From: Halomonas sp. Y3 | Lineage (GTDB): Bacteria; Pseudomonadota; Gammaproteobacteria; Pseudomonadales; Halomonadaceae | Length of the DNA stretch: 64,000 nucleotides | Direction: 5' to 3' | Assembly: GCF_024137965.1 (NCBI RefSeq) | Contig: NZ_CP099975.1 | Span: forward strand, 1,054,001 to 1,118,000 | Shown here: positions 1 through 64,000 of the stretch, piece after piece | How the letters are laid out: each line of letters opens with the position of its first letter | Numbering within the stretch: position 1 is the first letter of the stretch | Translations under genes and position numbers: made by a program | Notes under the pieces: model-generated | Seen by the model: only the letters and a program-made list of their open reading frames with translations | Told to the model about the DNA's origin: nothing | Databases searched by the model: none

Positions 1-150
1 GCAGAAAACACCCTGAACCCTCAGGGCATCGAGGCCGGTATTCGCAAGTCCTTGCTGCCGACCCTGTTCAAGCGCTTCGGCCTGGAGCAGGCCAAGGCGA
101 TCATCGATGACGTGATCCATATCGTGCGGGTAGGGCGGCAGCGCGGATGA
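1..150 (+). CDS. hsdR: Type I restriction enzyme R subunit (HsdR), C-terminal end only
   Basis: The frame is open from base 1 and ends at TGA 148-150, giving 49 residues. The segment RKSLLPTLFKRFG and the following helix resemble the extreme C-terminus of HsdR, the ATP-dependent translocase/endonuclease subunit of type I systems. The stop overlaps the next gene by ATGA. A YgjP-type metallopeptidase directly after hsdR is a frequent arrangement, which supports the call. The motor and nuclease domains lie outside the window, so the assignment rests on a short segment plus context. Confidence 0.65.
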   Translation, partial: AENTLNPQGIEAGIRKSLLPTLFKRFGLEQAKAIIDDVIHIVRVGRQRG

Positions 151-923
151 GCGAGATCCACCATGCAAACGGCCATGAGCAGGCGCCGGCGCAGCACGCC
201 GTGCGCTATGGAGCGCGGTCGCTACCTTTTTACTGGACCCAGCTGGATACCGCGGCAACGCCTAGGCCCCGCAAGGCGGTGATTCACGTGCACCCCAACG
301 GCGAGGTCGAGGTGCAGACGCCCAGCGGTACCTCGCTTGCCGAGGCCAAGAGAGCCCTGCTCAAGCGTGCCCGCTGGGTGGTAGAGCACCTGGATGCCAT
401 TCATGAGCGTCAGCGTCACGTGCTGCCGCGCGACTATGTCAGCGGCGAGACGCTCTTCTATCTGGGCCGTCGCTATGTACTCAAGTGCGTGCCCAGCGAG
501 GAGGAGCGCCACGTCAAGCTGCTGCGCGGCCAGGTCCGCGTGACGGGCACAGACCTGGCCCGGGAGAGGGTCAGGAGTGAGCTGCGTGCCTGGTACCGGC
601 AGCGTGCCAATGACGTCTTCCAGCGGCGTCTGAATCACGTCGCAGAGCGGCTACGCTGGCTGCAGGAGCGACCCGAGTGGCGGCTGCTGGAGATGAAGAC
701 CCAGTGGGGCAGCTGCTCCCCTACTGGCAGCATCCTGCTCAATCCGCACTTGGTGAAGGCACCCACCGAGTGCATCGACTACGTCATCCTCCATGAGCTC
801 TGTCACCTGGAAGAGCACAACCACAGCCAGCGCTTCTACGACCTTCTCGGCTACGCCATGCCGCGCTGGGAGGCCGTGAAGCACCGGCTGGATGGGATGT
901 CGGAGCTGCTGTTGAATGAGTGA
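147..923 (+). CDS. YgjP-like (DUF45/M48-type) zinc metallopeptidase
   Basis: This 258-aa protein has the YgjP/SprT-like zinc-protease signature: HELCH at about residues 216-220 (HExxH), with a further His a few residues on as probable third ligand in EEHNHSQRFY. Upstream, WGSCSPTGSILLNPHLV is the conserved WGSC block of the family. It starts inside the hsdR stop codon (ATGA overlap), so the two are translationally coupled. Family members travel with type I restriction loci, but their physiological substrate is not settled. No signal peptide or membrane segment is visible, so it should be cytoplasmic. Confidence 0.88.
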   Translation: MSEIHHANGHEQAPAQHAVRYGARSLPFYWTQLDTAATPRPRKAVIHVHPNGEVEVQTPSGTSLAEAKRALLKRARWVVEHLDAIHERQRHVLPRDYVSGETLFYLGRRYVLKCVPSEEERHVKLLRGQVRVTGTDLARERVRSELRAWYRQRANDVFQRRLNHVAERLRWLQERPEWRLLEMKTQWGSCSPTGSILLNPHLVKAPTECIDYVILHELCHLEEHNHSQRFYDLLGYAMPRWEAVKHRLDGMSELLLNE

Positions 924-1003
924 GGGGCAAAGACTGCCCCTTGCCGGCTCTCTAACCTGGAAACGAGGCCTTGCCATGATGCAGCCGTCACCAGATAATG
1001 TTT

Positions 1004-1098
1004 TGGTCAAGTCAGAGCGGACACATTTTCAAGCTGCAGCCGCCAATTCGATTTCCCTTGGCGTTTGGTAGCCCAGGGTCGAGTGGAGTCGGCAGCTG
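1004..1098 (-). pseudogene. IS3-family transposase remnant (OrfB C-terminus and IS end)
   Basis: On the minus strand, bases 1098 to 1029 encode YNSCRLHSTLGYQTPREIE followed by LAAAA and a stop. This is the typical last ~20 residues of the IS3-family OrfB (DDE integrase-type) transposase. The sequence beyond the stop (1028-1004) reads like the terminal part of the element. Upstream of the YNSCR block the frame hits a stop at once, so the rest of the IS is gone. It marks the left edge of the acquired catabolic region. Confidence 0.75.
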
Positions 1099-1118
1099 TT
1101 ATATGGTCATGTTCATCT

Positions 1119-2021
1119 TCATCTATACAAGCCCTGTGCCAGGTCGCAGAAGGCCTTGGCGGCCGAGCTGAGAGGCTTGTGACGTGGCCATGACAATCCC
1201 AGCTCCATGGGGGGTATGGGGGTGCTCAACTCGATATGCTCAATGCGATTTCCATCCAGTGACCATGGACGGTAGACCATATCGGAAAGAATGGTGATGC
1301 CGGTGCCATTGGCCACCATGCTGCGTACCGCCTCCACCGAGGACGTACGAAACAGGATGTTGGGAGCCATCCCATTGGATTTCCAGTATTTCATAGCGGA
1401 CTGATGCGCCTCATCCACGGTCAGCATGATATAGGGGTAGTGGGCGATATCCTTAAGGGTGATGCGCTCCCGTTTAAGCAGTTCATGATGACTATTCACC
1501 CAAAGCTGCCGCTTTGACTGAGTCAGTGTCAGCTTCTCCAGCCATTGGTGATGCTCGATATTGGACGTCAAAATGATGGCTAGTTCGAACTCACCTGCTT
1601 TGAGGCCCTGTTCGATTTGCGGGCGCGAAACCTCGTGTAATTCCACCCTGACCCAAGGGTAGCGCCGCTGAAACTGCGCCAGCAGGGGCGGCATGAAATA
1701 TCCCGCGACCGTATAGGTCATTGCCAGTCTCAGTGTTCCCTTGAGCGTCGGATGGGTGTCTTTCAGGCCATCGAAGGCATCATCGAGCGCCTGGAGGGCA
1801 TAGTTGACACGTTGCAGGAAGCGGTTGCCTTCCCGGGTCAGGGTCATGCCCCGGCTGGTGCGGCGAAACAGTGCCACCCCCAGTTGTTCCTCCACTTCCT
1901 TGACGCCGGTGGTGATCGAGGACTGCGAGACATTAAGGTCAACCGCGGCCTGAGTGACGCGCCCGCTTTTGGCAACCGCCATCACGTAACGCAGCTTACG
2001 CAGGGATAAATCCCGCCTCAT
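1119..2021 (-). CDS. LysR-family transcriptional regulator
   Basis: About 300 aa. An N-terminal winged HTH (LRKLRYVMAVAKSGRVTQAA, then VSQSSITTGVKEVEEQLG) is followed by a LysR substrate-binding domain. The ATG at 2021 is preferred because it follows a G-rich Shine-Dalgarno stretch and puts the HTH a few residues from the N-terminus; an in-frame ATG at 2069 would add 16 residues of low-complexity sequence. It is transcribed away from pxpA across an AT-rich 111-bp gap, the classic LysR layout. It is therefore the likely activator of the pxp/biotin carboxylase operon, with inducer unknown but probably its substrate or product. Confidence 0.9.
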   Translation of the reverse strand: MRRDLSLRKLRYVMAVAKSGRVTQAAVDLNVSQSSITTGVKEVEEQLGVALFRRTSRGMTLTREGNRFLQRVNYALQALDDAFDGLKDTHPTLKGTLRLAMTYTVAGYFMPPLLAQFQRRYPWVRVELHEVSRPQIEQGLKAGEFELAIILTSNIEHHQWLEKLTLTQSKRQLWVNSHHELLKRERITLKDIAHYPYIMLTVDEAHQSAMKYWKSNGMAPNILFRTSSVEAVRSMVANGTGITILSDMVYRPWSLDGNRIEHIELSTPIPPMELGLSWPRHKPLSSAAKAFCDLAQGLYR

Positions 2022-2132
2022 GGTCGCGCACCCCCCCCTGCCTTCGGATTTTTTGATATCACTCTTCAAGAATTAATATTACCAATGTCTCGGCTTAGCT
2101 GTCATCAATAAATGTGATGGCCAAGGAGAGAC
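2022..2132. promoter_or_regulatory. Divergent LysR/pxpA control region
   Basis: This 111-bp gap separates divergently transcribed lysR and pxpA. Its centre (about 2060-2115) is clearly AT-richer than the flanking genes, with ATTAATATTACCAAT, as expected for LysR boxes and overlapping promoters. A Shine-Dalgarno AAGGAGAG lies at 2123-2130; its distance favours the second of two consecutive ATGs (2136). I did not identify a unique T-N11-A box. Confidence 0.5.
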
Positions 2133-2900
2133 ATGATGACAACAACGATTGATCTGAATGCTGATATGGGGGAGAGCTTCGGTGCCTGGTCAATAGGTGA
2201 TGGGGTGGATGCCGATATCATGGCACTGATCAGCTCTGCCAACATCGCCGCGGGCTTTCATGCCGGTGACCCTGGCACCATGCGTACGACCTTGCAGCTT
2301 GCTGCCCGTCACGGGGTCGGAGTCGGGGTGCATCCAGGTTTTCGTGATCTGGTGGGCTTTGGTCGGCGGGCCATTGCCGCCCCGCCTGAAGAACTCGTCA
2401 ACGACGCACTCTATCAGCTGGGGGCCCTGCGTGAGCTTGCTCACCTGGAAGACTTGACCGTGCAGCATTTCAAGTTGCATGGGGCCTTATTCATGCATGC
2501 TGCCAAGGATTCAGATTTTGCCGGATTGCTGTGCGACGGCCTGGCCAGGGTCGCGCCGGAACTGTCGATCTACTGCCTGGCGGGGTCTGCGCTGGATGAG
2601 GCGGCCATGAGCCAAGGGCTGCCCAGAGTGCATGAGTTCTATGCAGACCGTGATTATAACGATGAAGGCAGTATAGTCTTTGTGCGTAAGGTGCAACTCC
2701 TGGACCCGGAAAAGGTGGCGAAGAAAGTGCTGCGTGCCTGCCAGCAGGGCATGGTCGAAACCGTGACGGGAAAGACGGTGGAGGTGGCTTTCCAGTCGGT
2801 CTGTATTCATAGCGATACGCCTGGTGCCCTGGCACTAGTCAAGGCTGTACGCCATACCCTGGATGGTGCGGGCATCAAGATCGCCCCACCCAAACAATAA
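2133..2900 (+). CDS. pxpA: LamB/YcsF family protein, 5-oxoprolinase subunit A type
   Basis: This 255-aa protein opens with the family hallmark IDLNADMGESFGAW, followed by SSANIAAGFHAGDP and VGVHPGFRDLVGFGRR, conserved metal/substrate-site blocks of the LamB/YcsF fold. In PxpABC this subunit takes part in ATP-dependent opening of 5-oxoproline to glutamate. It is first in a tight set with a biotin carrier, a biotin carboxylase and PxpB/PxpC. The true substrate may therefore be 5-oxoproline or a related lactam, amide or hydantoin handled by carboxylation and then hydrolysis. Cytoplasmic. The start may be 2133 or 2136. Confidence 0.9.
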   Translation: MMTTTIDLNADMGESFGAWSIGDGVDADIMALISSANIAAGFHAGDPGTMRTTLQLAARHGVGVGVHPGFRDLVGFGRRAIAAPPEELVNDALYQLGALRELAHLEDLTVQHFKLHGALFMHAAKDSDFAGLLCDGLARVAPELSIYCLAGSALDEAAMSQGLPRVHEFYADRDYNDEGSIVFVRKVQLLDPEKVAKKVLRACQQGMVETVTGKTVEVAFQSVCIHSDTPGALALVKAVRHTLDGAGIKIAPPKQ

Positions 2901-2968
2901 CAGCAGCCGGTAAGGCATGAATAGATGTTCCCAAGGCTGCTTAATAGTTAATCAGCAGGAGAAACATA

Positions 2969-3217
2969 ATGACAACACAACAGATTCAAGCGCCCTTTCC
3001 TGGTGTTTTCTATCGTCAAGCCTCTCCGGATGACCCTGTCTATGTAAAAGAAGGGCAGCAGGTCAATCCTGGTGATGTCATTGGCCTGATCGAGGTCATG
3101 AAGCAGTTTGTGGAGCTCAAGGCAGAAGCGGCGGGCACCCTGAAAAGCTTCACCGCTGAGAATGAAAGCGTCCTGGAAGCAGGCGATGTGATTGCCACGC
3201 TGGAGGTCAGCGAATGA
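2969..3217 (+). CDS. Biotin carboxyl carrier protein (stand-alone biotinyl domain)
   Basis: An 82-aa single-domain biotinyl protein. The biotinylation motif reads IEVMKQF, close to the canonical AMKM, with the acceptor Lys near residue 47, in the usual hairpin between two symmetrical half-domains (PGDVIGLIE and AGDVIATLE). RBS AGGAGA lies just upstream. Its stop overlaps the biotin carboxylase start (ATGA, 3214-3217). It is shorter than fatty-acid AccB (about 150 aa) and lacks the Pro/Ala linker. That and its position argue for a dedicated carrier for the PxpB/PxpC carboxyltransferase rather than acetyl-CoA carboxylase. Confidence 0.92.
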   Translation: MTTQQIQAPFPGVFYRQASPDDPVYVKEGQQVNPGDVIGLIEVMKQFVELKAEAAGTLKSFTAENESVLEAGDVIATLEVSE

Positions 3218-4626
3218 TACGCCGATTGCTGATCGTCAATCGAGGTGAGATAGCGCTGCGGGTCGTGCGGGCTGCTCGTGAGCTGGGGATTGTCAGTATC
3301 GTCGCCCATAGCGAGGCGGATACCGATACCCTGGCTGTTCGCCAGGCGGATGAAGCCATCTGCATCGGCCCCGCCCAGGCGGCCAAAAGTTATCTCAATA
3401 TTCCCGCTGTCCTGGATGCGGCTAGTAACTGCCAGGCGGATGCAGTGCATCCCGGCTATGGGTTTCTTTCGGAAAGCGCTGACTTTGCACGCTCCGTCAA
3501 GGAGGCCGGCCTGACCTTCGTAGGACCAGATGCGGACATCATCGCTCGCATGGGAGACAAGGCCAGTGCCCGGCAGACCGCCATGGCCGCCGGCGTGCCG
3601 GTAGTGCCCGGTTCACCCAGGGCGGTGGAAAGCCTTGAACAAGCCCAGGCTGTGGCTGAAGACGTGGGCTACCCGTTATTGATCAAGGCCGCCGCCGGTG
3701 GCGGTGGGCGCGGTATTCGGGTGGCGGAGGACAGCGAGATGCTGGCCCAGCAGTTACCGCAGGCCCAGGCGGAAGCTCAGGCGGCCTTTGGCGATGGGAG
3801 CGTCTACCTGGAGCGCTTCATTGCCCGTGCACGTCATATCGAGGTGCAGGTGCTGGGGGATGGCCAACGCGCTGTGCATTTCTTCGAGCGCGAATGCTCC
3901 CTGCAGCGTCGCCGCCAGAAAATCTTCGAGGAAGCCCCGTCACCGGTGCTGGATACTCCAACCCGCCAGCGCCTGTGTGAATCTGCCGTGGCACTGGCGG
4001 AGCATGTCGGCTACCTAGGGGCAGGCACTCTGGAGTACCTGTTTGATGAACAGACGGGTGAATTCTTCTTCATAGAAATGAATACCCGTATTCAGGTGGA
4101 ACATCCGGTGACCGAGATGGTGACTGGCGTTGATCTGGTCAGGGCCATGATCACCCTAGCGGGTGGAGAGCCGCTTAGGATCACCCAGGATGCCATCACC
4201 CTGAACGGCTGGGCGGTTGAAATGCGCATTAACGCAGAAGACCCGGATCGGGATTTCTTCCCCTCGCTGGGAACAGTAAAAGGTCTGACCTGGCCGACAG
4301 GCCCAGGCGTCCGGGTCGACAGCGGGCTGTATGACGGCTACAAGATGCCGCCTTTCTATGACTCCCTGGTGGCCAAACTGATCGTCTGGGATGCCAGTCG
4401 TGAGCAGGCATTGGTGCGAGCCGGTCGAGCGCTGGACGAATTCCGGTTGGAAGGCTTCACCACTACAGCCAGCCTGCATCGACGCCTAATCGAAGATGTG
4501 GACGTCAAGGCAGGCGCGTTTGACACCGGTTTCCTGGAGCGCTGGCTGGCTTCACCTGCCTCAGGAGTTGACCTCGGGAATGCCAAGCCGCAACCTGATA
4601 TTGCAAAGGGGGCCATCAATGAGTAA
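3214..4626 (+). CDS. Biotin carboxylase (AccC-like) of a dedicated carboxylase
   Basis: A 470-aa ATP-grasp biotin carboxylase. It has an N-terminal biotin-carboxylase domain (RRLLIVNRGEIALRVVRAA), a glycine-rich ATP loop (KAAAGGGGRGIRV), and the FERECSLQRRRQKIFEEAPS and EMNTRIQVEHPVTE motifs that bind bicarbonate, ATP and biotin. It carboxylates the carrier encoded just before it. Overlaps on both sides (4 bp with the carrier, 8 bp with PxpB) show one operon. An AccC paralog between PxpA and PxpB/C suggests the whole set is a split carboxylase-hydrolase resembling urea amidolyase architecture. Confidence 0.93.
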   Translation: MIRRLLIVNRGEIALRVVRAARELGIVSIVAHSEADTDTLAVRQADEAICIGPAQAAKSYLNIPAVLDAASNCQADAVHPGYGFLSESADFARSVKEAGLTFVGPDADIIARMGDKASARQTAMAAGVPVVPGSPRAVESLEQAQAVAEDVGYPLLIKAAAGGGGRGIRVAEDSEMLAQQLPQAQAEAQAAFGDGSVYLERFIARARHIEVQVLGDGQRAVHFFERECSLQRRRQKIFEEAPSPVLDTPTRQRLCESAVALAEHVGYLGAGTLEYLFDEQTGEFFFIEMNTRIQVEHPVTEMVTGVDLVRAMITLAGGEPLRITQDAITLNGWAVEMRINAEDPDRDFFPSLGTVKGLTWPTGPGVRVDSGLYDGYKMPPFYDSLVAKLIVWDASREQALVRAGRALDEFRLEGFTTTASLHRRLIEDVDVKAGAFDTGFLERWLASPASGVDLGNAKPQPDIAKGAINE

Positions 4627-5515
4627 TCAGGTGACAGCCACTACCCGCTACAGCCAGGCGGGTGATGAATTCTTGTTTGTTGAACTCAGCGAGGAAATGA
4701 CTCTGGAGGCATTTTTCCGGTCCATTTCCATCACCCAGCGCCTGCGTGATATTGACCTGCCTGGGGTAGTAGAAATCTGCCCGGCTAATGCGTCCTATCA
4801 GGTGCGTTACAACCCGGATGTCATTTCCGCCCAGACACTTCAGGACACACTCGAAAAACTGGAACAGGAAGTGGCAAGCCAGCAGGTGCGAACCCTCGAA
4901 ACCCGCATCATTGAAGTTCCGGTGCTCTACAACGATCCCTGGACACATGAAACACAGATGCGCTTTCGTGATAATCACCAAGACCCGACCGGCACGGATC
5001 TAGAGTATGCCGCACGGATCAACGGCTATGACAGCGTGGATGTCTTTATCAAGGCCCATAGTGAAACCCCCTGGTTTGTGTCAATGGTCGGCTTTGTAGC
5101 GGGCTTGCCCTTCATGTATCAGATGGTGCCACGGGATCGCCAGATCCAGGTGCCGAAATACCTGCGACCGCGTACCGATACCCCCAAGCAGACGGTGGGC
5201 ATCGGTGGCTGTTTCAGTGTGATCTACTCCGTGCGCGGTGCAGGCGGCTATCAGATGTTCGGGGTGACCCCGATGCCCATCTATGACCCGTCCGGTGAAC
5301 AGCCGCATATCGATGCATCCATGATCTATTTCCGCCCGGGCGATATCGTCAAGTACCGCGCTGTTGAGCGTGAAGAGTATGACAACCTGCTGGCCGTCGC
5401 TGAAAAAGGGCAGTTCACGCCCAACGTCACACACTTCACCTTTGATCTGGATGCGTTCAACCAAGATCCGGATGGCTATGCACGTCGCGTAAAGGAGGCA
5501 CTGTATGAGCATTGA
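4619..5515 (+). CDS. pxpB: Carboxyltransferase/5-oxoprolinase subunit B (KipI-like)
   Basis: 298 aa from ATG 4619, which overlaps the biotin carboxylase stop by 8 bp; upstream in-frame codons belong to that gene and were discarded. It matches the KipI/PxpB family: the C-terminal half carries VGFVAGLPFMYQMV and GIGGCFSVIYSVRGAGGYQMFG, the conserved carboxyltransferase subdomain C/D blocks. KipI and KipA halves together make the domain that in urea carboxylase moves the carboxyl group from biotin to an amide nitrogen. It overlaps pxpC by 11 bp. The N-terminal ~80 residues are less typical. Confidence 0.9.
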   Translation: MSNQVTATTRYSQAGDEFLFVELSEEMTLEAFFRSISITQRLRDIDLPGVVEICPANASYQVRYNPDVISAQTLQDTLEKLEQEVASQQVRTLETRIIEVPVLYNDPWTHETQMRFRDNHQDPTGTDLEYAARINGYDSVDVFIKAHSETPWFVSMVGFVAGLPFMYQMVPRDRQIQVPKYLRPRTDTPKQTVGIGGCFSVIYSVRGAGGYQMFGVTPMPIYDPSGEQPHIDASMIYFRPGDIVKYRAVEREEYDNLLAVAEKGQFTPNVTHFTFDLDAFNQDPDGYARRVKEALYEH

Positions 5516-6476
5516 AGTCATCAAGCCGGGCCTAGCGTCATCAATCCAGGATAAAGGACGTCAGGGATACTACCACCTTGGAATTCCACCGTCCGGAGGG
5601 ATGGATCAGCGGTCATTGGTCGCAGCCAACCTGTTGCTGGGCAACCCTGAAGGCTCGGCGGTCATTGAATGTGCCTTGATGGGCCCTGAATTGCGCTTTA
5701 CCGACACCCATAAGGTGGCGGCCTGTGGTGCGGAAATGCTGCCGCGTGTTGATGGTGAGCCGCAACCGCTGAATGAAGTGTTCGAGGTGCCGGCCGGTGC
5801 AGCGCTGAGTTTTGATTTTGTCAAAGCGGGGGCGCGGCTCTACCTGGCCATTGAGGGAGGCATTGATGTGCCCGAAAGGCTCGGCAGCCGCAGTACTTAT
5901 GCCTTGGGCTCGCTGGGGGGCTTGCAAGGGCGCACCCTGCAACCGGGCGACACTCTGGGTGTGTTGCCTGCCCACGGGCTAGCCACGACAGGACGACGCC
6001 TGCCTGAAAATCTGGTTCCTGCGTTTTACAAACGCTATGAGCTGCGTGTTATACCTGGACTTTATGCGCACCGTCTGGAGCCGGACAGTGCCGAGCGCTT
6101 TTATCATGAGGACTGGACCGTCGCTTCTGAAGCCGACCGTATCGGTTACCGCATGAAAGGTGGAACCAAGCTGGACTTTATAAAGCGTGAGCCACCCTTC
6201 GGGGCCGGTGATGATCCGTCCAATATCGTGGATGCCTGTTACCCGATCGGATCTATTCAGGTTCCCAGTGGCAGCGAGCCCATTATTCTGCACAGGGATG
6301 CGGTTTCCGGGGGTGGCTACGCCATGATCGGGACTGTGATCAGTGCCGACATGGACACCGTAGGCCAAATCCAGCCCCACCAGAAGGTGCGCTTTGTTCA
6401 GGTGACCCTTGAACAAGCGATGGACGCACGTGCCCGGTATCAGCACGTGTTGGAGCAGCTGCGTAACATGCCGTAA
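5505..6476 (+). CDS. pxpC: Carboxyltransferase/5-oxoprolinase subunit C (KipA-like)
   Basis: 323 aa with the KipA opening IEVIKPGLASSIQDKGRQGY and conserved GIPPSGGMDQRS, GAEMLPRVDG and later YRMKGGTKLDF and SGGGYAMIG blocks. It pairs with the preceding KipI-like subunit to form the carboxyltransferase or oxoprolinase core. It is the last gene of the five-gene operon, with a ~235-bp gap to the permease that follows. With BCCP and biotin carboxylase present, biotin-dependent N-carboxylation of a lactam or amide is as plausible as classical ATP-driven oxoprolinase action. Confidence 0.92.
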   Translation: MSIEVIKPGLASSIQDKGRQGYYHLGIPPSGGMDQRSLVAANLLLGNPEGSAVIECALMGPELRFTDTHKVAACGAEMLPRVDGEPQPLNEVFEVPAGAALSFDFVKAGARLYLAIEGGIDVPERLGSRSTYALGSLGGLQGRTLQPGDTLGVLPAHGLATTGRRLPENLVPAFYKRYELRVIPGLYAHRLEPDSAERFYHEDWTVASEADRIGYRMKGGTKLDFIKREPPFGAGDDPSNIVDACYPIGSIQVPSGSEPIILHRDAVSGGGYAMIGTVISADMDTVGQIQPHQKVRFVQVTLEQAMDARARYQHVLEQLRNMP

Positions 6477-6711
6477 TTCGGGGGAACTCCTTCCGGCTTT
6501 GCATGCAGTGCACGTCAGGCTAAATGACAGTGCGCTGCAGGCCAAACATCCCGCAGTGGTTAGCGCTATGGTTGAAGCGTGCTAACGCCTTCTCGCAAGA
6601 TAATTACAACAAACTTGATGGCAGTCGGACGATTAAAGCCTGATAAATGGGTTTTAAGAGGGGTTGACGGCTGCTGTTTTAAAATAAGTCGAATAAGAAG
6701 AGAGAAGAGAA

Positions 6712-8058
6712 ATGAGTACTAATCAAAATGAAGCGCAGGATCTGGACTTTTCAGAACGCCCTGTTCCTCCAGAAGGACGAATGCCTAAGGTAAATCTTAT
6801 GATGGCCTGGTGGGCTGTCTGTAGTGCTATCTTCTATATGGTGGTGGCAGCAGCCATGGCTCGTGCATATGGAACAACCAATGCACTGATCGGTATTGTT
6901 CTAACCATGATTGCCTATGGCATCATAAATGGTGTTATCAGTCGCTACTCTATGAAAACCGGTTTAACCGTTGCGCTTTTTTCCAAAGTGCTTTTCGGGC
7001 ACTTCGGGGCCGTAGTGGCAACGCTGATCTTCTTTGCAACAGCACTTTATTACGCCGTGTTTGAAGGTTATGTCATGGCGCTGGTGCTCTCAGAGTGGAG
7101 TGGCGTAATTCCGATGGGGATCTCAACGGCCATTGTGGCGGCCTTGGGGGTGGCATTGATTTTCGGCAGTGTTCAGCACTGGCTGGACAAGTTCAATGGC
7201 GTCCTCCTTCCGGTATATGTCGTTGGTATGCTGATCGCCGTGGGCATGGCGGTAGCGGAGTTCGGTTACCCTAGCGGTTGGCTGACCCGTGTACCTGAAG
7301 GTGGAGCATCTCCTTGGGGCTGGTTACAGACCTTTGCCTACTACATGGGAGTATGGGTGCTGATGATGTTCACCTTTGACTACGCCCGGTTTGGTCGTCA
7401 GGAAGATAGCAAGTTCCATGCCAGAGTAACTTTCGGTATTCCCTTTTATGCTATGACCTTCCTGTTCAGCGGCATTGTCGGAATCCTACTGGATTCCATG
7501 ATCCCGACCGACGGTCTGTCGGAAGCCTCAGTGGTACTGGGTCTGCTTGAATTGATGGGTTTTGGTGGCCTGCTACTGGTATGGGTGACCCAGAGCCGTA
7601 TTAACACCGCCAATTTCTATCTGGCGACTGTCAATTTTGAGTCCTTCATTCGCAAGGTCACCGGTATCCAGATATCCAAGATAGTGGCCGGGTGTATGAT
7701 TGGCGTCATTGCCTATGTGCTGATGATGGCGGATGTCTTCTCCTATATTCTTCAGGCACTGGCGTATCAGGGGGTCTTTGTGGTTGCCTGGGTCGGCGTC
7801 GCCCTGGCGCATATTCTCTCGCGTACATACCAAGACCGCTTCAATGGCCATGTCGAACTGGATAATGCTTACATTCCTGCCTTTAACCCCTGTGGCCTCG
7901 TGGCCTGGTGCGGTGCCACCCTGGCCGGAATCATCATCATGAACGTGCCTGCTATTGCCGGATTCTCGGCGCCGGCCACCTTCATGTTCGCCTTTACCGT
8001 TTACGAACTGGGGCTGAGGGTTGCGCGGGAAGAGTGGTACGTCGCAAGCCTTAAATAA
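6712..8058 (+). CDS. NCS1-family permease (cytosine/allantoin/hydantoin type)
   Basis: 448 aa, very hydrophobic, about 12 predicted membrane helices between residues 25 and 440. The pattern fits the nucleobase:cation symporter-1 family (purine-cytosine permease/Mhp1 relatives), with a conserved early helix AWWAVCSAIFYMVVAAAMARAYG. It sits between the PxpABC-type operon and HyuAB, both of which attack cyclic amides. The likely cargo is therefore a hydantoin, lactam or similar ring compound, although sequence alone cannot fix it. A purine-rich Shine-Dalgarno (AGAAGAGAGAAGAG) precedes the ATG. The 235 bp before it contain no gene I can support. Confidence 0.88.
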   Translation: MSTNQNEAQDLDFSERPVPPEGRMPKVNLMMAWWAVCSAIFYMVVAAAMARAYGTTNALIGIVLTMIAYGIINGVISRYSMKTGLTVALFSKVLFGHFGAVVATLIFFATALYYAVFEGYVMALVLSEWSGVIPMGISTAIVAALGVALIFGSVQHWLDKFNGVLLPVYVVGMLIAVGMAVAEFGYPSGWLTRVPEGGASPWGWLQTFAYYMGVWVLMMFTFDYARFGRQEDSKFHARVTFGIPFYAMTFLFSGIVGILLDSMIPTDGLSEASVVLGLLELMGFGGLLLVWVTQSRINTANFYLATVNFESFIRKVTGIQISKIVAGCMIGVIAYVLMMADVFSYILQALAYQGVFVVAWVGVALAHILSRTYQDRFNGHVELDNAYIPAFNPCGLVAWCGATLAGIIIMNVPAIAGFSAPATFMFAFTVYELGLRVAREEWYVASLK

Positions 8059-8150
8059 GAGAGAGGTAAGTTTGAAGCAAGAAGCGGCTTAAATTAACAA
8101 GCAAAAGATTTAAATAATTATCATCTAACTAGATAACAATGAGGTGACAT

Positions 8151-10196
8151 ATGCCTGATTTGAGAGTGGCGGTAGACGCGGGTGGAACCTTTACCGATGT
8201 GTGTGTTTATAATTCATCAACCCAGGAGTTTCGTGTCACCAAAGTTCCGTCCACGCCAAATAACCCCATGCAGGCCGTGATGAATGGGGTCAAGCGGGGA
8301 GAGATCGAGTTATCGGATGTCGACCTTTTCTTCCATGGTACAACTGTTGCCACCAATGCCTTGATTACTCGGCGTTTTCCCAAGGCATCTCTGGTAACCA
8401 CCAAGGGGTTTCGTGATGTGATAGAAATCCGCGATGGCACCAAGGATAACCTCTGGGACGCCTACGCGGATGTTAGCGGACCTTACATTCGCCGCCGGGA
8501 CCGTTTCGAGGTTAGTGAACGGGTTGACTACGCTGGCAATGTAGTCACCCCGCTGGATGAAGGCGAGGCCCGTGCCCTGGCGCGCAAGCTTAAGCGTCGC
8601 GGCACCACGACCATTGCCGTCTGCTTCATGAACTCCTACGCCAATGCACATAACGAGCAGCGCATGCGGGAGATTCTCGAAGAAGAAATGCCGGAAGCCA
8701 ACGTTTCGACCTCTTCTGATATCCTGCCTGAGATATTTGAGCACGACCGCTTCAATACCGCCGTGGCGAATACGGTGCTGGGCCCACTGGTGTCGGATTA
8801 CGTCAAGCAGCTCGATGATGAGTTGAGTGCGGGTGGCTACGACAACGACCTGCTATTGCTTCACTCTGGTGGCGGCTCCATGACCCCGGCCATGGCGAAA
8901 CACTTCCCGGTTCGTCTGGCAGCATCCGGTATCGCCGCTGGGGCGATCGCCGCCAAGCATATCGCCGAGCAGTGCGGTTATCAGAATGCTGTCGGGCTTG
9001 ATATGGGGGGTACTTCTACCGATATCTCGCTGATCCATGATGGTGAGTTGCGCGTTACCAAGCAGTGGGGAGTGGAGTATGGTCACCCCATCGTATTCCC
9101 GAGTATCGAGGTGCTAACCGTTGGTGCCGGAGGGGGTTCCTTGGCGCATATTGATATCGCTGGTGCCTTGCGCAATGGGCCGCAGTCCGCGGGTGCTGAT
9201 CCAGGCCCAGCCTGCTACGAGCGCGGCGGCTCGGAGCCTACCAATACGGATGCCAACCTGGCGCTGAACCGTCTGGGTACCGTCCTTGCCGGCGGGGCAC
9301 TTGAGCTGAACCGGGAAAAGGCGATCCAGGTTATAGAAGAGCGTGTTGGCAAGCCGCTGTCGTTAGGTACTGCAGAGGCGGCACATGCGGTCATCAAGGT
9401 GGCGAATGCTAACATGGCCGATGCGGTGCGGCTGGTGTCGATCCGCCGTGGCCTGGACCCACGTGATTTCGCCCTGATCGCATTTGGCGGTGCCGGCGCC
9501 CTACACGGTGCAGAGGTGGCCAAGGAGCTGGGTATTCCGGCGGTGATTGTGCCCCCCAACCCCGGGGTGACTTCGGCGATGGGGTGTCTGTTGGTGGATA
9601 TCCAGCACGACCTCTCGATGATGTACACCGCGGCGGCGGATAGTGCCGATCTGGAAGATCTCGATCGCCAGTTCCGGTCACTGGAAGACGAAGCGGTGGA
9701 CCGGCTGCGCCATGAGGGCGTCGCTGACGCCGATGTGGTCCTGCAGCGTGGCATCTCCATGCGTTATCAGGGGCAGTGGCGCTCTCTACAGGTGGCGATG
9801 GGCAGCGGCGACGCGTCACTCGAGGATGCCATCGAGATGTTCCACAAGGAGCATGAGCGGCAGTTCTCCTTTCGTCAGAATTCGCTTCCGGTCGAGATCT
9901 ACCAGCTTCATCTTCGTGCCGTTGGCAAGACGCCCAAGCCGGAATTTCCGCGCAGCGAGCGTCAGCCTGGTGCTCAGGCAGCACCGTATGCCTACCGCGA
10001 GGTGTACTTCGAGGGGCAATGGCACCAGACACCGGTCTACGACCGGGCAACTCTGCCGATAGGGTTTGAATTCACTGGGCCCGCTATCATCGATCAGCTG
10101 GACTCCACCACTGTGGTACCACCTGATACGGTGGCGTCGATCGATGAGTGGAAGAATATTCGCATTCAACTGATTCAGTCGGGAGAGGAGGCATGA
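8151..10196 (+). CDS. hyuA: HyuA: hydantoinase/oxoprolinase ATP-binding subunit A
   Basis: 681 aa of the HyuA/HyuB (N-methylhydantoinase, acetone carboxylase) superfamily. The first nucleotide-binding motif VAVDAGGTFTDVCVYN is near the N-terminus and the second, VGLDMGGTSTDISLI, near residue 285, together forming an ASKHA-type ATP site. A VGAGGGS segment and IAFGGAGALHGAEVA follow. It phosphorylates or activates the carbonyl of a cyclic amide for hydrolysis or carboxylation together with HyuB. RBS GAGGTGA. Its stop (10194-10196) overlaps the start region of hyuB. Substrate may be hydantoin, 5-oxoproline or a related ring. Confidence 0.92.
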   Translation: MPDLRVAVDAGGTFTDVCVYNSSTQEFRVTKVPSTPNNPMQAVMNGVKRGEIELSDVDLFFHGTTVATNALITRRFPKASLVTTKGFRDVIEIRDGTKDNLWDAYADVSGPYIRRRDRFEVSERVDYAGNVVTPLDEGEARALARKLKRRGTTTIAVCFMNSYANAHNEQRMREILEEEMPEANVSTSSDILPEIFEHDRFNTAVANTVLGPLVSDYVKQLDDELSAGGYDNDLLLLHSGGGSMTPAMAKHFPVRLAASGIAAGAIAAKHIAEQCGYQNAVGLDMGGTSTDISLIHDGELRVTKQWGVEYGHPIVFPSIEVLTVGAGGGSLAHIDIAGALRNGPQSAGADPGPACYERGGSEPTNTDANLALNRLGTVLAGGALELNREKAIQVIEERVGKPLSLGTAEAAHAVIKVANANMADAVRLVSIRRGLDPRDFALIAFGGAGALHGAEVAKELGIPAVIVPPNPGVTSAMGCLLVDIQHDLSMMYTAAADSADLEDLDRQFRSLEDEAVDRLRHEGVADADVVLQRGISMRYQGQWRSLQVAMGSGDASLEDAIEMFHKEHERQFSFRQNSLPVEIYQLHLRAVGKTPKPEFPRSERQPGAQAAPYAYREVYFEGQWHQTPVYDRATLPIGFEFTGPAIIDQLDSTTVVPPDTVASIDEWKNIRIQLIQSGEEA

Positions 10197-10198
10197 TC

Positions 10199-12166
10199 AT
10201 GGCACATACCAACAAGGACAATGCTCTCGATCCGGTCACATTTGAAGTCCTCAAGAATGCATTCGCCACGAGCGTTGACTTGATGAGCGAGCAGATCCTG
10301 CGAACCTGCTACTCGTTCGTCATCTATTCACGAGACTTCTCCTCCGCGCTATGCGATGCTGAGGGCAACACGGTCATGCAGGGCAGTGGCGATATTGCGG
10401 TACACGTCGGCACCCTGCACTTCCAGTGTAAGGCGGTTCTCGAGGAGTTTTCGGGTGACATTCATCCCGGTGATGTCTTTGCCATCAACGATCCCTATCG
10501 TGGCGGTACACACCTTAACGACGTCAGCTTTATTCGACCGATATTTTCCGAAGGAGAGATTATCGGCTTTGCCCAGAACAAGGGACACTGGGCGGATATC
10601 GGCGGCAGCGTTCCGGGTTCCTTCGACGTCAATGCCAGCACCCACTTCAGTGAGGGGCTGCGTATCACGCCGGTGCGTGTCTGGCGCGCAGGCGTTTTCC
10701 TCCATGATGTTGCCCAGCTGCTGGTCTCCAATACCCGTGCGCCGGCTCAGGCCCTGGGGGATCTGCAGGCCCAGGCAGAGGCTACGGCGGTTTGTGAGCG
10801 TGAGGTTCTTCGCCTAGTCGATAAGTACTCCAAGGCCACTGTCGTGGCCGCTATGCAGGAGACCCAGGACTATGTTGAGAGGGTCGTGCTCAAGAGTCTG
10901 GCCGGAATGCCGAAGGGTGAGTGGGAGACGGTTGATTATATCGATGGGGACCCTGCCTTGGGCGAAGGGATGGTTCCCATTCGCATCAAGCTGACGCTGG
11001 ATGGCAATGGAATTCACTATGATTTGTCAGGTTCGGCACCTGCTGTCTCCACCTTTCTCAACTCCTGCTATGGGACCACCCATTCCGCCATCTACGCGGG
11101 CACCAAAACCTTCTTCCCCGACGTTCCGCTAAACTCTGGCTTCTATCGCGCGGTGACGGCCAATATCGGTGAGGAGGGTAGCGTGGTGAACGCAGGCTGG
11201 CCCCATGCGGTTACCGGTTTCTGCTCCGGCCCCTACGAGAAGGTCATGAACGGGATCTTCGAGCTGTGGAGCGGGGTCATGCCGGAGCGTGCCATGGCCT
11301 GTGCTTTCAACCTCGAGTACCTGCTGATCGGGGGCAATGATAGGCGCACCGGCAGCGGCGACTACTTCATGTGGTATGACTGGATGGCTGGCGGCTGGGG
11401 TGGGCGTCAGACCAAGGACGGCTCGTCCGCCACCTCGCCAGTATTCGGCACCGGGCTGGCGGTTCAGCCGGTGGAAGGGCAGGAGCGGCTGAACCCCGTG
11501 CTGACGATGTGCCACGAAATCAGCATAGATTCAGCCGGGCCAGGCCGCTTTCGTGGCGGTTGCGGTGTCGAGAAGGGGGGCAAGCTGACCCAGGTCGACA
11601 AGACGGTGATGAGCTACTGCTGTGACCGCGGCCGTTCGGTGACCTGGGGAATAAATGGTGGACTGCCCTCCGTGCCGCACGGAGTGTGGCTCAACAAGGG
11701 AACGCCGGATGAGAAATACCTGGGTGCCACCTTCTCGAATGTGACGGTACGCTCCGGAGATACCTTCACGCGCCCCTCGGCGGGTGGCGGTGGCTTCGGT
11801 GACCCGTTGGAGCGCGATGAGGAAGCGGTGCTGGAGGATGTGATCGATGGCTATGTGTCTGTCGAGCGCGCCGAGCGTGACTATGGCGTGGTGATCCAGG
11901 TAAATGATCCTGATATCGATGACTATGAGATCAACGCCGAGCGCACCGCCAAGGCTCGTGAGTGGATCCGGACAAATCGGCGGGAGTGGCTGCAGACACC
12001 CCCTGAAGACGTCGCCAAGCAGTATCGAGATGGTGAGCTGAATGTCCTGGATGTGATTCGTCGCTACGGTGTGGTGCTGGACTGGGGCTCCGGCGAGCTG
12101 TTGGAGAAGTCCACTCGACAGTATCGTGACTCTCTGGACAAGCGATCATCCAGTTTCTGGACCTGA
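10199..12166 (+). CDS. hyuB: HyuB: hydantoinase/oxoprolinase subunit B
   Basis: About 655 aa. The family start DPVTFEVLKNAFATSVDLMSEQ is at the N-terminus, followed by SSALCDAEGNTVMQ and FAINDPYRGGTHLNDV, the conserved metal-binding block. The C-terminal third has SAGPGRFRGGCGVEKGG and PSAGGGGFGDPLERD, also typical. ATG 10199 sits about 8 nt after the GGGAGAGGAGG ribosome site; ATG 10193 (ATGA overlap with hyuA) is the alternative. It forms a complex with HyuA. It is the last gene before a nested hairpin and the AraC regulator. Confidence 0.92.
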   Translation: MAHTNKDNALDPVTFEVLKNAFATSVDLMSEQILRTCYSFVIYSRDFSSALCDAEGNTVMQGSGDIAVHVGTLHFQCKAVLEEFSGDIHPGDVFAINDPYRGGTHLNDVSFIRPIFSEGEIIGFAQNKGHWADIGGSVPGSFDVNASTHFSEGLRITPVRVWRAGVFLHDVAQLLVSNTRAPAQALGDLQAQAEATAVCEREVLRLVDKYSKATVVAAMQETQDYVERVVLKSLAGMPKGEWETVDYIDGDPALGEGMVPIRIKLTLDGNGIHYDLSGSAPAVSTFLNSCYGTTHSAIYAGTKTFFPDVPLNSGFYRAVTANIGEEGSVVNAGWPHAVTGFCSGPYEKVMNGIFELWSGVMPERAMACAFNLEYLLIGGNDRRTGSGDYFMWYDWMAGGWGGRQTKDGSSATSPVFGTGLAVQPVEGQERLNPVLTMCHEISIDSAGPGRFRGGCGVEKGGKLTQVDKTVMSYCCDRGRSVTWGINGGLPSVPHGVWLNKGTPDEKYLGATFSNVTVRSGDTFTRPSAGGGGFGDPLERDEEAVLEDVIDGYVSVERAERDYGVVIQVNDPDIDDYEINAERTAKAREWIRTNRREWLQTPPEDVAKQYRDGELNVLDVIRRYGVVLDWGSGELLEKSTRQYRDSLDKRSSSFWT

Positions 12167-12188
12167 TATTGCGATTGCTAACGAGAAC

Positions 12189-12247
12189 GGCGAGACTTCG
12201 TAGGACCCTGGCCCGATCAGGTCGGGCCGGGCCTCAGGAATCTCGCC
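12189..12247 (+). terminator. Nested hairpin after hyuB
   Basis: Outer arms GGCGAGA (12189-12195) and TCTCGCC (12241-12247) enclose an inner stem GGCCCGA (12210-12216)/TCGGGCC (12222-12228) with a 5-nt loop. It lies directly downstream of hyuB and upstream of the AraC gene. No T-run follows, so it may be an RNA-stabilising or Rho-assisted end rather than a classical terminator. Confidence 0.5.
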
Positions 12248-12298
12248 TTCGTTGCGATACGCTCATATGCGGCGCGTGTACAGACAGAGAGGAATGGC

Positions 12299-13321
12299 AT
12301 GAATACAACTACGACAATGCCAGGAGCCACTGAGCTGCCAGAAGTCGCTAGGCTGACAAGGGACGGTGGAGGCACAAGTCCCGACACACGGTTAATCTCA
12401 AACTCGCAGGATCGCTGGACTCAGATAGTTTCCGATACTTACTTTCCATTGACGCTAAATTACGGCGGCCATAAGGAAGACGCTTTCCAAGGGACGCTGA
12501 GGCTTTGGAAAGCAGAGGGAAGTAACTTCTCTCTATCGCGACTCACCTCTGACAGGGCTGAATACTCCCGGTCGCGTTCGCAGATTGTTGAGGATAGCCA
12601 AGCTTCGTTTTTGGTGACGATACCGTTACAGGCAAAGGTGTTCTTTTCCCAGCATGGAAGAAGCTTGAACTGCCCCCCGGGCCACTTCATCGTCGAACAG
12701 GGCGATGCCCCCTATCAGTTCGGCTATACGACACCGAATGACATGTGGGTGTTCAAGGTGCCCGAGGGGCCGATGAAGTCCCGCATTCGGCGGCCGGAGC
12801 GCTATTCGCAGCACTGCTTCTCCGCCCAGGAAGGCATCGGCTGTGCCTTCGTCGACTTCCTGAAGATCTGCTCGCAACATGTGAATGATTGCAGGGTGGA
12901 GGATCAGAGTCGCTTGTTCGAGCAGGCCCTGAGCATGCTTTCGATGGTGTTAGAGCAAGACGAGCGGGTGCTGAATAGTGACCAGTCACATATGAAAACT
13001 GCGCACCTCATGCGAATCGAGCGCTATATCTCGGCCAACCTGGGCGATCCCGAACTTTCGCCCGCTCGAATCGCCAGTTTTTGTGGTATTTCCTTGCGTT
13101 ATTTGCACAAGCTTTTTGCTGGATCGGGGTATACGGTCGGAGAATGGATACGCGCGCAGCGGCTGGAGGCTGCGCATCGTGAGTTAGAGACGCTGCCCGC
13201 GGGGATCAATATCGGTGAGGTGGCCTACCGCTGGGGATTCACGGAGCAGGCACAGTTCAGCCGCGTGTTTCGTAGACGATTCGGCTATTCCGCTAGCGAA
13301 CTACGGGATCGCCAGATGTGA
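12299..13321 (+). CDS. AraC-family transcriptional regulator
   Basis: 340 aa. The N-terminal ~200 residues resemble the AraC-binding-like sensor domain (FeaR/NahR-like arrangement: RWTQIVSDTYFPLTLNYG, then a LTIPLQ-like strand). The C-terminal ~100 residues are a double-HTH AraC domain: MRIERYISANLGDPELSPAR, SLRYLHKLFAGSG and GFTEQAQFSRVFRRRFGYS. RBS GAGAGGAATGGC. It probably responds to an aromatic or cyclic nitrogen compound linked to the upstream HyuAB locus or the downstream cupin. Its codon use is less GC-biased than gabT, consistent with an acquired block. Confidence 0.9.
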   Translation: MNTTTTMPGATELPEVARLTRDGGGTSPDTRLISNSQDRWTQIVSDTYFPLTLNYGGHKEDAFQGTLRLWKAEGSNFSLSRLTSDRAEYSRSRSQIVEDSQASFLVTIPLQAKVFFSQHGRSLNCPPGHFIVEQGDAPYQFGYTTPNDMWVFKVPEGPMKSRIRRPERYSQHCFSAQEGIGCAFVDFLKICSQHVNDCRVEDQSRLFEQALSMLSMVLEQDERVLNSDQSHMKTAHLMRIERYISANLGDPELSPARIASFCGISLRYLHKLFAGSGYTVGEWIRAQRLEAAHRELETLPAGINIGEVAYRWGFTEQAQFSRVFRRRFGYSASELRDRQM

Positions 13322-13390
13322 GTGGCAGCAATGTGATTCGAAGACGGAAGCCAATTGTTCATCGTTGAAATAAATAAGGAAAACATCACT

Positions 13391-13675
13391 ATGAAGAGAG
13401 TGCAGGCCGTAAGCCAAGTTCAAATTGACGATAATCAGGTGATCGTGACTCTCTGGAATTTCCCTCCCGGCTCGGAAACGGGCTGGCATCGACATGCCCA
13501 TGACTACGTGATTGTCCCCGTTCAAGATGGTCATATGTTGCTTGAAACACCTGACGGCGAGAAAGAAGTTAGGCTGAAAGCCGGGGAGTGTTACAAGCGT
13601 GGAGAAGGAGTTGAGCATAATGTGATTAACATTGGGGAGGGGCCATTCTCTTTTGTTGAGCTGGAGATAAAGTAG
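13391..13675 (+). CDS. Small single-domain cupin protein
   Basis: 94 aa from ATG 13391, chosen because AAGGAAAAC lies at ribosome-site distance and the 12 upstream in-frame residues have no cupin character. It shows the two cupin metal-binding motifs: PGSETGWHRHAHDYVIVPV (motif 1, H-x-H) and a degenerate motif 2 KRGEGVEHNVIN. Such small cupins are isomerases, metal-dependent dioxygenase-like or sensor proteins; the activity cannot be assigned. Sandwiched between an AraC regulator and a GNAT acetyltransferase in AT-richer DNA. Confidence 0.82.
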   Translation: MKRVQAVSQVQIDDNQVIVTLWNFPPGSETGWHRHAHDYVIVPVQDGHMLLETPDGEKEVRLKAGECYKRGEGVEHNVINIGEGPFSFVELEIK

Positions 13676-13727
13676 GTTTTGCCTTCCTTGGATAAAGATT
13701 CTGGCTCTGTATAAAATAGGAATAAAT

Positions 13728-14174
13728 ATGAATTTTGTGGTAAAAGCTCTAGATGAGAATTGTCGCCTAGCTTGGGAGGGTCTGTACAAGGGCTATGCAA
13801 CTTACTATGGCATGCCAATGCCTGACGCTACAGTGGATACCGTCTGGAAATTGATTCAGGAGGGAGGACTCCTTCAGGGGCGTATCGCTATTGAAGCCAG
13901 TGGTAAAGCTGTAGGGCTGATGCATTTCAGATCCATGCCCTCACCTTTGCGTGGCAATGAGGTGGGTTTTCTGGACGATCTTTTTGTTGCTCCAGAATAT
14001 CGTGGCAGTGGAGTTGTTACGGCCTTGCTTGCCGCTCTCAAGGAAGAGGCTAGTGCCAATAGCTGGCCATTCGTTCGCTGGGTTACAAAAGAGAATAACT
14101 ACCGAGCTCGAGCCGTTTATGACCGAACGGCTGAAAAGACCGACTGGGTTACCTATCAGTTGGTGGCTGGCTAG
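13728..14174 (+). CDS. GNAT-family N-acetyltransferase
   Basis: 148 aa. The acetyl-CoA-binding motif A is seen as FLDDLFVAPEYRGSGVVTALLAALKEEA (R-x-x-G-x-G/A), preceded by the strand VGLMHFR and followed by NNYRARAVYDR, the usual motif B. The substrate amine is unknown; the family includes small-molecule and amino-acid acetyltransferases. The Shine-Dalgarno AGGAAT is weak. Base composition is AT-rich relative to gabT. Last complete gene before the gabD scar. Confidence 0.88.
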   Translation: MNFVVKALDENCRLAWEGLYKGYATYYGMPMPDATVDTVWKLIQEGGLLQGRIAIEASGKAVGLMHFRSMPSPLRGNEVGFLDDLFVAPEYRGSGVVTALLAALKEEASANSWPFVRWVTKENNYRARAVYDRTAEKTDWVTYQLVAG

Positions 14175-14305
14175 CCCACCGATACAGCATTTGGGTATAC
14201 GCATTACCGGAGGTTAGATATTCGGCCAGGCTGCTTGCTTGTATACTTGTGATTACAGTCTTATTTGGCGGGGCAGGTTAATTCTTAGTCGAGGTCAGCG
14301 AGAGG

Positions 14306-14428
14306 ATTATCTCGACTGAGCTTGCTCCCTTTTGCGGCGTCAAGGAGTCGGGCCTCGGCCGCGAGGGCTCGCGCCACGACCTCGAGGAGTTCACCGAGCT
14401 CAAGTACGTCTGCGTGGGCGGTCTCTGA
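14306..14428 (+). pseudogene. gabD: gabD remnant (succinate-semialdehyde dehydrogenase, last 40 codons)
   Basis: Bases 14306-14428 read ISTELAPFCGVKESGLGREG and continue SRHDLEEFTELKYVCVGGL to a TGA. This is the C-terminus of NAD(P)-dependent succinate-semialdehyde dehydrogenase, which normally follows GLISTEVAPFGG. Nothing upstream in frame resembles the rest of the enzyme. The fragment sits 37 bp before gabT, where gabD normally lies, so the gene was truncated in place when the upstream block was joined here. GABA catabolism then needs another dehydrogenase. Confidence 0.88.
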
Positions 14429-14465
14429 GCCCGGCGCGCCACTCATTCACCATCAGGATCTCGAC

Positions 14466-15797
14466 ATGACTCAGACCTTCACCAACGCCGAACTCAACGC
14501 CCTCAAGCAGCGCTTCGTGGCCAATGGCGCGGCGACCCCCACCGCCCAGTTCGTGGCCCGCGCCGAGAACGCCGAGCTGTGGGACGAGGACGGCCAGCGC
14601 TGGATCGACTTCGCCGGCGGCATCGGCGTGCTCAACCTGGGCCACCGCCACCCGCGCATCGTCAAGGCCGTGCAGGACCAGCTCGAGCGCGTGATGCACA
14701 CCTGCTCGGCGGTGATCTCCTACGCCCCCTATATCCAGCTCTGCCAGCGGCTCTGCGAGAAGGCCCCGGTCAAGGGCCCCGAGCGCAAGGCGATGCTGGT
14801 CAACACCGGCGCCGAGGCGCTGGAGAACGCCGTCAAGATCGCCCGCGCTGCCACTGGCCGCTCCGGCGTCATCACCTTCGACGGCGCCTTCCATGGCCGC
14901 ACCATGATGACCCTGGCCATGACCGGCAAGGTGCTGCCCTACAAGAATGACTTCGGCCCCATGCCGGGCGACGTCTATCGCGCGCCGTACCCCAACCCGC
15001 TGCATGGCATCAGCGACGAGATGGCCCTGGCCGGCATCGAGAAGCTCTTCAAGACCGATATTCCGGCGCACCGGGTGGCGGCCATCGTCATTGAGCCGGT
15101 GCAGGGGGAGGGCGGCTTCTATATCGCCTCGCCGGAGTACCTCAAGGCGCTGCGCGCGCTCTGCGACCGCCACGGCATCCTGCTGATCATCGACGAGGTG
15201 CAGTCGGGCTTCGCGCGTACCGGCAAGCTCTTCGCACTGGAGCACAGCGGCATCGAGGCCGACATGCTGACCACCGCCAAGTCCCTGGCCAACGGCATGC
15301 CGCTGTCGGCGGTGGTGGGCTCCGCCGAGGTGATGGACGCTTCCGGGCTCGGCTCCCTGGGCGGCACTTACAGCGGCAACCCGCTCTCCTGCGCCGCGGC
15401 GCTGGCCGTACTCGATGCCATCGAGGAGGAGAACATCCTGGAGCGGAGCGAGCAGATGGGCCGCATGCTGGCCGAGCGCTTTGCCATCTGGGAGGAGCGT
15501 TTTGCCCCGGTGGGCCATGCGCGCAACCTGGGCGCCATGGCGGCCTTCGAGCTGCTCGACGCCGATGGCAGGCCCGACCCCGCCAAGGCCCAGGCGCTGT
15601 GCGCCAAGGCCCGTGAGCAGGGGCTGATCCTGCTCTCCTGCGGTTTCTACGGCAATACCGTCCGCATCCTAGTGCCGATCACCGCCCCCTCTGAGGTGCT
15701 GGAGGAGGGGCTTGGTATTATCGAGAGCTTGCTGGAAGCGCTCGCCGCCTCAGGTGCTGAAGGGGGTCTACCTCGGAACAGCCCATCACATTCATAA
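14466..15797 (+). CDS. gabT: 4-aminobutyrate--2-oxoglutarate aminotransferase
   Basis: 443 aa of the class III PLP aminotransferases. The family start (ELNALKQRFVANGAATP) is followed by FAGGIGVLNLGHRHPRIVKA, the PLP phosphate-binding NTGAEALENAVKIAR, and LLIIDEVQSGFARTGKLFA with the conserved Asp. The Schiff-base lysine is in TTAKSLANGMPLSAVVG. It converts GABA to succinate semialdehyde. It is slightly longer than the usual ~426 aa: the C-terminal 15 residues or so (SGAEGGLPRNSPSHS) do not look native and may be readthrough into altered DNA. The ATG at 14466 is preferred; upstream in-frame codons overlap the gabD remnant. Confidence 0.95.
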   Translation: MTQTFTNAELNALKQRFVANGAATPTAQFVARAENAELWDEDGQRWIDFAGGIGVLNLGHRHPRIVKAVQDQLERVMHTCSAVISYAPYIQLCQRLCEKAPVKGPERKAMLVNTGAEALENAVKIARAATGRSGVITFDGAFHGRTMMTLAMTGKVLPYKNDFGPMPGDVYRAPYPNPLHGISDEMALAGIEKLFKTDIPAHRVAAIVIEPVQGEGGFYIASPEYLKALRALCDRHGILLIIDEVQSGFARTGKLFALEHSGIEADMLTTAKSLANGMPLSAVVGSAEVMDASGLGSLGGTYSGNPLSCAAALAVLDAIEEENILERSEQMGRMLAERFAIWEERFAPVGHARNLGAMAAFELLDADGRPDPAKAQALCAKAREQGLILLSCGFYGNTVRILVPITAPSEVLEEGLGIIESLLEALAASGAEGGLPRNSPSHS

Positions 15798-15822
15798 GGT
15801 TCTGAAAGGAGCTCTCAGCTCT

Positions 15823-15853
15823 ACACCGCCGAGGCCATGGGGCTCGGCGGTGT
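15823..15853 (+). terminator. Hairpin terminator after gabT
   Basis: Perfect 11-bp stem ACACCGCCGAG (15823-15833)/CTCGGCGGTGT (15843-15853) with a 9-nt loop, 26 nt after the gabT stop. It is GC-rich but has no T-tract on the + strand, so it is only a probable terminator. Confidence 0.6.
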
Positions 15854-15980
15854 CGTGTCTGGCGTCCAGAAGCAGAGGGAGGAGCGATGGGGCGTTCTTG
15901 GGCAATGTTTGGACAAAAATAAAAATATAGATATTTTTAAGGATGGTCAGCATCTCCCCCCGGCCCATGGAGACCCAGTC

Positions 15981-16118
15981 ATGAGCTTGCTGTTCCGGTT
16001 TTCTTTCGTCGCCATGCTGCTGCCCGCTGCATCATCGACTCTGGCCAAGCGACCTGAGTTATTTACCAAACGGGTGGTTAATCACCCGGGACCCGACATC
16101 TACAAGGTGTCGCGATGA
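15981..16118 (+). CDS. Possible small exported peptide, unknown
   Basis: 45 codons from ATG 15981. Residues 1-22 (MSLLFRFSFVAMLLPAASST, then LA) look like a signal peptide; the rest (KRPELFTKRVVNHPGPDIYK) has no recognised motif. It overlaps the next small ORF by ATGA. No clear Shine-Dalgarno sequence. It could be chance coding in a degenerate region, so confidence is low. Confidence 0.25.
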   Translation: MSLLFRFSFVAMLLPAASSTLAKRPELFTKRVVNHPGPDIYKVSR

Positions 16119-16243
16119 CACGAGAAGACGGAGCGCCGAGCCATGGTGTCGAGGGAGTTGTTCCGGGCAGCCCGCGAGAGCGCCTGAAGGGCTTGGTGCA
16201 GGAGTACCATCAGCCGTTCGAGCCAGAAAAACAGGCGGCCTGA
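16115..16243 (+). CDS. Small ORF, possible C-terminal fragment, unknown
   Basis: 42 aa, GC-rich codons, ending PRERLKGLVQEYHQPFEPEK. The C-terminal amphipathic segment looks like the tail of a larger protein rather than a free-standing peptide, and the following ORF starts immediately after its stop. It overlaps the preceding small ORF by ATGA. I do not recognise it. Confidence 0.25.
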   Translation: MTREDGAPSHGVEGVVPGSPRERLKGLVQEYHQPFEPEKQAA

Positions 16244-16693
16244 ATGAACTCAGAGGCGACAGATTCCTTGACAACTACCGCTGTGGATATCGACCTCCCC
16301 TGTGAGGACGAGATGCCCGACCGCTACTGGACCATGCCCGCCAAGCAGATCAGGCTCACGCCCCGCCGGCTCAGCGATACCCGGCAACGTGAGCTCTACC
16401 GGGATCACGTTCACGGCATCGCCTTTCGCGTGCTGGGCGGGGTGTTCGCGCGCCTGCCCGCTGTGCAGGAGGCGAAGATCTCCGGCTATCGCCAGATCAC
16501 CGACCCGGCCACCGGCGGCGAGCGCGACCAGTACTTGTTCAGCGTCACGGTCACTCGCGAGCAGTGGAGCAGGATCCACTTCGACAGGCTGGACCAGGTA
16601 GACCTGGTAGCGGCCATGGAGGCTTTCACCCTGCGCCGCGACATGACCAAGACCGGCATTTTCCGTGACATCGAGCCGTTCAAGCTGGTGTAG
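16244..16693 (+). CDS. Hypothetical protein, unrecognised
   Basis: 149 aa, soluble, no signal or membrane segment. The first 25 residues are acidic and low complexity; then comes a compact region with many charged residues ([67 protein letters not shown]). The regular strand/helix alternation and GC-rich third positions support a real gene. The ATG abuts the upstream stop. I cannot place it in a family. It stands between gabT and the convergent DUF2237 gene. Confidence 0.55.
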
Positions 16694-16712
16694 AACGGCA
16701 CCAGTCTTTGGA

Positions 16713-17093
16713 TCAGTTCAGGTCCACCGCGCAGCGCTTGAGGTCCTCCAGGCGGCACTGCGTCAGCGCGGCCTGATGGGTGGCCTGCAGAACAACGCGC
16801 GGCGCCCGTCCCGCCGCGAACGCTTCCTGCCAGCGGCCAGCGCAGAGGCACCACCGGTCGCCCGGCCGGAGACCGGGAAAGCCAAACTCGGGACGGGGTG
16901 TCGAGAGATCGTTGCCCTGCTGCTGAGTGAAAGCGAGGAACTCCGCGGTCATCTCTGCGCAGACGGCGTGTACCCCCAGGTCGTCTGGCCCCACCCGGCA
17001 GCAGCCGTCGCGGTAGAACCCTGTGACCGGGTCTTGGCCGCAGGGCTCCAGGGGCTGGCCCAGTACGTTGAGGGCGTCGGTCGTGTCCTGCAT
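16713..17093 (-). CDS. DUF2237 family protein
   Basis: 126 aa from ATG 17093, which follows a near-perfect AGGAGG ribosome site; a longer in-frame start at 17129 ignores that site. Typical DUF2237 features are NVLGQPLEPCGQDPVTGFYRDGCC, the cysteine-rich GDRWCLCAGRWQEA near residue 80, and VVLQATHQAALTQC. Function of the family is unknown; the conserved Cys and His residues suggest metal binding. Monocistronic, downstream of the umuC C-terminal fragment on the same strand. Confidence 0.9.
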   Translation of the reverse strand: MQDTTDALNVLGQPLEPCGQDPVTGFYRDGCCRVGPDDLGVHAVCAEMTAEFLAFTQQQGNDLSTPRPEFGFPGLRPGDRWCLCAGRWQEAFAAGRAPRVVLQATHQAALTQCRLEDLKRCAVDLN

Positions 17094-17297
17094 GGCGTCA
17101 CCTCCTGAGTGCCTCGGCGCTTTGGACATACGAACAAACTATGCTGCCCGTCGCTGTCGGGCAACCACCGCGGTTCCGGCGCATGGCCCGCCGCGCTTCC
17201 CGTCCGGAGGCCCCTGTCTGGATACGTGGCGACGGCAGCCGGCGGGCGCCTTCTATGGTGTGAGGGCGACGTCCCGGGAGAGCCGCGGCGAGTGCGT

Positions 17298-18155
17298 TCA
17301 GCGCAGCCGCGGCAGCTCGTCCCAGCGCGTGGTCCAGCGCGGCGTGCGGTTGGCGCAGCGCAGCTGCCAGGCGGCCCTGGGCGAGGCGCGCCCGAAGGTG
17401 ACGGTGCCGCGCCCCATCCGCTGGTTGAGCGTATCCAGCGTTGCCATCAGGCGCTCGCGGCGCTCGCGCCTGGCCTGGCTTTCCGGCGTGTCGAGCAGCG
17501 AGAACTGGGCCCGGTTGGCATCCACCAGGTCGACCAGCATCACGCCGGCCTTCATGAAGCGGTAGCGGGGCCGGTAGATGGCCGCGAACGCCTGGCTGGA
17601 CGCCTGCAGGATGTCGCGGCTGTCGTCGGTGGGGCAGGGCAGTTCCACCACGGCGCCGGGGGAGTACTGGGGCAGGTCGGGGCGATGGCGATTGGTCTTG
17701 AGGAAAACGTAGACGGCTCGGGCCAGGCTGCCCTGCCCGCGCAGTTTCTCGGCGCTGCGCTGGGCAAACTGCCGGATGGCCTGGTGAATCTCCTCGCGGC
17801 TGTCGGTCATCCTTCCGAATGAGCGCGACGTCATGATGCGCTGACGAGACTCGCCAGGGTCCTGCATCTCGAGGCAGGGAGTGCCCTTCAGTTCCAGGCA
17901 GGTACGCTCCAGGGTGACCGAGAAGCGCCGGCGAACCCGCTTGGGGTCGGCCTGAGCGAGATCCCAGGCGCTGTGAACGCCCATCAGCGCCAGACGCTCC
18001 GCCAGCCGGCGACCGACGCCCCACACATCGCCCAGCTCGACCTGACGCAGCAGCGGCTCGTATATCGCGCCGTCGGGCCTCAGCACGCAGACGCCGCCAT
18101 GGCGTAAGGCGCCATCGTCCGGCAGTGTCTTGGCCGCGCGGTTGGCCAGCTTGGC
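17298..18155 (-). pseudogene. umuC: umuC C-terminal part (DNA polymerase V), separated by island
   Basis: Reading the minus strand from GCC at 18155-18153, the frame gives AKLANRAAKTLPDDGALRHG and runs on through the HhH/thumb (VELGDVWGVGRRLAERLALM), little-finger domain and the typical end TPRWTTRWDELPRLR. That is 285 residues of Y-family Pol V subunit UmuC. The missing N-terminal 145 codons lie at 41198-41632 on the same strand, and the join is exactly in frame at an Ala codon. An internal ATG could still make a 262-aa piece, but the catalytic palm is absent, so it cannot polymerise DNA. Confidence 0.93.
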
Positions 18156-18191
18156 TCTATACTCCAGAGTGGACTCTTTCTCATCAAAGCT

Positions 18192-18204
18192 ACTGTAGTA
18201 CAGT
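18192..18204. repeat. Palindrome at island left end
   Basis: ACTGTA-G-TACAGT, a perfect 6-bp-arm palindrome 36 bp inside the left junction and 56 bp before the first recombinase gene. It could be an arm-binding site for the recombinases or an operator for their promoter. Confidence 0.45.
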
Positions 18205-18259
18205 CATCGGACATGTGCAGGTAGCAACAGTATTCTTGGCTCTGGGGAGGTAACCGTTT

Positions 18260-19615
18260 ATGCCGGTTTATCGAGTCCTGCATGCCGAAGGTTGCTATCC
18301 CTTTCATGTGGTGGATCGCGATGGGTTACCGCACCCGGAGCTGACCCTCTATGCCTGCCTGTCCGTGCGTCATCATGCATCGCTGACGGCAAGAGCCTAC
18401 ACGAGGGAAGTGGTCTCCTTTGCTTCCTGGGCGGCAGATCATCCCGTCGTGCTTCGACAGGGTTGGCAGTTGCTTGGTCCACCTACTCAGGTGCGGGCAC
18501 TGTTGGCTTTCTTCCTCGCTTCGGAAATGAAGTGCATCGTGGCGTTGGGTCGAGATCGCTGCGGATTCGAAACCCGTCGGATCGAACCGACTTGGCAGAC
18601 TGGCCGGCGCCTGGAACGGCTCCTGGCGGCGCTGAGATCGTTCTACACGGTACTGCATGAGCACGGTCGCTATCACCATGGCAATCCGATGGATGCCGAC
18701 GGTGCCCGCCGATACATCGAGGAGGAGCGCCGCCGGCAACTCCAGGTGTTTGTCGATGCCCATGGTCGAATGCCCATGCCGGCTGACAGTGGCGTAGACG
18801 GCGTTCGAGAGATGCGCCTTTCCGCCAGTTACTTCCGGCTGAAGGGGAATCAATGGTTACCCGAGATCCTGGATGAACCGGCCCTGATGAACAGGGTCAT
18901 GTCAGCTGGTGAGCAGTGGGGGTGGACACTACGCGAAACCGGCCTGGTACGTATCCTTTTTGATACCGGCTGCCGTGTGCACGAGGCTTGTCAACTCAGC
19001 GTGGCGGACTGGGTGCAGAGTGGTTTTATGCGAGAGATGTTGTCGATCAGCAAGGGAAGTCATGGACGCCGAGTGAAAAGGCTGTTCATTACCGACCGCA
19101 CGGCCAAGGTCCTGCGACACTATGTGGACGAGCAGCGTGCTCGGCTAGATCCCCGAGGGTATGGGCTGGCGGAACTCACTACACTGCCTGTGGAAGCTCT
19201 TCATCACCTTCCGCTGTTCCTGACTCGACGTGGCACATCAATGAACCCGGACCACTTCCGCCGCGACTATTGGGCACCGGCTCTCAACGCCGCCGGCCTA
19301 CAAGTGCGTTGCCATCAGGTCCGCCACTGGTTCGTGACACAGGCGCTCAACGACATCCACCAGCGTGCCCGATCCGCTGAGGAACTGCTGAGCCTGCGTG
19401 GTGCCCTACGTGAACTCATGGCCTGGAAAAGCGACATGCTGCCAATCTATGACCAAGCTATCTGCCGACATAATCTGCCGGAGCTGGCTCATCGCATTCA
19501 TGCTCGCATCGAACGTGAGCACCGGCATGATCGCGCTCGCCGTTCCCAGCCGGCTTCTCCCCCCGAGTCACTTACCGAGAGCCAGCGAATGTTAGATGAG
19601 ATGCTGAAACCATGA
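18260..19615 (+). CDS. Tyrosine recombinase, Tn554 TnpA-like
   Basis: 451 aa. Catalytic residues of the phage-integrase family are visible: Arg at about 239 in FDTGCRVHEACQL, the beta-hairpin Lys region RRVKRLFITDRTA, H-x-x-R at 352-355 in CHQVRHWF, and nucleophile Tyr about 397 in DMLPIYDQAI. The N-terminal ~180 residues form a SAM-like core-binding domain (TREVVSFASWAADH). RBS GGGGAGG at 18243-18249. It overlaps the next recombinase by ATGA and sits at the island's left end, so it is expected to excise and integrate the island at umuC. Confidence 0.9.
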   Translation: MPVYRVLHAEGCYPFHVVDRDGLPHPELTLYACLSVRHHASLTARAYTREVVSFASWAADHPVVLRQGWQLLGPPTQVRALLAFFLASEMKCIVALGRDRCGFETRRIEPTWQTGRRLERLLAALRSFYTVLHEHGRYHHGNPMDADGARRYIEEERRRQLQVFVDAHGRMPMPADSGVDGVREMRLSASYFRLKGNQWLPEILDEPALMNRVMSAGEQWGWTLRETGLVRILFDTGCRVHEACQLSVADWVQSGFMREMLSISKGSHGRRVKRLFITDRTAKVLRHYVDEQRARLDPRGYGLAELTTLPVEALHHLPLFLTRRGTSMNPDHFRRDYWAPALNAAGLQVRCHQVRHWFVTQALNDIHQRARSAEELLSLRGALRELMAWKSDMLPIYDQAICRHNLPELAHRIHARIEREHRHDRARRSQPASPPESLTESQRMLDEMLKP

Positions 19616-22600
19616 CGCCGCCGGCCCGGCAACACCGCGCCAATCCGGAGCATCGGCGGCTTACGATACGTGCCGAGCTTGATCGTCGACGCGAGCGGGG
19701 TGAGGCCTTCGTGAATCGGGAGGTGATGGCGGTTACCGGCTACGATCGCAAGACGATCAGTGGCGTTACCCAGCGTTATGTTCGTGACCTGGCAGCGGAG
19801 TTGCTGCAGACGGTGGTCGAGAACCGAGAGGCTCATGAACGCTGGGTACGTGACTACCGCACCTTTCGCCCCTTTATTACGCGCACAACAAGTGGTCCGG
19901 TGCTGTTCCGACGCTTTGTGCGGCTGGTCATCGAACAACTGCATCGCGAGAACACGTTGATGACGGTGAACGCAGTTGAAGCCATTACGGGAGGGCGAAG
20001 ACGGATCCTCAATGAGGAGTTGGTTCTCTGGGAGCAGGAGACCGGTCATCAGGTAGCGCGCACGGTTGCCTGGAAATCTCTCGACACCTACGGTACCACC
20101 GTCCTCGTGGGCGAAAATCATGCGCTGAACCAGCGAAACGAATCGATCACGGCGGAACTGGACCGTCGTCGCCGGCTCGGCACTCCCTTCAAGCTGGCCG
20201 ATATCAGCCGGTGCCTCGGGTACAGCGTAGCCACCGTGTCGGGGTATTCGCGCCATTACGTGGCAGCATTGGCCGATGAACTCCTGAGCACCCCGGTCGA
20301 CAGTCGTGAGGCCTATGAGGGCTGGCGTCGGGACTTCAATACCTTTCGCTATTCGCTTCCCAATACGCGGCGTTCACGTGAAGTGCTCACGCGGCTCACA
20401 CGTCTGACCATTGAGCACCTACACCGCGAGGGACATACGGTAGCCTACAGCGAGGTACTGCGGATTTCCGAGCACAATGATCGTCACATTAAACAAGAAA
20501 TCCGGCGTTGGGAAGAAGAGACGGGGCATCAGGCCAGGCCATTGCGGGTATGGAAGGAGATCACTCTGGAGATGGTGCTTGACAGAGTAACACCGGCACT
20601 CCACCACCTGCCGCTGACCTTTCTGGAATCACCGACCATGGGGCGGCCCTTCAATGAGTCCCAGCGCCGAATGATCCACTCCATTTCGCAACCGAAACTA
20701 CGGGATGTGGCATTCTTCGTCATGACCTTCGCCGATGGCAACCGACGTAACGACATCACCTTCTTTGCCAGCATGTCGCGCTATCTAAAACGGTTGGAAC
20801 TTGCAGATATCGATGAGCTGGACCCCGAGGCGTTCTATCAAAGATACCATGATGGTGAGGTATTGCCGGAAGAGGGTACGCCCAAGCGCGGCCGATTTCT
20901 GCAGACCTATTTCCGCTTGCTGCGCAAACAAGAGGATTACCTACTCAAGTTGACACCCGAGCAGCGCCGGGCCGTAGCGCCTTGGAAACTCATTGCTCTG
21001 AAGGATGACCACTTCTGGCACCGCTCCACTATTCATAGAGAAGTAAGAGCCGAGCAGAGGATGCGCCGTAAGGCCGCTACCGCCGTTGTACATGATCGCT
21101 TCTATCTGCTCCGTGATATAGCCGAGCGTCGATGCATTCAGGTCGAGCGACTGTACACAGCCTTCCGAGATGCCATTGCCCATCATGAACGGAAGGGAGA
21201 GGCCCTGCCGATATCATTCTCGATCACCGATGAGACGGTATCGGCCTCAGGCCGCACTCGACCGACACAGCAGCATTTCAGGCTCTGGGACGCAGCGACA
21301 TTGCGTTCTGTGCATGAGCCCGTGGCAGAAGACTTCTACTATCATCAGGATCAGCGTCAGCGCATGCGTGCGGCGGTATGCGACCAGGCAGGTTACTTCC
21401 TGAGCTATGAGGGCGGCCATGCCCGTGATGACGCTGATGCTGTAGAGCCCTATTGGTTCATCGAACTGCTGCAGGCGAATGTGCTGCGCTCTCAGGTTGT
21501 CGATCCTGATTTTCTGACGCGAAATGGCTACTCGAGAAGCTCATTTCAGCTCCCTCCACAATCGACTTGGGGAGCATCAACCAATAACTGGTTGGAACGT
21601 ATCTCGCGAGATATTGGCATGCTCTTTATTCCACTTGATGCGCTCAAGCTTGGCGCTCTCGTCGGGCATGCGGCCATTCAGATCATGACCAAGACCGGGG
21701 CTCGCATGAACGAGTTCCTGCAAATCAGGTTGAGTCAGGAGCATCTATCACGAGTGCTGCTCGCCAAGGGCCGTGAAGCGATCGCCTTTCGCGCAATTCC
21801 CAAGGGACGCCGGGCAGAAGAGCCCTACTATATTGACGAGCGCTGCATGAGAGCGCTACACGCTTGGTGGAAGTTCCAGCGAGAGCGGGAGCAGAGCCTG
21901 GAGACCATCCCTGCTACTAGGAATTTGCGGCATAAACTTCGACCGGCGCCCTACTTATGGCAGCACGCCGGAAGACATTTCAGCCATAAGGACATCAATG
22001 CGACGATGTCCATCATGCTGCACGGTATCTCGCTGCAAACGCCTGACGGTGAGGCCGTGCGGGTCACTTCCCACCTGCTGCGTCACGGCTTTGCCACGGA
22101 GATGCGGGCGTTGAACACGCCTGTGGATGTGATCGCACTCCTCATGAAGCAGCGAGATATACGAGTGACCGAATACTATTCCCAGCCGACGCCGGCCAGG
22201 CTGGTGGAGCTGCAACGGAAGATCTTTGAAAGCCGTGTGGACCTGTCCCGTACCCACATACGATCCCCAGCGCAAATCCGGCGGCAGGTCGAAGCCGCGC
22301 AGGAGCAGGTGGGTGCACTGATCCCGGTTATCGGTGGACGTTGCACAGTGGCCAGTCAGTGTCCCATCAAGTTCGCCTGCATCGGCTGTGCCGGGAATGC
22401 GCCCGACTGGCGCAAGCGTGACCAAGTCATCATCTACCGGCAGGCCTGTGCGCAGATGGCGGAAATGGCGGAAGCACAGAATCTGCCCGCTGAAGAGCGC
22501 AAGGCAAAGGAAGCCATGGCGAGCTGCAATGATGTGCTGGCCGAGATGGAACTTCTTGAGCGAGCTGATCAGGCGGCAGCAGACCCCGTCATACTGACCA

Positions 22601-22620
22601 TCGGGAGGAAGGAGGGATGA
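19612..22620 (+). CDS. Large tyrosine recombinase, Tn554 TnpB-like, with duplicated N-terminal domain
   Basis: 1002 aa, much longer than Tn554 TnpB (about 630). The catalytic half carries Arg ~698 (MTKTGARMNEFLQIRL), H-x-x-R at ~821-824 (SHLLRHGFATEM) and Tyr ~855/856 (TEYYSQPT). The N-terminus holds two tandem copies of a ~150-residue unit, about 18-170 and 177-325, each running AELDRRR...G, a HTH-like ISGVTQRYV/VSGYSRHYV turn, a R(D/R)YRTFR-like stretch, an HRE block and a closing WE(Q/E)ETGHQ. After the catalytic domain, CTVASQCPIKFACIGC is a likely zinc-binding Cys cluster. ATGA overlaps with both neighbours. Confidence 0.88.
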   Translation: MTPPARQHRANPEHRRLTIRAELDRRRERGEAFVNREVMAVTGYDRKTISGVTQRYVRDLAAELLQTVVENREAHERWVRDYRTFRPFITRTTSGPVLFRRFVRLVIEQLHRENTLMTVNAVEAITGGRRRILNEELVLWEQETGHQVARTVAWKSLDTYGTTVLVGENHALNQRNESITAELDRRRRLGTPFKLADISRCLGYSVATVSGYSRHYVAALADELLSTPVDSREAYEGWRRDFNTFRYSLPNTRRSREVLTRLTRLTIEHLHREGHTVAYSEVLRISEHNDRHIKQEIRRWEEETGHQARPLRVWKEITLEMVLDRVTPALHHLPLTFLESPTMGRPFNESQRRMIHSISQPKLRDVAFFVMTFADGNRRNDITFFASMSRYLKRLELADIDELDPEAFYQRYHDGEVLPEEGTPKRGRFLQTYFRLLRKQEDYLLKLTPEQRRAVAPWKLIALKDDHFWHRSTIHREVRAEQRMRRKAATAVVHDRFYLLRDIAERRCIQVERLYTAFRDAIAHHERKGEALPISFSITDETVSASGRTRPTQQHFRLWDAATLRSVHEPVAEDFYYHQDQRQRMRAAVCDQAGYFLSYEGGHARDDADAVEPYWFIELLQANVLRSQVVDPDFLTRNGYSRSSFQLPPQSTWGASTNNWLERISRDIGMLFIPLDALKLGALVGHAAIQIMTKTGARMNEFLQIRLSQEHLSRVLLAKGREAIAFRAIPKGRRAEEPYYIDERCMRALHAWWKFQREREQSLETIPATRNLRHKLRPAPYLWQHAGRHFSHKDINATMSIMLHGISLQTPDGEAVRVTSHLLRHGFATEMRALNTPVDVIALLMKQRDIRVTEYYSQPTPARLVELQRKIFESRVDLSRTHIRSPAQIRRQVEAAQEQVGALIPVIGGRCTVASQCPIKFACIGCAGNAPDWRKRDQVIIYRQACAQMAEMAEAQNLPAEERKAKEAMASCNDVLAEMELLERADQAAADPVILTIGRKEG

Positions 22621-23084
22621 CGCGACAATCCAGTAAGGCACGTTCCGAGGCTGCAATGGCCGGTTTGAAACGCAGTCATCAGCAACGTCGCAATCGAAGC
22701 GTGGCGATCGTGCGTCAAGCAATCAGCCGGCTACAGGAGACCGGCAGTCCTGTGACGCTGGGACGGATTGCGAGAATGTCGCGTGAACTCTCCGATACGG
22801 GAATGGGGATTTCCGAATCCACCATTCTTCGAAATCCTGAATGCTGCCAATTATACGAGGAAGCTGCTCAACCCGTTCGAAGGCGGCGTACCATTGGACG
22901 CCTACTGAACAGCGATGTGGAAAGACCCACCGATGCGGAGCGGCGACGTATGCATTATTTGATGCGCCTGACAAAGGCTGAGCTGGCCGCTCGCATTCTC
23001 GCTGTTGAGCGGAAGCTGGCTTTATCGGAAAAATCGAATGGCGTCCTGCGCGATCAGATTCTTCGGGAAAACTTGGGTCTATAA
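22617..23084 (+). CDS. Tn554 TnpC-like transposition helper (DUF6262-type)
   Basis: 155 aa, highly basic. The N-terminus (SEAAMAGLKRSHQQRRNRSV) and a central HTH-like segment (VTLGRIARMSRELSDTGM, SESTILRN) are followed by a C-terminal coiled coil (LMRLTKAELAARILAVERKL). Size, position as third gene and composition match the TnpC helper of Tn554-type elements, which influences efficiency and orientation of integration. It overlaps the large recombinase by ATGA. The stop lies 7 bp before the target duplication of the nested mer transposon, so that insertion left the gene intact. Confidence 0.78.
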   Translation: MTRQSSKARSEAAMAGLKRSHQQRRNRSVAIVRQAISRLQETGSPVTLGRIARMSRELSDTGMGISESTILRNPECCQLYEEAAQPVRRRRTIGRLLNSDVERPTDAERRRMHYLMRLTKAELAARILAVERKLALSEKSNGVLRDQILRENLGL

Positions 23085-23091
23085 TCACCTT

Positions 23092-23099
23092 TTCAATAC
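23092..23099. repeat. 8-bp target duplication, left copy (TTCAATAC)
   Basis: TTCAATAC directly precedes the GGGTATCCGG terminal repeat and recurs at 28237-28244 directly after the other terminus. ISL3-family elements characteristically make 8-bp duplications. Confidence 0.93.
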
Positions 23100-23119
23100 G
23101 GGTATCCGGATTATCTGGT
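23100..23119 (+). repeat. Terminal inverted repeat, left
   Basis: GGGTATCCGGATTATCTGGT. The first 14 bases are identical to the inverted right end and the next six match at four positions (TGGT). Confidence 0.92.
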
Positions 23120-23195
23120 TGGTATGCGAGAGAGAAAGGTGGCCGACAAACTCAACCCACAACGGATTAGCTGGTTGATGGCTCGCTCAGTACGC

Positions 23196-23330
23196 TCACT
23201 TGCTAGAGAGCAGATACTTCACCAAACAGGCGATGCCCAGGACCAGCAGCAATAGTAGGGCAATTCCGATCACTGGCATTATCCAGCCCATCGCCCCCAT
23301 CATCCCGCAATCGGGTAGTGTCGTGTTCAT
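23196..23330 (-). CDS. 44-aa small membrane protein at the end of the mer operon
   Basis: The minus-strand ATG at 23330 opens a 44-codon frame: MNTTLPDCGMMGAMGWIMPV, then a long hydrophobic run rich in Ile and Leu, and a basic end (VKYLLSSK). It is one transmembrane helix with a Met/Gly/Cys-rich N-terminus that could contact soft metals. GGGAG lies about 13 nt upstream. It starts 81 bp after the merA stop on the same strand, so it is probably co-transcribed. Similar short Met/Gly-rich membrane peptides occur near copper and mercury genes, but their role is unknown. Confidence 0.65.
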   Translation of the reverse strand: MNTTLPDCGMMGAMGWIMPVIGIALLLLLVLGIACLVKYLLSSK

Positions 23331-23411
23331 CGTGACAGAGCTCCCTGTGGTGTCCATGCCCAAAACCCGTGGTGCCGCCGCCCAGTGGCACCACGGTCGC
23401 GCTCATATCGT

Positions 23412-25293
<1,882 letters not shown>

Positions 25294-25366
25294 GCTTATT
25301 CCTTCACCGTGGCGGGCAAGCTCGTAAACAACTCACCCGATGACCGCGATGTGCAGCTGCTTGATG

Positions 25367-25630
25367 TCACTCAGGGGGCGTATTCCTTGATTTGATAGAG
25401 CCGTTGTCACAACAGGCGTCGAACTGCTTCTTACGCCAAATCGCATAAATGGTCAGGCCGATGAAGAAGGCCAGGGCCGGCAATAACACAACGTCGAGAT
25501 AGCCCGTCAGCCCCGCCAGGCCCACCGTGCCAAGCAGGATCACCAGGATCGGCGTAAAGCAGCACAATGCCACCAGGACGGTGCCGATCACGCTCACGCG
25601 CAGCAGGGGCTTGGGATTCTTCATGATCAC
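25367..25630 (-). CDS. merF: Mercury transport protein MerF
   Basis: 87 aa with the full MerF signature: LLRVSVIGTVLVALCCFTPI (helix 1, first Cys pair), TVGLAGLTGYLDVVLLPALA (loop/helix 2) and IYAIWRKKQFDACCD (second pair). It takes Hg(II) from MerP through the inner membrane to cytoplasmic MerA. It overlaps merP by 4 bp (ATGA) and is followed, 73 bp on, by a second merF-like gene. The first residues are MIMKN; either Met could be used. Confidence 0.95.
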   Translation of the reverse strand: MIMKNPKPLLRVSVIGTVLVALCCFTPILVILLGTVGLAGLTGYLDVVLLPALAFFIGLTIYAIWRKKQFDACCDNGSIKSRNTPPE

Positions 25631-25923
25631 TCTCGATCCGCTTGCGAGGATGTCGGGGTTGATGGATACCCAGCGTTGATGGTGGCCTCGGTCAATGCCT
25701 CCACCGACGTTCGGGCGTCGTCAAAGGTGACCACGGCCTCGAGATCCGCGTAGCTCACGTCGACTTGCGAGACGCCGTCCACCTTGTTGAGGGCGGCCTT
25801 GACGGTGATCGGGCAGGCGGCACAGGTCATGCCCGGCACCGACAGCGTCACGGTCTGCAGGGCCGCTAAGGCGGGCGTGCTGAGCAGGGCGAGTAGCGCG
25901 ATGAAGGCGAAACGAGCTTTCAT
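25627..25923 (-). CDS. merP: Periplasmic mercury-binding protein MerP
   Basis: 98 aa: a signal peptide (residues 1-20, cut after ALA) and an HMA fold with the Hg-binding GMTCAACPITVKAAL motif. It captures Hg(II) in the periplasm and passes it to MerT/MerF. 13 bp after merT and overlapping merF. It is slightly longer than usual (91 aa) by a polar C-terminal tail. Confidence 0.96.
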   Translation of the reverse strand: MKARFAFIALLALLSTPALAALQTVTLSVPGMTCAACPITVKAALNKVDGVSQVDVSYADLEAVVTFDDARTSVEALTEATINAGYPSTPTSSQADRE

Positions 25924-25936
25924 GGTAGATCTCCTT

Positions 25937-26287
25937 TTAATAGAACAGGGGCAAGATGTAGGGGAATACCAGGGCGATTAGCACCAGCAGCGATACGAGC
26001 CAGAAGATCGCCTTGTAGCCCGTCCTGACCCGTGGCACGGCACACACCTCTCCCGGCTGGCACTTTTCCACTGGCCGAAAGACGCGACGCCAGGCGAAGA
26101 ACATCGCCACCAGCGCGACGCCGATAAAGAGCGGGCGATAGGGCTCCAACGCCGCCAGATTGCTGATCCAGGCGCCGGAAACGCCCAGCGTGATCAGCAC
26201 CAGCGGGCCGAGGCAACACGCCGAGGCCAGGAGGGCCGCGACTCCTCCGGCGGCCAGGGGCCCTCGCCCCGTTTTAGATGTCCGCAT
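25937..26287 (-). CDS. merT: Mercuric ion transporter MerT
   Basis: 116 aa from ATG 26287. Three membrane helices; helix 1 holds the CC pair in ALLASACCLGPLVLITLG and the cytoplasmic loop has the second pair (EKCQPGEVCAVPR). It imports Hg(II) for reduction. It is the first gene of the mer operon, downstream of the MerR-controlled promoter at 26325-26355. Upstream in-frame codons run through that promoter and were discarded. Confidence 0.96.
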   Translation of the reverse strand: MRTSKTGRGPLAAGGVAALLASACCLGPLVLITLGVSGAWISNLAALEPYRPLFIGVALVAMFFAWRRVFRPVEKCQPGEVCAVPRVRTGYKAIFWLVSLLVLIALVFPYILPLFY

Positions 26288-26324
26288 TGACGATTCTCCT
26301 TTCGGGATGGGGGGAGCTACGATA

Positions 26325-26355
26325 AGGTTACTTCCGTAGCTTGGTACGGAGTCAA
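26325..26355 (-). promoter_or_regulatory. mer operon promoter with MerR dyad
   Basis: On the minus strand TTGACT (26355-26350), a 19-bp spacer and TAACCT (26330-26325). The spacer contains the imperfect dyad CCGTA...TACGG. The overlong 19-bp spacing is the hallmark of MerR-activated promoters, where MerR-Hg untwists the DNA. It lies between divergent merT and merR. Confidence 0.92.
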
Positions 26356-26360
26356 GCATC

Positions 26361-26807
26361 ATGAAGAGACATGCAGATAAAGTGGCGGACACCATGACCA
26401 TTGGCGGCCTGGCCAAGGCGGCCGGCGTCAATGTCGAGACAATCCGCTATTACCAGCGACGAGGGCTATTATCGGAGCCCGAACGCCCTCCCGGAGGTAT
26501 TCGACGCTATAGTGCCGCCGATATCGACAGGTTGACGTTCGTGAAAACGGCGCAGCAGCTGGGCTTTAGTCTGGATGAGATCAGTGACCTACTTCGGCTG
26601 GAAGATGGCGCCCACTGTCAAGAAGCCAGTGCTCTCGCAGAGCACAAGTTAGGGGACGTTCGCGAGAAGATCGACAGGCTTGAAAGAATTGAGAAGGTGC
26701 TGAGCGAAATGGTCGACAGATGCCATGCACAACAAGGCAATATCACTTGCCCGCTAATTGCGTCATTGCATGAAGGGCTCAGAGAAGCAGAAGACCCAAG
26801 GGAGTAA
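26361..26807 (+). CDS. merR: Mercury-responsive regulator MerR
   Basis: 148 aa. An N-terminal MerR HTH ([25 protein letters not shown]) and a dimerisation helix are followed by the three Hg-binding cysteines in [18 protein letters not shown] and ITCPLIASL, matching Cys82/117/126 of Tn501 MerR. It represses and, with Hg(II), activates the divergent merT promoter 6 bp upstream. The start at 26361 gives a slightly long N-terminus; ATG 26394 (TIGGLAK) is possible. Confidence 0.96.
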
Positions 26808-26885
26808 CTCACCTTCAGTTCGTTGAAAACAACGCGGTCAAAGAGTCGCGATCATCTATGGACCATGTCGACAAGGAAAGTTTGC

Positions 26886-28187
26886 ATGACTAGCTTGCCT
26901 GACAACATCCTTCACCTTCCCGAGTACCACGTCCTAGGCACCAAGATGGAAGAGCATGATCTCCACTACCAGGTCGAAGCTCCTGAGCCTCTAGCTTGCG
27001 AGGAATGCGGCGTTGAGAGTGAGTTTGTCAGGTTCGGCAAGCGCGATGTGGCCTATCGCGACCTACCCATCCACGGAAAGCGGGTCACCCTCTGGGTGGT
27101 CCGTCGCCGCTACACCTGCCGGGCGTGTGGAAGGACGTTCCGGCCAGCTCTTCCGGAAATGGTAGACGATCACCGCATGACGCGGAGGCTTTACAACCAC
27201 GTCGAGAAGGAAGCCTTCAATCACCCCTACGCCTACGTGGCTGATACCACGGGCCTCGACGAGAAGACTGTCCGCGAGATATTCAAGAAGAAGGCTGAGT
27301 TCCTGGCAGCCTGGCATCGTTTCGAGACACCCCGCTGCCTGGGGATCGACGAGCTGTACCTGAACCGCCGCTACCGCTGCATCCTGACCAACCTGGAGGA
27401 GCGTACCCTACTGGACCTGCTGCCCGGTCGCCAGCAGGACGCGGTGACGAGGCGCCTCATGAGCATGACCGAGCGCCACCAGGTCGAGATCGTCAGCATG
27501 GATATGTGGAAACCCTACCGCCGTGCTGTCCAGGCGGTACTGCCGCAGGCTCGCATTGTGGTCGATAAGTTCCATGTGGTGCGGATGGCCAACGAAGCCC
27601 TGGAGAAGGTGCGTAAGGGACTCAGGAAGGATCTGAAGCCAAACCAGCGGCGGACCCTCAAGGGCGATAGGAAGATCCTGCTGAAGCGTGCCCACGACGT
27701 TTCAGATCGCGAGCGGCTTATCATGGAGACATGGACAGGGGCCTTCCCTCAGCTCCTGGCGGCCTACGAGCACAAGGAGCGGTTCTACCACATCTGGGAC
27801 AGCACCACCCGGCGTGATGCCGAAAAGGCGCTGGCCCGCTGGATTGACGACATTCCACAGGGGCAGAAAGAGGTGTGGAAGGATCTCGTCAGCGCCGTCA
27901 GCGGATGGCGCGAGGAGGTGCTGGCCTACTTCGAAACCGACACCCCAATCACCAACGCCTTCACGGAGTCGATCAATCGGCTGGCCAAGGACAAGAACCG
28001 CGATGGCCGGGGCTACTCATTCGAGGTGATGCGGGCCCGGATGCTCTACACCACCAAGCACAAGAAGAAGGTGCCGCAGATCAAGGAATCCCCCTTCCTG
28101 GGCAAGGCCACCATGACCTACAGCATGGGTCTTCCCGAGCCTGAGAAAAACTACGGCGTCGATCTATCAACCTTCTGGGAGAGTTAA
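26886..28187 (+). CDS. tnpA: ISL3-family transposase
   Basis: 433 aa from ATG 26886. An N-terminal zinc-ribbon region (CEECGVESEFVRFG, CRACGRTFRP) precedes an HTH and the DDE domain: first Asp in LGIDELYLNRRYRCIL, second in RIVVDKFHVVRMANEAL, and Glu in NAFTESINRLAKDKNRDG. This is the IS204/IS1001/IS1096/IS1165 (ISL3) pattern. It is the only transposase in the 5137-bp unit and lies at its right end, 36 bp from the right inverted repeat. Upstream in-frame codons from 26823 have no family character. Confidence 0.93.
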   Translation: MTSLPDNILHLPEYHVLGTKMEEHDLHYQVEAPEPLACEECGVESEFVRFGKRDVAYRDLPIHGKRVTLWVVRRRYTCRACGRTFRPALPEMVDDHRMTRRLYNHVEKEAFNHPYAYVADTTGLDEKTVREIFKKKAEFLAAWHRFETPRCLGIDELYLNRRYRCILTNLEERTLLDLLPGRQQDAVTRRLMSMTERHQVEIVSMDMWKPYRRAVQAVLPQARIVVDKFHVVRMANEALEKVRKGLRKDLKPNQRRTLKGDRKILLKRAHDVSDRERLIMETWTGAFPQLLAAYEHKERFYHIWDSTTRRDAEKALARWIDDIPQGQKEVWKDLVSAVSGWREEVLAYFETDTPITNAFTESINRLAKDKNRDGRGYSFEVMRARMLYTTKHKKKVPQIKESPFLGKATMTYSMGLPEPEKNYGVDLSTFWES

Positions 28188-28216
28188 GGGTTCGAAGGAG
28201 CAAGGGGGCTCCATCT

Positions 28217-28236
28217 ACCACTTAATCCGGATACCC
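28217..28236 (-). repeat. Terminal inverted repeat, right
   Basis: On the minus strand it reads GGGTATCCGGATTAAGTGGT, identical to the left end over 14 bp and again at TGGT. Confidence 0.92.
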
Positions 28237-28244
28237 TTCAATAC
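28237..28244. repeat. 8-bp target duplication, right copy (TTCAATAC)
   Basis: Exact copy of 23092-23099, directly outside the right terminal repeat. The empty site lies in the former spacer between tnpC and the cytochrome gene. Confidence 0.93.
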
Positions 28245-28257
28245 TTAGACCCCACAG

Positions 28258-28716
28258 CTACTCACTTTGCATCGGAAATGAGGCTCCCTCGCTTTCTTCC
28301 GCCTGATGACGTTGTTGCTCTGGCGTCCATAGCGTCTTGAGGTAATTAATTACGGAGCGGATCTCGGCAGGGGTGAGCACGTCCTCGAAGGCCGGCATGG
28401 TCAGTCGTTCGGTCTCGTTCCAGGGGTCGCGCCACCCTTCGGAGACCATCCGATACAGCATGGCATCGGAGTGCTTCCAGGTATGCCCTTCTGGCCCATG
28501 TGGTGGGGCCGGCAACTCACCCATCGCATTGGGTCGCTGCCAGTTCGGCATCCCCTCGCCATCGATGCCGTGGCAGCTGGCACAATGCTGCTGGTAAATC
28601 TGCTCCCCCTCTATCGGCTGAGAGGCATCGTGCGAAAGAGGGGCATCATCCGCCATGGCCTGCCCGGCAGTACTTAACAGCAGCCAGGTTGTGACGAGGA
28701 CCCCGCGGTTACGCAT
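28258..28716 (-). CDS. Secreted monohaem c-type cytochrome
   Basis: 152 aa from ATG 28716: signal peptide (MRNRGVLVTTWLLLSTAG, cut near AMA) and a cytochrome c fold with haem motif CASCH in YQQHCASCHGIDGEG and a distal Met in RLTMPAFEDVLTPAEI. Periplasmic electron carrier. The start overlaps the beta-propeller gene by 8 bp and the CcdA-type protein is two genes upstream on the same strand, so maturation and cytochrome are linked. The set is often seen beside metal-resistance genes; its electron donor or acceptor is not evident. Confidence 0.9.
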   Translation of the reverse strand: MRNRGVLVTTWLLLSTAGQAMADDAPLSHDASQPIEGEQIYQQHCASCHGIDGEGMPNWQRPNAMGELPAPPHGPEGHTWKHSDAMLYRMVSEGWRDPWNETERLTMPAFEDVLTPAEIRSVINYLKTLWTPEQQRHQAEESEGASFPMQSE

Positions 28717-29572
28717 CGGGAATCGCCCTCCAGTTCCGGCCTTGGTCATTACTGCGCACGAGTTCCCCCACGCGATCCAAACCATAGAGGGTACCTTCTG
28801 GCGCCAGAGTGATCGCGACGAGTTCAGGAGCGTCGCCTTCTATCCGTAGCCACGCCTTGCCACCATTGTCGCTGACCCACAGGCCTCGATCCGTGGCCAC
28901 ATAGACACGTTCGGGCTCGTCGAACTCGTAGGCCACATCGTAGACGGTATCGGCATCGAGCTCTCCGGTCGGTCGCCAGCCGCAAAAGCAATCCATCGAC
29001 AGGCGCACCGCATCGTCAGACACCGCATAGAGCCAACCGGTCTGCATGCTGCCCTCCATATCGGAGTGGACGAGCCGGCGAACAGGTTGGACAGGGCCGC
29101 TATCCTTCTTCCGCCATGATTCGCCGGCATCGTCACTTTGGTAGATGCCGTCGTCAGCGATCTTGGCGTAGAGCGTCTCGACTTGATGTCGGTGGGCACT
29201 GAAAGCGATGACGTTCCGGCTGGGCAGGCCCTCATCGACCCGGTACCAGCTGTCGCCATTGTCGTCGCTACGCTGCACTCCAATCGATGGGCCGGCGATA
29301 TAAAGCGTCTGCTCAGCGGCAGCCGGCGCCACCACCAACTGCCCGGTCCTTACGGCCTCGGGCAACGGGATGGCCTGCCAGGAGTCGCCACCGTTCGTGC
29401 TTTCAAACAGCTGGCTGGAATTCACCTTGAGCAGACGAGCTCCGGTCAGGTCATACTCCAGCGCCGGCAAGACATCTTCGGCCGCTGCGGCCACGGAGGC
29501 GATGCCAAGGCCGATGATGGCCCCGCTCGTGATTGATAGGGTATGCCAGAAGCGACTCATCATTTTTTTCAT
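28709..29572 (-). CDS. Exported BNR/Asp-box beta-propeller protein (F510_1955-type glycosylhydrolase)
   Basis: 287 aa from ATG 29572, preceded by AGGGAA. Signal peptide (SITSGAIIGLGIASVAAAAE), then several BNR repeats with the S-x-D-x-G-x-x-W motif: STNGGDSWQAI, SDDNGDSWYRV, SDDAGESWRKK, SDNGGKAWLRI and SNDQGRNWRAI. This fold occurs in sialidases and in photosystem II assembly factors. No catalytic sialidase residues are recognisable, so a scaffold or binding role is as likely as hydrolysis. The family is commonly encoded with c-type cytochromes and CcdA in metal-resistance loci. Confidence 0.85.
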   Translation of the reverse strand: MKKMMSRFWHTLSITSGAIIGLGIASVAAAAEDVLPALEYDLTGARLLKVNSSQLFESTNGGDSWQAIPLPEAVRTGQLVVAPAAAEQTLYIAGPSIGVQRSDDNGDSWYRVDEGLPSRNVIAFSAHRHQVETLYAKIADDGIYQSDDAGESWRKKDSGPVQPVRRLVHSDMEGSMQTGWLYAVSDDAVRLSMDCFCGWRPTGELDADTVYDVAYEFDEPERVYVATDRGLWVSDNGGKAWLRIEGDAPELVAITLAPEGTLYGLDRVGELVRSNDQGRNWRAIPDA

Positions 29573-29595
29573 ATCACTATTTCCCTGGATAACGG

Positions 29596-30339
29596 TTAGC
29601 CGATGGCACCTAAGGCGGGAAAGGTGCGCAATAGCCAATACGAGAGCTCGGTCAGTTTTCCGGTCATCATCAAGATGCCCATCAGGATCATGATCAGTCC
29701 TGCCGCCAGGTGCATGGCTCGGCCCCAGCGGCGCAAGAATTTCTGGTGGTGCAAGAAGCGATCGAGCGAAACGGCGCTCAGCAGGAAGGGCACCCCCAGG
29801 CCTAGCGAATAAATGCCGAGTAACGCCATGCCGCTCGAAGCATTGGCCGTCGAGGCGCTGACGGTCAGGATGGCGCCCAGGATCGGGCCAATACAGGGGG
29901 TCCAGCCGAAGGCGAACGCCACGCCCAGCAGATACGCCGCACTACGCCCGCCACCCTCTGCCTTGAGCCGGCCGATAAAGCGCCACTCTCGCTGTAGCCC
30001 ATGCAGCGGGATGAGGCCGGTCATGAAGGCACCAAACAGGATGACGATGATACCGCCGACCAGATTGGCTTCCTGGCGATAGGCCAGCAGCAAGCGACCG
30101 ATGGCCGTGGCACTGGCGCCCAGCATCAGGAAGACCGTAGAGAACCCCAGCACGAACCATATCGACTGGGTCAACACCCGGAACCGTTCGCGCCGGTCCG
30201 CTTCCTGTAGCTGCCCCAGCGAGCGGCCGGCGACGAAGGAGAGGTACCCGGGTACGAGCGGCAAGACACAGGGCGACGCGAATGAGATCAGGCCTGCCAG
30301 AAACGCCGTGATCAGGCCGATGTTGGCGACTTCCCACAT
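29596..30339 (-). CDS. CcdA/DsbD-type thiol-transfer membrane protein
   Basis: 247 aa, six membrane helices. It has the two conserved cysteines of the family: helix 1 SFASPCVLPLVPGYLSFVAG and helix 4 FAFGWTPCIGPILGAIL. It shuttles reducing equivalents from cytoplasmic thioredoxin to the periplasm, needed to keep apocytochrome c thiols reduced before haem attachment. First of a three-gene operon with the propeller protein and the cytochrome. It could also serve the DsbA-like protein encoded further right in the island. Confidence 0.92.
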   Translation of the reverse strand: MWEVANIGLITAFLAGLISFASPCVLPLVPGYLSFVAGRSLGQLQEADRRERFRVLTQSIWFVLGFSTVFLMLGASATAIGRLLLAYRQEANLVGGIIVILFGAFMTGLIPLHGLQREWRFIGRLKAEGGGRSAAYLLGVAFAFGWTPCIGPILGAILTVSASTANASSGMALLGIYSLGLGVPFLLSAVSLDRFLHHQKFLRRWGRAMHLAAGLIMILMGILMMTGKLTELSYWLLRTFPALGAIG

Positions 30340-30368
30340 CCCTCCTTATCCCCCTCCTTATCCCGCGG

Positions 30369-30686
30369 CTAGGCTTGAAGCTTGGACAGGGGGTGCTCTG
30401 ATGATGACACCTGCTGGTCAGCTTCGTGGGGAATAGCGGCTTCCGCTTGCTTGGGCGCTGCCGGATAGGCTTCTACCTCGGCTTGTATTTCAGAGGATTC
30501 CGCCTTGGCCTGTACGTTGGAGACTTCGCCCTGGTCGGTCGCTTTCCCTTTCTTGTCCTGGCATTTCATCATGCACAGCCCCAGCCCACACATGATGAGG
30601 CAGGGCAGTAGGCTCACCAGCAGGGGGGCGATACCCAACAGGACCAGTTGCTCCCAGCCCATGGCCAGGCCAGCGAGAACTCCCAA
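30369..30686 (-). CDS. Small membrane protein with Cys/Met-rich segment, unknown
   Basis: 105 aa from a TTG start at 30686 (97 aa if ATG 30662 is used). One or two N-terminal hydrophobic segments with Cys and Met (LPCLIMCGLGLCMMKCQDKKG) are followed by a charged, Ala/Glu-rich tail. The C-x5-C-x3-C cluster at the membrane edge suggests metal or haem contact. It lies 30 bp upstream of the CcdA-type gene on the same strand, perhaps first in that operon. No family recognised. The 211 bp on its upstream side hold nothing I can support. Confidence 0.5.
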   Translation of the reverse strand: MGVLAGLAMGWEQLVLLGIAPLLVSLLPCLIMCGLGLCMMKCQDKKGKATDQGEVSNVQAKAESSEIQAEVEAYPAAPKQAEAAIPHEADQQVSSSEHPLSKLQA

Positions 30687-30897
30687 GGCAGTAGGTAGCC
30701 CAGAGCAACGTCGAGGTCAATAGCCCTTCCCTCCCCAGAATCGGTATGCCAAAAGCAAGCCTAGGAACCTACCGTTCCATGCGGCAAGGTGGGGCTATAA
30801 ACGCAACGCCAATGGTCATGTAGAGCGCTATAGATCCTGGATCAGCCACGACCGAATACCCAGTGTCACGAGACCGACAAGACTCGCCTTGTCGTTG

Positions 30898-31962
30898 TCA
30901 TAGTCTGCGCAGCGCGATTTCTGCGTAGATCCCCTTGTAATCAGTATCATGCGTTTTATCCGGCTCCGGCCTGGGATTCAGGGCTACTATTCGATCGCTG
31001 GGATCATTCAGCAGGCCGCGAAGCTGTTCATAATCGAAGCTCCAGCCCTCGGCCTTGCGCTGGTTGAGGCGTGTGACGGTCTCTACCAACGTGGACATGC
31101 TGTGCCCCTCTCCCTCCAGAGGCGAGAATGCCTGAATCAGCGGTTGCCCTTCATACCAGCCGATCTTGATGGGCTGGTTGACGATTTGGACCTGGGTGCC
31201 GGCGGGCACGCGGTCGAAAATCGACTCGATGTCCCCAGGGAACATGCGAATACAGCCACGGCTGGCACGCATGCCGATACCATCCGGCTGGTTGGTGCCA
31301 TGGATCAAGTAGCCATCGAATCCAAGGATAATGGCATGGTCTCCCAGCGGATTGTCCGGGCCTGGGGGCACTACACTGGGTGCCTCTTCACCGCGTGCCC
31401 TGGCTTCACGCTGCACCGACTCGGGGGGATACCAGGCGGGGTTCTTGATATTCATGGTGGTCTTGGTCACCCCGAGGGGGGTATCGAAGCCCTCGCGACC
31501 GATGCCGATAGGATAGGTCTCGACACGTGGTGTCTCGTCGTCATCCACCTCGGGATAGTAATATAGGCGCAGCTCGGCGATGTTGATGACGATGCCAGTG
31601 CGCTCTCCGGCGGGCAGGATGAAGCGCCCGGGTATGGTCACCTCGGTACCCTCGCCGGGAATCCAGATGCTCACGTCCGGGTTGGCGCGCACGATCTCCC
31701 TGTACCCCAGGTTGTGTCGCCTGGCGATATCGAGCAGGGTATCTTCTCGATCCTCCACCGTTATGCGGTAGGTGTCGCCGATCACATTGCCTTCCTCAGG
31801 CAATGGATAGTGGCCGCGGGGCCACTCGTTCTCCTCCTGGGCCTGAGCAACGCCGATGAGCGCGAGCCAGCCTGCCAGCACTCCCACCAGTGTGCGTGTT
31901 CGGAGTTGCCACAACGAAGCTTCCCCCGCCGTACCTGAGTGAGGTTTCGACAACGCCATCAT
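30898..31962 (-). CDS. L,D-transpeptidase (YkuD/ErfK type) with LysM domain
   Basis: About 354 aa from ATG 31962, next to GGGAGAGG; a second ATG at 31959 has better spacing. Signal segment TLVGVLAGWLALIGVAQAQ, a LysM-like domain (YRITVEDREDTLLDIARRHN), then the YkuD catalytic domain: YLIHGTNQPDGIGMRASRGC with catalytic His and Cys and following IRM. It makes 3-3 cross-links in peptidoglycan or anchors lipoprotein in the periplasm. It sits next to lnt and lspA, giving the island a run of envelope enzymes. Full-length and apparently intact. Confidence 0.92.
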   Translation of the reverse strand: MMALSKPHSGTAGEASLWQLRTRTLVGVLAGWLALIGVAQAQEENEWPRGHYPLPEEGNVIGDTYRITVEDREDTLLDIARRHNLGYREIVRANPDVSIWIPGEGTEVTIPGRFILPAGERTGIVINIAELRLYYYPEVDDDETPRVETYPIGIGREGFDTPLGVTKTTMNIKNPAWYPPESVQREARARGEEAPSVVPPGPDNPLGDHAIILGFDGYLIHGTNQPDGIGMRASRGCIRMFPGDIESIFDRVPAGTQVQIVNQPIKIGWYEGQPLIQAFSPLEGEGHSMSTLVETVTRLNQRKAEGWSFDYEQLRGLLNDPSDRIVALNPRPEPDKTHDTDYKGIYAEIALRRL

Positions 31963-31988
31963 CCTCTCCCTTTTCGGCTGGACCCTTA

Positions 31989-33491
31989 TCATCCAGACCG
32001 ATGTGTGTTGAATCGCCATCCAAGCAGCACCAGTAAGGCGGCCAACAGCCAGGTCGGCCAGCTACCGGTTCGGGTGAACGGCGTGTTTCCCACCATGGGC
32101 ATCACCTCGCCGCGAAGGCTCGTCGCCTGGAACTGTGGTGCGCGGGCCGTGACGCGGCCCTGAGGATCGACGATGGCGGTCACGCCGTTGCTGGTGGCGC
32201 GGATCAGGTACCGGCCGTTCTCCAGGGCGCGAAGGCGGGCCATCTGCAGATGCTGCAGGGGGCCGATGGAACGGCCGAACCAGGTGTCGTTGGAGACCGT
32301 CAGCAGTAGCTCAGCATCGCGCGCCTGCTCGGCGACCCGGTCGGCATAGATGATCTCGTAGCAGATGGCGTTGCCGATGGTGGTCCCGGCGGCGTGGATC
32401 GGCCCCTGAGCCTCGGGCCCGGGCGTCATGGTTGGCATGGGCAGGTCGAAGAAGGCAATGGTACCGGCGAGCAGACGATCAAGCGGCAAGTATTCGCCGA
32501 AGGGCACCAGGCGCGCCTTACGATACTGGCCCTCGGCGTTCCCCAGGCCGATCACGCTGTTGTAGTAGTCGCCTCCGTCGCGCTGCAGAATGCCGGTGAG
32601 CAGGGCGGTGTCGGGCGCGAGATTGGACTGCACCCGCTCGAGGATCGGTCGCGCCTCTTGCTCGAACATCGGCAGGGCCGCCTCGGGCCAGACAACCAGG
32701 TCGAGGTCGCCGGACTGGGCAAGGGTCAACACCGTGTAGATACTGGCCGCCTCGCGCTGGCCCTCGGGCGTCCATTTGATCGCCTGATCCAGGTTGCCCT
32801 GCAGCAAGGCGACCCGCAGCGGCTCGCCGGCCGGGGAGGTCCACTGGGCCGGCAGGGCCAGGGGAGTCAACCAAAGAGCGGCGATGGGCACTATGGCCCA
32901 CCAGCGTCGGCGCAGAAACTCCACGCCCAGGGTGCCGGTCAGCGCAGTGATCAGCGATAGCAGGTAGACCCCACCGACCGGAGCCCAGGCCGCCAATGGC
33001 GAGTCTACCTGGGAGGTGCCCAGCAGCAGCCAGGGAAACCCGGTAAACAGCCAGGTGCGCAGCCATTCGCTCAGCACCCAGACGCCGGCGAAGCTGAGGA
33101 AGGCCAGCCGCCGGCCCGTTATGCGACGATAGAACCAGAAGGGCACGGCAAAGAACAGCGCCAGGCCGGCCACGAACAGACCGGTGAGGAAGAGCGCTAG
33201 GGGCGCCCCGGTATAGCCATAGTCGTGGATCGCGACGAAGACCCAGGAGGTCCCCGAGCCGAACAGGCCTACCCCATAGCACCAGCCGCGAAGGGCGGCC
33301 TGAGAGGGTGTCAGAGCATGGATGCCGACATAGACGAGGGCCACCGCTATCGGGCCCAGCCACCACAGCGCGAAGGGCGCGGCGCTCAGGGTGGTCAGCC
33401 CTCCGGCGACCAGGGCCAGCAAACAGCCGAGAGCCGGCGTGACCCGTCCGGCAAGCGTCTTGTGCGGGACTGACAGGTTGTCTGCAACCAT
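31989..33491 (-). CDS. lnt: Apolipoprotein N-acyltransferase
   Basis: 500 aa from ATG 33491; a GTG at 33527 overlapping lspA is the alternative. Membrane helices fill residues 15-215, then a periplasmic nitrilase-like domain with the E-K-C triad: Glu in LVVWPEAALPMF, Lys in YRKARLVPFGEYLPL and Cys in GNAICYEIIYADR. A final helix ends the protein. It adds the third acyl chain to lipoproteins. An island-borne copy next to lspA is unusual, since lnt is normally a housekeeping gene beside ybeX or corC. Confidence 0.94.
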   Translation of the reverse strand: MVADNLSVPHKTLAGRVTPALGCLLALVAGGLTTLSAAPFALWWLGPIAVALVYVGIHALTPSQAALRGWCYGVGLFGSGTSWVFVAIHDYGYTGAPLALFLTGLFVAGLALFFAVPFWFYRRITGRRLAFLSFAGVWVLSEWLRTWLFTGFPWLLLGTSQVDSPLAAWAPVGGVYLLSLITALTGTLGVEFLRRRWWAIVPIAALWLTPLALPAQWTSPAGEPLRVALLQGNLDQAIKWTPEGQREAASIYTVLTLAQSGDLDLVVWPEAALPMFEQEARPILERVQSNLAPDTALLTGILQRDGGDYYNSVIGLGNAEGQYRKARLVPFGEYLPLDRLLAGTIAFFDLPMPTMTPGPEAQGPIHAAGTTIGNAICYEIIYADRVAEQARDAELLLTVSNDTWFGRSIGPLQHLQMARLRALENGRYLIRATSNGVTAIVDPQGRVTARAPQFQATSLRGEVMPMVGNTPFTRTGSWPTWLLAALLVLLGWRFNTHRSG

Positions 33492-33495
33492 GCCG

Positions 33496-33999
33496 TCACT
33501 CAGACAATCTGGAGGAGGGACGCTCACGCAAGGTCGTAATGGCGAAGGCCACTACGCCCAGGAACAGAGCGATATCCGCCAGGTTGAAGGCGGGCCAATG
33601 CCATTCACGCCAGTAAACGTCCAGGTAGTCCACCACATACCCTCGTGCCAGGCGGTCGATGCCATTACCCAACGCGCCACCCAGCATCAAGCTGTACCCC
33701 AGCGCCTCCAGACGGGGCCTGGGCCGGCACAACAGGATGGTCAGAACGATAGCCACCATCCCCGTCAGGCCCAGGAAAAGATAGCGCTGCCAGCCACCCG
33801 CATCGGCGAGGAAGCTGAAGGCTGCCCCCGTGTTCCACCAGTGACCCCAGTTGAAGAATGGGGTCAGCGGGACGGTCTGGCCATACGGCATCAGCGCCTG
33901 CACCAGCCACTTGATGACTTGGTCGGCCAGGCCGACCAGGCCCGCCAGGGCCAACCAGTACGGGCCCTGACGCGCCATCGCTATCCGTTTCGTTCTCAT
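33496..33999 (-). CDS. lspA: Lipoprotein signal peptidase II
   Basis: 167 aa, four membrane helices. Start ATG 33999 overlaps the ATPase stop (ATGA), and a longer frame to 34134 is only ATPase shadow. Catalytic aspartates are in GGALGNGIDRLARGYVVDYL and FNLADIALFLGV, with the family NTGAAFSFLAD block. It cuts prolipoprotein signal peptides. In lead and cadmium operons a coupled lspA (pbrC-like) follows the P-type ATPase, as here. Confidence 0.95.
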   Translation of the reverse strand: MRTKRIAMARQGPYWLALAGLVGLADQVIKWLVQALMPYGQTVPLTPFFNWGHWWNTGAAFSFLADAGGWQRYLFLGLTGMVAIVLTILLCRPRPRLEALGYSLMLGGALGNGIDRLARGYVVDYLDVYWREWHWPAFNLADIALFLGVVAFAITTLRERPSSRLSE

Positions 34000-36191
34000 G
34001 ACGTGGCTTCCTGGTAGCGCGGGCTTGCCGAGCCACTCGTGGCGGTGACGGGCGAGAAGCGATAGCCCAGCAGCCGCATGGCGTTCAGGGTCACCAACAC
34101 GGTGGCGCCGGTATCCGCCATCACCGCGATCCACATGCCGGTAATGCCCAATGCCGTGGTCACCAGGAAGATGGCCTTCAGACCCAGCGCCAGGGCGACG
34201 TTGGTCTTGACGTTGCGCAGCGTGGCCCGAGACAGGTCAATCAGCTCGGCGATGCCGGTGACGCGGTTCTTGAGCAGGGCCGCATCCGCCGTTTCCAGTG
34301 CCACGTCGGTGCCGCCCCCCATGGCGATGCCGACATCGGCTGCTGCCAGCGCCGGGGCATCGTTGATCCCGTCACCCACCTTCCCTACAGGCCCCCGGCC
34401 GGCGGCCTGCCACGCCTGCACGCGCCGGGCCTTGTCCTCGGGCATCAGCTCGCCATACGCCTCGATGCCGAGAGAGCCACCGATGGCAGCGGCGGTACGT
34501 GCATTGTCACCGCTGAGCATCACCGCCTGCACGCCCAGGCGTGACAGCGCCGTCAGCCCCTCCTGGGCGTCCTCACGCGGCTCATCGCGTACTGCGATCA
34601 GCCCCAGCGGACGCTCGCTCTCGACCAGCAGGGCGAGACTCTTGCCGGCGTGTTCCAACTCGGCGATCCGGGCGCTCAGATCGTCATCGAGTGCAGCCTG
34701 CTCTGTCAGTTGCCGGGGGGAGACCAAGCTCAGCTCACGCCCCTCGACCTGACCAGCGACGCCACGTCCCGAAAGGGCTCGGTTGCCGTTCGTCTGGGGG
34801 ATGGAAAGGCCCAGCTGCTGTGCATGCGAGAAGATGGCGGTGGCGATGGGATGACTGGAGTCACGTTCCAGCGCGGCGGCCAGCCTCAGGATCTCCTGCG
34901 CGCCCTGGCCGGTGGCCCAATCCTCCACGTCGGTGACCTTGGGGGTACCGGCGGTGAGGGTGCCGGTCTTGTCCAGCGCCACCGTTCGGAGCTTACCCAG
35001 CTGTTCGAGCACCGCGCCGCCCTTGATCAGCAGCCCACGGCGGGCGCCCGCCGAGAGGCCGGCAGCGATCGCCGCGGGGGTCGAGATCACCAGGGCACAA
35101 GGACAGGCGATCAACAGCAGGGCCAGGGCGCGATAGACCGATTCCGACCAGGCCATGGTCGAGACCAGCGGCGGCACCACCGCCATCAGCAGGGCGAGCC
35201 CCACCACCGCCGGCATGTAGTAGAAAGCGAAGCGATCGATGAAGCGGGCCACCGGTGCCTTGGCGGCCTGGGCCTCCTCCACCAGGCGGATGACCCGGGC
35301 GATGGTGTTGTCCTCGGCACCGCGGGTTACCTCCACTTCCAGGGCGGCATCGAGGTTGACCGTGCCGGCGAAGATGTCGTCACCCGGGGCACGCGAGCGG
35401 GGCACGGACTCCCCATTGATCGGTGACTCATCCACATCGGACTCGCCGGTCAGGATACGCCCATCGCAGGGGACGCGGTCGCCCGGTCGCACCAGGACTC
35501 GCTGCCCGGGCGTAAGCGTGGCGGCCGAGACCTCCCGGATTTCCCCATCCTCCATCAGCCTCGCCGTGGACGGGGTGAGGTCCGCGAGGGCCGAAATGCT
35601 GCGTCGCGCCCTTGAGGCGGCCACCCCCTCCAGCAATTCGCCCACGGCGAACAGGAAGACCACCACCGCCGCCTCGGCGGCGGCATCGATGGCCAGGGCG
35701 CCCAGGGCGGCGATGCTCATCAGCATCTCGATGGTGAAGGGGTTGCGCATCTTCAGCGCGCCCCAGGCACTCTGTGCGATGGGCACCAGCCCCACCAGGG
35801 TGGCGGCGACGAAGGGCCAGTTGCCCAGGGCCGGCCAGGTCAGGCGGAGAACGAAGGCCAGAGTCAGCAGGCCCCCGGTGACGATTACCAGGCGTCCCTT
35901 GGCGGTCTGCCACCAAGAGGCTGGGGAGGCATCCGACTTACCTCCCTCATCCTCGCCGGCAAGGCGGTAACCGAGCTCGTTAAGGGTCCGCTCGATCGCC
36001 TCATGAGAGGACCTCGTGCTCTGCTGAGGGTGAATCGTCACCGATCCGGTGACCGAGCTGGCCGACACCTCCTCGATGCCCTCCAGGCGGCCCAGCGCAG
36101 CTTCGACCTTGCGCTCGCACCCACCACAGTCCATGCCTTCCACCCGTAGCGTCGAGGCTGTGGCCGTGGCTATGGGTGCTGAATTCTTCAT
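33996..36191 (-). CDS. cadA: Cd/Zn/Pb-exporting P1B-type ATPase
   Basis: 731 aa. One HMA domain with GMDCGGCERKVEAAL at residues ~18-85, eight membrane helices, the translocation motif ACPCALV, phosphorylation motif DKTGTLTAG, the P1B Ser-His-Pro (SSHPIATAI) and the hinge VGDGINDAPALAAADVGIAM. The CPC motif and absence of a Cys-rich tail fit Zn/Cd/Pb rather than Cu. It pumps metal from cytoplasm to periplasm. A MerR-type regulator diverges from it over a 19-bp-spaced promoter, and lspA is coupled downstream. Confidence 0.95.
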   Translation of the reverse strand: MKNSAPIATATASTLRVEGMDCGGCERKVEAALGRLEGIEEVSASSVTGSVTIHPQQSTRSSHEAIERTLNELGYRLAGEDEGGKSDASPASWWQTAKGRLVIVTGGLLTLAFVLRLTWPALGNWPFVAATLVGLVPIAQSAWGALKMRNPFTIEMLMSIAALGALAIDAAAEAAVVVFLFAVGELLEGVAASRARRSISALADLTPSTARLMEDGEIREVSAATLTPGQRVLVRPGDRVPCDGRILTGESDVDESPINGESVPRSRAPGDDIFAGTVNLDAALEVEVTRGAEDNTIARVIRLVEEAQAAKAPVARFIDRFAFYYMPAVVGLALLMAVVPPLVSTMAWSESVYRALALLLIACPCALVISTPAAIAAGLSAGARRGLLIKGGAVLEQLGKLRTVALDKTGTLTAGTPKVTDVEDWATGQGAQEILRLAAALERDSSHPIATAIFSHAQQLGLSIPQTNGNRALSGRGVAGQVEGRELSLVSPRQLTEQAALDDDLSARIAELEHAGKSLALLVESERPLGLIAVRDEPREDAQEGLTALSRLGVQAVMLSGDNARTAAAIGGSLGIEAYGELMPEDKARRVQAWQAAGRGPVGKVGDGINDAPALAAADVGIAMGGGTDVALETADAALLKNRVTGIAELIDLSRATLRNVKTNVALALGLKAIFLVTTALGITGMWIAVMADTGATVLVTLNAMRLLGYRFSPVTATSGSASPRYQEATS

Positions 36192-36223
36192 GGTGACACT
36201 CCTGGCGATGCGTTATCCTTTGC

Positions 36224-36254
36224 AGTATAAACCTTATAGCAACTATAGATTCAA
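36224..36254 (-). promoter_or_regulatory. CadR/PbrR-type promoter of the P-type ATPase operon
   Basis: Minus strand TTGAAT (36254-36249), a 19-bp spacer and TATACT (36229-36224). The spacer has the dyad CTATAG-TTGC-TATAAG, the usual operator of metal-sensing MerR relatives. It lies between the divergent ATPase and regulator genes. Confidence 0.9.
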
Positions 36255-36276
36255 GCCATACGGGAGGAACATCAGG

Positions 36277-36735
36277 ATGCCGGAGATTAGCCCTGCCATC
36301 GGCATCGGCGAGCTGGCACGGCGCGCCGGCTGCAAGCCTGAAACGGTGCGCTACTATGAGCGCATCGGGTTGGTGGGCGATGCGTCGCGCACCGTGGGTG
36401 GGCAGCGACGCTACGGCGAGGAGGCTGTCAGGCGGTTGACCTTCATTCGCCATGCCCGGGACTTCGGCTTCTCGGTGGATGCGGTGCGTGAACTGCTGGC
36501 CATGTCAGACCAACCCGACATGCCGTGTCAGGAGGTCGACGCCATTGCCAAGCACCACCTGGAGGAGATCGAGGCGCGGCTGCAGCGGCTCTCCGCTCTG
36601 CGTGACGAGCTCAGACGGATGGTGAGCCAGTGTGCCGGGGGGAAGGTCGAAAGCTGCCGGATCATTGAAGTGTTGGGCGATCATCAGCTTTGTATCAGCG
36701 ACCAGGCCCACGGAGGCGCTCACGATCTGGGGTAG
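36277..36735 (+). CDS. cadR: MerR-family metal sensor (CadR/PbrR-like)
   Basis: 152 aa from ATG 36277. HTH IGELARRAGCKPETVRYYER, then a helix and three cysteines: MPCQEVDAI near residue 87 and a C-x7-C pair near the C-terminus (SQCAGGKVESCRII), as in CadR/PbrR. A His-containing tail (DHQLCISDQAHGGAHDLG) may hold a second metal site. It activates the divergent ATPase operon on Cd, Pb or Zn. The start was chosen over longer in-frame options because GGGAGGAAC precedes it and the upstream codons run through the promoter. Confidence 0.92.
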   Translation: MPEISPAIGIGELARRAGCKPETVRYYERIGLVGDASRTVGGQRRYGEEAVRRLTFIRHARDFGFSVDAVRELLAMSDQPDMPCQEVDAIAKHHLEEIEARLQRLSALRDELRRMVSQCAGGKVESCRIIEVLGDHQLCISDQAHGGAHDLG

Positions 36736-36756
36736 GCGCCTGGACGGGTCGGCATG

Positions 36757-37539
36757 CTAGCCCAGCGAGACATCCAGGAACAGCATGAGTACCAATCCCA
36801 CCGAGAGCCCCAGCGTCGCCTTGTTCTGGTGGCCGCTTCGGTGGGTCTCGGGAATGATCTCATGGCTGATGACATAGAGCATGGCGCCGGCGGCGAAGGC
36901 CAGCCCCCAGGGGAGCAGCACTTGCGACATGCTGACGACTCCCGCTCCCAGCAGGCCACCTAACGGCTCGACCAGCCCGGTGAGGGAGGCAATGGTCCAG
37001 GATCGCCAGCGTGAATACCCCTCACCCAGCAATGCCACTGCCACCGCCAGGCCTTCCGGCGCATTCTGCAGGCCGATACCGATAGCAAGGGGAAGTCCCC
37101 CTTCGCTTCCCCCTGCTCCGAAGGCCACACCCACCGCCAGACCCTCTGGCAGGTTGTGGATCGTGATGGCGAAGATGAATAACCAGATTCGGCGCAGCGA
37201 TGCAGCCTCCGGCCCTTCACGCCCCTGTTCGAAATGTTCGTGGGGGAGTCGCTCATTCAGCAGGGCGACCAGTCCGATCCCCATCAGTATCGACGCGCAG
37301 GCAATGGCGGCAGGCAAGACGCTACCGCCATAGCGCAGTCCAGAGGCTTCCAGGGAGGGAATGATCAGTGAAAAGAAGGACGCCGCCAGCATGACACCGG
37401 CGGCGAATCCGAGTGCCAGGTCGCGAACGGCACGATCGGGCGCCTTGCTGATCAGGACAGGTAGCGCTCCGATGGCGGTCATCGAACCGGCGGCAAGACT
37501 ACCCAGGAACCCCAGTGTGACCGGAGAGACACCTTCCAT
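36757..37539 (-). CDS. ZIP-family metal transporter (ZupT-like)
   Basis: 260 aa from ATG 37539, preceded by AAGGGAAGGG. About eight membrane helices; helix 4 and 5 carry the ZIP metal motifs AITIHNLPEGLAVGVAFG and GLQNAPEGLAVAVALLG. Between them a loop with HEHFEQG may bind metal. ZIP proteins move Zn or other divalent ions into the cytoplasm. On a resistance island it could balance efflux, or work in reverse as proposed for some homologs. It converges with the cadR gene. Confidence 0.92.
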   Translation of the reverse strand: MEGVSPVTLGFLGSLAAGSMTAIGALPVLISKAPDRAVRDLALGFAAGVMLAASFFSLIIPSLEASGLRYGGSVLPAAIACASILMGIGLVALLNERLPHEHFEQGREGPEAASLRRIWLFIFAITIHNLPEGLAVGVAFGAGGSEGGLPLAIGIGLQNAPEGLAVAVALLGEGYSRWRSWTIASLTGLVEPLGGLLGAGVVSMSQVLLPWGLAFAAGAMLYVISHEIIPETHRSGHQNKATLGLSVGLVLMLFLDVSLG

Positions 37540-37646
37540 AGACCCTTCCCTTCTGGAGGATTGGTACTGCAGGGAATGTTGTGTCACACGACAATAGCCA
37601 TTACATGGCCACCGATGCGTGTCATACAACAAGCCTGCCTGTCGGC

Positions 37647-38906
37647 CTATCGATTATCCAAGGCGACCAGACCGGACGTACCGATGGCTTTTTGCAGACG
37701 ACCACGAGCCTCGAAGAGCACGCTTCGATAATCCTGGGGTGCCGGTGACTCCCCCAGAATGATGCGCTGCCCCTCCTCCAGAGGATCGACAGGTCGGTCA
37801 CCCACTCTCACTTCGTAGTGCAGGTTGGGACCCGTGGTGAGTCCGGAGGCCCCGACTTCCCCCAGCGTGTCGCCGGCATTGATGACGTCCCCGACCGACA
37901 GACCGGAGGCGAAGCGGCTGAGATGCGTATAGCGGCTGAGGGTGCCCATCTCGTGCTCTACCTCCACGACACGACCATAACCTCCACGGCGACCGATGAA
38001 GGAGACCCGCCCCGGCGCCGTCGCCATGACCGGGGTGCCGCGAGGCGCGGCAAGGTCGACGCCGTCATGACGACGTACCCCCCCGTATACGGGATGGCGT
38101 CGATTGCCGAAGGCGGACGTCAGGCGTGCGCCGACCACCGGGAACCGCTTCGTCTCCACAAGGCTACCGTCCTTGTAGAGCATCACGGTGGCTCTCTGGT
38201 CCGCTGGCCATACCATCTCCAGTCGTGCCGACTGGTCAGCCAACCCCATATAGGTCAGACGGGGAGGCCCAACTCGCGTGCCATCCTCTCGGCGATCCTC
38301 TTCCCACAGTAACTGCAGGCGCTCCGCGCCCGAAATATCTCGGGCTGTGTCCATGAGTCCGCCTAACAGCACCTCGAGGTCCACGGCGAAACGCGTGGGT
38401 ATCCCCTCTGCCGCCAAGGCGGCATAGAGTGACGTTTCGACGTCCACTTCACGGCCCAGAGTCAGGGTGTCGAGACGAGGCGGGACAATCCGCGTCGACG
38501 GCCGCTCCCCAAGCGTGACGACGTATTGAATACCCGAATCACGCTCGATGGTCACCGACACCGGCTGTCCGGTCGTCAGAGAGGTGAAAGTGAGACGGTC
38601 TCCAGGCCGCAAGCGTCTCGGGTCGAACCTCTCCGCCAGCGATTTCGACGCTTGGGTGCGCGTGTCGGAATCCGCGCCAAGCTGCTGCAGCAATGCATTC
38701 AGGGTATCCCCTGGTGCCACGGTTAGCTCTTGGGCGACGCGCTCGGGCGGCTGAACAGCCGAGGGTGATGATCCCTCCTGCGGGATAGCTTGTGCCCTGG
38801 CCGATGTCGGCTCGCTCGGTGATAGCGAGGCATTGTCTTGCCAATGGGCTTCGGCCAGCAGAGGGCCCAGCCCCATCAACCCTACCAGCATCCAGCGTCG
38901 CGTCAT
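37647..38906 (-). CDS. M23-family peptidoglycan endopeptidase
   Basis: 419 aa: signal peptide (MLVGLMGLGPLLAEAH), an OapA/LysM-like domain (ELTVAPGDTLNALLQQLGA), then a C-terminal M23 domain with HPVYGGVRRHDGVDLAAPRG (H...D zinc ligands) and NLHYEVRVG (H-x-H-type motif here LHY). It likely cleaves peptide cross-links in the cell wall. It overlaps the DsbA-like gene by ATGA on the same strand. An intact HxH third ligand is not obvious (LHYEV holds only the last His), as in many active homologs. Confidence 0.9.
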   Translation of the reverse strand: MTRRWMLVGLMGLGPLLAEAHWQDNASLSPSEPTSARAQAIPQEGSSPSAVQPPERVAQELTVAPGDTLNALLQQLGADSDTRTQASKSLAERFDPRRLRPGDRLTFTSLTTGQPVSVTIERDSGIQYVVTLGERPSTRIVPPRLDTLTLGREVDVETSLYAALAAEGIPTRFAVDLEVLLGGLMDTARDISGAERLQLLWEEDRREDGTRVGPPRLTYMGLADQSARLEMVWPADQRATVMLYKDGSLVETKRFPVVGARLTSAFGNRRHPVYGGVRRHDGVDLAAPRGTPVMATAPGRVSFIGRRGGYGRVVEVEHEMGTLSRYTHLSRFASGLSVGDVINAGDTLGEVGASGLTTGPNLHYEVRVGDRPVDPLEEGQRIILGESPAPQDYRSVLFEARGRLQKAIGTSGLVALDNR

Positions 38907-39580
38907 GACGCATCGTCCTCGCCAGAGGCCTCGGTCACCTCACGATTGACGGCGTCGACCAGCTCCTGCATGCCGAAGGGGTCCACCAGCTCGCCATTGA
39001 CGAAAAAGGTCGGCGTCTGGCGGATCTGATTGGCCTTGACGTCAGCCTTGTCCTGGTCGAAGACCGCTTGTACCTCGGGTGAATCAAGTTGTTCCTCTGC
39101 TGCAGCTCTATCTAGACCGGCCTGGCTGGCGATATCCAGAATAGCAGCTTCATCGAAGCTGCCATGAGCCGCCCACTGGCTCTGGCGGGCCAGCAACGCC
39201 TCCAGCACCGGCTGGAAGACGTCCTGGTGCCTGGCGACTTCCAGCACGCGAATGGCGGTTTCGGACACTTCTCCGTGGAAGGGCGTGTAGCGCACCACCA
39301 GCCGCACCTGGTCGGGGTACTCTTCCAGGATGCGCTTGGTCAGCGGGTAGAAGGCACGGCAGGCCTCACAGGCCGGGTCGAAGAACTCCACGATGGTCAC
39401 CGGTGCTTCTTCCGGCCCCAGAATAGGCGAGTGTGAGCGCACCAGAGAGTTTTCGACCTGAGCTCCATCCTGGTTGGCCGCCTCGGCGCCCATGCCCAAC
39501 AGCGAGGGTCTCGATACGATCACGATGATGGCGATCAGCATCAACGCACCGGCCAGGATAAAAGTCGCTTTTTTGTACAT
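38903..39580 (-). CDS. DsbA-family thiol:disulfide oxidoreductase, membrane-anchored
   Basis: 225 aa. An uncleaved N-terminal helix (ATFILAGALMLIAIIVIVSR) anchors a thioredoxin/DsbA fold with active site DPACEACRAFYPLTKR (C-x-x-C) and cis-Pro loop RQTPTFFVNGELVDPFG. It most resembles the BdbD/DsbG-like group annotated as thioredoxin-domain proteins. Periplasmic disulfide formation or repair may matter under Hg or Cd thiol stress. Coupled by ATGA to the downstream M23 peptidase gene. No DsbB partner is visible in the island. Confidence 0.9.
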   Translation of the reverse strand: MYKKATFILAGALMLIAIIVIVSRPSLLGMGAEAANQDGAQVENSLVRSHSPILGPEEAPVTIVEFFDPACEACRAFYPLTKRILEEYPDQVRLVVRYTPFHGEVSETAIRVLEVARHQDVFQPVLEALLARQSQWAAHGSFDEAAILDIASQAGLDRAAAEEQLDSPEVQAVFDQDKADVKANQIRQTPTFFVNGELVDPFGMQELVDAVNREVTEASGEDDAS

Positions 39581-39681
39581 TTACTTCTCCAATTCAAATG
39601 GTTAAGCGAAAAGCACGACGAGAGGACTGCTGAGTGGATCTCAACCGCTGATGGGTGCCCAAGTCGGCGAATAGTGGCGTG

Positions 39682-40583
39682 TTATCCATGCCCATAAAGA
39701 TTGGCTCCCTGATGCGCATGATCAATATGCTCGAATTCCAAGCTGGAGTGGCCAATGTCAAAGCGTGCTTTGATATCCGCCTTGATCGCCTCGAGCTGCT
39801 GCCAGCCTTCTTCCGTCGTCACCACGTGGCAGTCAAGTGCGGCGGTATTCTCCTGCATTTGCCATAGGTGAACATGATGCACATCCTCAACCCCTTCGAC
39901 GCTACGCAGGGCATCAATGACTGATTGACCATCGACATCGGGTGGCGAGCTCAGCATCAGTGTCCGGATGGGGCCACCTATCTCCGTAAAGGCAAGATAG
40001 AGAATATAGAGTGCAATACTGATCGTAATCGCGGGGTCTACCCAGCGCATGTCGTATAGCAGAATCAGCGAGCCGCCAATGATCACAGCGATGGACGCAA
40101 ACGCATCAGACAGGTTGTGCAGGAAGAGAGCCCGAATGTTGACGCTATGTTTTTGCATCGACCAGGTGAGCAAGGCCGTTAGCGCATCGACAAGAAGAGC
40201 GACAATGCCGATGATGACGACTATCCAGCCCTGAATCTCTGGCGGGTCGATCATGCGCATCACGCCTTCATAAATTAGATAAAACCCAACGAGAATGAGG
40301 GTCGTGTAGTTGATCAGCGCTGCGACAATCTCGATTCGCCCATAGCCGAACGTCATCTGAGAGTCTGGCGGCCGTCTCGCGATCTTGCGGGCAGCAAATG
40401 CAATGATAAGGGCAGCCATGTCGGAAAGTTATGCAGCGCATCCGCGATCAGCGCGAGGCTTCCCGCCAGGATACCCCCAACGATCTGAGCAACAGTCAAT
40501 ATCCCGTTGGCCCAGATGGCGATGCTCATCCGACGGTCACCAGAGGTGGGGTCAAGATGGGGATGATCGTGATGATGTCCCAT
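39682..40583 (-). pseudogene. Cation diffusion facilitator exporter (CzcD/ZitB-like), frameshifted
   Basis: Two overlapping frames together make a CDF protein. The first (from ATG 40583) gives a His-rich start and helix 1 ending GSLALIADALHNF; the second gives DMAALIIAFAARKIARR to the C-terminal domain with VEDVHHVHLWQM and CHVVTTEE. At about 40425 the run reads AACTTTCCGACATGG, where one more T would restore NFSDMAAL. So a single-base loss splits the gene. The CDF metal residues (HNFSD, later DAFAS) are otherwise kept, which suggests recent loss, or a sequencing error. A CadR-type promoter lies directly upstream. Confidence 0.88.
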
Positions 40584-40614
40584 GCGTCATCCTAGTGTCA
40601 CCTGATGACCCAGC

Positions 40615-40645
40615 AGTATAAAACCTATAGCAACTCAAGATTCAA
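40615..40645 (-). promoter_or_regulatory. Second CadR-type promoter, upstream of the CDF gene
   Basis: Minus strand TTGAAT (40645-40640), 19-bp spacer, TATACT (40620-40615), with GTTGCTATAGG in the spacer. The -35, -10 and spacing equal those of the ATPase promoter at 36224-36254; the left half of the dyad is altered (CTTGAG for CTATAG). It implies that the same regulator, or a lost second copy, controls the CDF gene. Confidence 0.8.
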
Positions 40646-40732
40646 GCCCGAATTCTAATGAAGACCGAGCCGGGGCTAGGCGTATGGAACTTTGCGTAGT
40701 GGGCGCCGTACCAAACACGGTTACCATGTTCC

Positions 40733-40987
40733 ATGCCCCGGAAGGAGCCCATTTTGATACCCAAGCCGCACTCGCACGCCTGGCTGATGAGCCTAGCTTT
40801 ACTATTGATGGTGACGCCAGCCCTCGCCGAGCCACGACTGCCAGACTTCACGGAGCTGGTCGACAAGGCCGCGCCGGCCGTCGTCAACATCTCGACCTCC
40901 CGGGAAGTCGAGATGTCCATGACGTCCTCTCGGCAGTTTGGGGGGCAGGAGATACCGGAGGTCTTCCGTGAGTTCAATGGTGACTGA
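40733..40987 (+). pseudogene. DegP/MucD-type periplasmic protease, N-terminal fragment
   Basis: 84 codons. Signal peptide (HAWLMSLALLLMVTPALAEP), then LPDFTELVDKAAPAVVNIST, the conserved start of the Do/DegP/MucD trypsin-like domain, then a few linker residues and a stop. The catalytic triad and PDZ domains are missing. It may still be translated as a short exported peptide. The fragment is near the right end of the island, just before a merA fragment, in a zone of decay. Confidence 0.85.
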
Positions 40988-40997
40988 CCGCGACTGA

Positions 40998-41099
<102 letters not shown>

Positions 41100-41133
41100 A
41101 CGGCCAGGACAGGATACTCTATTGAATATCACT

Positions 41134-41160
41134 ACTTGCACAAGTCAGGAAACAGACTTG
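41134..41160. repeat. Nested inverted repeats near island right end
   Basis: ACTTG-CA-CAAGT (41134-41145) is followed by CAAGTC (41141-41146) and GACTTG (41155-41160) in inverted orientation, with an 8-nt gap. They lie 37-63 bp inside the right junction, a suitable place for recombinase arm sites. Confidence 0.45.
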
Positions 41161-41197
41161 ATCGAGCTTCCAGCCAGGTTTGCTTTTCTACGGATAA

Positions 41198-41632
41198 GGC
41201 CAGGGTACGCGTCGGCGCAATCCCCACGCTGACCGGAATGTGCGTGAAGCGCCGTACCTTGGTGAACAGCTCCTGGGCGTGACGGTGCATCTGCTCCGGG
41301 GCAAAGCCGTCGAAGCGCACGAACATCTCGTCGATGGAGTAGGGCTCCACCCCGGCAGAGAACTCCTCTAGCACCTGCTGCACCCGGGAGGACATATCCC
41401 CGTAGAGCTCATAGTTCGACGACAGCAGCGCTATGCGCCGCTGACGGAGCAGCGGCTGCAGCTCGAAGGCCGGCGTGCCCATGGCCACGCCCAGCGCCTT
41501 GAGCTCGTTGGAGCGGGCGATCACGCAGCCATCGTTGTTGGAGAGCACGCCCACGGGCACGCCCTCAAGCCGCGGCTGGAAGGCCCGCTCGCAGCTGACG
41601 TAGAAGTTATTGCAGTCGATCAGTCCGATCAT
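41198..41632 (-). pseudogene. umuC: umuC N-terminal part (DNA polymerase V)
   Basis: 145 codons from ATG 41632: MIGLIDCNNFYVSCERAFQP, the Y-family steric-gate and first-Asp block, then VLSNNDGCVIARSNELKALG and PYSIDEMFVRFDGF with the catalytic Asp-Glu, ending VSVGIAPTRTLA. From 41197 down, 22 island-coded codons (LSVEKQTWLEARSSLFPDLC, then K) follow before a stop. The rest of the gene is at 17298-18155. A truncated protein with palm and part of the fingers could be made but lacks thumb and little finger. Located 14 bp after umuD. Confidence 0.94.
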
Positions 41633-41646
41633 GGGCCCGGCCCCGG

Positions 41647-42087
41647 CTAGACGGCGTACTCGTGAACCACCGCGCGTACCACGCCCCAGGCCTGGCACTC
41701 CAGGTCCGCGGCGGGGATGGGGCGGTAGGCGGGGTTCGCCGAGGTGAAGTAGGGGCGGTTGCCGATCAGCTCGTAGCGTTTCACCACCAGCTCCCCCTCC
41801 ACCGTGGCGACCAGGATGTGCCCGGGGCGCGGCTCGATGGCGCTATCCACCACCAGCAGATCGCCCTCCGCGATGCCCAGCGCCTCCATGCTGTCGCCGG
41901 TGACGGTCATGAAGAAGGTCGAAGAGGGGCGCTTCACCAGCCGCTCGTTGAGATCCAGGGTGCGCCCCTCGTAGTCCTGGGCCGGGCTCGGAAAGCCCGA
42001 CAGCCCGGCCCGCGTCAGGGGTAGAGGGAAGGGCAAGGGCTGCGCCGGCGGCGCCGGCTCGGCGGGGATGAGCTTGGCGTGTGGCAT
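41647..42087 (-). CDS. umuD: UmuD, LexA-like autoprotease subunit of Pol V
   Basis: 146 aa from ATG 42087, preceded by AAAGGAG. The self-cleavage site is Ala-Gly in PLTRAGLSGFPSPAQD; the Ser-Lys dyad is in VTGDSMEALGIAEGDLL and GELVVKRYELIGN. RecA-stimulated cleavage gives UmuD', the partner of UmuC. It is intact and has an SOS-like operator upstream, yet its partner umuC is interrupted, so it is functionally orphaned unless another umuC exists. It could still pair with other Y-family polymerases. Confidence 0.95.
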   Translation of the reverse strand: MPHAKLIPAEPAPPAQPLPFPLPLTRAGLSGFPSPAQDYEGRTLDLNERLVKRPSSTFFMTVTGDSMEALGIAEGDLLVVDSAIEPRPGHILVATVEGELVVKRYELIGNRPYFTSANPAYRPIPAADLECQAWGVVRAVVHEYAV

Positions 42088-42103
42088 GGTGGGCTCCTTT
42101 CGA

Positions 42104-42123
42104 TACCTGATATTCATACAGTA
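42104..42123 (-). promoter_or_regulatory. LexA (SOS) box-like operator of umuDC
   Basis: The minus strand reads TACTGTATGAATATCAGGTA, 17 bp before the umuD ATG. The left half is a perfect LexA half-site (TACTGTAT); the right half is shifted by one base (TCAG for ACAG). Position and left half support LexA control with weaker affinity. Confidence 0.65.
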
Positions 42124-42186
42124 TCGACCAGGAGGCCCGGCCTGCCAAGCCCATGCGCTACGAAGTGTGCCGCCGGCGGCCCGCTG

Positions 42187-42498
42187 TCACGCCAGCTGCC
42201 GCCACAGTGCGGCTGCCAGTACCCCGCCGGCGATGGCCGGCAGGGGTTTCCTGAGCGTCAGCATGATCACGGCGGTGGTGAGAAGGGCCAGGCGCGCGGC
42301 GTTGTCGCCGGTCACCGCCAGGGGAGCGAGCAGGGCCACCAGCACCGAGCCGGACATGGCGTGGATGAATTGCCGCACCCGGTAGCCGATGGGCACGAAG
42401 GACATCACGAAGACGCCGCCCCAGCGGGTCGCCAGGGTCACCGCGCCCATGGCCAAGATGATGAGCAGGGCTCCCAGGCCGCCGGTCTCGAGGCTCAT
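42187..42498 (-). CDS. azlD: AzlD-family branched-chain amino acid exporter small subunit
   Basis: 103 aa from ATG 42498, overlapping azlC by 4 bp (ATGA). Four hydrophobic segments and the family block GAVTLATRWGGVFVMSFVPI. With AzlC it forms an exporter of branched-chain amino acids or analogues. Monotonic high GC and no control site between the pair. Confidence 0.9.
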   Translation of the reverse strand: MSLETGGLGALLIILAMGAVTLATRWGGVFVMSFVPIGYRVRQFIHAMSGSVLVALLAPLAVTGDNAARLALLTTAVIMLTLRKPLPAIAGGVLAAALWRQLA

Positions 42499-43202
42499 TC
42501 GCGCTTCCCCCACACCAGGCCCACCAGGCCGCCGGCAAGGGCGCCCACCACCACATGGCTGTTCTCCGGCAGGTGGTAGAAGGCGACCAGCGAGGCGCCG
42601 GCGGCCACCGCCCAGATCAGCAGCATGCGCAGGTTCTTCTCGCCGCCCACCACCATGGCGAGCAGAAAGCAGCCCATCACCATGTCGAGCCCCAGGCTGG
42701 CGGGGTCCTGCACGGCACCGCCCACGTGCAGGCCCAGCCAGGTGCCGAGCACCCAGAAGCCCCACAGGGCAATGCCGCCGCCCAGCAGCAGGCCCAGCCC
42801 CGGCTGGCCGCGGCCGAAGGCCTGCATGGCCATGGCCCAGTTGGCGTCGGAAGCGACCACCATGATGCCGTAGCGCCGGGCCGGCGAGAGCGGCTCCAGC
42901 CAGGGGTAGAGGGTAGCGCCCATCAGCAGGTGGCGAGCATTGATGGCAAAGACCGTCACCAGCAGGGTGAAGACGGGAATCTGCGGTCCCCAGAGCTCGA
43001 GGGCGGCGAACTGGGAGGCACCGGCGAAGACCAGGGTGCTCATCAGCACGATCTCCAGGCCGCCAAGCCCCACCTGAGCCGCCGCCAGCCCGAAGGCGAT
43101 GCCGAACACGATCACGAACAGCGATAGCGGCAGCAGCGTCTTGAACCCCTCCCATACCAGCGCCCGGTCCAGGCGGTATGGGCTCGTTTCCCTGGTCGTC
43201 AT
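42495..43202 (-). CDS. azlC: AzlC-family branched-chain amino acid exporter large subunit
   Basis: 235 aa from ATG 43202; upstream codons to 43265 lack family similarity. About seven helices; conserved FGIAFGLAAAQVGLGGLEIV and FAGASQFAALELWG, then INARHLLMGATLYPWL. It is the main pore of the AzlCD exporter. Transcribed away from the GlxA-type regulator only in sense of position: both are on the minus strand, 134 bp apart. Confidence 0.92.
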   Translation of the reverse strand: MTTRETSPYRLDRALVWEGFKTLLPLSLFVIVFGIAFGLAAAQVGLGGLEIVLMSTLVFAGASQFAALELWGPQIPVFTLLVTVFAINARHLLMGATLYPWLEPLSPARRYGIMVVASDANWAMAMQAFGRGQPGLGLLLGGGIALWGFWVLGTWLGLHVGGAVQDPASLGLDMVMGCFLLAMVVGGEKNLRMLLIWAVAAGASLVAFYHLPENSHVVVGALAGGLVGLVWGKRE

Positions 43203-43336
43203 GTCATGCTCCCTTGTGCCCGATCGTTCGGCGCTGCCGATACAGTGAATCCGCCAGTTCGCCATGCCCTGCGGAGGGAATCAAGTCTGCCCTGGGCAGG
43301 TGGGCGGTGCTCAGGGGGCCATCGGCGCGCAAGACG

Positions 43337-44296
43337 CTAGTCGCTTGTCCCGCCGCTTCCGAATCGGGCCCGGTGCTGGCTGGGTGAAAGGCCCGTGTGC
43401 TTGATGAACATCTTGCGAAAGGCGCTGGTGTCCTCGTAGCCCACCGTCAGGGCGACCTGTTCCACGCTGTCACGGCGGTTTTCCAGCAGCTCCCTGGCGC
43501 GCTGCAGGCGAAGCTGCTGGAGGTATTCGCCGGGGCCGAACCCGGTGGCCTGTCGGAAGCGGCGCATCAGGGTACGTTCGCCGAGGCCCGCGGTGGCGGC
43601 CATCTCGGCGGTGGTCTGGCGGCGGGTGAAATGTGCGTGCAGGTGGTGCTGGAGCCGCAGGATCGCGCGGTCGCCGTGGGCCATCTCGGGAGTAAAGGCG
43701 CGGTAGTAGCGCTGCTGGCGCTCGCCGGTGTCGATGACCAGGAAGCGGCCCAGCGACTGCACCACGGAGGGCGGCACGTGGCGTGCAACCAGGTGCAGTC
43801 CGAGGTCCATCCAGGCCATGACGCCGCCTGCCGTCACCAGATCGGCCTCCGGCACCAGCAGCGCGTCGGTATCCAGGGCGAGGTGAGGGTAGTGGGCCCG
43901 AAACTGTGCTTCGAGCTGCCAGTGGGTGGTGGCCCGGCGTCCCTCGAGCAGGCCGGCCTGGGCGAGAAGGAAGGCGCCCGCGCAGACGGAGCAGACCACC
44001 GTGCCGGCGGCGTGCCACTCACGCAGCGTCCGGCAGAGTTGGGGCTGGGCGCTCAGGTAGGCGTCACCCTCCAGGATCGGCGGCACGATGGCGATCTCGG
44101 GTCGCACGGTGGGCGTGCTGTCCGTCGGCAGCAGCTCCACGGCGAAGCTCACCCCGGGCGTTGACTGCAGCTCCTGCAGGATGCGGTTGGCGGTACCGAA
44201 CAGGTCCTGCAGCCCATAGAGAGCCGATTGGGCGCTGCCCGGCAGGGTCGGGATCGCGATCCGGATGCGGCGGGGCCGCGTGTCATTTCTTGCCTG
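43337..44296 (-). CDS. GlxA-type regulator (DJ-1/PfpI domain plus AraC HTH)
   Basis: 319 aa from ATG 44296. Residues 10-190 form a DJ-1/PfpI class I glutaminase-like domain with VCSVCAGAFLLAQAGLLEGR (nucleophile-elbow Cys) and RRATTHWQLEAQF. The C-terminal 100 residues are an AraC double HTH (MAATAGLGERTLMRRFRQAT and VALTVGYEDTSAFRKMFIKH). Members control amine, choline or arginine catabolism. It diverges from the isochorismatase-like hydrolase over 79 bp and probably regulates it. Confidence 0.9.
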   Translation of the reverse strand, partial: QARNDTRPRRIRIAIPTLPGSAQSALYGLQDLFGTANRILQELQSTPGVSFAVELLPTDSTPTVRPEIAIVPPILEGDAYLSAQPQLCRTLREWHAAGTVVCSVCAGAFLLAQAGLLEGRRATTHWQLEAQFRAHYPHLALDTDALLVPEADLVTAGGVMAWMDLGLHLVARHVPPSVVQSLGRFLVIDTGERQQRYYRAFTPEMAHGDRAILRLQHHLHAHFTRRQTTAEMAATAGLGERTLMRRFRQATGFGPGEYLQQLRLQRARELLENRRDSVEQVALTVGYEDTSAFRKMFIKHTGLSPSQHRARFGSGGTSD

Positions 44297-44375
44297 CATT
44301 GTGTCACTCCTGCCACCCGACCCCATGGCCGGGGCCTGCCATGATGCAGTCTCCATTCCCTGAGGAGAACTCCCC

Positions 44376-44936
44376 ATGAGCCAGACCGCCCTGATGATCG
44401 TGGACCTGCAGAACGACTACTTCCCCGCCGGCAAGTGGCCGCTGGTGGGCATCGAGCAGGCTGTCGACAATGCCGCCGGCGTGCTCGCCCACTTCCGCGA
44501 GCGGTCGCTGCCCATCGTGCATATCCGCCACGAGTTCCCCTCCGAGGAGGCGCCCTTCTTCGTGCCGGGGAGCGAGGGAGCGCGCATCCATGCCTCCATG
44601 GCGCCGCAGGAGTCCGGAAGCGAAGCCGTGATCCTCAAGAACAGCGTCAACGCCTTCCTGGGCACCTCGCTGCATGAGCACCTGCAGGAGCAGGGCATCG
44701 AGCAGCTGGTGGTCGTCGGTGCCATGAGTCATATGTGCATTGATGCCGCCACCCGGGCCGCTTCCGACCTGGGCTATTCGGTCACGGTGCTGCAGGACGC
44801 CTGCGCGACCCACGACCAGGAGTTCAACGGCCAGACGGTGCCGGCCGCCCAGGTGCACGCGGCCTTCATGGCCGGGCTCGGCTTCGCCTATGCCGAGGTC
44901 ACCGATACCGCCGCCTGGATCGATCGGCACAGGTAA
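44376..44936 (+). CDS. Isochorismatase-like cysteine hydrolase
   Basis: 186 aa. The catalytic triad of the family is visible: Asp in LMIVDLQNDYFPAGKWPL, Lys in VILKNSVNAFLGTSL and Cys in VVGAMSHMCIDAATRAASDL, with the preceding cis-peptide loop. Relatives hydrolyse nicotinamide, N-carbamoylsarcosine, ureidoacrylate or isochorismate. Sequence does not decide among them. RBS GAGGAGA. Divergent from a GlxA-type regulator, which suggests inducible use in amide degradation. Confidence 0.9.
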   Translation: MSQTALMIVDLQNDYFPAGKWPLVGIEQAVDNAAGVLAHFRERSLPIVHIRHEFPSEEAPFFVPGSEGARIHASMAPQESGSEAVILKNSVNAFLGTSLHEHLQEQGIEQLVVVGAMSHMCIDAATRAASDLGYSVTVLQDACATHDQEFNGQTVPAAQVHAAFMAGLGFAYAEVTDTAAWIDRHR

Positions 44937-44999
44937 TGTCGTTGGGGAAAAGCCGTAGATACCCCACGATACTGGATGCTGTTCGCGGCGCTGCGCCGC

Positions 45000-45572
45000 T
45001 CACGGCACCAGCCACTGCCCCGCCCAGCCGTCGGCGCGCTCGAAGCGGGCGCGCCGATGGTGGGCGCGACCCAGGTGCAGGGCGTCGATGGCGCTGACGG
45101 TGAGGCGCAGCCGCGCGAACGCGGCCGGGTCGGGCGTCTTGGTATAGGCCAGCGCTTCGGGGATCGGCCGGCCCGGCGTGGCGGTGCTGCTATAGGCATA
45201 GCGAGAGGGCTCGGGCACGCTTGCCCAGACGTCGGCGACTCCGGGTCCCGTCTCGATGGCGACCTCGGCCTCGATGCGGATCTGCAGGTGGGCCGCGGCG
45301 TCCCAGACGTGCAGCGCCGCCAGGGGGTTGGCCCTGAGCTCGGCCACCTTGGCCGAGTGCCGGTCGGTGTAGAGCGACAGGGTGCCGGCTGCGGCATCGG
45401 CGCCGCGCAGCACCACGGTCCGCGCCTGGGGCCGGCCGGTGGCGTCCACGGTGGCGAGGGTAGGGTGGCGCGCCGGGGCGCGCCGGTCGTGCACGCCGCG
45501 GGTGAGCCGGGTCCAGATCTGGGCGTGCAGCGAGTCTATCTCGGCGGCCCAGGGGTGGGGGTCAGTCGTCAT
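45000..45572 (-). CDS. Pyridoxamine 5'-phosphate oxidase-family flavoprotein
   Basis: 190 aa from ATG 45572. It shows the split-barrel FMN fold: ARHPTLATVDATGRPQARTV, LSLYTDRHSAKVAELRANPL and ALHVWDAAAHLQIRIEAEV, and the C-terminal HLGRAHHRRARFERADGWAG. This is the PNPOx-like (PF12766-type) group rather than classical PdxH. It overlaps the upstream helical protein by 11 bp, so the two are translated together. Substrate unknown. Confidence 0.87.
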   Translation of the reverse strand: MTTDPHPWAAEIDSLHAQIWTRLTRGVHDRRAPARHPTLATVDATGRPQARTVVLRGADAAAGTLSLYTDRHSAKVAELRANPLAALHVWDAAAHLQIRIEAEVAIETGPGVADVWASVPEPSRYAYSSTATPGRPIPEALAYTKTPDPAAFARLRLTVSAIDALHLGRAHHRRARFERADGWAGQWLVP

Positions 45573-46095
45573 GGCGCTCTCCGCCGGTGTTCTTCTGTGC
45601 GTGGGCGATCTGCTGCATCTCGTCGGCGGCGCGCTGCAGCACTCCGGCCATCTGTGCCATGGGGCCGAGCCGGGCATCGGTGTAGATCATGCCCAGGCGG
45701 CTGTCGGGGCTGTCCGGGTCGAGGTGCCGGCGAAACTGTCGCGCCTCGACCGCCTCCTCTTCCAGCTCGGCCGCCATGCGGCCCAGGGCGCGCACCAGCG
45801 CCTGCGCCTGAGCCACGCTTTCCCGGGTCGCGTCGGCGCGCTCCCGCCAGGCGATGCGCACGGTTTCGGCGTGCGTGCCGGTGGGCGGCAGCGGCGGCAG
45901 CGCTTCGGCCAGCGAGCCTCGCAGCGCCTCGAGCCCCGCGGCGGACTCCCTGAGCTGCATGATGTCCTCCGGCTGCAGGCCGTGGCGCCCCAGCGACCGG
46001 GCGATTGCCGTCAGGCTGTGGTGAAAGATCTCCAGCTTCTGCAGGGCGTCAAGCACGGCGTCGGCTTCGATGGAGACGGTCTTCGTCGCACTCAC
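45562..46095 (-). CDS. Helical protein of unknown function
   Basis: 177 aa, mostly alpha-helical, acidic, with no membrane segment. Leucine-rich helices (ADAVLDALQKLEIFHHSLTA, AQALVRALGRMAAELEEEAV and GPMAQMAGVLQRAADEMQQI) suggest a bundle or coiled coil. It looks like a small phasin- or methyl-accepting-like bundle but matches no family I can name. Overlaps the PNPOx-family gene by 11 bp and is divergent from lldD (60 bp). Confidence 0.75.
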   Translation of the reverse strand: MSATKTVSIEADAVLDALQKLEIFHHSLTAIARSLGRHGLQPEDIMQLRESAAGLEALRGSLAEALPPLPPTGTHAETVRIAWRERADATRESVAQAQALVRALGRMAAELEEEAVEARQFRRHLDPDSPDSRLGMIYTDARLGPMAQMAGVLQRAADEMQQIAHAQKNTGGERHDD

Positions 46096-46155
46096 ATGAC
46101 CTCCGATGGTCTTCTGTTATTCTGCTGGTGACTGCTCTTCCACCCAGGAGCCGAG

Positions 46156-47325
46156 ATGCCGATCTACACCAATATCGAAGACCTCAAGCGCCACTACGCG
46201 CGGCGCACGCCCAGGATGTTCTACGACTACGCGGAGTCCGGCAGCTGGACCGAGCAGACCTTCCGTGAAAATACCAGCGACTTCCAGCACATTCACCTGA
46301 AGCAGCGCGTGGCGGTCGATATGTCCGGACGCACCACGCAGAGCCGGATGATCGGCGAAGAGGTGGCCATGCCGGTGGCGCTGGCGCCGGTGGGGCTGAC
46401 CGGCATGCAGTCCGCCGACGGCGAGATCAAGGCGGCCCGAGCCGCCGAGGCCTTCGGGGTGCCCTTCACGCTCTCCACCATGTCGATCTGCTCGATCGAG
46501 GATGTGGCCGAGCACACCACCCGGCCCTTCTGGTTCCAGGTCTATACGCTCAAGGATGACGACTTCATGCGTCGCCTGATCGAGCGTGCCCGGGCGGCCG
46601 GCTGCTCGGCGATCGTGGTCACGGTGGATCTTCAGGTGCTCGGCCAGCGCCACAAGGACATCAAGAACGGCCTCTCGGCGCCGCCCAAGCTGACGCCGCG
46701 ATCGATCGCCAACCTGGCCACTAAGATCCCCTGGGGGCTGGAGATGCTGCGCACCAAGCGTCGCTCCTTCGGCAACATCGTCGGCCATGCCAGGGGCGTC
46801 ACCGACCCGTCGTCACTCTCGGCCTGGACGGCCGAGGCGTTCGATGTCTCCCTGGACTGGAAGCGCATCGCGCAGTTCAAGGAGTGGTGGGGCGGCAAGC
46901 TGATCATCAAGGGCATCATGACGCCCGAGGATGCGCGGCACGCCGTGGAGGTCGGCGCCGATGCCATCGTCGTCTCCAACCACGGCGGCCGCCAGCTCGA
47001 CGGCGCCGTGAGCTCCATTCGCATGCTGCCGTCGATCATGGACGCCGTGGGTGGTGAGGTGGAGGTGCATCTCGACTCCGGCATCCGCTCCGGCCAGGAC
47101 GTGCTCAAGGCGCTGGCCCTGGGGGCCCAGGGTACCTACATCGGCCGGGCCTTCACCTATGGGCTTGGGGCGGCGGGCGAGGCGGGCGTGACCCGGGCGC
47201 TGGAGATCATCCACAAGGAGCTCGATGTCAGCATGGCGCTGTGCGGCGAAACCGACGTGACGCAGCTGGGGGCGCATAACCTCTATGTCCCCCGGGGCTT
47301 CGGCGACCCCACCGTCAGGCTCTGA
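46156..47325 (+). CDS. lldD: L-lactate dehydrogenase (FMN, quinone-linked) or related alpha-hydroxy-acid oxidase
   Basis: 389 aa TIM-barrel flavoprotein. The N-terminal MFYDYAESGSWTEQTFREN block, FMN contacts in PVALAPVGLTGMQ and LSTMSICSIEDVAEHT, the substrate Tyr in WFQVYTLKDD, catalytic His in VVSNHGGRQLDGA, and the phosphate-binding HLDSGIRSGQDVLKALALG are all present. It oxidises L-lactate to pyruvate at the membrane face. Length fits LldD (~380-396). Single gene; no permease or LldR lies nearby, so another 2-hydroxy-acid substrate is possible. Confidence 0.9.
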   Translation: MPIYTNIEDLKRHYARRTPRMFYDYAESGSWTEQTFRENTSDFQHIHLKQRVAVDMSGRTTQSRMIGEEVAMPVALAPVGLTGMQSADGEIKAARAAEAFGVPFTLSTMSICSIEDVAEHTTRPFWFQVYTLKDDDFMRRLIERARAAGCSAIVVTVDLQVLGQRHKDIKNGLSAPPKLTPRSIANLATKIPWGLEMLRTKRRSFGNIVGHARGVTDPSSLSAWTAEAFDVSLDWKRIAQFKEWWGGKLIIKGIMTPEDARHAVEVGADAIVVSNHGGRQLDGAVSSIRMLPSIMDAVGGEVEVHLDSGIRSGQDVLKALALGAQGTYIGRAFTYGLGAAGEAGVTRALEIIHKELDVSMALCGETDVTQLGAHNLYVPRGFGDPTVRL

Positions 47326-47349
47326 CGGCCGGCCGCCCATCCGCTCGGC

Positions 47350-47380
47350 GCAGACGCAGACGCCGACGCCGACGCCGACG
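47350..47380. repeat. Short GACGCC tandem repeat
   Basis: GCAGAC twice and then CGACGC-type units (about 5 hexamer copies) lead directly into the partial symporter copy. Slippage-prone and at the junction of a duplicated segment. Confidence 0.6.
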
Positions 47381-47479
47381 TTGGCGTTGCGCCGGCGCAG
47401 CTACATGCCGAGCAGGGTGGGCACCAGCAGCACCCCCACGATATTGCCCGAAGGGATCCGGAAGGCGGCGTCGATGCCG
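47373..47479 (-). pseudogene. Partial copy of the bile-acid:Na+ symporter gene
   Basis: This ~107-bp stretch is nearly identical to 50281-50396 inside the symporter gene, in the same orientation, apart from a 9-bp deletion and a few substitutions. It encodes the segment around GMWLRRRNANVG only. It lies between lldD and mesX, so the mesX-mesD pair is flanked by a direct repeat. The 198 bp from 47480 to mesX are AT-rich and hold no further gene I can support. Confidence 0.85.
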
Positions 47480-47677
47480 ATCAGGCGTTCCTTAACAATC
47501 GTCAGGTGCTGCATCGCACTGTGGGGTCTCACCTGTAAAGCAGAAGTTTTGTGATCCACTATGAATTAAATTGATGTTGGGCATGAAATTCTTAAGCTTT
47601 ACTCATGATTATCTGGGCTTGATACTCTCTTCCATTGACTTGGATTCATGTCTCAGTAATCAGGATGGTGTATCCCG

Positions 47678-48661
47678 ATGGAAAGCGATTTTACATTTTC
47701 TGTTAAGAGTATTCGTTTCGATGAGAATTATCGGCCTTCGGATAATACTCGTATCACTACCAACTTTGCCAACCTGGCTAGAGGCACGAAGCGCGAAGAG
47801 AATTTGCACAACACCTTGAGGATGATTGACAATCGCTTCAATGCTTTGGCGGATTGGGACAACCCTTGGGGAGACCGCTATGCCGTCGAGCTTGATATCA
47901 TTTCTGTTGAGTTGGCCATGGGTGCTGCCTCGAAGAGTGGTGCCCTTCCTATTATCGAGATCTTGAAGACGAATATCATTGATAAGAAGAGCAATGAGAG
48001 GATTGAGGGCATTGCAGGGAACAACTTTTCCTCTTATGTGCGAGACTACGACTTCAGTCTGCTGCTGCAGGAGCACAATAAGCATCAGGAGGCATTCAGC
48101 GTTCCGGAAGATTTCGGCGTTTTACATGGTAAGCTGTTCCAGGCCTTCGTGAATTCTGATACCTACAAGGAGTACTTCAAGAAGCCCCCTGTCATCTGTA
48201 TCAGTGTGTCGAGCACCAAGACCTATCACCGGACAGAAAACCATCATCCCGTGCTGGGCGTCGAGTACCTGCAGGAAGAGCGCTCACTGACTGATGAATA
48301 TTTCAATAAGATGGGGATGAAGGTCCGCTACTTCATGCCTCCGGGTAGCGTGGCGCCTTTGGCCTTCTATTTTCAGGGTGACCTGCTGGTTGACTACACC
48401 AACCTTGAACTTATCAGCACCATCAGCACCATGGATACTTTTCAGAAAATATATCGCCCGGAAATCTACAATGCCAACTCGGTGGCGGGGAAATGCTACC
48501 AGCCAAGCCTGGAGAGGCAGGACTACTCGGTGACCAAGGTCGATTATGACCGGGAGGAGCGTAGTCGGCTGGCGACCGAGCAGGGCAAGTTCGTTGAAGA
48601 GAACTTCATCAAGCCCTACCGCGCTGTTCTTGAGAAGTGGTCGGCTAACTATGCCCTTTGA
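47678..48661 (+). CDS. mesX: MesX (DUF1852), partner of methionine synthase MesD
   Basis: 327 aa of the DUF1852 family, starting FTFSVKSIRFDENYRPSDNT, with NPWGDRYAVELDIISVE and SVSSTKTYHRTENHHPVLGV. Genetic work on folate-independent methionine synthases (MesA-MesD families) found that MesD needs MesX and oxygen; MesX's chemistry is not known. It is directly upstream of mesD. The 5' region is AT-rich, with TGAATTAAATTGA close to a MetR-type site, which I treat as suggestive only. Confidence 0.88.
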   Translation: MESDFTFSVKSIRFDENYRPSDNTRITTNFANLARGTKREENLHNTLRMIDNRFNALADWDNPWGDRYAVELDIISVELAMGAASKSGALPIIEILKTNIIDKKSNERIEGIAGNNFSSYVRDYDFSLLLQEHNKHQEAFSVPEDFGVLHGKLFQAFVNSDTYKEYFKKPPVICISVSSTKTYHRTENHHPVLGVEYLQEERSLTDEYFNKMGMKVRYFMPPGSVAPLAFYFQGDLLVDYTNLELISTISTMDTFQKIYRPEIYNANSVAGKCYQPSLERQDYSVTKVDYDREERSRLATEQGKFVEENFIKPYRAVLEKWSANYAL

Positions 48662-48706
48662 CTGCGACTGCGCCCTTTGACTCTGCCCTTTGACTGCGCC
48701 CTTTGA
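48653..48706 (+). repeat. Four copies of GCCCTTTGA at the mesX-mesD junction
   Basis: GCCCTTTGA occurs at 48653, 48672, 48685 and 48698, with spacings of 19, 13 and 13 bp. The first copy contains the mesX stop codon. The array fills most of the spacer before mesD and looks like slippage-type duplication of the gene end. Confidence 0.8.
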
Positions 48707-48732
48707 TTCATCCATCAGCGAGATTTTCCATC

Positions 48733-49791
48733 ATGGCAACATTGCTACCCACCTCGACCGCCGGCAGTCTCCCCAAGCCGTCCTGGCTTGCACAGCCGGA
48801 GGTGCTGTGGTCGCCCTGGAAGCTGCAGGGTGAGGAGCTGACGGAAGGCAAGCAGGACGCCCTGCGTCTGGCCTTGCATGAACAGCAGCACGCGGGCATC
48901 GACATCGTCAGCGACGGCGAGCAGTCGCGCCAACATTTTGTCACGACCTTTATCGAACACCTCAATGGGGTCGACTTCGAGAAGCGCGAAACCGTCAGGA
49001 TTCGCGACCGCTACGACGCCAGCGTTCCCTCGGTCGTCGGTGAGGTGTCTCGCCAGAAGCCGGTGTTCGTTGATGACGCCAGATTCCTGCGTGAGCAAAC
49101 CACGCAACCCATCAAGTGGGCGCTGCCTGGCCCCATGACCATGATCGACACCCTGTATGATGGTCACTATAAAAGCCGGGAAAAGCTCGCCTGGGAGTTT
49201 GCCAAGATTCTCAACCAGGAGGCGCGAGAGCTGGAGGAGGCCGGGGTTGATATCATCCAGTTCGATGAGCCAGCCTTTAACGTGTTCTTCGATGAGGTGA
49301 ATGACTGGGGGATCGCCACCCTGGAGAAGGCGATCGAGGGGCTGAAGTGCGAGACGGCCGTGCATATTTGCTACGGCTATGGCATCAAGGCAAATACGGA
49401 CTGGAAAAGCACGCTCGGCACGGAATGGCGTCAGTACGAAGAAGTCTTTCCCAAGCTGCAACAGTCCAATATCGATATCGTCTCGCTGGAGTGTCACAAC
49501 TCTCGCGTTCCCATGGAGCTCATTGAGCTTATCCGGGACAAGAAGGTCATGGTGGGAGCGATCGATGTCGCCACCCATGCCATCGAAACGCCGGAAGAGG
49601 TGGCCAACACCCTGCGCAAGGCACTTCAGTTTGTCGACGCCGAGAATTTGTATCCTTGCACGAACTGCGGCATGGCGCCTTTGCCTCGCCAGGTGGCCAG
49701 GGCCAAGCTGGAGGCATTGAGCGCCGGGGCAGAAATGGTGCGAAGGGAGCTCGCAAGATCAGCCTCCCCAAGGCTGGCGCCTAGCCTATAA
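48733..49791 (+). CDS. mesD: MesD, folate-independent core methionine synthase
   Basis: 352 aa, much shorter than MetE (~750) and corresponding to its C-terminal barrel only. Opening LLPTSTAGSLPKPSWLAQPE, active-site segments GEQSRQHFVTTFIEHLNGV and IKWALPGPMTMIDTLYD, and zinc ligands in VHICYGYG (His, Cys) and YPCTNCGMAPL (Cys). It transfers a methyl group to homocysteine; in this family the methyl donor is not 5-methyl-tetrahydrofolate and is unresolved. Always paired with MesX, as here. Start ATG 48733 has a weak ribosome site. Confidence 0.88.
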   Translation: MATLLPTSTAGSLPKPSWLAQPEVLWSPWKLQGEELTEGKQDALRLALHEQQHAGIDIVSDGEQSRQHFVTTFIEHLNGVDFEKRETVRIRDRYDASVPSVVGEVSRQKPVFVDDARFLREQTTQPIKWALPGPMTMIDTLYDGHYKSREKLAWEFAKILNQEARELEEAGVDIIQFDEPAFNVFFDEVNDWGIATLEKAIEGLKCETAVHICYGYGIKANTDWKSTLGTEWRQYEEVFPKLQQSNIDIVSLECHNSRVPMELIELIRDKKVMVGAIDVATHAIETPEEVANTLRKALQFVDAENLYPCTNCGMAPLPRQVARAKLEALSAGAEMVRRELARSASPRLAPSL

Positions 49792-49849
49792 GGTGTTCTG
49801 GTGTCAGGCATGCCGCGCCGACCAGCGACCGCGGCATGGCTAAGTCTTC

Positions 49850-50761
49850 TCACCCCCTGACCGGCCCTTCGGCCTCCACCTTCGCCTGGTCCCGGGCGAG
49901 CTCCTCGCGCAGGCTGCGTGCCCGGTAGTAGAAGGTCACGAAGGTGGAGGTGATAACGATGAACAGCGAGTACATCACCGGAATCAGCAGCATCTGCTGC
50001 TGGGTCTCGCCGGCAAACGACAGGGTAACGATCAGCACCGCCAACGGCCCATTCTGGATGCCGGTCTCCAGCGACACGGTGCGCGCCTTCTGCGGATTGA
50101 GCCGCACCGCGCGGCTGAACCAGTAACCGATCAGGAAGCCACACAGGCCCAGCCCCACCGAGGCCAGGTAGACCTCGGGGCCGGTGGTCATCAGCAGCTG
50201 CCAGTTGCGCGGCACCCAGGTCGCGATCAGGAAGACGATTACCACCACCCCGAGGATGCCGCCCATCAGCTCGGTGCAGGCGCCGACGTTGGCGTTGCGC
50301 CGGCGCAGCCACATGCCGAGCAGGGTCGGCACCAGCAGCACGCCGAGCACCGCCACGATATTGCCCGAGGGGATCCGGAAGGCGGCGTCGATGCCGCTGG
50401 TGTAGAAGGTCAGCACCAGGGGCACCATGACCACCGCCAGCAGGGTCGAGCAGACCGTCATCAGGATGGAGAGCCCGAGCAGGCTCTTCGAGAAGTAGGC
50501 GAAGATGTTGGAGGTGGTGCCGCCGGGCACGCAGCCCATCAGGATCAGGCTGACCGCCTGGATGGGGGGCAGCTGCAGGGCGCGGCCGATCAGGAAGGCG
50601 AGCAGCGGCATGAAGAGGTACTGGGAGGCAAAGCCGATGCCGATCGCCTGGGGGTGGCGCAGGGCGATGCGGAAGTCCTTGAAGGTCAGCGACGACCCCA
50701 TGCCCAGCATGATCACGGCCATCATGATGGCCAGCAGGGTCTCCTCGAGTGGGCTCAGCAT
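49850..50761 (-). CDS. Bile acid:sodium symporter (BASS) family transporter
   Basis: 303 aa, about nine to ten helices. The family blocks are IMLGMGSSLTFKDFRIALRHP, MGCVPGGTTSNIFAYFSKSL and a final SLETGIQNGPLAVLIVTLSF. The GGTTSN and ETGIQN motifs form the Na+ sites. Bacterial members carry organic acids such as pantoate or other anions; bile acid is unlikely here. It overlaps the acyl-CoA ligase start by 7 bp, suggesting shared use of a carboxylic substrate. Part of it is duplicated at 47373-47479. Confidence 0.92.
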   Translation of the reverse strand: MLSPLEETLLAIMMAVIMLGMGSSLTFKDFRIALRHPQAIGIGFASQYLFMPLLAFLIGRALQLPPIQAVSLILMGCVPGGTTSNIFAYFSKSLLGLSILMTVCSTLLAVVMVPLVLTFYTSGIDAAFRIPSGNIVAVLGVLLVPTLLGMWLRRRNANVGACTELMGGILGVVVIVFLIATWVPRNWQLLMTTGPEVYLASVGLGLCGFLIGYWFSRAVRLNPQKARTVSLETGIQNGPLAVLIVTLSFAGETQQQMLLIPVMYSLFIVITSTFVTFYYRARSLREELARDQAKVEAEGPVRG

Positions 50762-52533
50762 GATGGTCTCCCGTCAGTGGCGGCGTGCGGATGATCCTTG
50801 AGGTACTGGGCGCGCAGGTCCTTGCGCAGCACCTTGCCGATGGGGCTCTTGGGCAGCTCGTCGACGAAGGCGATCTGCTTGGGCACCTTGTAGCGGGCCA
50901 GCTGCTGCCGGCAGTGGGCCTTCACCGCGTCGCGGTCGAGCTCGCCGCGGGTGACGATATAGGCGCGCACCGCCTCGCCGGTGTCCAGGTCGGGCACGCC
51001 GATCACCCCCACCTCGTGCACGGCGTCGAGCAGGGCGATGCAGTCCTCCACCTCGTTGGGGTAGACGTTGAAGCCGCTGACCAGGATCAGGTCCTTCTTG
51101 CGGTCGACGATGCGCAGGTAGCCGTCCGCGTCCATGGCGGCCACATCCCCGGTGTAGAGCCAGCCGTCGCGCAGGGCCTCGGCGGTGGCCTCGGGCTGCT
51201 GCCAGTAGCCCTGCATCACCTGGGGGCCCCGGGCGGTGAGCTCTCCAGGCTCCCCCTGGGCCACCGGCGCGCCGGCGTCATCGACCAGGCGGACCTCGGT
51301 GCCGGGTACCGGAATGCCGATGCTGCCCGGCTTGCGCGTCCCCACCAGGGGGTTGAAGCTGATCACCGGCGAGCTCTCGGTGAGGCCGTAACCCTCCACC
51401 AGCGGGGTGCCGGTGATGGCCTCCCAGCGCTCGGCCACGGCGGCGTGCAGTGCCGTGCCGCCGGCCGCTGCGGCGCGCAGCTTGCGTGGCGGGTAGAGGG
51501 TGAACCACTCCTCGTTGAGCAGGGCATTGAAGAGGGTATTCACCCCGCTGATCCAGCTCACGGGGTAGTTCTCGATGGCCCGCTGCAGGTTCTGGATCGG
51601 CCGCGGGTTGGGCACCAGGACGTTGTGGGCGCCGTGCTTGAAGAAGGCGAGCAGGTTCACCGAAAAGGCGAAGATATGATAGAGCGGCAGGGCGGTAAGC
51701 ACGCACTCCTCGCCGTCGCCGATATGCGAGCCGGCCATCGCCTCGATCTGGGCCACGTTGGCGAGCAGGTTGCCGTGGCTGAGCATGGCCCCCTTGGCGA
51801 TGCCGGTGGTGCCGCCGGTGTACTGCAGCGCGGCGAGGCTCTCCGGGGCCAGGTCGCGCCAGTAGTCGGGCACGCTGATGCCCTGTGCCTGGCCCAGCCG
51901 CCGGCCCTCGGCCAGCGCCTCACCGAGGGGAGTCGCCTTGACCGGGCAGGGCGGGATCACCCGGTTCCAGTAGCGGAGCACCGCCTGCACCACGTGGCGC
52001 ACCACGGGCGGGAAGAACTGGGCGAGGCTTGCCACCACCACATGGCGGATGGCGGTGTGTGGCAGCACCTCGGGGAGCTTGTCGACGAACATATCGACGA
52101 TCACCAGCGCTTCGGCGCCGCTGTCGTGAAACTGGTGAATCATCTCGCCGGCCGCGTAGAGCGGGTTGGTGTTCACCAGCACGCAGCCCGCCTTGAGGAT
52201 CCCGAACACCACCACCGGGTAGCTCAGGCAGTTGGGCAGCTGCACCGCGACCCGGCTGCCGGGGGCGAGACCCAGGCCCTCGCGCAGATAGAGGGCGAAG
52301 GCGTCGGAGGCCGCGTCGACCTGGGCATAGCTGAGCGCGCCGTTCATGCCGTTGGGCATGCAGCTGGTAAAGGCGCGCCGCTCGGCGAAGCGCTCGGCGC
52401 TGTCGCTGATCAGCACCGCCAGGTTGGCGTGTTCCGGGGGCGGCAGCTTGGCCGATATGCCGTCGCGGTAGTGACGCGTCCAGGGGTGAGGGGGCTGGCG
52501 GCGAGGGGTGGCGGCATCCTGCGATGACTCCAT
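50755..52533 (-). CDS. Long-chain fatty-acid--CoA ligase (AMP-forming)
   Basis: 592 aa of the adenylate-forming family. P-loop LQYTGGTTGIAKGAMLSHGN, the EGYGLTESSPVISFNP motif, GWLYTGDVAAMDADGYLRIV and the hinge DRKKDLILVSGFNVYPNEVE are all present; the C-terminal catalytic Lys is in PKSPIGKVLRKDLR. Resembles FadD. It activates fatty or other carboxylic acids as CoA thioesters. The downstream symporter may import the substrate. RBS AGGGAGGAACC on the minus strand. The 200 bp upstream contain AT-rich promoter-like DNA and nothing else. Confidence 0.93.
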   Translation of the reverse strand: MESSQDAATPRRQPPHPWTRHYRDGISAKLPPPEHANLAVLISDSAERFAERRAFTSCMPNGMNGALSYAQVDAASDAFALYLREGLGLAPGSRVAVQLPNCLSYPVVVFGILKAGCVLVNTNPLYAAGEMIHQFHDSGAEALVIVDMFVDKLPEVLPHTAIRHVVVASLAQFFPPVVRHVVQAVLRYWNRVIPPCPVKATPLGEALAEGRRLGQAQGISVPDYWRDLAPESLAALQYTGGTTGIAKGAMLSHGNLLANVAQIEAMAGSHIGDGEECVLTALPLYHIFAFSVNLLAFFKHGAHNVLVPNPRPIQNLQRAIENYPVSWISGVNTLFNALLNEEWFTLYPPRKLRAAAAGGTALHAAVAERWEAITGTPLVEGYGLTESSPVISFNPLVGTRKPGSIGIPVPGTEVRLVDDAGAPVAQGEPGELTARGPQVMQGYWQQPEATAEALRDGWLYTGDVAAMDADGYLRIVDRKKDLILVSGFNVYPNEVEDCIALLDAVHEVGVIGVPDLDTGEAVRAYIVTRGELDRDAVKAHCRQQLARYKVPKQIAFVDELPKSPIGKVLRKDLRAQYLKDHPHAATDGRPSC

Positions 52534-52751
52534 GGGGTTCCTCCCTGGGGGTCGCTTATTATTTTAGTTCTTTCTTGTTTCTTGATAGCGGGTATCGGCC
52601 GCCACTGCACCCCCCTTTTCTCGCCGCCTGGCGCACGCTCTTTCCACGCCTCGGTGGCACTGCCTCTGCCGGTGGAGACTTGCAGGGGAGTGGCGTGAGT
52701 CGACAGGGCGTGTCGGACTGCTAGGCTTGAGCAACTCAGCCGCGCATCCTA

Positions 52752-52775
52752 CGCATCGACGCGAAGCGTGATGCG
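52752..52775 (+). repeat. Left-end hairpin of the TnpB element
   Basis: CGCATC-G-ACGC-GAA-GCGT-GATGCG: outer 6-bp and inner 4-bp stems with one bulged G. It has the same plan as the right-end hairpin, as expected for TnpA recognition. Confidence 0.75.
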
Positions 52776-52851
52776 CTAGTCAAGCGGCGAGCCTTGGCGA
52801 ACGCCAAGGCGAACAGTGGATAGATACCAGGTAATGGCTTAGGCTTTCTCC

Positions 52852-54189
52852 ATGACTCGCACCATGATTCGCACGGACAAGTGGCCACTACACGCCACGA
52901 CGCAGCAGCGACATCTGATGCGCTTGACGCTGGCGGAGTACCGTCAGTTCTGCCGTGCGTTGTCGGTGGTGATCCTGGCCAACTGGCCATCGCTGCAGCA
53001 GGCCCCGAGCGTTGCCGCTGCCGTCGAGCGGCTGATGCACCCGATCAAGAAGAACCCCTCGCCTCGCCACCACTACTTCGCCAAGCGTTTCTACAAGTTC
53101 CCGTCCTACCTGCGCCGAGCCGCCATCGAGTTCGTCAAGGGTCAGGTATCGAGCTACCTGACCCGCTATCGGGCCTGGCAGGCGGGAGATCGCCAGCGGA
53201 AACAGGCCAAGTCGCCGCACTTCAACCCCGTCGCCGGCTGCTATCCGGTGATGTATCGCGGGCAGCTGGTCAAGTTCGACGCTGAGTTCACCACCGCCAG
53301 CCTGAAGCTGTGGGATGGCAAGGAGTGGTTGTGGCATGACGTGGCGATCAAGGCGGTGCGTCAGCGCCATCGTCTTGGCACGGTGAAGTCGCCCACCCTG
53401 GTGCTCAACCGGCACTGCCACCTGGCGGTGCCAGTAGAAATCACGCCAGGCAGTCTCCCCGATCAACAGCGCGTCTGCGCCGTGGACGTGGGGATCAATA
53501 CGCTGGCCACGGCCAGCATCGTGACACCGGACGGCACTGTCGCGGCGCGTGGATTCTTCCACCCCGCCGCGGACATAGACCGTCGTGACAAGCGCGCCAC
53601 GCTGATTCGCCGCAAGGCGCGCAAGACCGCCAAGCTCTCGAAAGGGTTCGGGCGGACGTGGTATCGCAAGGCCCAGCACATCAACAAGGACATCGCCCAG
53701 CAGACCTCCCGTCGACTGGTCGACTTCGCGCTGGCACAGGGCGCCAATGTGATCGTGCTGGAGGACTTGAAAGGCTGGCGACCCAGGGCGGGCAGAAAGC
53801 GGTCGGGGCTGCGCCAGCGCTTCCATCAGTGGCTGCATCGCCGGCTGGCCACGCTGATCGAGCAGAAGATGGCCGAGGCCGGTGGTCGGGTTGTCTACGT
53901 CTATGCCCGGGGCACTTCTTCCTGGGCGTTCGACGGCTCGGGCCGCGTCAAGCGGGACAAGGTGCAATACGAACTAGCCACCTTCCCGAGTGGCAAGCAG
54001 TACAACGCCGACCTCAACGCCAGCTACAACATCGGTGCCCGCTATTGGGCTTGGAAATACAAGCTGACCCACCGCAAGGATGGGCAGTTGTCAGCGGGCA
54101 GAAGCTCCCCTGGCAAACCGAGAACACCGGTCACGCTCTCAACGCTTTGGCGGCGAGAGCCTGAAGCCCCGCATCGATGCGTCGCATGA
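52852..54189 (+). CDS. tnpB: TnpB RNA-guided nuclease, zinc-finger residues lost
   Basis: 445 aa. RuvC-like catalytic residues are kept: Asp in VCAVDVGINTLATASIV, Glu in VIVLEDLKGW and Asp in QYNADLNASYNIGARYW. The zinc-finger insertion that normally carries two CxxC motifs reads GTSSWAFDGSGRVKRDK and LATFPSGKQ, with no Cys at all. The C-terminal end (beyond TLSTLWRREP) overlaps the right-end hairpin that also encodes the guide-RNA scaffold. TnpB cuts DNA next to the target-adjacent motif with the omegaRNA made from this 3' region. Activity without the zinc finger is uncertain but known in some lineages. Confidence 0.9.
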   Translation: MTRTMIRTDKWPLHATTQQRHLMRLTLAEYRQFCRALSVVILANWPSLQQAPSVAAAVERLMHPIKKNPSPRHHYFAKRFYKFPSYLRRAAIEFVKGQVSSYLTRYRAWQAGDRQRKQAKSPHFNPVAGCYPVMYRGQLVKFDAEFTTASLKLWDGKEWLWHDVAIKAVRQRHRLGTVKSPTLVLNRHCHLAVPVEITPGSLPDQQRVCAVDVGINTLATASIVTPDGTVAARGFFHPAADIDRRDKRATLIRRKARKTAKLSKGFGRTWYRKAQHINKDIAQQTSRRLVDFALAQGANVIVLEDLKGWRPRAGRKRSGLRQRFHQWLHRRLATLIEQKMAEAGGRVVYVYARGTSSWAFDGSGRVKRDKVQYELATFPSGKQYNADLNASYNIGARYWAWKYKLTHRKDGQLSAGRSSPGKPRTPVTLSTLWRREPEAPHRCVA

Positions 54190-54222
54190 TGCGTGGGAGT
54201 GTTCACGAGCTGAACCCACAAG
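54090..54222 (+). ncRNA. Predicted omegaRNA (right-end RNA) with its guide
   Basis: In TnpB systems the guide RNA spans the gene's 3' end and the right end, and the guide is the ~16 nt just outside. Here the scaffold would end at GTTCAC (54201-54206) and the guide would be GAGCTGAACCCACAAG (54207-54222). The hairpin at 54170-54193 is the last scaffold stem. The 5' border is not defined by sequence. Confidence 0.5.
54170..54193 (+). repeat. Right-end hairpin of the TnpB element
   Basis: CGCATC-G-ATGCG-T-CGCAT-GATGCG: outer stem as in the left end plus inner ATGCG/CGCAT. It includes the tnpB stop codon. Confidence 0.8.
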
Positions 54223-54238
54223 AATCCAAGGATTTACC

Positions 54239-55276
54239 ATGTTGTTGAGTCGCAGCACGATATCAGGACTGGCGCTTCTGGCGATGGCCGGTGCTCCCGC
54301 CCTTGCTCATGCTGAGCCCGACGAGTGGGGGGATCATCGTCTGGTACCGAGGATCGAGGGGAGCGAGCTGCTCTCCTATGAGTTCGCCGAGTTCGAGCGT
54401 GTCGAGCTGACCTTCGGGCCTCGTGAAGACGGCGAGTATCCGGAGGCGCGGGCGCTGGAAGGCGAGCATACCCAGCTGCTCTACCTGCTGCGTAGACCGG
54501 AGGTGAGCCCACTGCAGGTCAAGCGCGCCTACCGCCAGGGGCTGGAGGACGCCGGCTTCGAGATCGAGTTTGCCGGCAGCGGCCGCGACGAGCTCGGTCG
54601 CCGCTTTCATCGCTTCGATACCTTCGACCGCAGCCGGCCCAGCGGGACCAGCGTGCACGATTATGGCTGGTCGAGCAGTGAAAGTGACAGGCACTTCCTG
54701 GCCGCTCGCCATGCCGAGGAAGAGGTCTTCGTGAATGCCTATATCCACGAGAATCGGCGCGATGGGGGCGAGCCCGTGCTGCGCGTTGACGTGGTGGAGA
54801 AGCCCGAGGAAGCCCCCACTTTGGGTGTCGTGGCCCCTGAGCCAGGAGAGCTGCCGCAGGAGCGTGATGAGATAGTGGCCGCGCACGACGCTGAAGAGCT
54901 GAGTGCTGCCGAGATAGAGGAGGGCATCGTTGCGGAAGGCAGAGTCGCGGTGCGCGATACCCTCTTCGAGTTCGACAGCGCCGAGATCATCGACGAATCC
55001 GCCGATGCCCTGGCCACCATCGCCGAGGTGCTGGATGAGAATCGCGACCTGGAGCTGCTGATCGTCGGTCACACCGACAACGTGGGCGATTTCGAGTACA
55101 ACCTCAACCTCTCCATGGAGCGTGCCCAGGCGGTATCCGACTGGCTCGAGGAACGCCACGACCTGGACGGCGAGCGCCTGCAGGCCGCCGGTGCGGGCAT
55201 GATGGCGCCGGTGGCCACCAACCGTGACGAGGAAGGCCGCGAGCAGAATCGGCGGGTCGAGCTGGTGGAGCTGTGA
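54239..55276 (+). CDS. OmpA-family outer-membrane/periplasmic protein
   Basis: 345 aa from ATG 54239, preceded by CAAGGA. Signal peptide (STISGLALLAMAGAPALAHA), an acidic central region, then a C-terminal OmpA-like peptidoglycan-binding domain: RDTLFEFDSAEIIDESADAL, LLIVGHTDNVGDFEYNLNLS and the closing NRRVEL. The N-terminal ~200 residues resemble the DUF4892 group rather than a beta-barrel, so it is probably a soluble periplasmic or lipoprotein-like wall anchor. The TnpB element ends 32 bp upstream and may have displaced its promoter. Confidence 0.9.
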   Translation: MLLSRSTISGLALLAMAGAPALAHAEPDEWGDHRLVPRIEGSELLSYEFAEFERVELTFGPREDGEYPEARALEGEHTQLLYLLRRPEVSPLQVKRAYRQGLEDAGFEIEFAGSGRDELGRRFHRFDTFDRSRPSGTSVHDYGWSSSESDRHFLAARHAEEEVFVNAYIHENRRDGGEPVLRVDVVEKPEEAPTLGVVAPEPGELPQERDEIVAAHDAEELSAAEIEEGIVAEGRVAVRDTLFEFDSAEIIDESADALATIAEVLDENRDLELLIVGHTDNVGDFEYNLNLSMERAQAVSDWLEERHDLDGERLQAAGAGMMAPVATNRDEEGREQNRRVELVEL

Positions 55277-55321
55277 GCCAACCGGCCCTGCCGTGATGGC
55301 CTCGGGCCCCGGCTGGCAACC

Positions 55322-56020
55322 TCACGAGACATCCCACCCCGCGGCCCATACCGAGGGCTCCAGGCTGAGCCGGCCCACCACCTTCTCCACCAGGGAGTCG
55401 TTGCGGCCGCTGGACATAAGCCGGGCGCTGACCACCACCGCCTGGCGCTCCTCCAGGTTCTCGCTCTCCAGGCGCTGCAGCTGCATGGCGTCGCCGAGCA
55501 GGCCCTGCAGCATCAGGGCGCGGATATGCGCCTCTTCGCTCTCCCGGCAGGTCACGCTGATCTCATAGGTCCAGTCCACCTCGTCCGGGCTTGCCTCCAG
55601 CGGCTGGCGGTTGATCAGCACCGACAGCGGCCGCAGCAGGATATTCACGCCGAGAATGCACAGCGTGACCATGATGGCGGCGGCATAGAAGTCGGCGCCG
55701 GCCAGCACGCCGATGGCGGCGGAGCACCAGAGGGTGGCGGCGGTATTGAGGCCGCGAATGTTGGCGCCCTCCTTCATGATCACCCCGGCGCCCAGAAAGC
55801 CGATGCCCGAGACCACCTGAGCCGCCATGCGGGTGGGGCTGATCTCGTCGGCCACCATCATCGACATCAGGGTGAAGCTGGCTGCCCCCAGCGAGACCAG
55901 GGCGTTGGTGCGCAGGCCCGCCATGCGCTGGCGCCACTGGCGCTCTATGCCCACCAGGGCGCCCAGCACGGCGGCCAGGGCCAGCGGTAGCATCAGCTGA
56001 AGCTGCATCATCAGTGTCAT
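55322..56020 (-). CDS. MgtC/SapB-family membrane protein
   Basis: 232 aa. Four or five N-terminal helices with the MgtC hallmark LGALVGIERQWRQRMAGLRT (conserved Glu and Arg) and MTNALVSLGAASF-like block, then a C-terminal ACT-like cytoplasmic domain (ISVTCRESEEAHIRALML). MgtC relatives aid growth at low Mg2+ by acting on F-ATPase or K+ balance. It follows two mgtE genes on the same strand by 26 bp, forming a magnesium cluster. Confidence 0.93.
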   Translation of the reverse strand: MTLMMQLQLMLPLALAAVLGALVGIERQWRQRMAGLRTNALVSLGAASFTLMSMMVADEISPTRMAAQVVSGIGFLGAGVIMKEGANIRGLNTAATLWCSAAIGVLAGADFYAAAIMVTLCILGVNILLRPLSVLINRQPLEASPDEVDWTYEISVTCRESEEAHIRALMLQGLLGDAMQLQRLESENLEERQAVVVSARLMSSGRNDSLVEKVVGRLSLEPSVWAAGWDVS

Positions 56021-56046
56021 CTCGAACTCTCCTGTTCGGCCGGCCC

Positions 56047-57402
56047 TCAGGCCGGCAGACCCAGCATGGCCGTGGCCAGGGCAAAATAGAGCACCACGCC
56101 GACGATGTCGGCGAGGGAGGTCACCAGCGGGGCCGAGGCGGTGGCGGGGTCCAGGCCCAGCCGCTCGAGCCCGAGCGGCAGCAGCATGCCGATGAGGCTG
56201 CCCATCAGCACCACCAGCACCATGCTGATGGCCACCACGCTGGCGATCTCGGGCCCGGCGCGCAGGGTGCCGATCCCCAGGATGCAGAGCGCCATGGTGA
56301 GGCCCAGCGCCAGGGCCACGGCGACCTCGCGGCCCAGCAGTCGGGCCCAGTCGCTTCGGCGCACCTCACCGGTGGCCATGCCGCGGACCATCAGGGTGGC
56401 GGCCTGGGCGCCGGCGTTGCCGCTGCTGTCCACCAGCAGGGGCAGGAAGAAGACCAGGGCGATATAGGCCTCGATGGTGGCCTCGAAGTGGGCGATACCG
56501 GCGCCGGCGAAGATGTTGGCGAACACCAGCAGCACCAGCCAGCCCACCCGCTTGCGGTAGAGCTCGAAGGGCCTGGCCGTGCGCACCGAGCCCTCCAGCC
56601 TGGCGATGGACATGCCCTTGTGCATGTCCTCGGTGGCCTCCTCCTCGGCCACGGTCATGGCGTCGTCGTAGGTGACGATACCCACCAGGCGCCCGTCTGC
56701 CTCCACCACCGGCAGGGCCAGCAGGTCGTAGCGCGAGATCATCTCCGCCACGCCTTCCTGGGGCGCGGCGACCTCCAACGTCAGGACGTCGCGGGTCAGG
56801 TAGCCGGCGAGGGGGGCGCTTGGCCTGGCGAGGATCAGCTTGCGCAGGGAGATGGTGCCGACCAGCTGCCCCGACTCGTCGAGGGCATAGACCTGGTAGA
56901 TGGTCTCGGCCTCATCGGAGTGCTGCTGCAGCACCTCCAGCACCTCCTGAACGGTGGCGGTCTCGGGCACCGCGACGCACTGAGGCGTCATCAGCGCGCC
57001 TGCGGTGCCCTCCGGGTAGCTCGCCAGGCGCTCGAGCTCGCGCTGCTCTTCCGCCGTCAGGTAGCGCAGCAGGCCCTGGCGACGCCCCGCCTCGACCTGC
57101 CTGAAGAGATCGGCCCGGGCGCCCGGTGCGAGGCTCTCCAGCAGGTCGCCGAGCTCCTCCTCGGTCATCAGCTCGGCGAGGCGTCGCTGGCGCTCCGGCG
57201 GCAGCTCGGTAAAGGTGGCCGCCCGGGCCGCGGCGCCGAGAAAGCTCAGCAGCGCCAGGGCGGCATAGGGCATCTCGTCGCGGCAGATCTCGGCCAGGTC
57301 GACGGGATGCAGCTGGCTCACGCAGGCGCGAATGGCCTCGGCATCGCTGGCCCGCATGGCCTGCTGGAGCCGCTCCTGAGGGCTTGCCTTGTGCGCTGTC
57401 AT
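56047..57402 (-). CDS. mgtE: Magnesium transporter MgtE (second copy)
   Basis: 451 aa. N-terminal superhelical domain (MgtE_N, residues 10-125), a CBS pair (ALMTPQCVAVPETATVQEVL and GYLTRDVLTLEVAAPQEGV), the plug helix region, and five C-terminal helices with LPLLVDSSGNAGAQAATLMV, the Mg2+-selectivity segment. It forms a homodimeric Mg2+ channel gated by cytoplasmic Mg2+. About half identical by eye to the next mgtE; the two begin in tandem 8 bp apart. Confidence 0.95.
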   Translation of the reverse strand: MTAHKASPQERLQQAMRASDAEAIRACVSQLHPVDLAEICRDEMPYAALALLSFLGAAARAATFTELPPERQRRLAELMTEEELGDLLESLAPGARADLFRQVEAGRRQGLLRYLTAEEQRELERLASYPEGTAGALMTPQCVAVPETATVQEVLEVLQQHSDEAETIYQVYALDESGQLVGTISLRKLILARPSAPLAGYLTRDVLTLEVAAPQEGVAEMISRYDLLALPVVEADGRLVGIVTYDDAMTVAEEEATEDMHKGMSIARLEGSVRTARPFELYRKRVGWLVLLVFANIFAGAGIAHFEATIEAYIALVFFLPLLVDSSGNAGAQAATLMVRGMATGEVRRSDWARLLGREVAVALALGLTMALCILGIGTLRAGPEIASVVAISMVLVVLMGSLIGMLLPLGLERLGLDPATASAPLVTSLADIVGVVLYFALATAMLGLPA

Positions 57403-57409
57403 GACGGCC

Positions 57410-58759
57410 TCAGCCCGGCAGGCCCAGCACCGCGGTAGCGATGGCGAAGTAGATCAGCACGCCCACGCCGTCGGCGATGGAGGTCACCAGCGGGGCGGAG
57501 GCGGTGGCCGGGTCGAAGCGCAGGCGCTGCAGCAGGAAGGGCAGCAGCATGCCGATCAGGCTGCCCATGATCACGATCAGCACCATGCTCATGGCCACCA
57601 CCATGGCGATCTCGGTGCCGGCGCGGAAGATCCCCACCACGGAAACGGCCAGCGCCATGGTCAGGCCGAGGCCGATGGCGACCGCTACCTCGCGGCCCAG
57701 CAGCTTGGCCCAGTCTCGGGTTCGCACGTCGCCGGTGGCCATGCCGCGTACCATCAGGGTCGCCGCCTGGGAGCCGGCGTTGCCGCCGCTGTCCACCAGC
57801 AGGGGCAGGAAGAAGACCAGGGCGATATAGGCCTCGATGGTCTCCTCGAAGTAGGCGATGCCGGCGCCGGAGAAGATGTTGGCGAAGACCAGCAGCACCA
57901 GCCAGACGATGCGCTTGCGGTAGAGATCGAACAGGCTGGCGTTGCGCAGGCTGCCCTCGATCTTGCCCACCGAGACACCCTTGTGCATGTCCTCGGTGGC
58001 CTCCTCCTCGGCCACGTCCATGGCGTCGTCATAGGTCACGATGCCCACCAGGCGGTCGCCGCCGTTGGTCACCGGCAGGGCCATCAGGTCATAGCGCGAG
58101 ATCAGCTTGGCCACCTCTTCCTGAGGGGTCTCCACCTTGGCCACCACCAGCTCCTCGGTCATCAGGCTCGCCAGGGTGTCCTTGGGGTTGGCCAGGATCA
58201 TCTCGCGCAGCGACAGGGTGCCCTGCAGGCGGCCCTCGTCGTCCACGCAGTAGATCTGGTAGATGGTCTCGGCGTTGGGGCCGGTGCGGCGCACCTTCTC
58301 CAGCGCCGTCGCCACGTCCGCCTCGGCGGGCACGGCCACGTACTCGGAGGTCATCAGGGCCCCGGCGGTGCCTTCCTCGTAGCTGGCCAGCTTGCGGATG
58401 TCCTCGCGCTCGGCGTGGGCCAGGCGGCGCAGCAGGCCCTGCTGGCGGCCTTCATCGAGCATGTTGAAGAGGTCGGCACGCTCGTCGGCATTCATGAAGT
58501 GCATCAGCTCGGCGAGGGTGGCGTCCTCCATCTCGGCGGCAAGCGCACTCTGGGTCTCCTCCTCCAGGTAGCCGAAGGCGCTGGCCCGCTGCTCCATGGG
58601 CAGGTAGTCCAGCAGGGAGACGGTGGTGTCCTCCTGCTCGTGCTGGATGAACTCGGCCAGGTCGGCGAGCTGCATCTCGGCGACCAGGTGGCGGATGGCG
58701 TCGGTGTCCTGACGCTGAAGGGCGCTGCGCAGGGAGGCAGCGAGAACGGCATAGCTCAT
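57410..58759 (-). CDS. mgtE: Magnesium transporter MgtE (first copy, with leader)
   Basis: 449 aa from ATG 58759. Same domain order as the downstream copy: MgtE_N (ADLAEFIQHEQEDTTVSLLD), CBS pair (TSEYVAVPAEADVATALEKV, SLMTEELVVAKVETPQEEVA), and helices with LPLLVDSGGNAGSQAATLMV. The ATG is preceded by AAGGAG, which is buried in the stem of the hairpin at 58765-58802. Upstream in-frame codons read through that hairpin and are excluded. It is the first gene of the Mg cluster, whose control region includes a 32-codon leader ORF. Confidence 0.96.
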   Translation of the reverse strand: MSYAVLAASLRSALQRQDTDAIRHLVAEMQLADLAEFIQHEQEDTTVSLLDYLPMEQRASAFGYLEEETQSALAAEMEDATLAELMHFMNADERADLFNMLDEGRQQGLLRRLAHAEREDIRKLASYEEGTAGALMTSEYVAVPAEADVATALEKVRRTGPNAETIYQIYCVDDEGRLQGTLSLREMILANPKDTLASLMTEELVVAKVETPQEEVAKLISRYDLMALPVTNGGDRLVGIVTYDDAMDVAEEEATEDMHKGVSVGKIEGSLRNASLFDLYRKRIVWLVLLVFANIFSGAGIAYFEETIEAYIALVFFLPLLVDSGGNAGSQAATLMVRGMATGDVRTRDWAKLLGREVAVAIGLGLTMALAVSVVGIFRAGTEIAMVVAMSMVLIVIMGSLIGMLLPFLLQRLRFDPATASAPLVTSIADGVGVLIYFAIATAVLGLPG

Positions 58760-58764
58760 GGTAT

Positions 58765-58802
58765 GGCTCCTTGGCGCGCGTCGCTGTGGGCGCGCAGGAG
58801 CC
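58765..58802 (-). promoter_or_regulatory. Hairpin sequestering the mgtE Shine-Dalgarno
   Basis: On the minus strand GGCTCCT and AGGAGCC (outer arms, 58802-58796 and 58771-58765) and GCGCGC/GCGCGC (58795-58790 and 58779-58774) pair around a 10-nt loop, with only TG bulged on one side. The mgtE ribosome site AAGGAG (58772-58767) is inside the 3' arm. It ends 6 nt upstream of the ATG. This is the layout of a translational off-switch. Confidence 0.7.
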
Positions 58803-58807
58803 ACGGC

Positions 58808-58906
58808 CTAGCGGATAGGCAGGGGCAGGCTCCGGCGCACCACGACGTTCGACGCGGCGCGTTCGATCAGATTATCGGTCGTGTAGTGGCGACTCGGAGG
58901 TTCCAT
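58808..58906 (-). CDS. Leader peptide ORF upstream of mgtE (32 aa)
   Basis: ATG 58906 to TAG 58808, with GAGGAA at ribosome-site spacing. The peptide starts MEPPSRHYTTDNLIERAASN and ends SLPLPIR. N-terminal acidic-then-proline residues and a Pro-rich end recall MgtL-type leaders, in which ribosome pausing or loss under Mg2+ limitation controls the downstream transporter. The stop lies 5 nt before the hairpin that hides the mgtE ribosome site, so translation of the leader would affect its folding. Confidence 0.55.
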   Translation of the reverse strand: MEPPSRHYTTDNLIERAASNVVVRRSLPLPIR

Positions 58907-59052
58907 TGATTCCTCAAAGGGGTTTCGCTGCCATGCAGCAGCAGGGCGCATATTAGCGGGCGACTTGACCCAGGTAAAGTTTCATGGAGAGCCCTGGCGC
59001 GACGGCATCGTCGGTGAGTGCCTGCGCGCTTGTCGATCGACCCGCCCAGCAT

Positions 59053-60744
59053 TCACGGCGCCTCTGGGAAGAGATCCACCGCCACCGGGTCATGGTCCGA
59101 GGAGCGGAAGGCGTCGGGCCGGATGAGCCCTGCGGCGCTCTCCGGGCCGTCGTAGCCGAGGAAGGGGGGCTCGTCGGCGTTGATGGGCCAGGGGTGCACC
59201 GCCGCCACGGCCGCGGCCAGTTCGGGGCTCGCCAGGGCGTGGTCCAGGTAGCCCGATTCGCCGCGGAAGACGTAGGTGTAGCGCTGCTCCGGCGGCAGCT
59301 CCCGGGCGATCAGGTCGACCAGGCCGGTATCGGTCAGGGTGCGGATCGGGTCCTCGGCGCCATAGGCGTTGAGGTCGCCGACCAGCAGCAGCTTCTCGCT
59401 TCCCTTGGTGGCGAGCCGCTCGAGGAAGGCCGCCATGGCTTGCGCCTGGGCCACCCGGCGCTCGTTCCAGCAGCCCTGGCCGCGGTCGATATCGCCCCGG
59501 GCGGGGCAGCCGGTCTTGGACTTGAAGTGGGCGGTCACCACGCCGAAGGGCTCTCCGCCCTCCTGGCCGCGGAAGAAGGCCGCCAGCGGCGGGCGATGGT
59601 GCACCGGGTCATTGTCGGCATGGAGCTCGCTGATGGCCTCTACCCGGTCCGGCCGATAGATGAGGGCGAGCTTGATGGCATCGGAGCCGCGGTCGGCGCT
59701 GCCGCCCACCGCCCGGTAGCTCACGCCGGTGCGCAGGCTCAGCTGCTCGACCAGGTCGGCCAGCGCCCCCGGAGTGTTCTGAACCTCCACCAGTGCCAGG
59801 ATATCGGCACTCAGCCCCGCCACCGCGGCGGCGAGCTTGGCCCGCTGGCGCTCCAGCTCCTCGGCGTTGGCCGCGCCGCGCTGGCCCAGGGTGGTGAAGT
59901 AGTTCTCGACGTTGAAGGCCGCCACCCGCAGCCGCTCTCCCGGCTCGTCCAGCGGCGCCGGGCGCGGGTTGGCATCCAAGAAGCGCGGTGTCTCGGTGGG
60001 GTGCAGGCGCCAGGCGTCGAAGGCGTGGGTCAGCACCCCGGTCAGCCCCGCGACCCGGCTGCCGACGCGTCGGGTGCCGTCGTCGTTCAGGTAGGGAATG
60101 GGGCTCGGGAAGGCACGGTAGCTGCCGTCGTCGAGCATCAAGACGGCGCGCTCCTGGTCATGGTCCGGCGCATTGGTAGGGCGGAAGAGCCGCTCATTGG
60201 CGAGCCTCAGGGAGCCATAGCGCCCCAGCTCGTAGTTGCCGGTAACGGTGAGGGGCTCAGGGAAGGCGACCAGCCGCCCCTCCAGCCGGGAGAGCGCCTC
60301 CTCGTCCAGGGGCCAGGCCAGCGCCTCGGGCTCCGGCAGTTGGTCGCGGGCGCAGATCTCGACGCGCTCGACCCGCTGCAGCTGAATCTGCCCGCGGTAT
60401 TCGCCGGTGCGGGCGTGGAGCTGGACGTGCTTGCCCGGCACGAGGCGTTCGGCGTCACGCTCGGTGGCCCCGGGCATGTAGACGAAGAGCCCCACCGGGC
60501 CCTGCTCGGTGGCCTGCTGCAGGTAGAAACCGTTGAGGCGGTCGCGGCCCAGGAAGGCGCCGGTCACCACGCCCTCGGCCACCACCGACTCGCCCTCGGG
60601 CAGGGCCTGGGTGTCGCCTATCCCCTTGATGGTGGCCAGGTCGGCGCTGGAGGTCTCGGGGCAGCTGGCCGCCGCCGGCGCGGCCGAAAGCATCAGGGCC
60701 AGCAGGCCGGAGAAGAGGGCGGTCAGGGCGGGGGACTTGGGCAT
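59053..60744 (-). CDS. Secreted ExeM/NucH-type endonuclease
   Basis: 563 aa. Signal peptide (LTALFSGLLALMLSAAPAAA); an OB-like domain (residues 30-190; SVVAEGVVTGAFLGRDRLNG); then an endonuclease/exonuclease/phosphatase domain with LRVAAFNVENYFTTL, ADILALVEVQNTPGALADL, HFKSKTGC, LLLVGDLNAYGAEDPI and a final SSDHDPVAVDLF. These are the metal and catalytic residues (N, E, H, D-x-N, D-H). Secreted DNase for phosphate or nucleotide scavenging or biofilm turnover. Typical ExeM is longer, with a C-terminal anchor that is absent here. Confidence 0.92.
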   Translation of the reverse strand: MPKSPALTALFSGLLALMLSAAPAAASCPETSSADLATIKGIGDTQALPEGESVVAEGVVTGAFLGRDRLNGFYLQQATEQGPVGLFVYMPGATERDAERLVPGKHVQLHARTGEYRGQIQLQRVERVEICARDQLPEPEALAWPLDEEALSRLEGRLVAFPEPLTVTGNYELGRYGSLRLANERLFRPTNAPDHDQERAVLMLDDGSYRAFPSPIPYLNDDGTRRVGSRVAGLTGVLTHAFDAWRLHPTETPRFLDANPRPAPLDEPGERLRVAAFNVENYFTTLGQRGAANAEELERQRAKLAAAVAGLSADILALVEVQNTPGALADLVEQLSLRTGVSYRAVGGSADRGSDAIKLALIYRPDRVEAISELHADNDPVHHRPPLAAFFRGQEGGEPFGVVTAHFKSKTGCPARGDIDRGQGCWNERRVAQAQAMAAFLERLATKGSEKLLLVGDLNAYGAEDPIRTLTDTGLVDLIARELPPEQRYTYVFRGESGYLDHALASPELAAAVAAVHPWPINADEPPFLGYDGPESAAGLIRPDAFRSSDHDPVAVDLFPEAP

Positions 60745-60943
60745 GAGATAACGCCAGCAGGGTGTTGAGGGGAGAAGAGTATGCCTCGCCGCGGCGCCAT
60801 GGGCACGCCGGTCGACACCGGCAGGGCGCTGTGCTGTCGGGTGGCTGCTGGAGTAGCACTGGGCAGTCTGCGTATCATGGGGCCGCGTTTGCCGGCATGC
60901 GCCGGCGCTGCCTCATGAACCCGAAAATACGCCGGGAGCCAAG

Positions 60944-61342
60944 GTGCAAGAGAGCCTGGGAGTCTTCAATCTGCTGCTGGTGGCCGTGGGCGGAGCCCTG
61001 GGCGGCATGGGCCGCCTGGCGGTCACCAACCTCTTCAGCCACTGGCTGGGGACGCGCTTTCCCTGGGGCACCCTGGCGGTCAATCTGAGCGGCGCCCTGG
61101 TGGCGGGCTGGTGGGCCGCACGGCTGGGGATTCCCACCACCCTGGATCTCTCCTCGGCCTGGCTGGCGCTGGTGGTGGGGCTGCTGGGCGGCTACACCAC
61201 CGTCTCCTCCTTCAGCCTGCAGACCCTGACCCTCTGGCAGAGCGGCCATCCGCGCCGCGCCGTGGCCAACGTGCTGGCCACCTGCCTGGCGGGCCTGGCC
61301 ATGGCGGCGCTCGGCTGGTGGCTGGCGGGAGGTGGCGCATGA
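60944..61342 (+). CDS. crcB: Fluoride channel CrcB/Fluc, first subunit
   Basis: 132 aa from GTG 60944 (GGGAGCC upstream). Four helices with the Fluc signature GGALGGMGRLAVTNLFSHWL, FPWGTLAVNLSGALVAGWW and GGYTTVSSFSLQTLTL (TTFSSF-type phenylalanine box). Exports F- by channel flow. It overlaps the second crcB by ATGA; two-gene crcB pairs form hetero-oligomers. No fluoride riboswitch is recognisable in the 199-bp 5' region, which holds nothing else I can support. Confidence 0.93.
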   Translation: MQESLGVFNLLLVAVGGALGGMGRLAVTNLFSHWLGTRFPWGTLAVNLSGALVAGWWAARLGIPTTLDLSSAWLALVVGLLGGYTTVSSFSLQTLTLWQSGHPRRAVANVLATCLAGLAMAALGWWLAGGGA

Positions 61343-61743
61343 GTCGGCGCTACTCTGCTCTGGTGCCCTACGCGGCGGTGGGGCTCGGCAGCGCTCTGGG
61401 TAGCCTGCTGCGCTATCTGGTCTCGCTGAGCTCTCTGACGCTTTTCGGCTCGCTCTTCCCCTGGGGAACCCTGGCGGTCAATGTCGTCGGCTCCTGGCTG
61501 ATCGCCTGGCTGGCCACCCTGGGCGGACGCTACGCCCACGGCCGCGTGGCGCGCTGGCAGCCCTTTCTGGTGGCCGGCTTCTGCGGCGGCTTTACCACCT
61601 TCTCGCTGTTCAGCCTCGAGACCCTGCACCTGCTCACCCTCGGCCGCCCCTGGCTGGCCGCGGCCTACGTGTCCATAAGCCTGCCGCTCTGGTTCGCCGC
61701 CGCCTGGCACGGGCAGCGGGTGGCTCATCGAATGGCGCGCTAG
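61339..61743 (+). CDS. crcB: Fluoride channel CrcB/Fluc, second subunit
   Basis: 134 aa from ATG 61339 (ATGA overlap with the first crcB). Helices and motifs match: VGLGSALGSLLRYLVSLSSL, FPWGTLAVNVVGSWLIAW and CGGFTTFSLFSLETLHLL. Likely heterodimer partner, antiparallel to the first subunit. It converges with the DUF2805 gene, the stop codons overlapping by 4 bp. Confidence 0.93.
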   Translation: MSRRYSALVPYAAVGLGSALGSLLRYLVSLSSLTLFGSLFPWGTLAVNVVGSWLIAWLATLGGRYAHGRVARWQPFLVAGFCGGFTTFSLFSLETLHLLTLGRPWLAAAYVSISLPLWFAAAWHGQRVAHRMAR

Positions 61744-62018
61744 CGCGGCTTGTACTGGGTGGGGCAGTGGGCCCGCTCCACTCCGGCCGGGCGCAGCGCC
61801 CGGTGCTTGGTGGCACGTCCGGTAACGCGCTGACGCCAGCGTCGGAAGGCGGCCGGCTTCAGCGCGCGGCGCATGATCGCCACGGTATCGGCCTCGCTCA
61901 GGCCGAACTGCGTCTCGATCGCCTCGAAGGGAGTGCGATCCTCCCAGGCCATCTCGATCAGGCGCGAGCGCTCGTCGGCAGGCAGCCGGCGGTAGCGCTC
62001 GAGAGCAGAGCGGCGCAT
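61740..62018 (-). CDS. DUF2805 / TIGR03643-type protein
   Basis: 92 aa from ATG 62018. Conserved region DRTPFEAIETQFGLSEADTV and IMRRALKPAAFRRWRQRVTG, then a basic end. This small family is widespread in proteobacteria and cyanobacteria, with a helix-turn-helix-like core that may bind nucleic acid; function is unknown. Longer in-frame start codons at 62135 read through sequence with no family character. Confidence 0.88.
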   Translation of the reverse strand: MRRSALERYRRLPADERSRLIEMAWEDRTPFEAIETQFGLSEADTVAIMRRALKPAAFRRWRQRVTGRATKHRALRPAGVERAHCPTQYKPR

Positions 62019-62135
62019 GGGGACTCCTTGTGCGGTCGGCGTATGGAAAGGGGGCTGGCGGAGGCTGAGACAGCGCCGGGGAGCAAAGGCTCCCCGGCGG
62101 ATGGCGTCTCGGAGGCGGTACCGGGCCGCCGGCAC

Positions 62136-62259
62136 TCAAAAGAACTGGCGCACCCCGACAAAGGCGCGGCGCCCCGGCTCGCTGCCCAGCTGGTCATCGA
62201 TGCTGGCGTTGAAGAGGTTGTCGACCCCGCCGAACAGCTCGGTGTTGCCCAGGGGCGGT
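62136..62259 (-). pseudogene. TonB-dependent receptor remnant (C-terminal 40 residues)
   Basis: The minus strand encodes GNTELFGGVDNLFNASIDDQ and LGSEPGRRAFVGVRQFF with final aromatic Phe, the closing strands of a TonB-dependent outer-membrane receptor. The frame upstream runs into znuB antisense sequence, so the barrel and plug are gone. Since the remnant directly follows znuB, it could derive from a ZnuD-like zinc receptor deleted from the znu locus. Confidence 0.8.
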
Positions 62260-62266
62260 GGCAGGG

Positions 62267-63100
62267 TCAGGCGCTCAGGCGCCTGCGCCGTTCCATCAGG
62301 TGCCGGATCAGCAGGCCCGCCAGGTAGAGCAGGGCGGCGCAGAGCACGATGGTGGCGCCGGCCGGCAGGTCGCCGGCATAGGCGGTTGCCAGCCCCACGC
62401 TCACCGCCAGCAGGGCCGCACCGCAGGCGGCAAGCATCATGCCGGGCAGGCGGGCCGTACCCAGCCGGGCGGTGGCGGCCGGCAGGGTGACCAGCGCCAT
62501 GACCATCACCAGCCCCACGGTGTGGACCAGCACCACGACCGCCAGCGCCACCACGATCAGAAAGCAGGCGTAGAGCAGGCCGGTGGGCACGCCTCGCAGG
62601 GCGGCGAATTCCGGGTCGAACAGGGTGGCCGCCAGCGGTCGATAGCTCAGCCACAGCAGCCCCAGCATGAGCGCGTTGAGGCCCAGCATCAGCATGACCT
62701 GGTCGCGGGTGGCCATCAGCAGGCTGCCCAGCAGGTAGCTCATCAGATTGACGCTGTAGCCGGGGGCCTGGGCCAGGGCGATGATGCCGACGGCCATGCC
62801 CACCGCCCAGAGGGCGCCGATCAGCATGTCCTCGTTCTCCCGGATGCGCAGGCTGGCAAAGGCGATCAGCAGCGCCGAGGCCACGGCCGCCAGCAGGGCG
62901 CCGAGCAGCGGCGGGGCGCCCAGCCAGTGGGCGATGCCCAGGCCGCCCAGCACGCTATGGGCAATGCCGCCGGCCATGAAAGCGAGGCGCCGTGAGACCA
63001 CCAGCGGGCCGACCACGCCGCTGGCCACGGCGCTCGCCAGGCCGGCCAGCATCACGATCTGCAGGAAGGGGTAGTGCCAGAGGGCTTGCAGGAAGGTCAT
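62267..63100 (-). CDS. znuB: Zinc/metal ABC transporter permease ZnuB
   Basis: 277 aa, about eight helices of the ABC-3 permease family. Conserved SGVVGPLVVSRRLAFMAGGI, SHSVLGGLGIAHWLG-type block, and later GLVMVMALVTLPAATARL. It imports Zn2+ (or Mn2+) across the inner membrane with ZnuC. It overlaps znuC by ATGA (63097-63100). The TonB-receptor remnant follows after 7 bp. Confidence 0.92.
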   Translation of the reverse strand: MTFLQALWHYPFLQIVMLAGLASAVASGVVGPLVVSRRLAFMAGGIAHSVLGGLGIAHWLGAPPLLGALLAAVASALLIAFASLRIRENEDMLIGALWAVGMAVGIIALAQAPGYSVNLMSYLLGSLLMATRDQVMLMLGLNALMLGLLWLSYRPLAATLFDPEFAALRGVPTGLLYACFLIVVALAVVVLVHTVGLVMVMALVTLPAATARLGTARLPGMMLAACGAALLAVSVGLATAYAGDLPAGATIVLCAALLYLAGLLIRHLMERRRRLSA

Positions 63101-63822
63101 CGGTGGCCGGCCTCCCGGTGCGCAGTCGGATGAGCGGTCGGGTGAATGTCGGGTAGCGTCAAGGAGCGTCGCGACAGGCAGCGCTCCACGTGGAGCAGTT
63201 CGCCCAGATGGGGCCAGGCCTGCTCGAGGTCGTGGGTGACCATGAGAATCGGCAGCCGCTGCGCCAGCGCCGCCAGGGTGGCCATCAGGGCGTCGCCGCC
63301 GGCTCGGTCCAGGTGGGCGCAGGGCTCGTCGAGCAGCAGCATGTCGGGATTCGCCGCCAGGGCCCGGGCAATCAGCATGCGCTGACGCTGGCCGCCGGAG
63401 AGCGAGCGCGGCGTGCGCCCCTGCAGCTCGGTGATCTGCAGGGCGGCGAGCGCCTCATCGATGCGGGCGTGGTCGTTCCTTCCCAGGCGGCGCCACCAGC
63501 GCGCATCGAGGCGGCCCTGGGCGACGATGTCGCGCACGCTGAGCGGCGTGTCCGCCTGCAGGGTGGGGTGCTGGGCCACGTAGCCGAGCCGGTGGCGCTG
63601 CTGTGACACCGTGCCGCCCAGCAGCTCGATGTTGCCGCGGGAGGGTGTCAGCAGGCCGGCGATCAGGCGCAGCAGGGTGCTCTTGCCGCCGCCGTTGGGG
63701 CCGCTGATCGCCACCAGGCGCGGGGCGTCCAGGCAGTAGCTGACGTCGCTGAGTATCGGCGTGCCGTCGGCATAGCCGAAGGCGACCCGCTCCAGGCGCA
63801 GCAGCGGCGGGGTTAGAGCCAC
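63097..63822 (-). CDS. znuC: Zinc/metal ABC transporter ATPase ZnuC
   Basis: 241 aa with Walker A in AISGPNGGGKSTLLRLIAG, signature RSLSGGQRQRMLIARALA, Walker B LLLDEPCAHLD and switch His in MVTHDLEQAW. Energises ZnuB. The end is His-rich (DIHPTAHPTAHREAGH), a common zinc-buffering tail in ZnuC. It overlaps znuA by about 10 bp and znuB by 4 bp, so the order is znuA-znuC-znuB in one operon. Confidence 0.93.
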   Translation of the reverse strand: MALTPPLLRLERVAFGYADGTPILSDVSYCLDAPRLVAISGPNGGGKSTLLRLIAGLLTPSRGNIELLGGTVSQQRHRLGYVAQHPTLQADTPLSVRDIVAQGRLDARWWRRLGRNDHARIDEALAALQITELQGRTPRSLSGGQRQRMLIARALAANPDMLLLDEPCAHLDRAGGDALMATLAALAQRLPILMVTHDLEQAWPHLGELLHVERCLSRRSLTLPDIHPTAHPTAHREAGHR

Positions 63823-64000
63823 CTTGCCAGCTCCTCGGCAATATGGCGCATGTTGTCCAGCACGTCCTCGGCCAGGGGGTCGATGGCGACGACTTCCGCG
63901 CCCACCGCATCGGCGACCGCTCGCGCCACCTCCTGGTTGAACTGGCGCTGCACGAAGATGACGCGTACCTCCTCGGCGAGGGCCGTCTCGATGGTGGCCT
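63813..64000 (-). CDS. znuA: Zinc ABC transporter substrate-binding protein ZnuA, C-terminal part
   Basis: The minus-strand frame open at the window end reads TIETALAEEVRVIFVQRQFN and on through VGAEVVAIDPLAEDVLDNMR to HIAEELARWL and TAA (63813-63815). This is the C-terminus of a cluster A-I (ZnuA/TroA) periplasmic metal-binding protein: the FVQ.QF block, with Asp in IDPLAEDVL as metal ligand. The start lies outside the window. It overlaps znuC by 10 bp. Confidence 0.9.
   Translation of the reverse strand, partial: ATIETALAEEVRVIFVQRQFNQEVARAVADAVGAEVVAIDPLAEDVLDNMRHIAEELARWL

Follow-up and report, generated by a model that had tools for sequence, protein, structure and literature searches.

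Upstream of a row of three genes, mgtE1, mgtE2, and an mgtC-like gene, we find what is probably a translational attenuator, a reading to which we give a probability of roughly 0.6. Finished translation of a short leader open reading frame (ORF) would keep mgtE1 off, while early abortion of that translation would turn it on. The gene content (mgtE-mgtE-mgtC-like) and the acidic, proline-containing start of most leaders point to low cytoplasmic Mg2+ as the most likely signal. At the level of sequence, the candidate element consists of a leader ORF that is conserved in its start and its place, a hairpin (segments 3 and 4; 3:4) at the mgtE1 Shine-Dalgarno (SD) sequence, and a strand inside the leader ORF (segment 2) whose pairing with segment 3 would exclude the hairpin. 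The first-pass annotation had proposed a leader-peptide/hairpin switch on the basis of the ORF and the stem; this proposal is supported here, and is strengthened by the 2:3 anti-sequestor, which that annotation lacked.

The element lies in a 64,000-nucleotide stretch of DNA (here called the window) from a genome of 4.1 Mb (G000), and its parts are listed in Table 1. The nearest named relatives of MgtE1 belong to Billgrantia and Halomonas, with 96% identity to Billgrantia campisalis (best 78 loci kept). An in-frame GTG at 58804 could lengthen MgtE1 by 15 codons across the hairpin. ATG 58759 is the likely start, because it has an SD sequence and because relatives have 44 to 69 nt between the leader stop and the ATG of mgtE, often not a multiple of three. 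The promoter-like boxes fall under the threshold of a consensus promoter scan, which found none. A small stem-loop (GCUGC..GGCAGC, window 58942-58927, minus strand) follows directly 3' of these boxes, in relatives too when compared by eye, and is possibly the mRNA 5' end. Transcription is predicted to begin near 58944. No intrinsic terminator was found in the leader region. The gammaproteobacterial genomes G580, G781, G553, G794, G809, and G696 likewise have two adjoining mgtE genes on the same strand. A search for plasmid copies of mgtE gave six weak matches, none covering over 80% of the query. Elsewhere in the window, two tandem genes of the CrcB fluoride channel family (60944-61342 and 61342-61743, plus strand; both Pfam CRCB) carry no fluoride riboswitch call, since no Rfam family reaches its gathering score in the window.

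Table 1. Parts of the candidate attenuator and neighboring genes, in window coordinates
Feature	Position	Strand	Evidence
Leader ORF, 32 codons, MEPPSRHYTTDNLIERAASNVVVRRSLPLPIR (ATG 58906, TAG 58808)	58808..58906	-	Sequence; counterparts in 33 other loci
Leader SD, GAGGA	58911..58915	-	GAGG kept in 13 Halomonadaceae and Pseudomonas sequences, also in L140
N-terminal motif MEPPSR	58889..58906	-	Identical in 12/12 Halomonadaceae leaders
Segment 2, predicted anti-sequestor strand within leader ORF, GUGCGC-C-GGAGCC	58828..58840	-	12 bp with segment 3, one mismatch; z -3.3, p 0.008 vs shuffles
Segment 3, hairpin 5' arm	58790..58804	-	Folding
Segment 4, hairpin 3' arm, holds mgtE1 SD	58763..58779	-	Folding
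GGAG of mgtE1 SD	58767..58770	-	4/4 nt paired, wholly inside 3' arm
mgtE1, Mg2+ channel	57410..58759	-	Pfam MgtE_N, CBS, MgtE; TIGR00400 386 bits (cut-off 232.75)
mgtE2, second MgtE, starts 7 nt 3' of mgtE1	56047..57402	-	Pfam; TIGR00400 323.9 bits
mgtC-like gene, third in row	55322..56020	-	PF02308 141 bits; best NCBIfam MgtC PRK15385, 210 bits, below cut-off 255
Promoter-like boxes, TTTACC-17-TAATAT (putative)	58950..58978	-	By eye; similar boxes at the equivalent place in several relatives, by eye

Relatives of the element were sought by searching MgtE1 in 90 genomes of the genus and in a wider genome collection (best 78 loci kept) and reading the upstream regions. In total, 34 loci have a short leader ORF (18 to 33 codons) and a hairpin at the mgtE SD sequence, always in one order of parts. 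Besides Halomonadaceae and two Pseudomonas records, they represent two other families of the same order and a further family of the class. The ORF with its ribosome site, as first annotated, is confirmed in the window, and both ORF and stem are kept beyond the genus; their absence from relatives had been named beforehand as evidence against the switch. A covariance model (R1), trained on 11 Halomonadaceae leaders, detects the element in 9/90 genus genomes at E values below 1e-23, the remaining genus matches lying above E 0.04, and recovers three members outside its training set, namely, L140 (E 2e-25) and the Pseudomonas loci L059 and L060 (E 5e-6 and 2e-5). Across 390 genomes of the order, R1 has a strong match in the source genome only. 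When MgtE served as the guide, five of the nine other genomes in the order sample with a strong MgtE match proved to have a leader of the same plan. Family-level samples gave leaders in 7/9 genomes with an MgtE match for family f43 (46 searched), where no clear SD sequence precedes the leader, and in 10/11 for family f37 (116 searched). R1 did not match the f37 and f43 leaders, although their genomes are among the 390. Because R1 missed the five genomes of the order sample, these leaders are linked to those of Halomonadaceae by gene, position, start motif, and architecture.

In the class sample (369 genomes, 20 with an MgtE match), the leader is clear in L162 and doubtful in L198; the latter (MSSDSR...) is the most distant of the set and is counted among the 34. 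A leader with a TTG start was found in L071, a metagenome-assembled genome (MAG) contig labelled Rhodobacteraceae. Among the best 78 loci, 12 have the leader, in two (L064 and L087) the gene start is missing, and the upstream sequence was read for 20 (including L071, which has a leader) and for seven more; the rest, mostly Lachnospiraceae, were screened only by a script demanding proline at residue 3 or 4, by which leaders of other kinds would be missed. No such leader was seen in the upstream regions of the close mgtE genes L056 and L057 (Vreelandella), L150, L169, and L170, at the separately located paralogues L061, L062, L063, L069, and L075, or before those more distant MgtE genes whose upstream sequence was read, including L186 and L192; the mgtE start was not located in L205. 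By eye, L056 and L057 have a different hairpin (UCGCCU:AGGCGA) at the mgtE SD sequence, with no M[DE]xxSR leader. In a Methylophaga MAG (L066), the roughly 100 nt before mgtE contain, again by eye, a seven-codon ORF (MNKPPPR) together with a hairpin of 11 bp, perhaps another, proline-based leader. Used as a direct query against 97 genomes, the leader peptide returned, besides its own match, nothing better than E 0.25, because it is too short and variable for such a search.

The hairpin at the mgtE1 SD sequence is well supported by folding. It was first described as a 13-bp stem beginning 5 nt after the ORF; the stem itself stands, and when two basal pairs are counted it measures 15 bp (9 + 6, with a 2-nt bulge and a basal G-U) and begins 3 nt past the leader stop. 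Its folding energy is -26.7 kcal/mol versus -15.7 +/- 2.5 for 200 dinucleotide shuffles (z -4.33; 0/200 as good). The 3' arm holds the mgtE SD sequence, as had been claimed, and the predicted open probability of this sequence, computed separately, is 0.0001; the lowest value among 43 guessed SD-bearing starts in the window is 0.001. Of 20 clade representatives, 17 have two or more of the four GGAG bases in pairs; in the other three (L165, L166, and L153) the stem is located chiefly next to GGAG. An additional small hairpin lies between the leader stop and the SD hairpin in L176, L177, L174, and L054.

The arms of the hairpin differ among clades while their pairing is kept. Within Halomonadaceae alone (11 sequences), pairs change on one side only; with L140 and L059 added, two pairs change on both sides, a level reached by 8/500 shuffles. 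Counted from GGAG, positions +4 to +8 of the 3' arm are paired in 15 to 20 of the 20 representatives, and each position shows between three and six standard pair types. Because these pairs are taken from minimum free energy (MFE) folds, the independent test is an arm swap. Native arms sum to -464 kcal/mol, versus -292 +/- 22 kcal/mol when arms are swapped between clades (0/20,000 permutations; 20 representatives), and in 10/20 cases the native pairing is stronger than any swapped one.

Read by eye across the 34 loci, the end of the leader ORF resembles the hairpin's 3' arm and can therefore pair with its 5' arm. Since segment 2 is complementary to segment 3, pairing 2:3, which would leave the SD sequence free, and pairing 3:4, which would bury it, are mutually exclusive. 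Complementarity 2:3 lies above the shuffle mean in 31/33 leaders and reaches p < 0.05 in 15/33. Over the 20 representatives, z is negative in 19 and p is below 0.05 in 8 (window included), with a Stouffer value of -8.0 and a Fisher value of 2.3e-9; the pairing is individually nonsignificant in the other 12 and absent by the shuffle test in L071 (z +0.2). Four control pairings were null by the same Fisher statistic: the 60 nt 5' of the leader with the 5' arm (0.81), the leader end with the 3' arm (0.43), the leader start with the 5' arm (0.99), and mgtE codons with the 5' arm (0.76). In the arm-swap test, native 2:3 pairs sum to -392 versus -321 +/- 14 (0/20,000 permutations), and 7/20 natives beat every swapped partner. 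The pairing tests leave out L198, whose hairpin could not be parsed, and, among the 20 representatives, use L165 for its sister L154; a swap-test run with L154, which is mis-parsed, gave -471 versus -292 for 3:4 and -401 versus -328 for 2:3. A classical attenuator with a default 1:2 stem was rejected: CUCCG:CGGAG is present in the window (z -2.2), but over the 20 representatives the Stouffer value is -0.01, with 2/20 below 0.05 (the window among them).

These parts suggest how the attenuator would work. Ribosomes that reach the leader stop would cover segment 2, so that 3:4 forms and mgtE is off. Ribosomes that stall or abort within the first codons (M-E-P-P-S-R) would leave segment 2 free; 2:3 would then form before segment 4 is made, and the open SD sequence would allow mgtE to be translated. 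The sensor would be these first codons, whose acidic residue and prolines are of the kind reported to destabilize ribosomes at low Mg2+ in mgtL and mgtQ. When transcripts that stop just short of segment 4 are folded in silico, segment 3 pairs with upstream sequence in 19/20 representatives with a ribosome at codon 6, in 19/20 with no ribosome, and in 1/20 with a ribosome at the stop. On these folds, full leader translation is predicted to favor 3:4 and silence, and early abort or no translation to favor 2:3 and expression. At equilibrium the full leader favors 3:4 in most cases, also when a ribosome occupies the first codons (14 sequences): with the ribosome at codons 1 to 6, the SD sequence is open at 13 to 25% in the window and at 0 to 6% in L050, L054, L140, L058, and others. 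The balance in the window is close, with 2:3 being the MFE structure when the RNA ends at mgtE codon 2. Given this equilibrium, the switch must be set during transcription, and this requirement genuinely weakens the model.

The same folding bears on translational coupling, in which a ribosome finishing the leader would melt the base of the hairpin, expose the mgtE SD sequence, and turn expression on, with early abort at low Mg2+ turning it off. With a ribosome at the last codon or the stop, the SD sequence is indeed predicted to be partly open in 9/14 sequences (8 to 67%; 38 and 16% in the window), but it stays 0% open in the other five (L054, L140, L055, L065, and L083), and the spacing between leader stop and 5' arm varies across loci from 0 to 27 nt. 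Coupling also leaves the 2:3 complementarity unexplained and would have an odd sign for a Mg2+ importer. We therefore consider it unlikely.

Conservation of the leader peptide is concentrated at its N terminus. The 12 Halomonadaceae leaders are identical at residues 1 to 6, with pairwise identity falling to 0.44 for residues 7 to 12 and 0.37 for residues 13 to 27; in the 20 clade representatives, identity is 0.61 for residues 1 to 6, 0.13 for residues 7 to 12, and 0.09 for residues 13 to 19. Because the 34 leaders were gathered with a pattern on the first residues, their level of N-terminal identity is partly selection; the 12 Halomonadaceae leaders were found by MgtE and the model alone, and their identity is free of it. 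Across all 34 loci, residue 2 is acidic in 33 (33/34 start M[DE]), proline stands at residue 3 or 4 in 30, with four leaders lacking it there, serine stands at residue 4 or 5 in every leader, and Ser-Arg is present in 29. In the source genome, a start pattern of the M[DE]xxSR type has three matches, the other two of which are not of this kind by sequence. Later parts of the leader are variable, and on this ground the proline-rich C terminus (LPLPIR) was rejected as the sensor; both Pseudomonas leaders lack proline in the C-terminal part. The L140 leader seemingly lacks one base near codon 9 and continues in another frame from there, and that of L054 ends early.

The Ser-Arg codons vary (AGT/AGC; CGN/AGG/AGA) while the residues persist, and Ser-Arg keeps the reading frame of the ATG although the spacing differs; the peptide therefore matters. 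This observation stands against a metal-binding or other riboswitch-like RNA with an incidental ORF, as the Thioalkalivibrio mgtE motif was classed. That motif, with SD and AUG at the stem base (PMC11109978), and the conservation of N-terminal synonymous sites (Ser AGT in 27/29) speak for such an RNA, but no Rfam family matches (one chance match at E 3.2), and we regard it as very unlikely. A separate RNA-level candidate, a GUCG..CGAC hairpin at codons 5 to 11 in Halomonadaceae, was rejected: by eye, it is unformed in L140 and both Pseudomonas sequences, where the start residues are still similar.

Synonymous sites are unusually fixed at the leader Ser-Arg, with AGT in 27/29 and CGA in 19/29, each making up about 10% of the serine or arginine codons, respectively, in an approximate gene set of the window. 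Slow codons or an RNA-level role may thus add to the peptide effect. The uncommon codons and the MENNSR start of SpeFL, an ornithine-responsive E. coli leader, would also suit a leader that responds, by way of slow AGT-CGA codons near its start or of the nascent chain, to another signal (such as charged tRNA, EF-P or ABC-F activity, or polyamines), yet the likeness to SpeFL ends after six residues and the mgtE-mgtE-mgtC gene content points to Mg2+; we consider another signal improbable. Within the preferred reading, an attenuator responding to Mg2+, the conservation of Ser-Arg is not explained by ribosome destabilization. One rather speculative idea treats M-[DE]-x-x-Ser-Arg as a portable code for early abortion: a module within the first six codons, acting through the nascent chain and through slow codons (AGT, then CGA, AGA, or AGG), at which ribosomes would drop off as Mg2+ falls. 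Such a module would have evolved apart from mgtL and mgtQ and would control MgtE across Gammaproteobacteria, perhaps also acting elsewhere, as in E. coli speFL.

The Mg2+ channel MgtE is very widespread in bacteria, and mgtE is among the genes controlled by the M-box. To our knowledge, little is known of the control of MgtE expression outside M-box riboswitches. Among the matches listed from the open-access literature, as far as their accessible text goes, we found no report of a leader peptide for MgtE and one RNA element of mgtE in gammaproteobacteria, Thioalkalivibrio SRC-65-1 (PMC11109978). The suggestion in the first-pass annotation that such control is undescribed for MgtE fits this literature, although the mechanism is known from mgtQ-mgtB (PMC8092293) and an mgtE-linked RNA motif has been published. 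As far as the searched open-access literature reaches, a translational attenuator of the mgtQ kind is new for MgtE. If the model is correct, control by leader peptides that read Mg2+, known for MgtA/MgtB and CorA, would extend to a third transporter family, MgtE, here at translation. The fixed start with its free-running remainder would also provide a natural series for nascent sequences that destabilize ribosomes.

Several known systems share features with this element. The speFL-speF leader of E. coli has 34 codons (L179:2719-2823, minus strand) and starts M-E-x-x-S-R, as here, possibly by chance; past the first six residues, no likeness to our leaders was seen by eye in the E. coli sequence. 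SpeFL is reported to stall just before its stop codon with ornithine and to affect Rho (PMC7815308). The M-box riboswitch, described as controlling Mg2+ transporter genes (PMC12810186), is an aptamer RNA, whereas the window has no Rfam match, including no covariance-model match to the Rfam Mg2+ riboswitches, M-box among them. SRC-65-1, a riboswitch candidate reported only in Thioalkalivibrio, is likewise gammaproteobacterial and upstream of mgtE; it differs in being described without an ORF in the portion available (PMC11109978), a comparison made by description.

In the Mg2+-responsive leaders mgtL-mgtA and corL-corA, the polarity is the one predicted here, efficient leader translation repressing the Mg2+ transporter gene (PMC11282234 and PMC11552253). 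The EPDP start of MgtL is reported to cause ribosome dissociation when Mg2+ is low, and a toeprint appears at Pro3 if EttA is present (PMC11282234). According to the same papers, mgtL and corL act by Rho-dependent termination, whereas here the hairpin covers the SD sequence, and their transporter families and leader sequences differ from those described here. The starts MEPP, MDLP, and MDPS resemble those of MgtL and mgtQ, as given there, in composition only. The mgtQ ORF of Salmonella, in the mgtC-mgtB intergenic region, has an acidic start (Asp2, Pro4, and Glu5), and Asp2 and Glu5 are reported to lower leader translation and raise MgtB translation through 2:3 versus 3:4 (PMC8092293). Like the candidate element here, that system has a short ORF with an acidic start; poor leader translation there releases the ribosome-binding site of a Mg2+ transporter, with control at the level of translation, as is predicted for mgtE1. 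It differs in that mgtQ has 8 codons, lies inside the operon before mgtB, and has a segment 1:2, whereas the leaders here have 18 to 33 codons, form a 5' leader before the MgtE channel, start M[DE]xxSR, and show no 1:2 pairing over the representatives. By analogy, and as a likeness of mechanism and not a claim of homology, the element would work like mgtQ: its parts and predicted polarity agree with those of mgtQ-mgtB, a system tested experimentally in Salmonella (PMC8092293).
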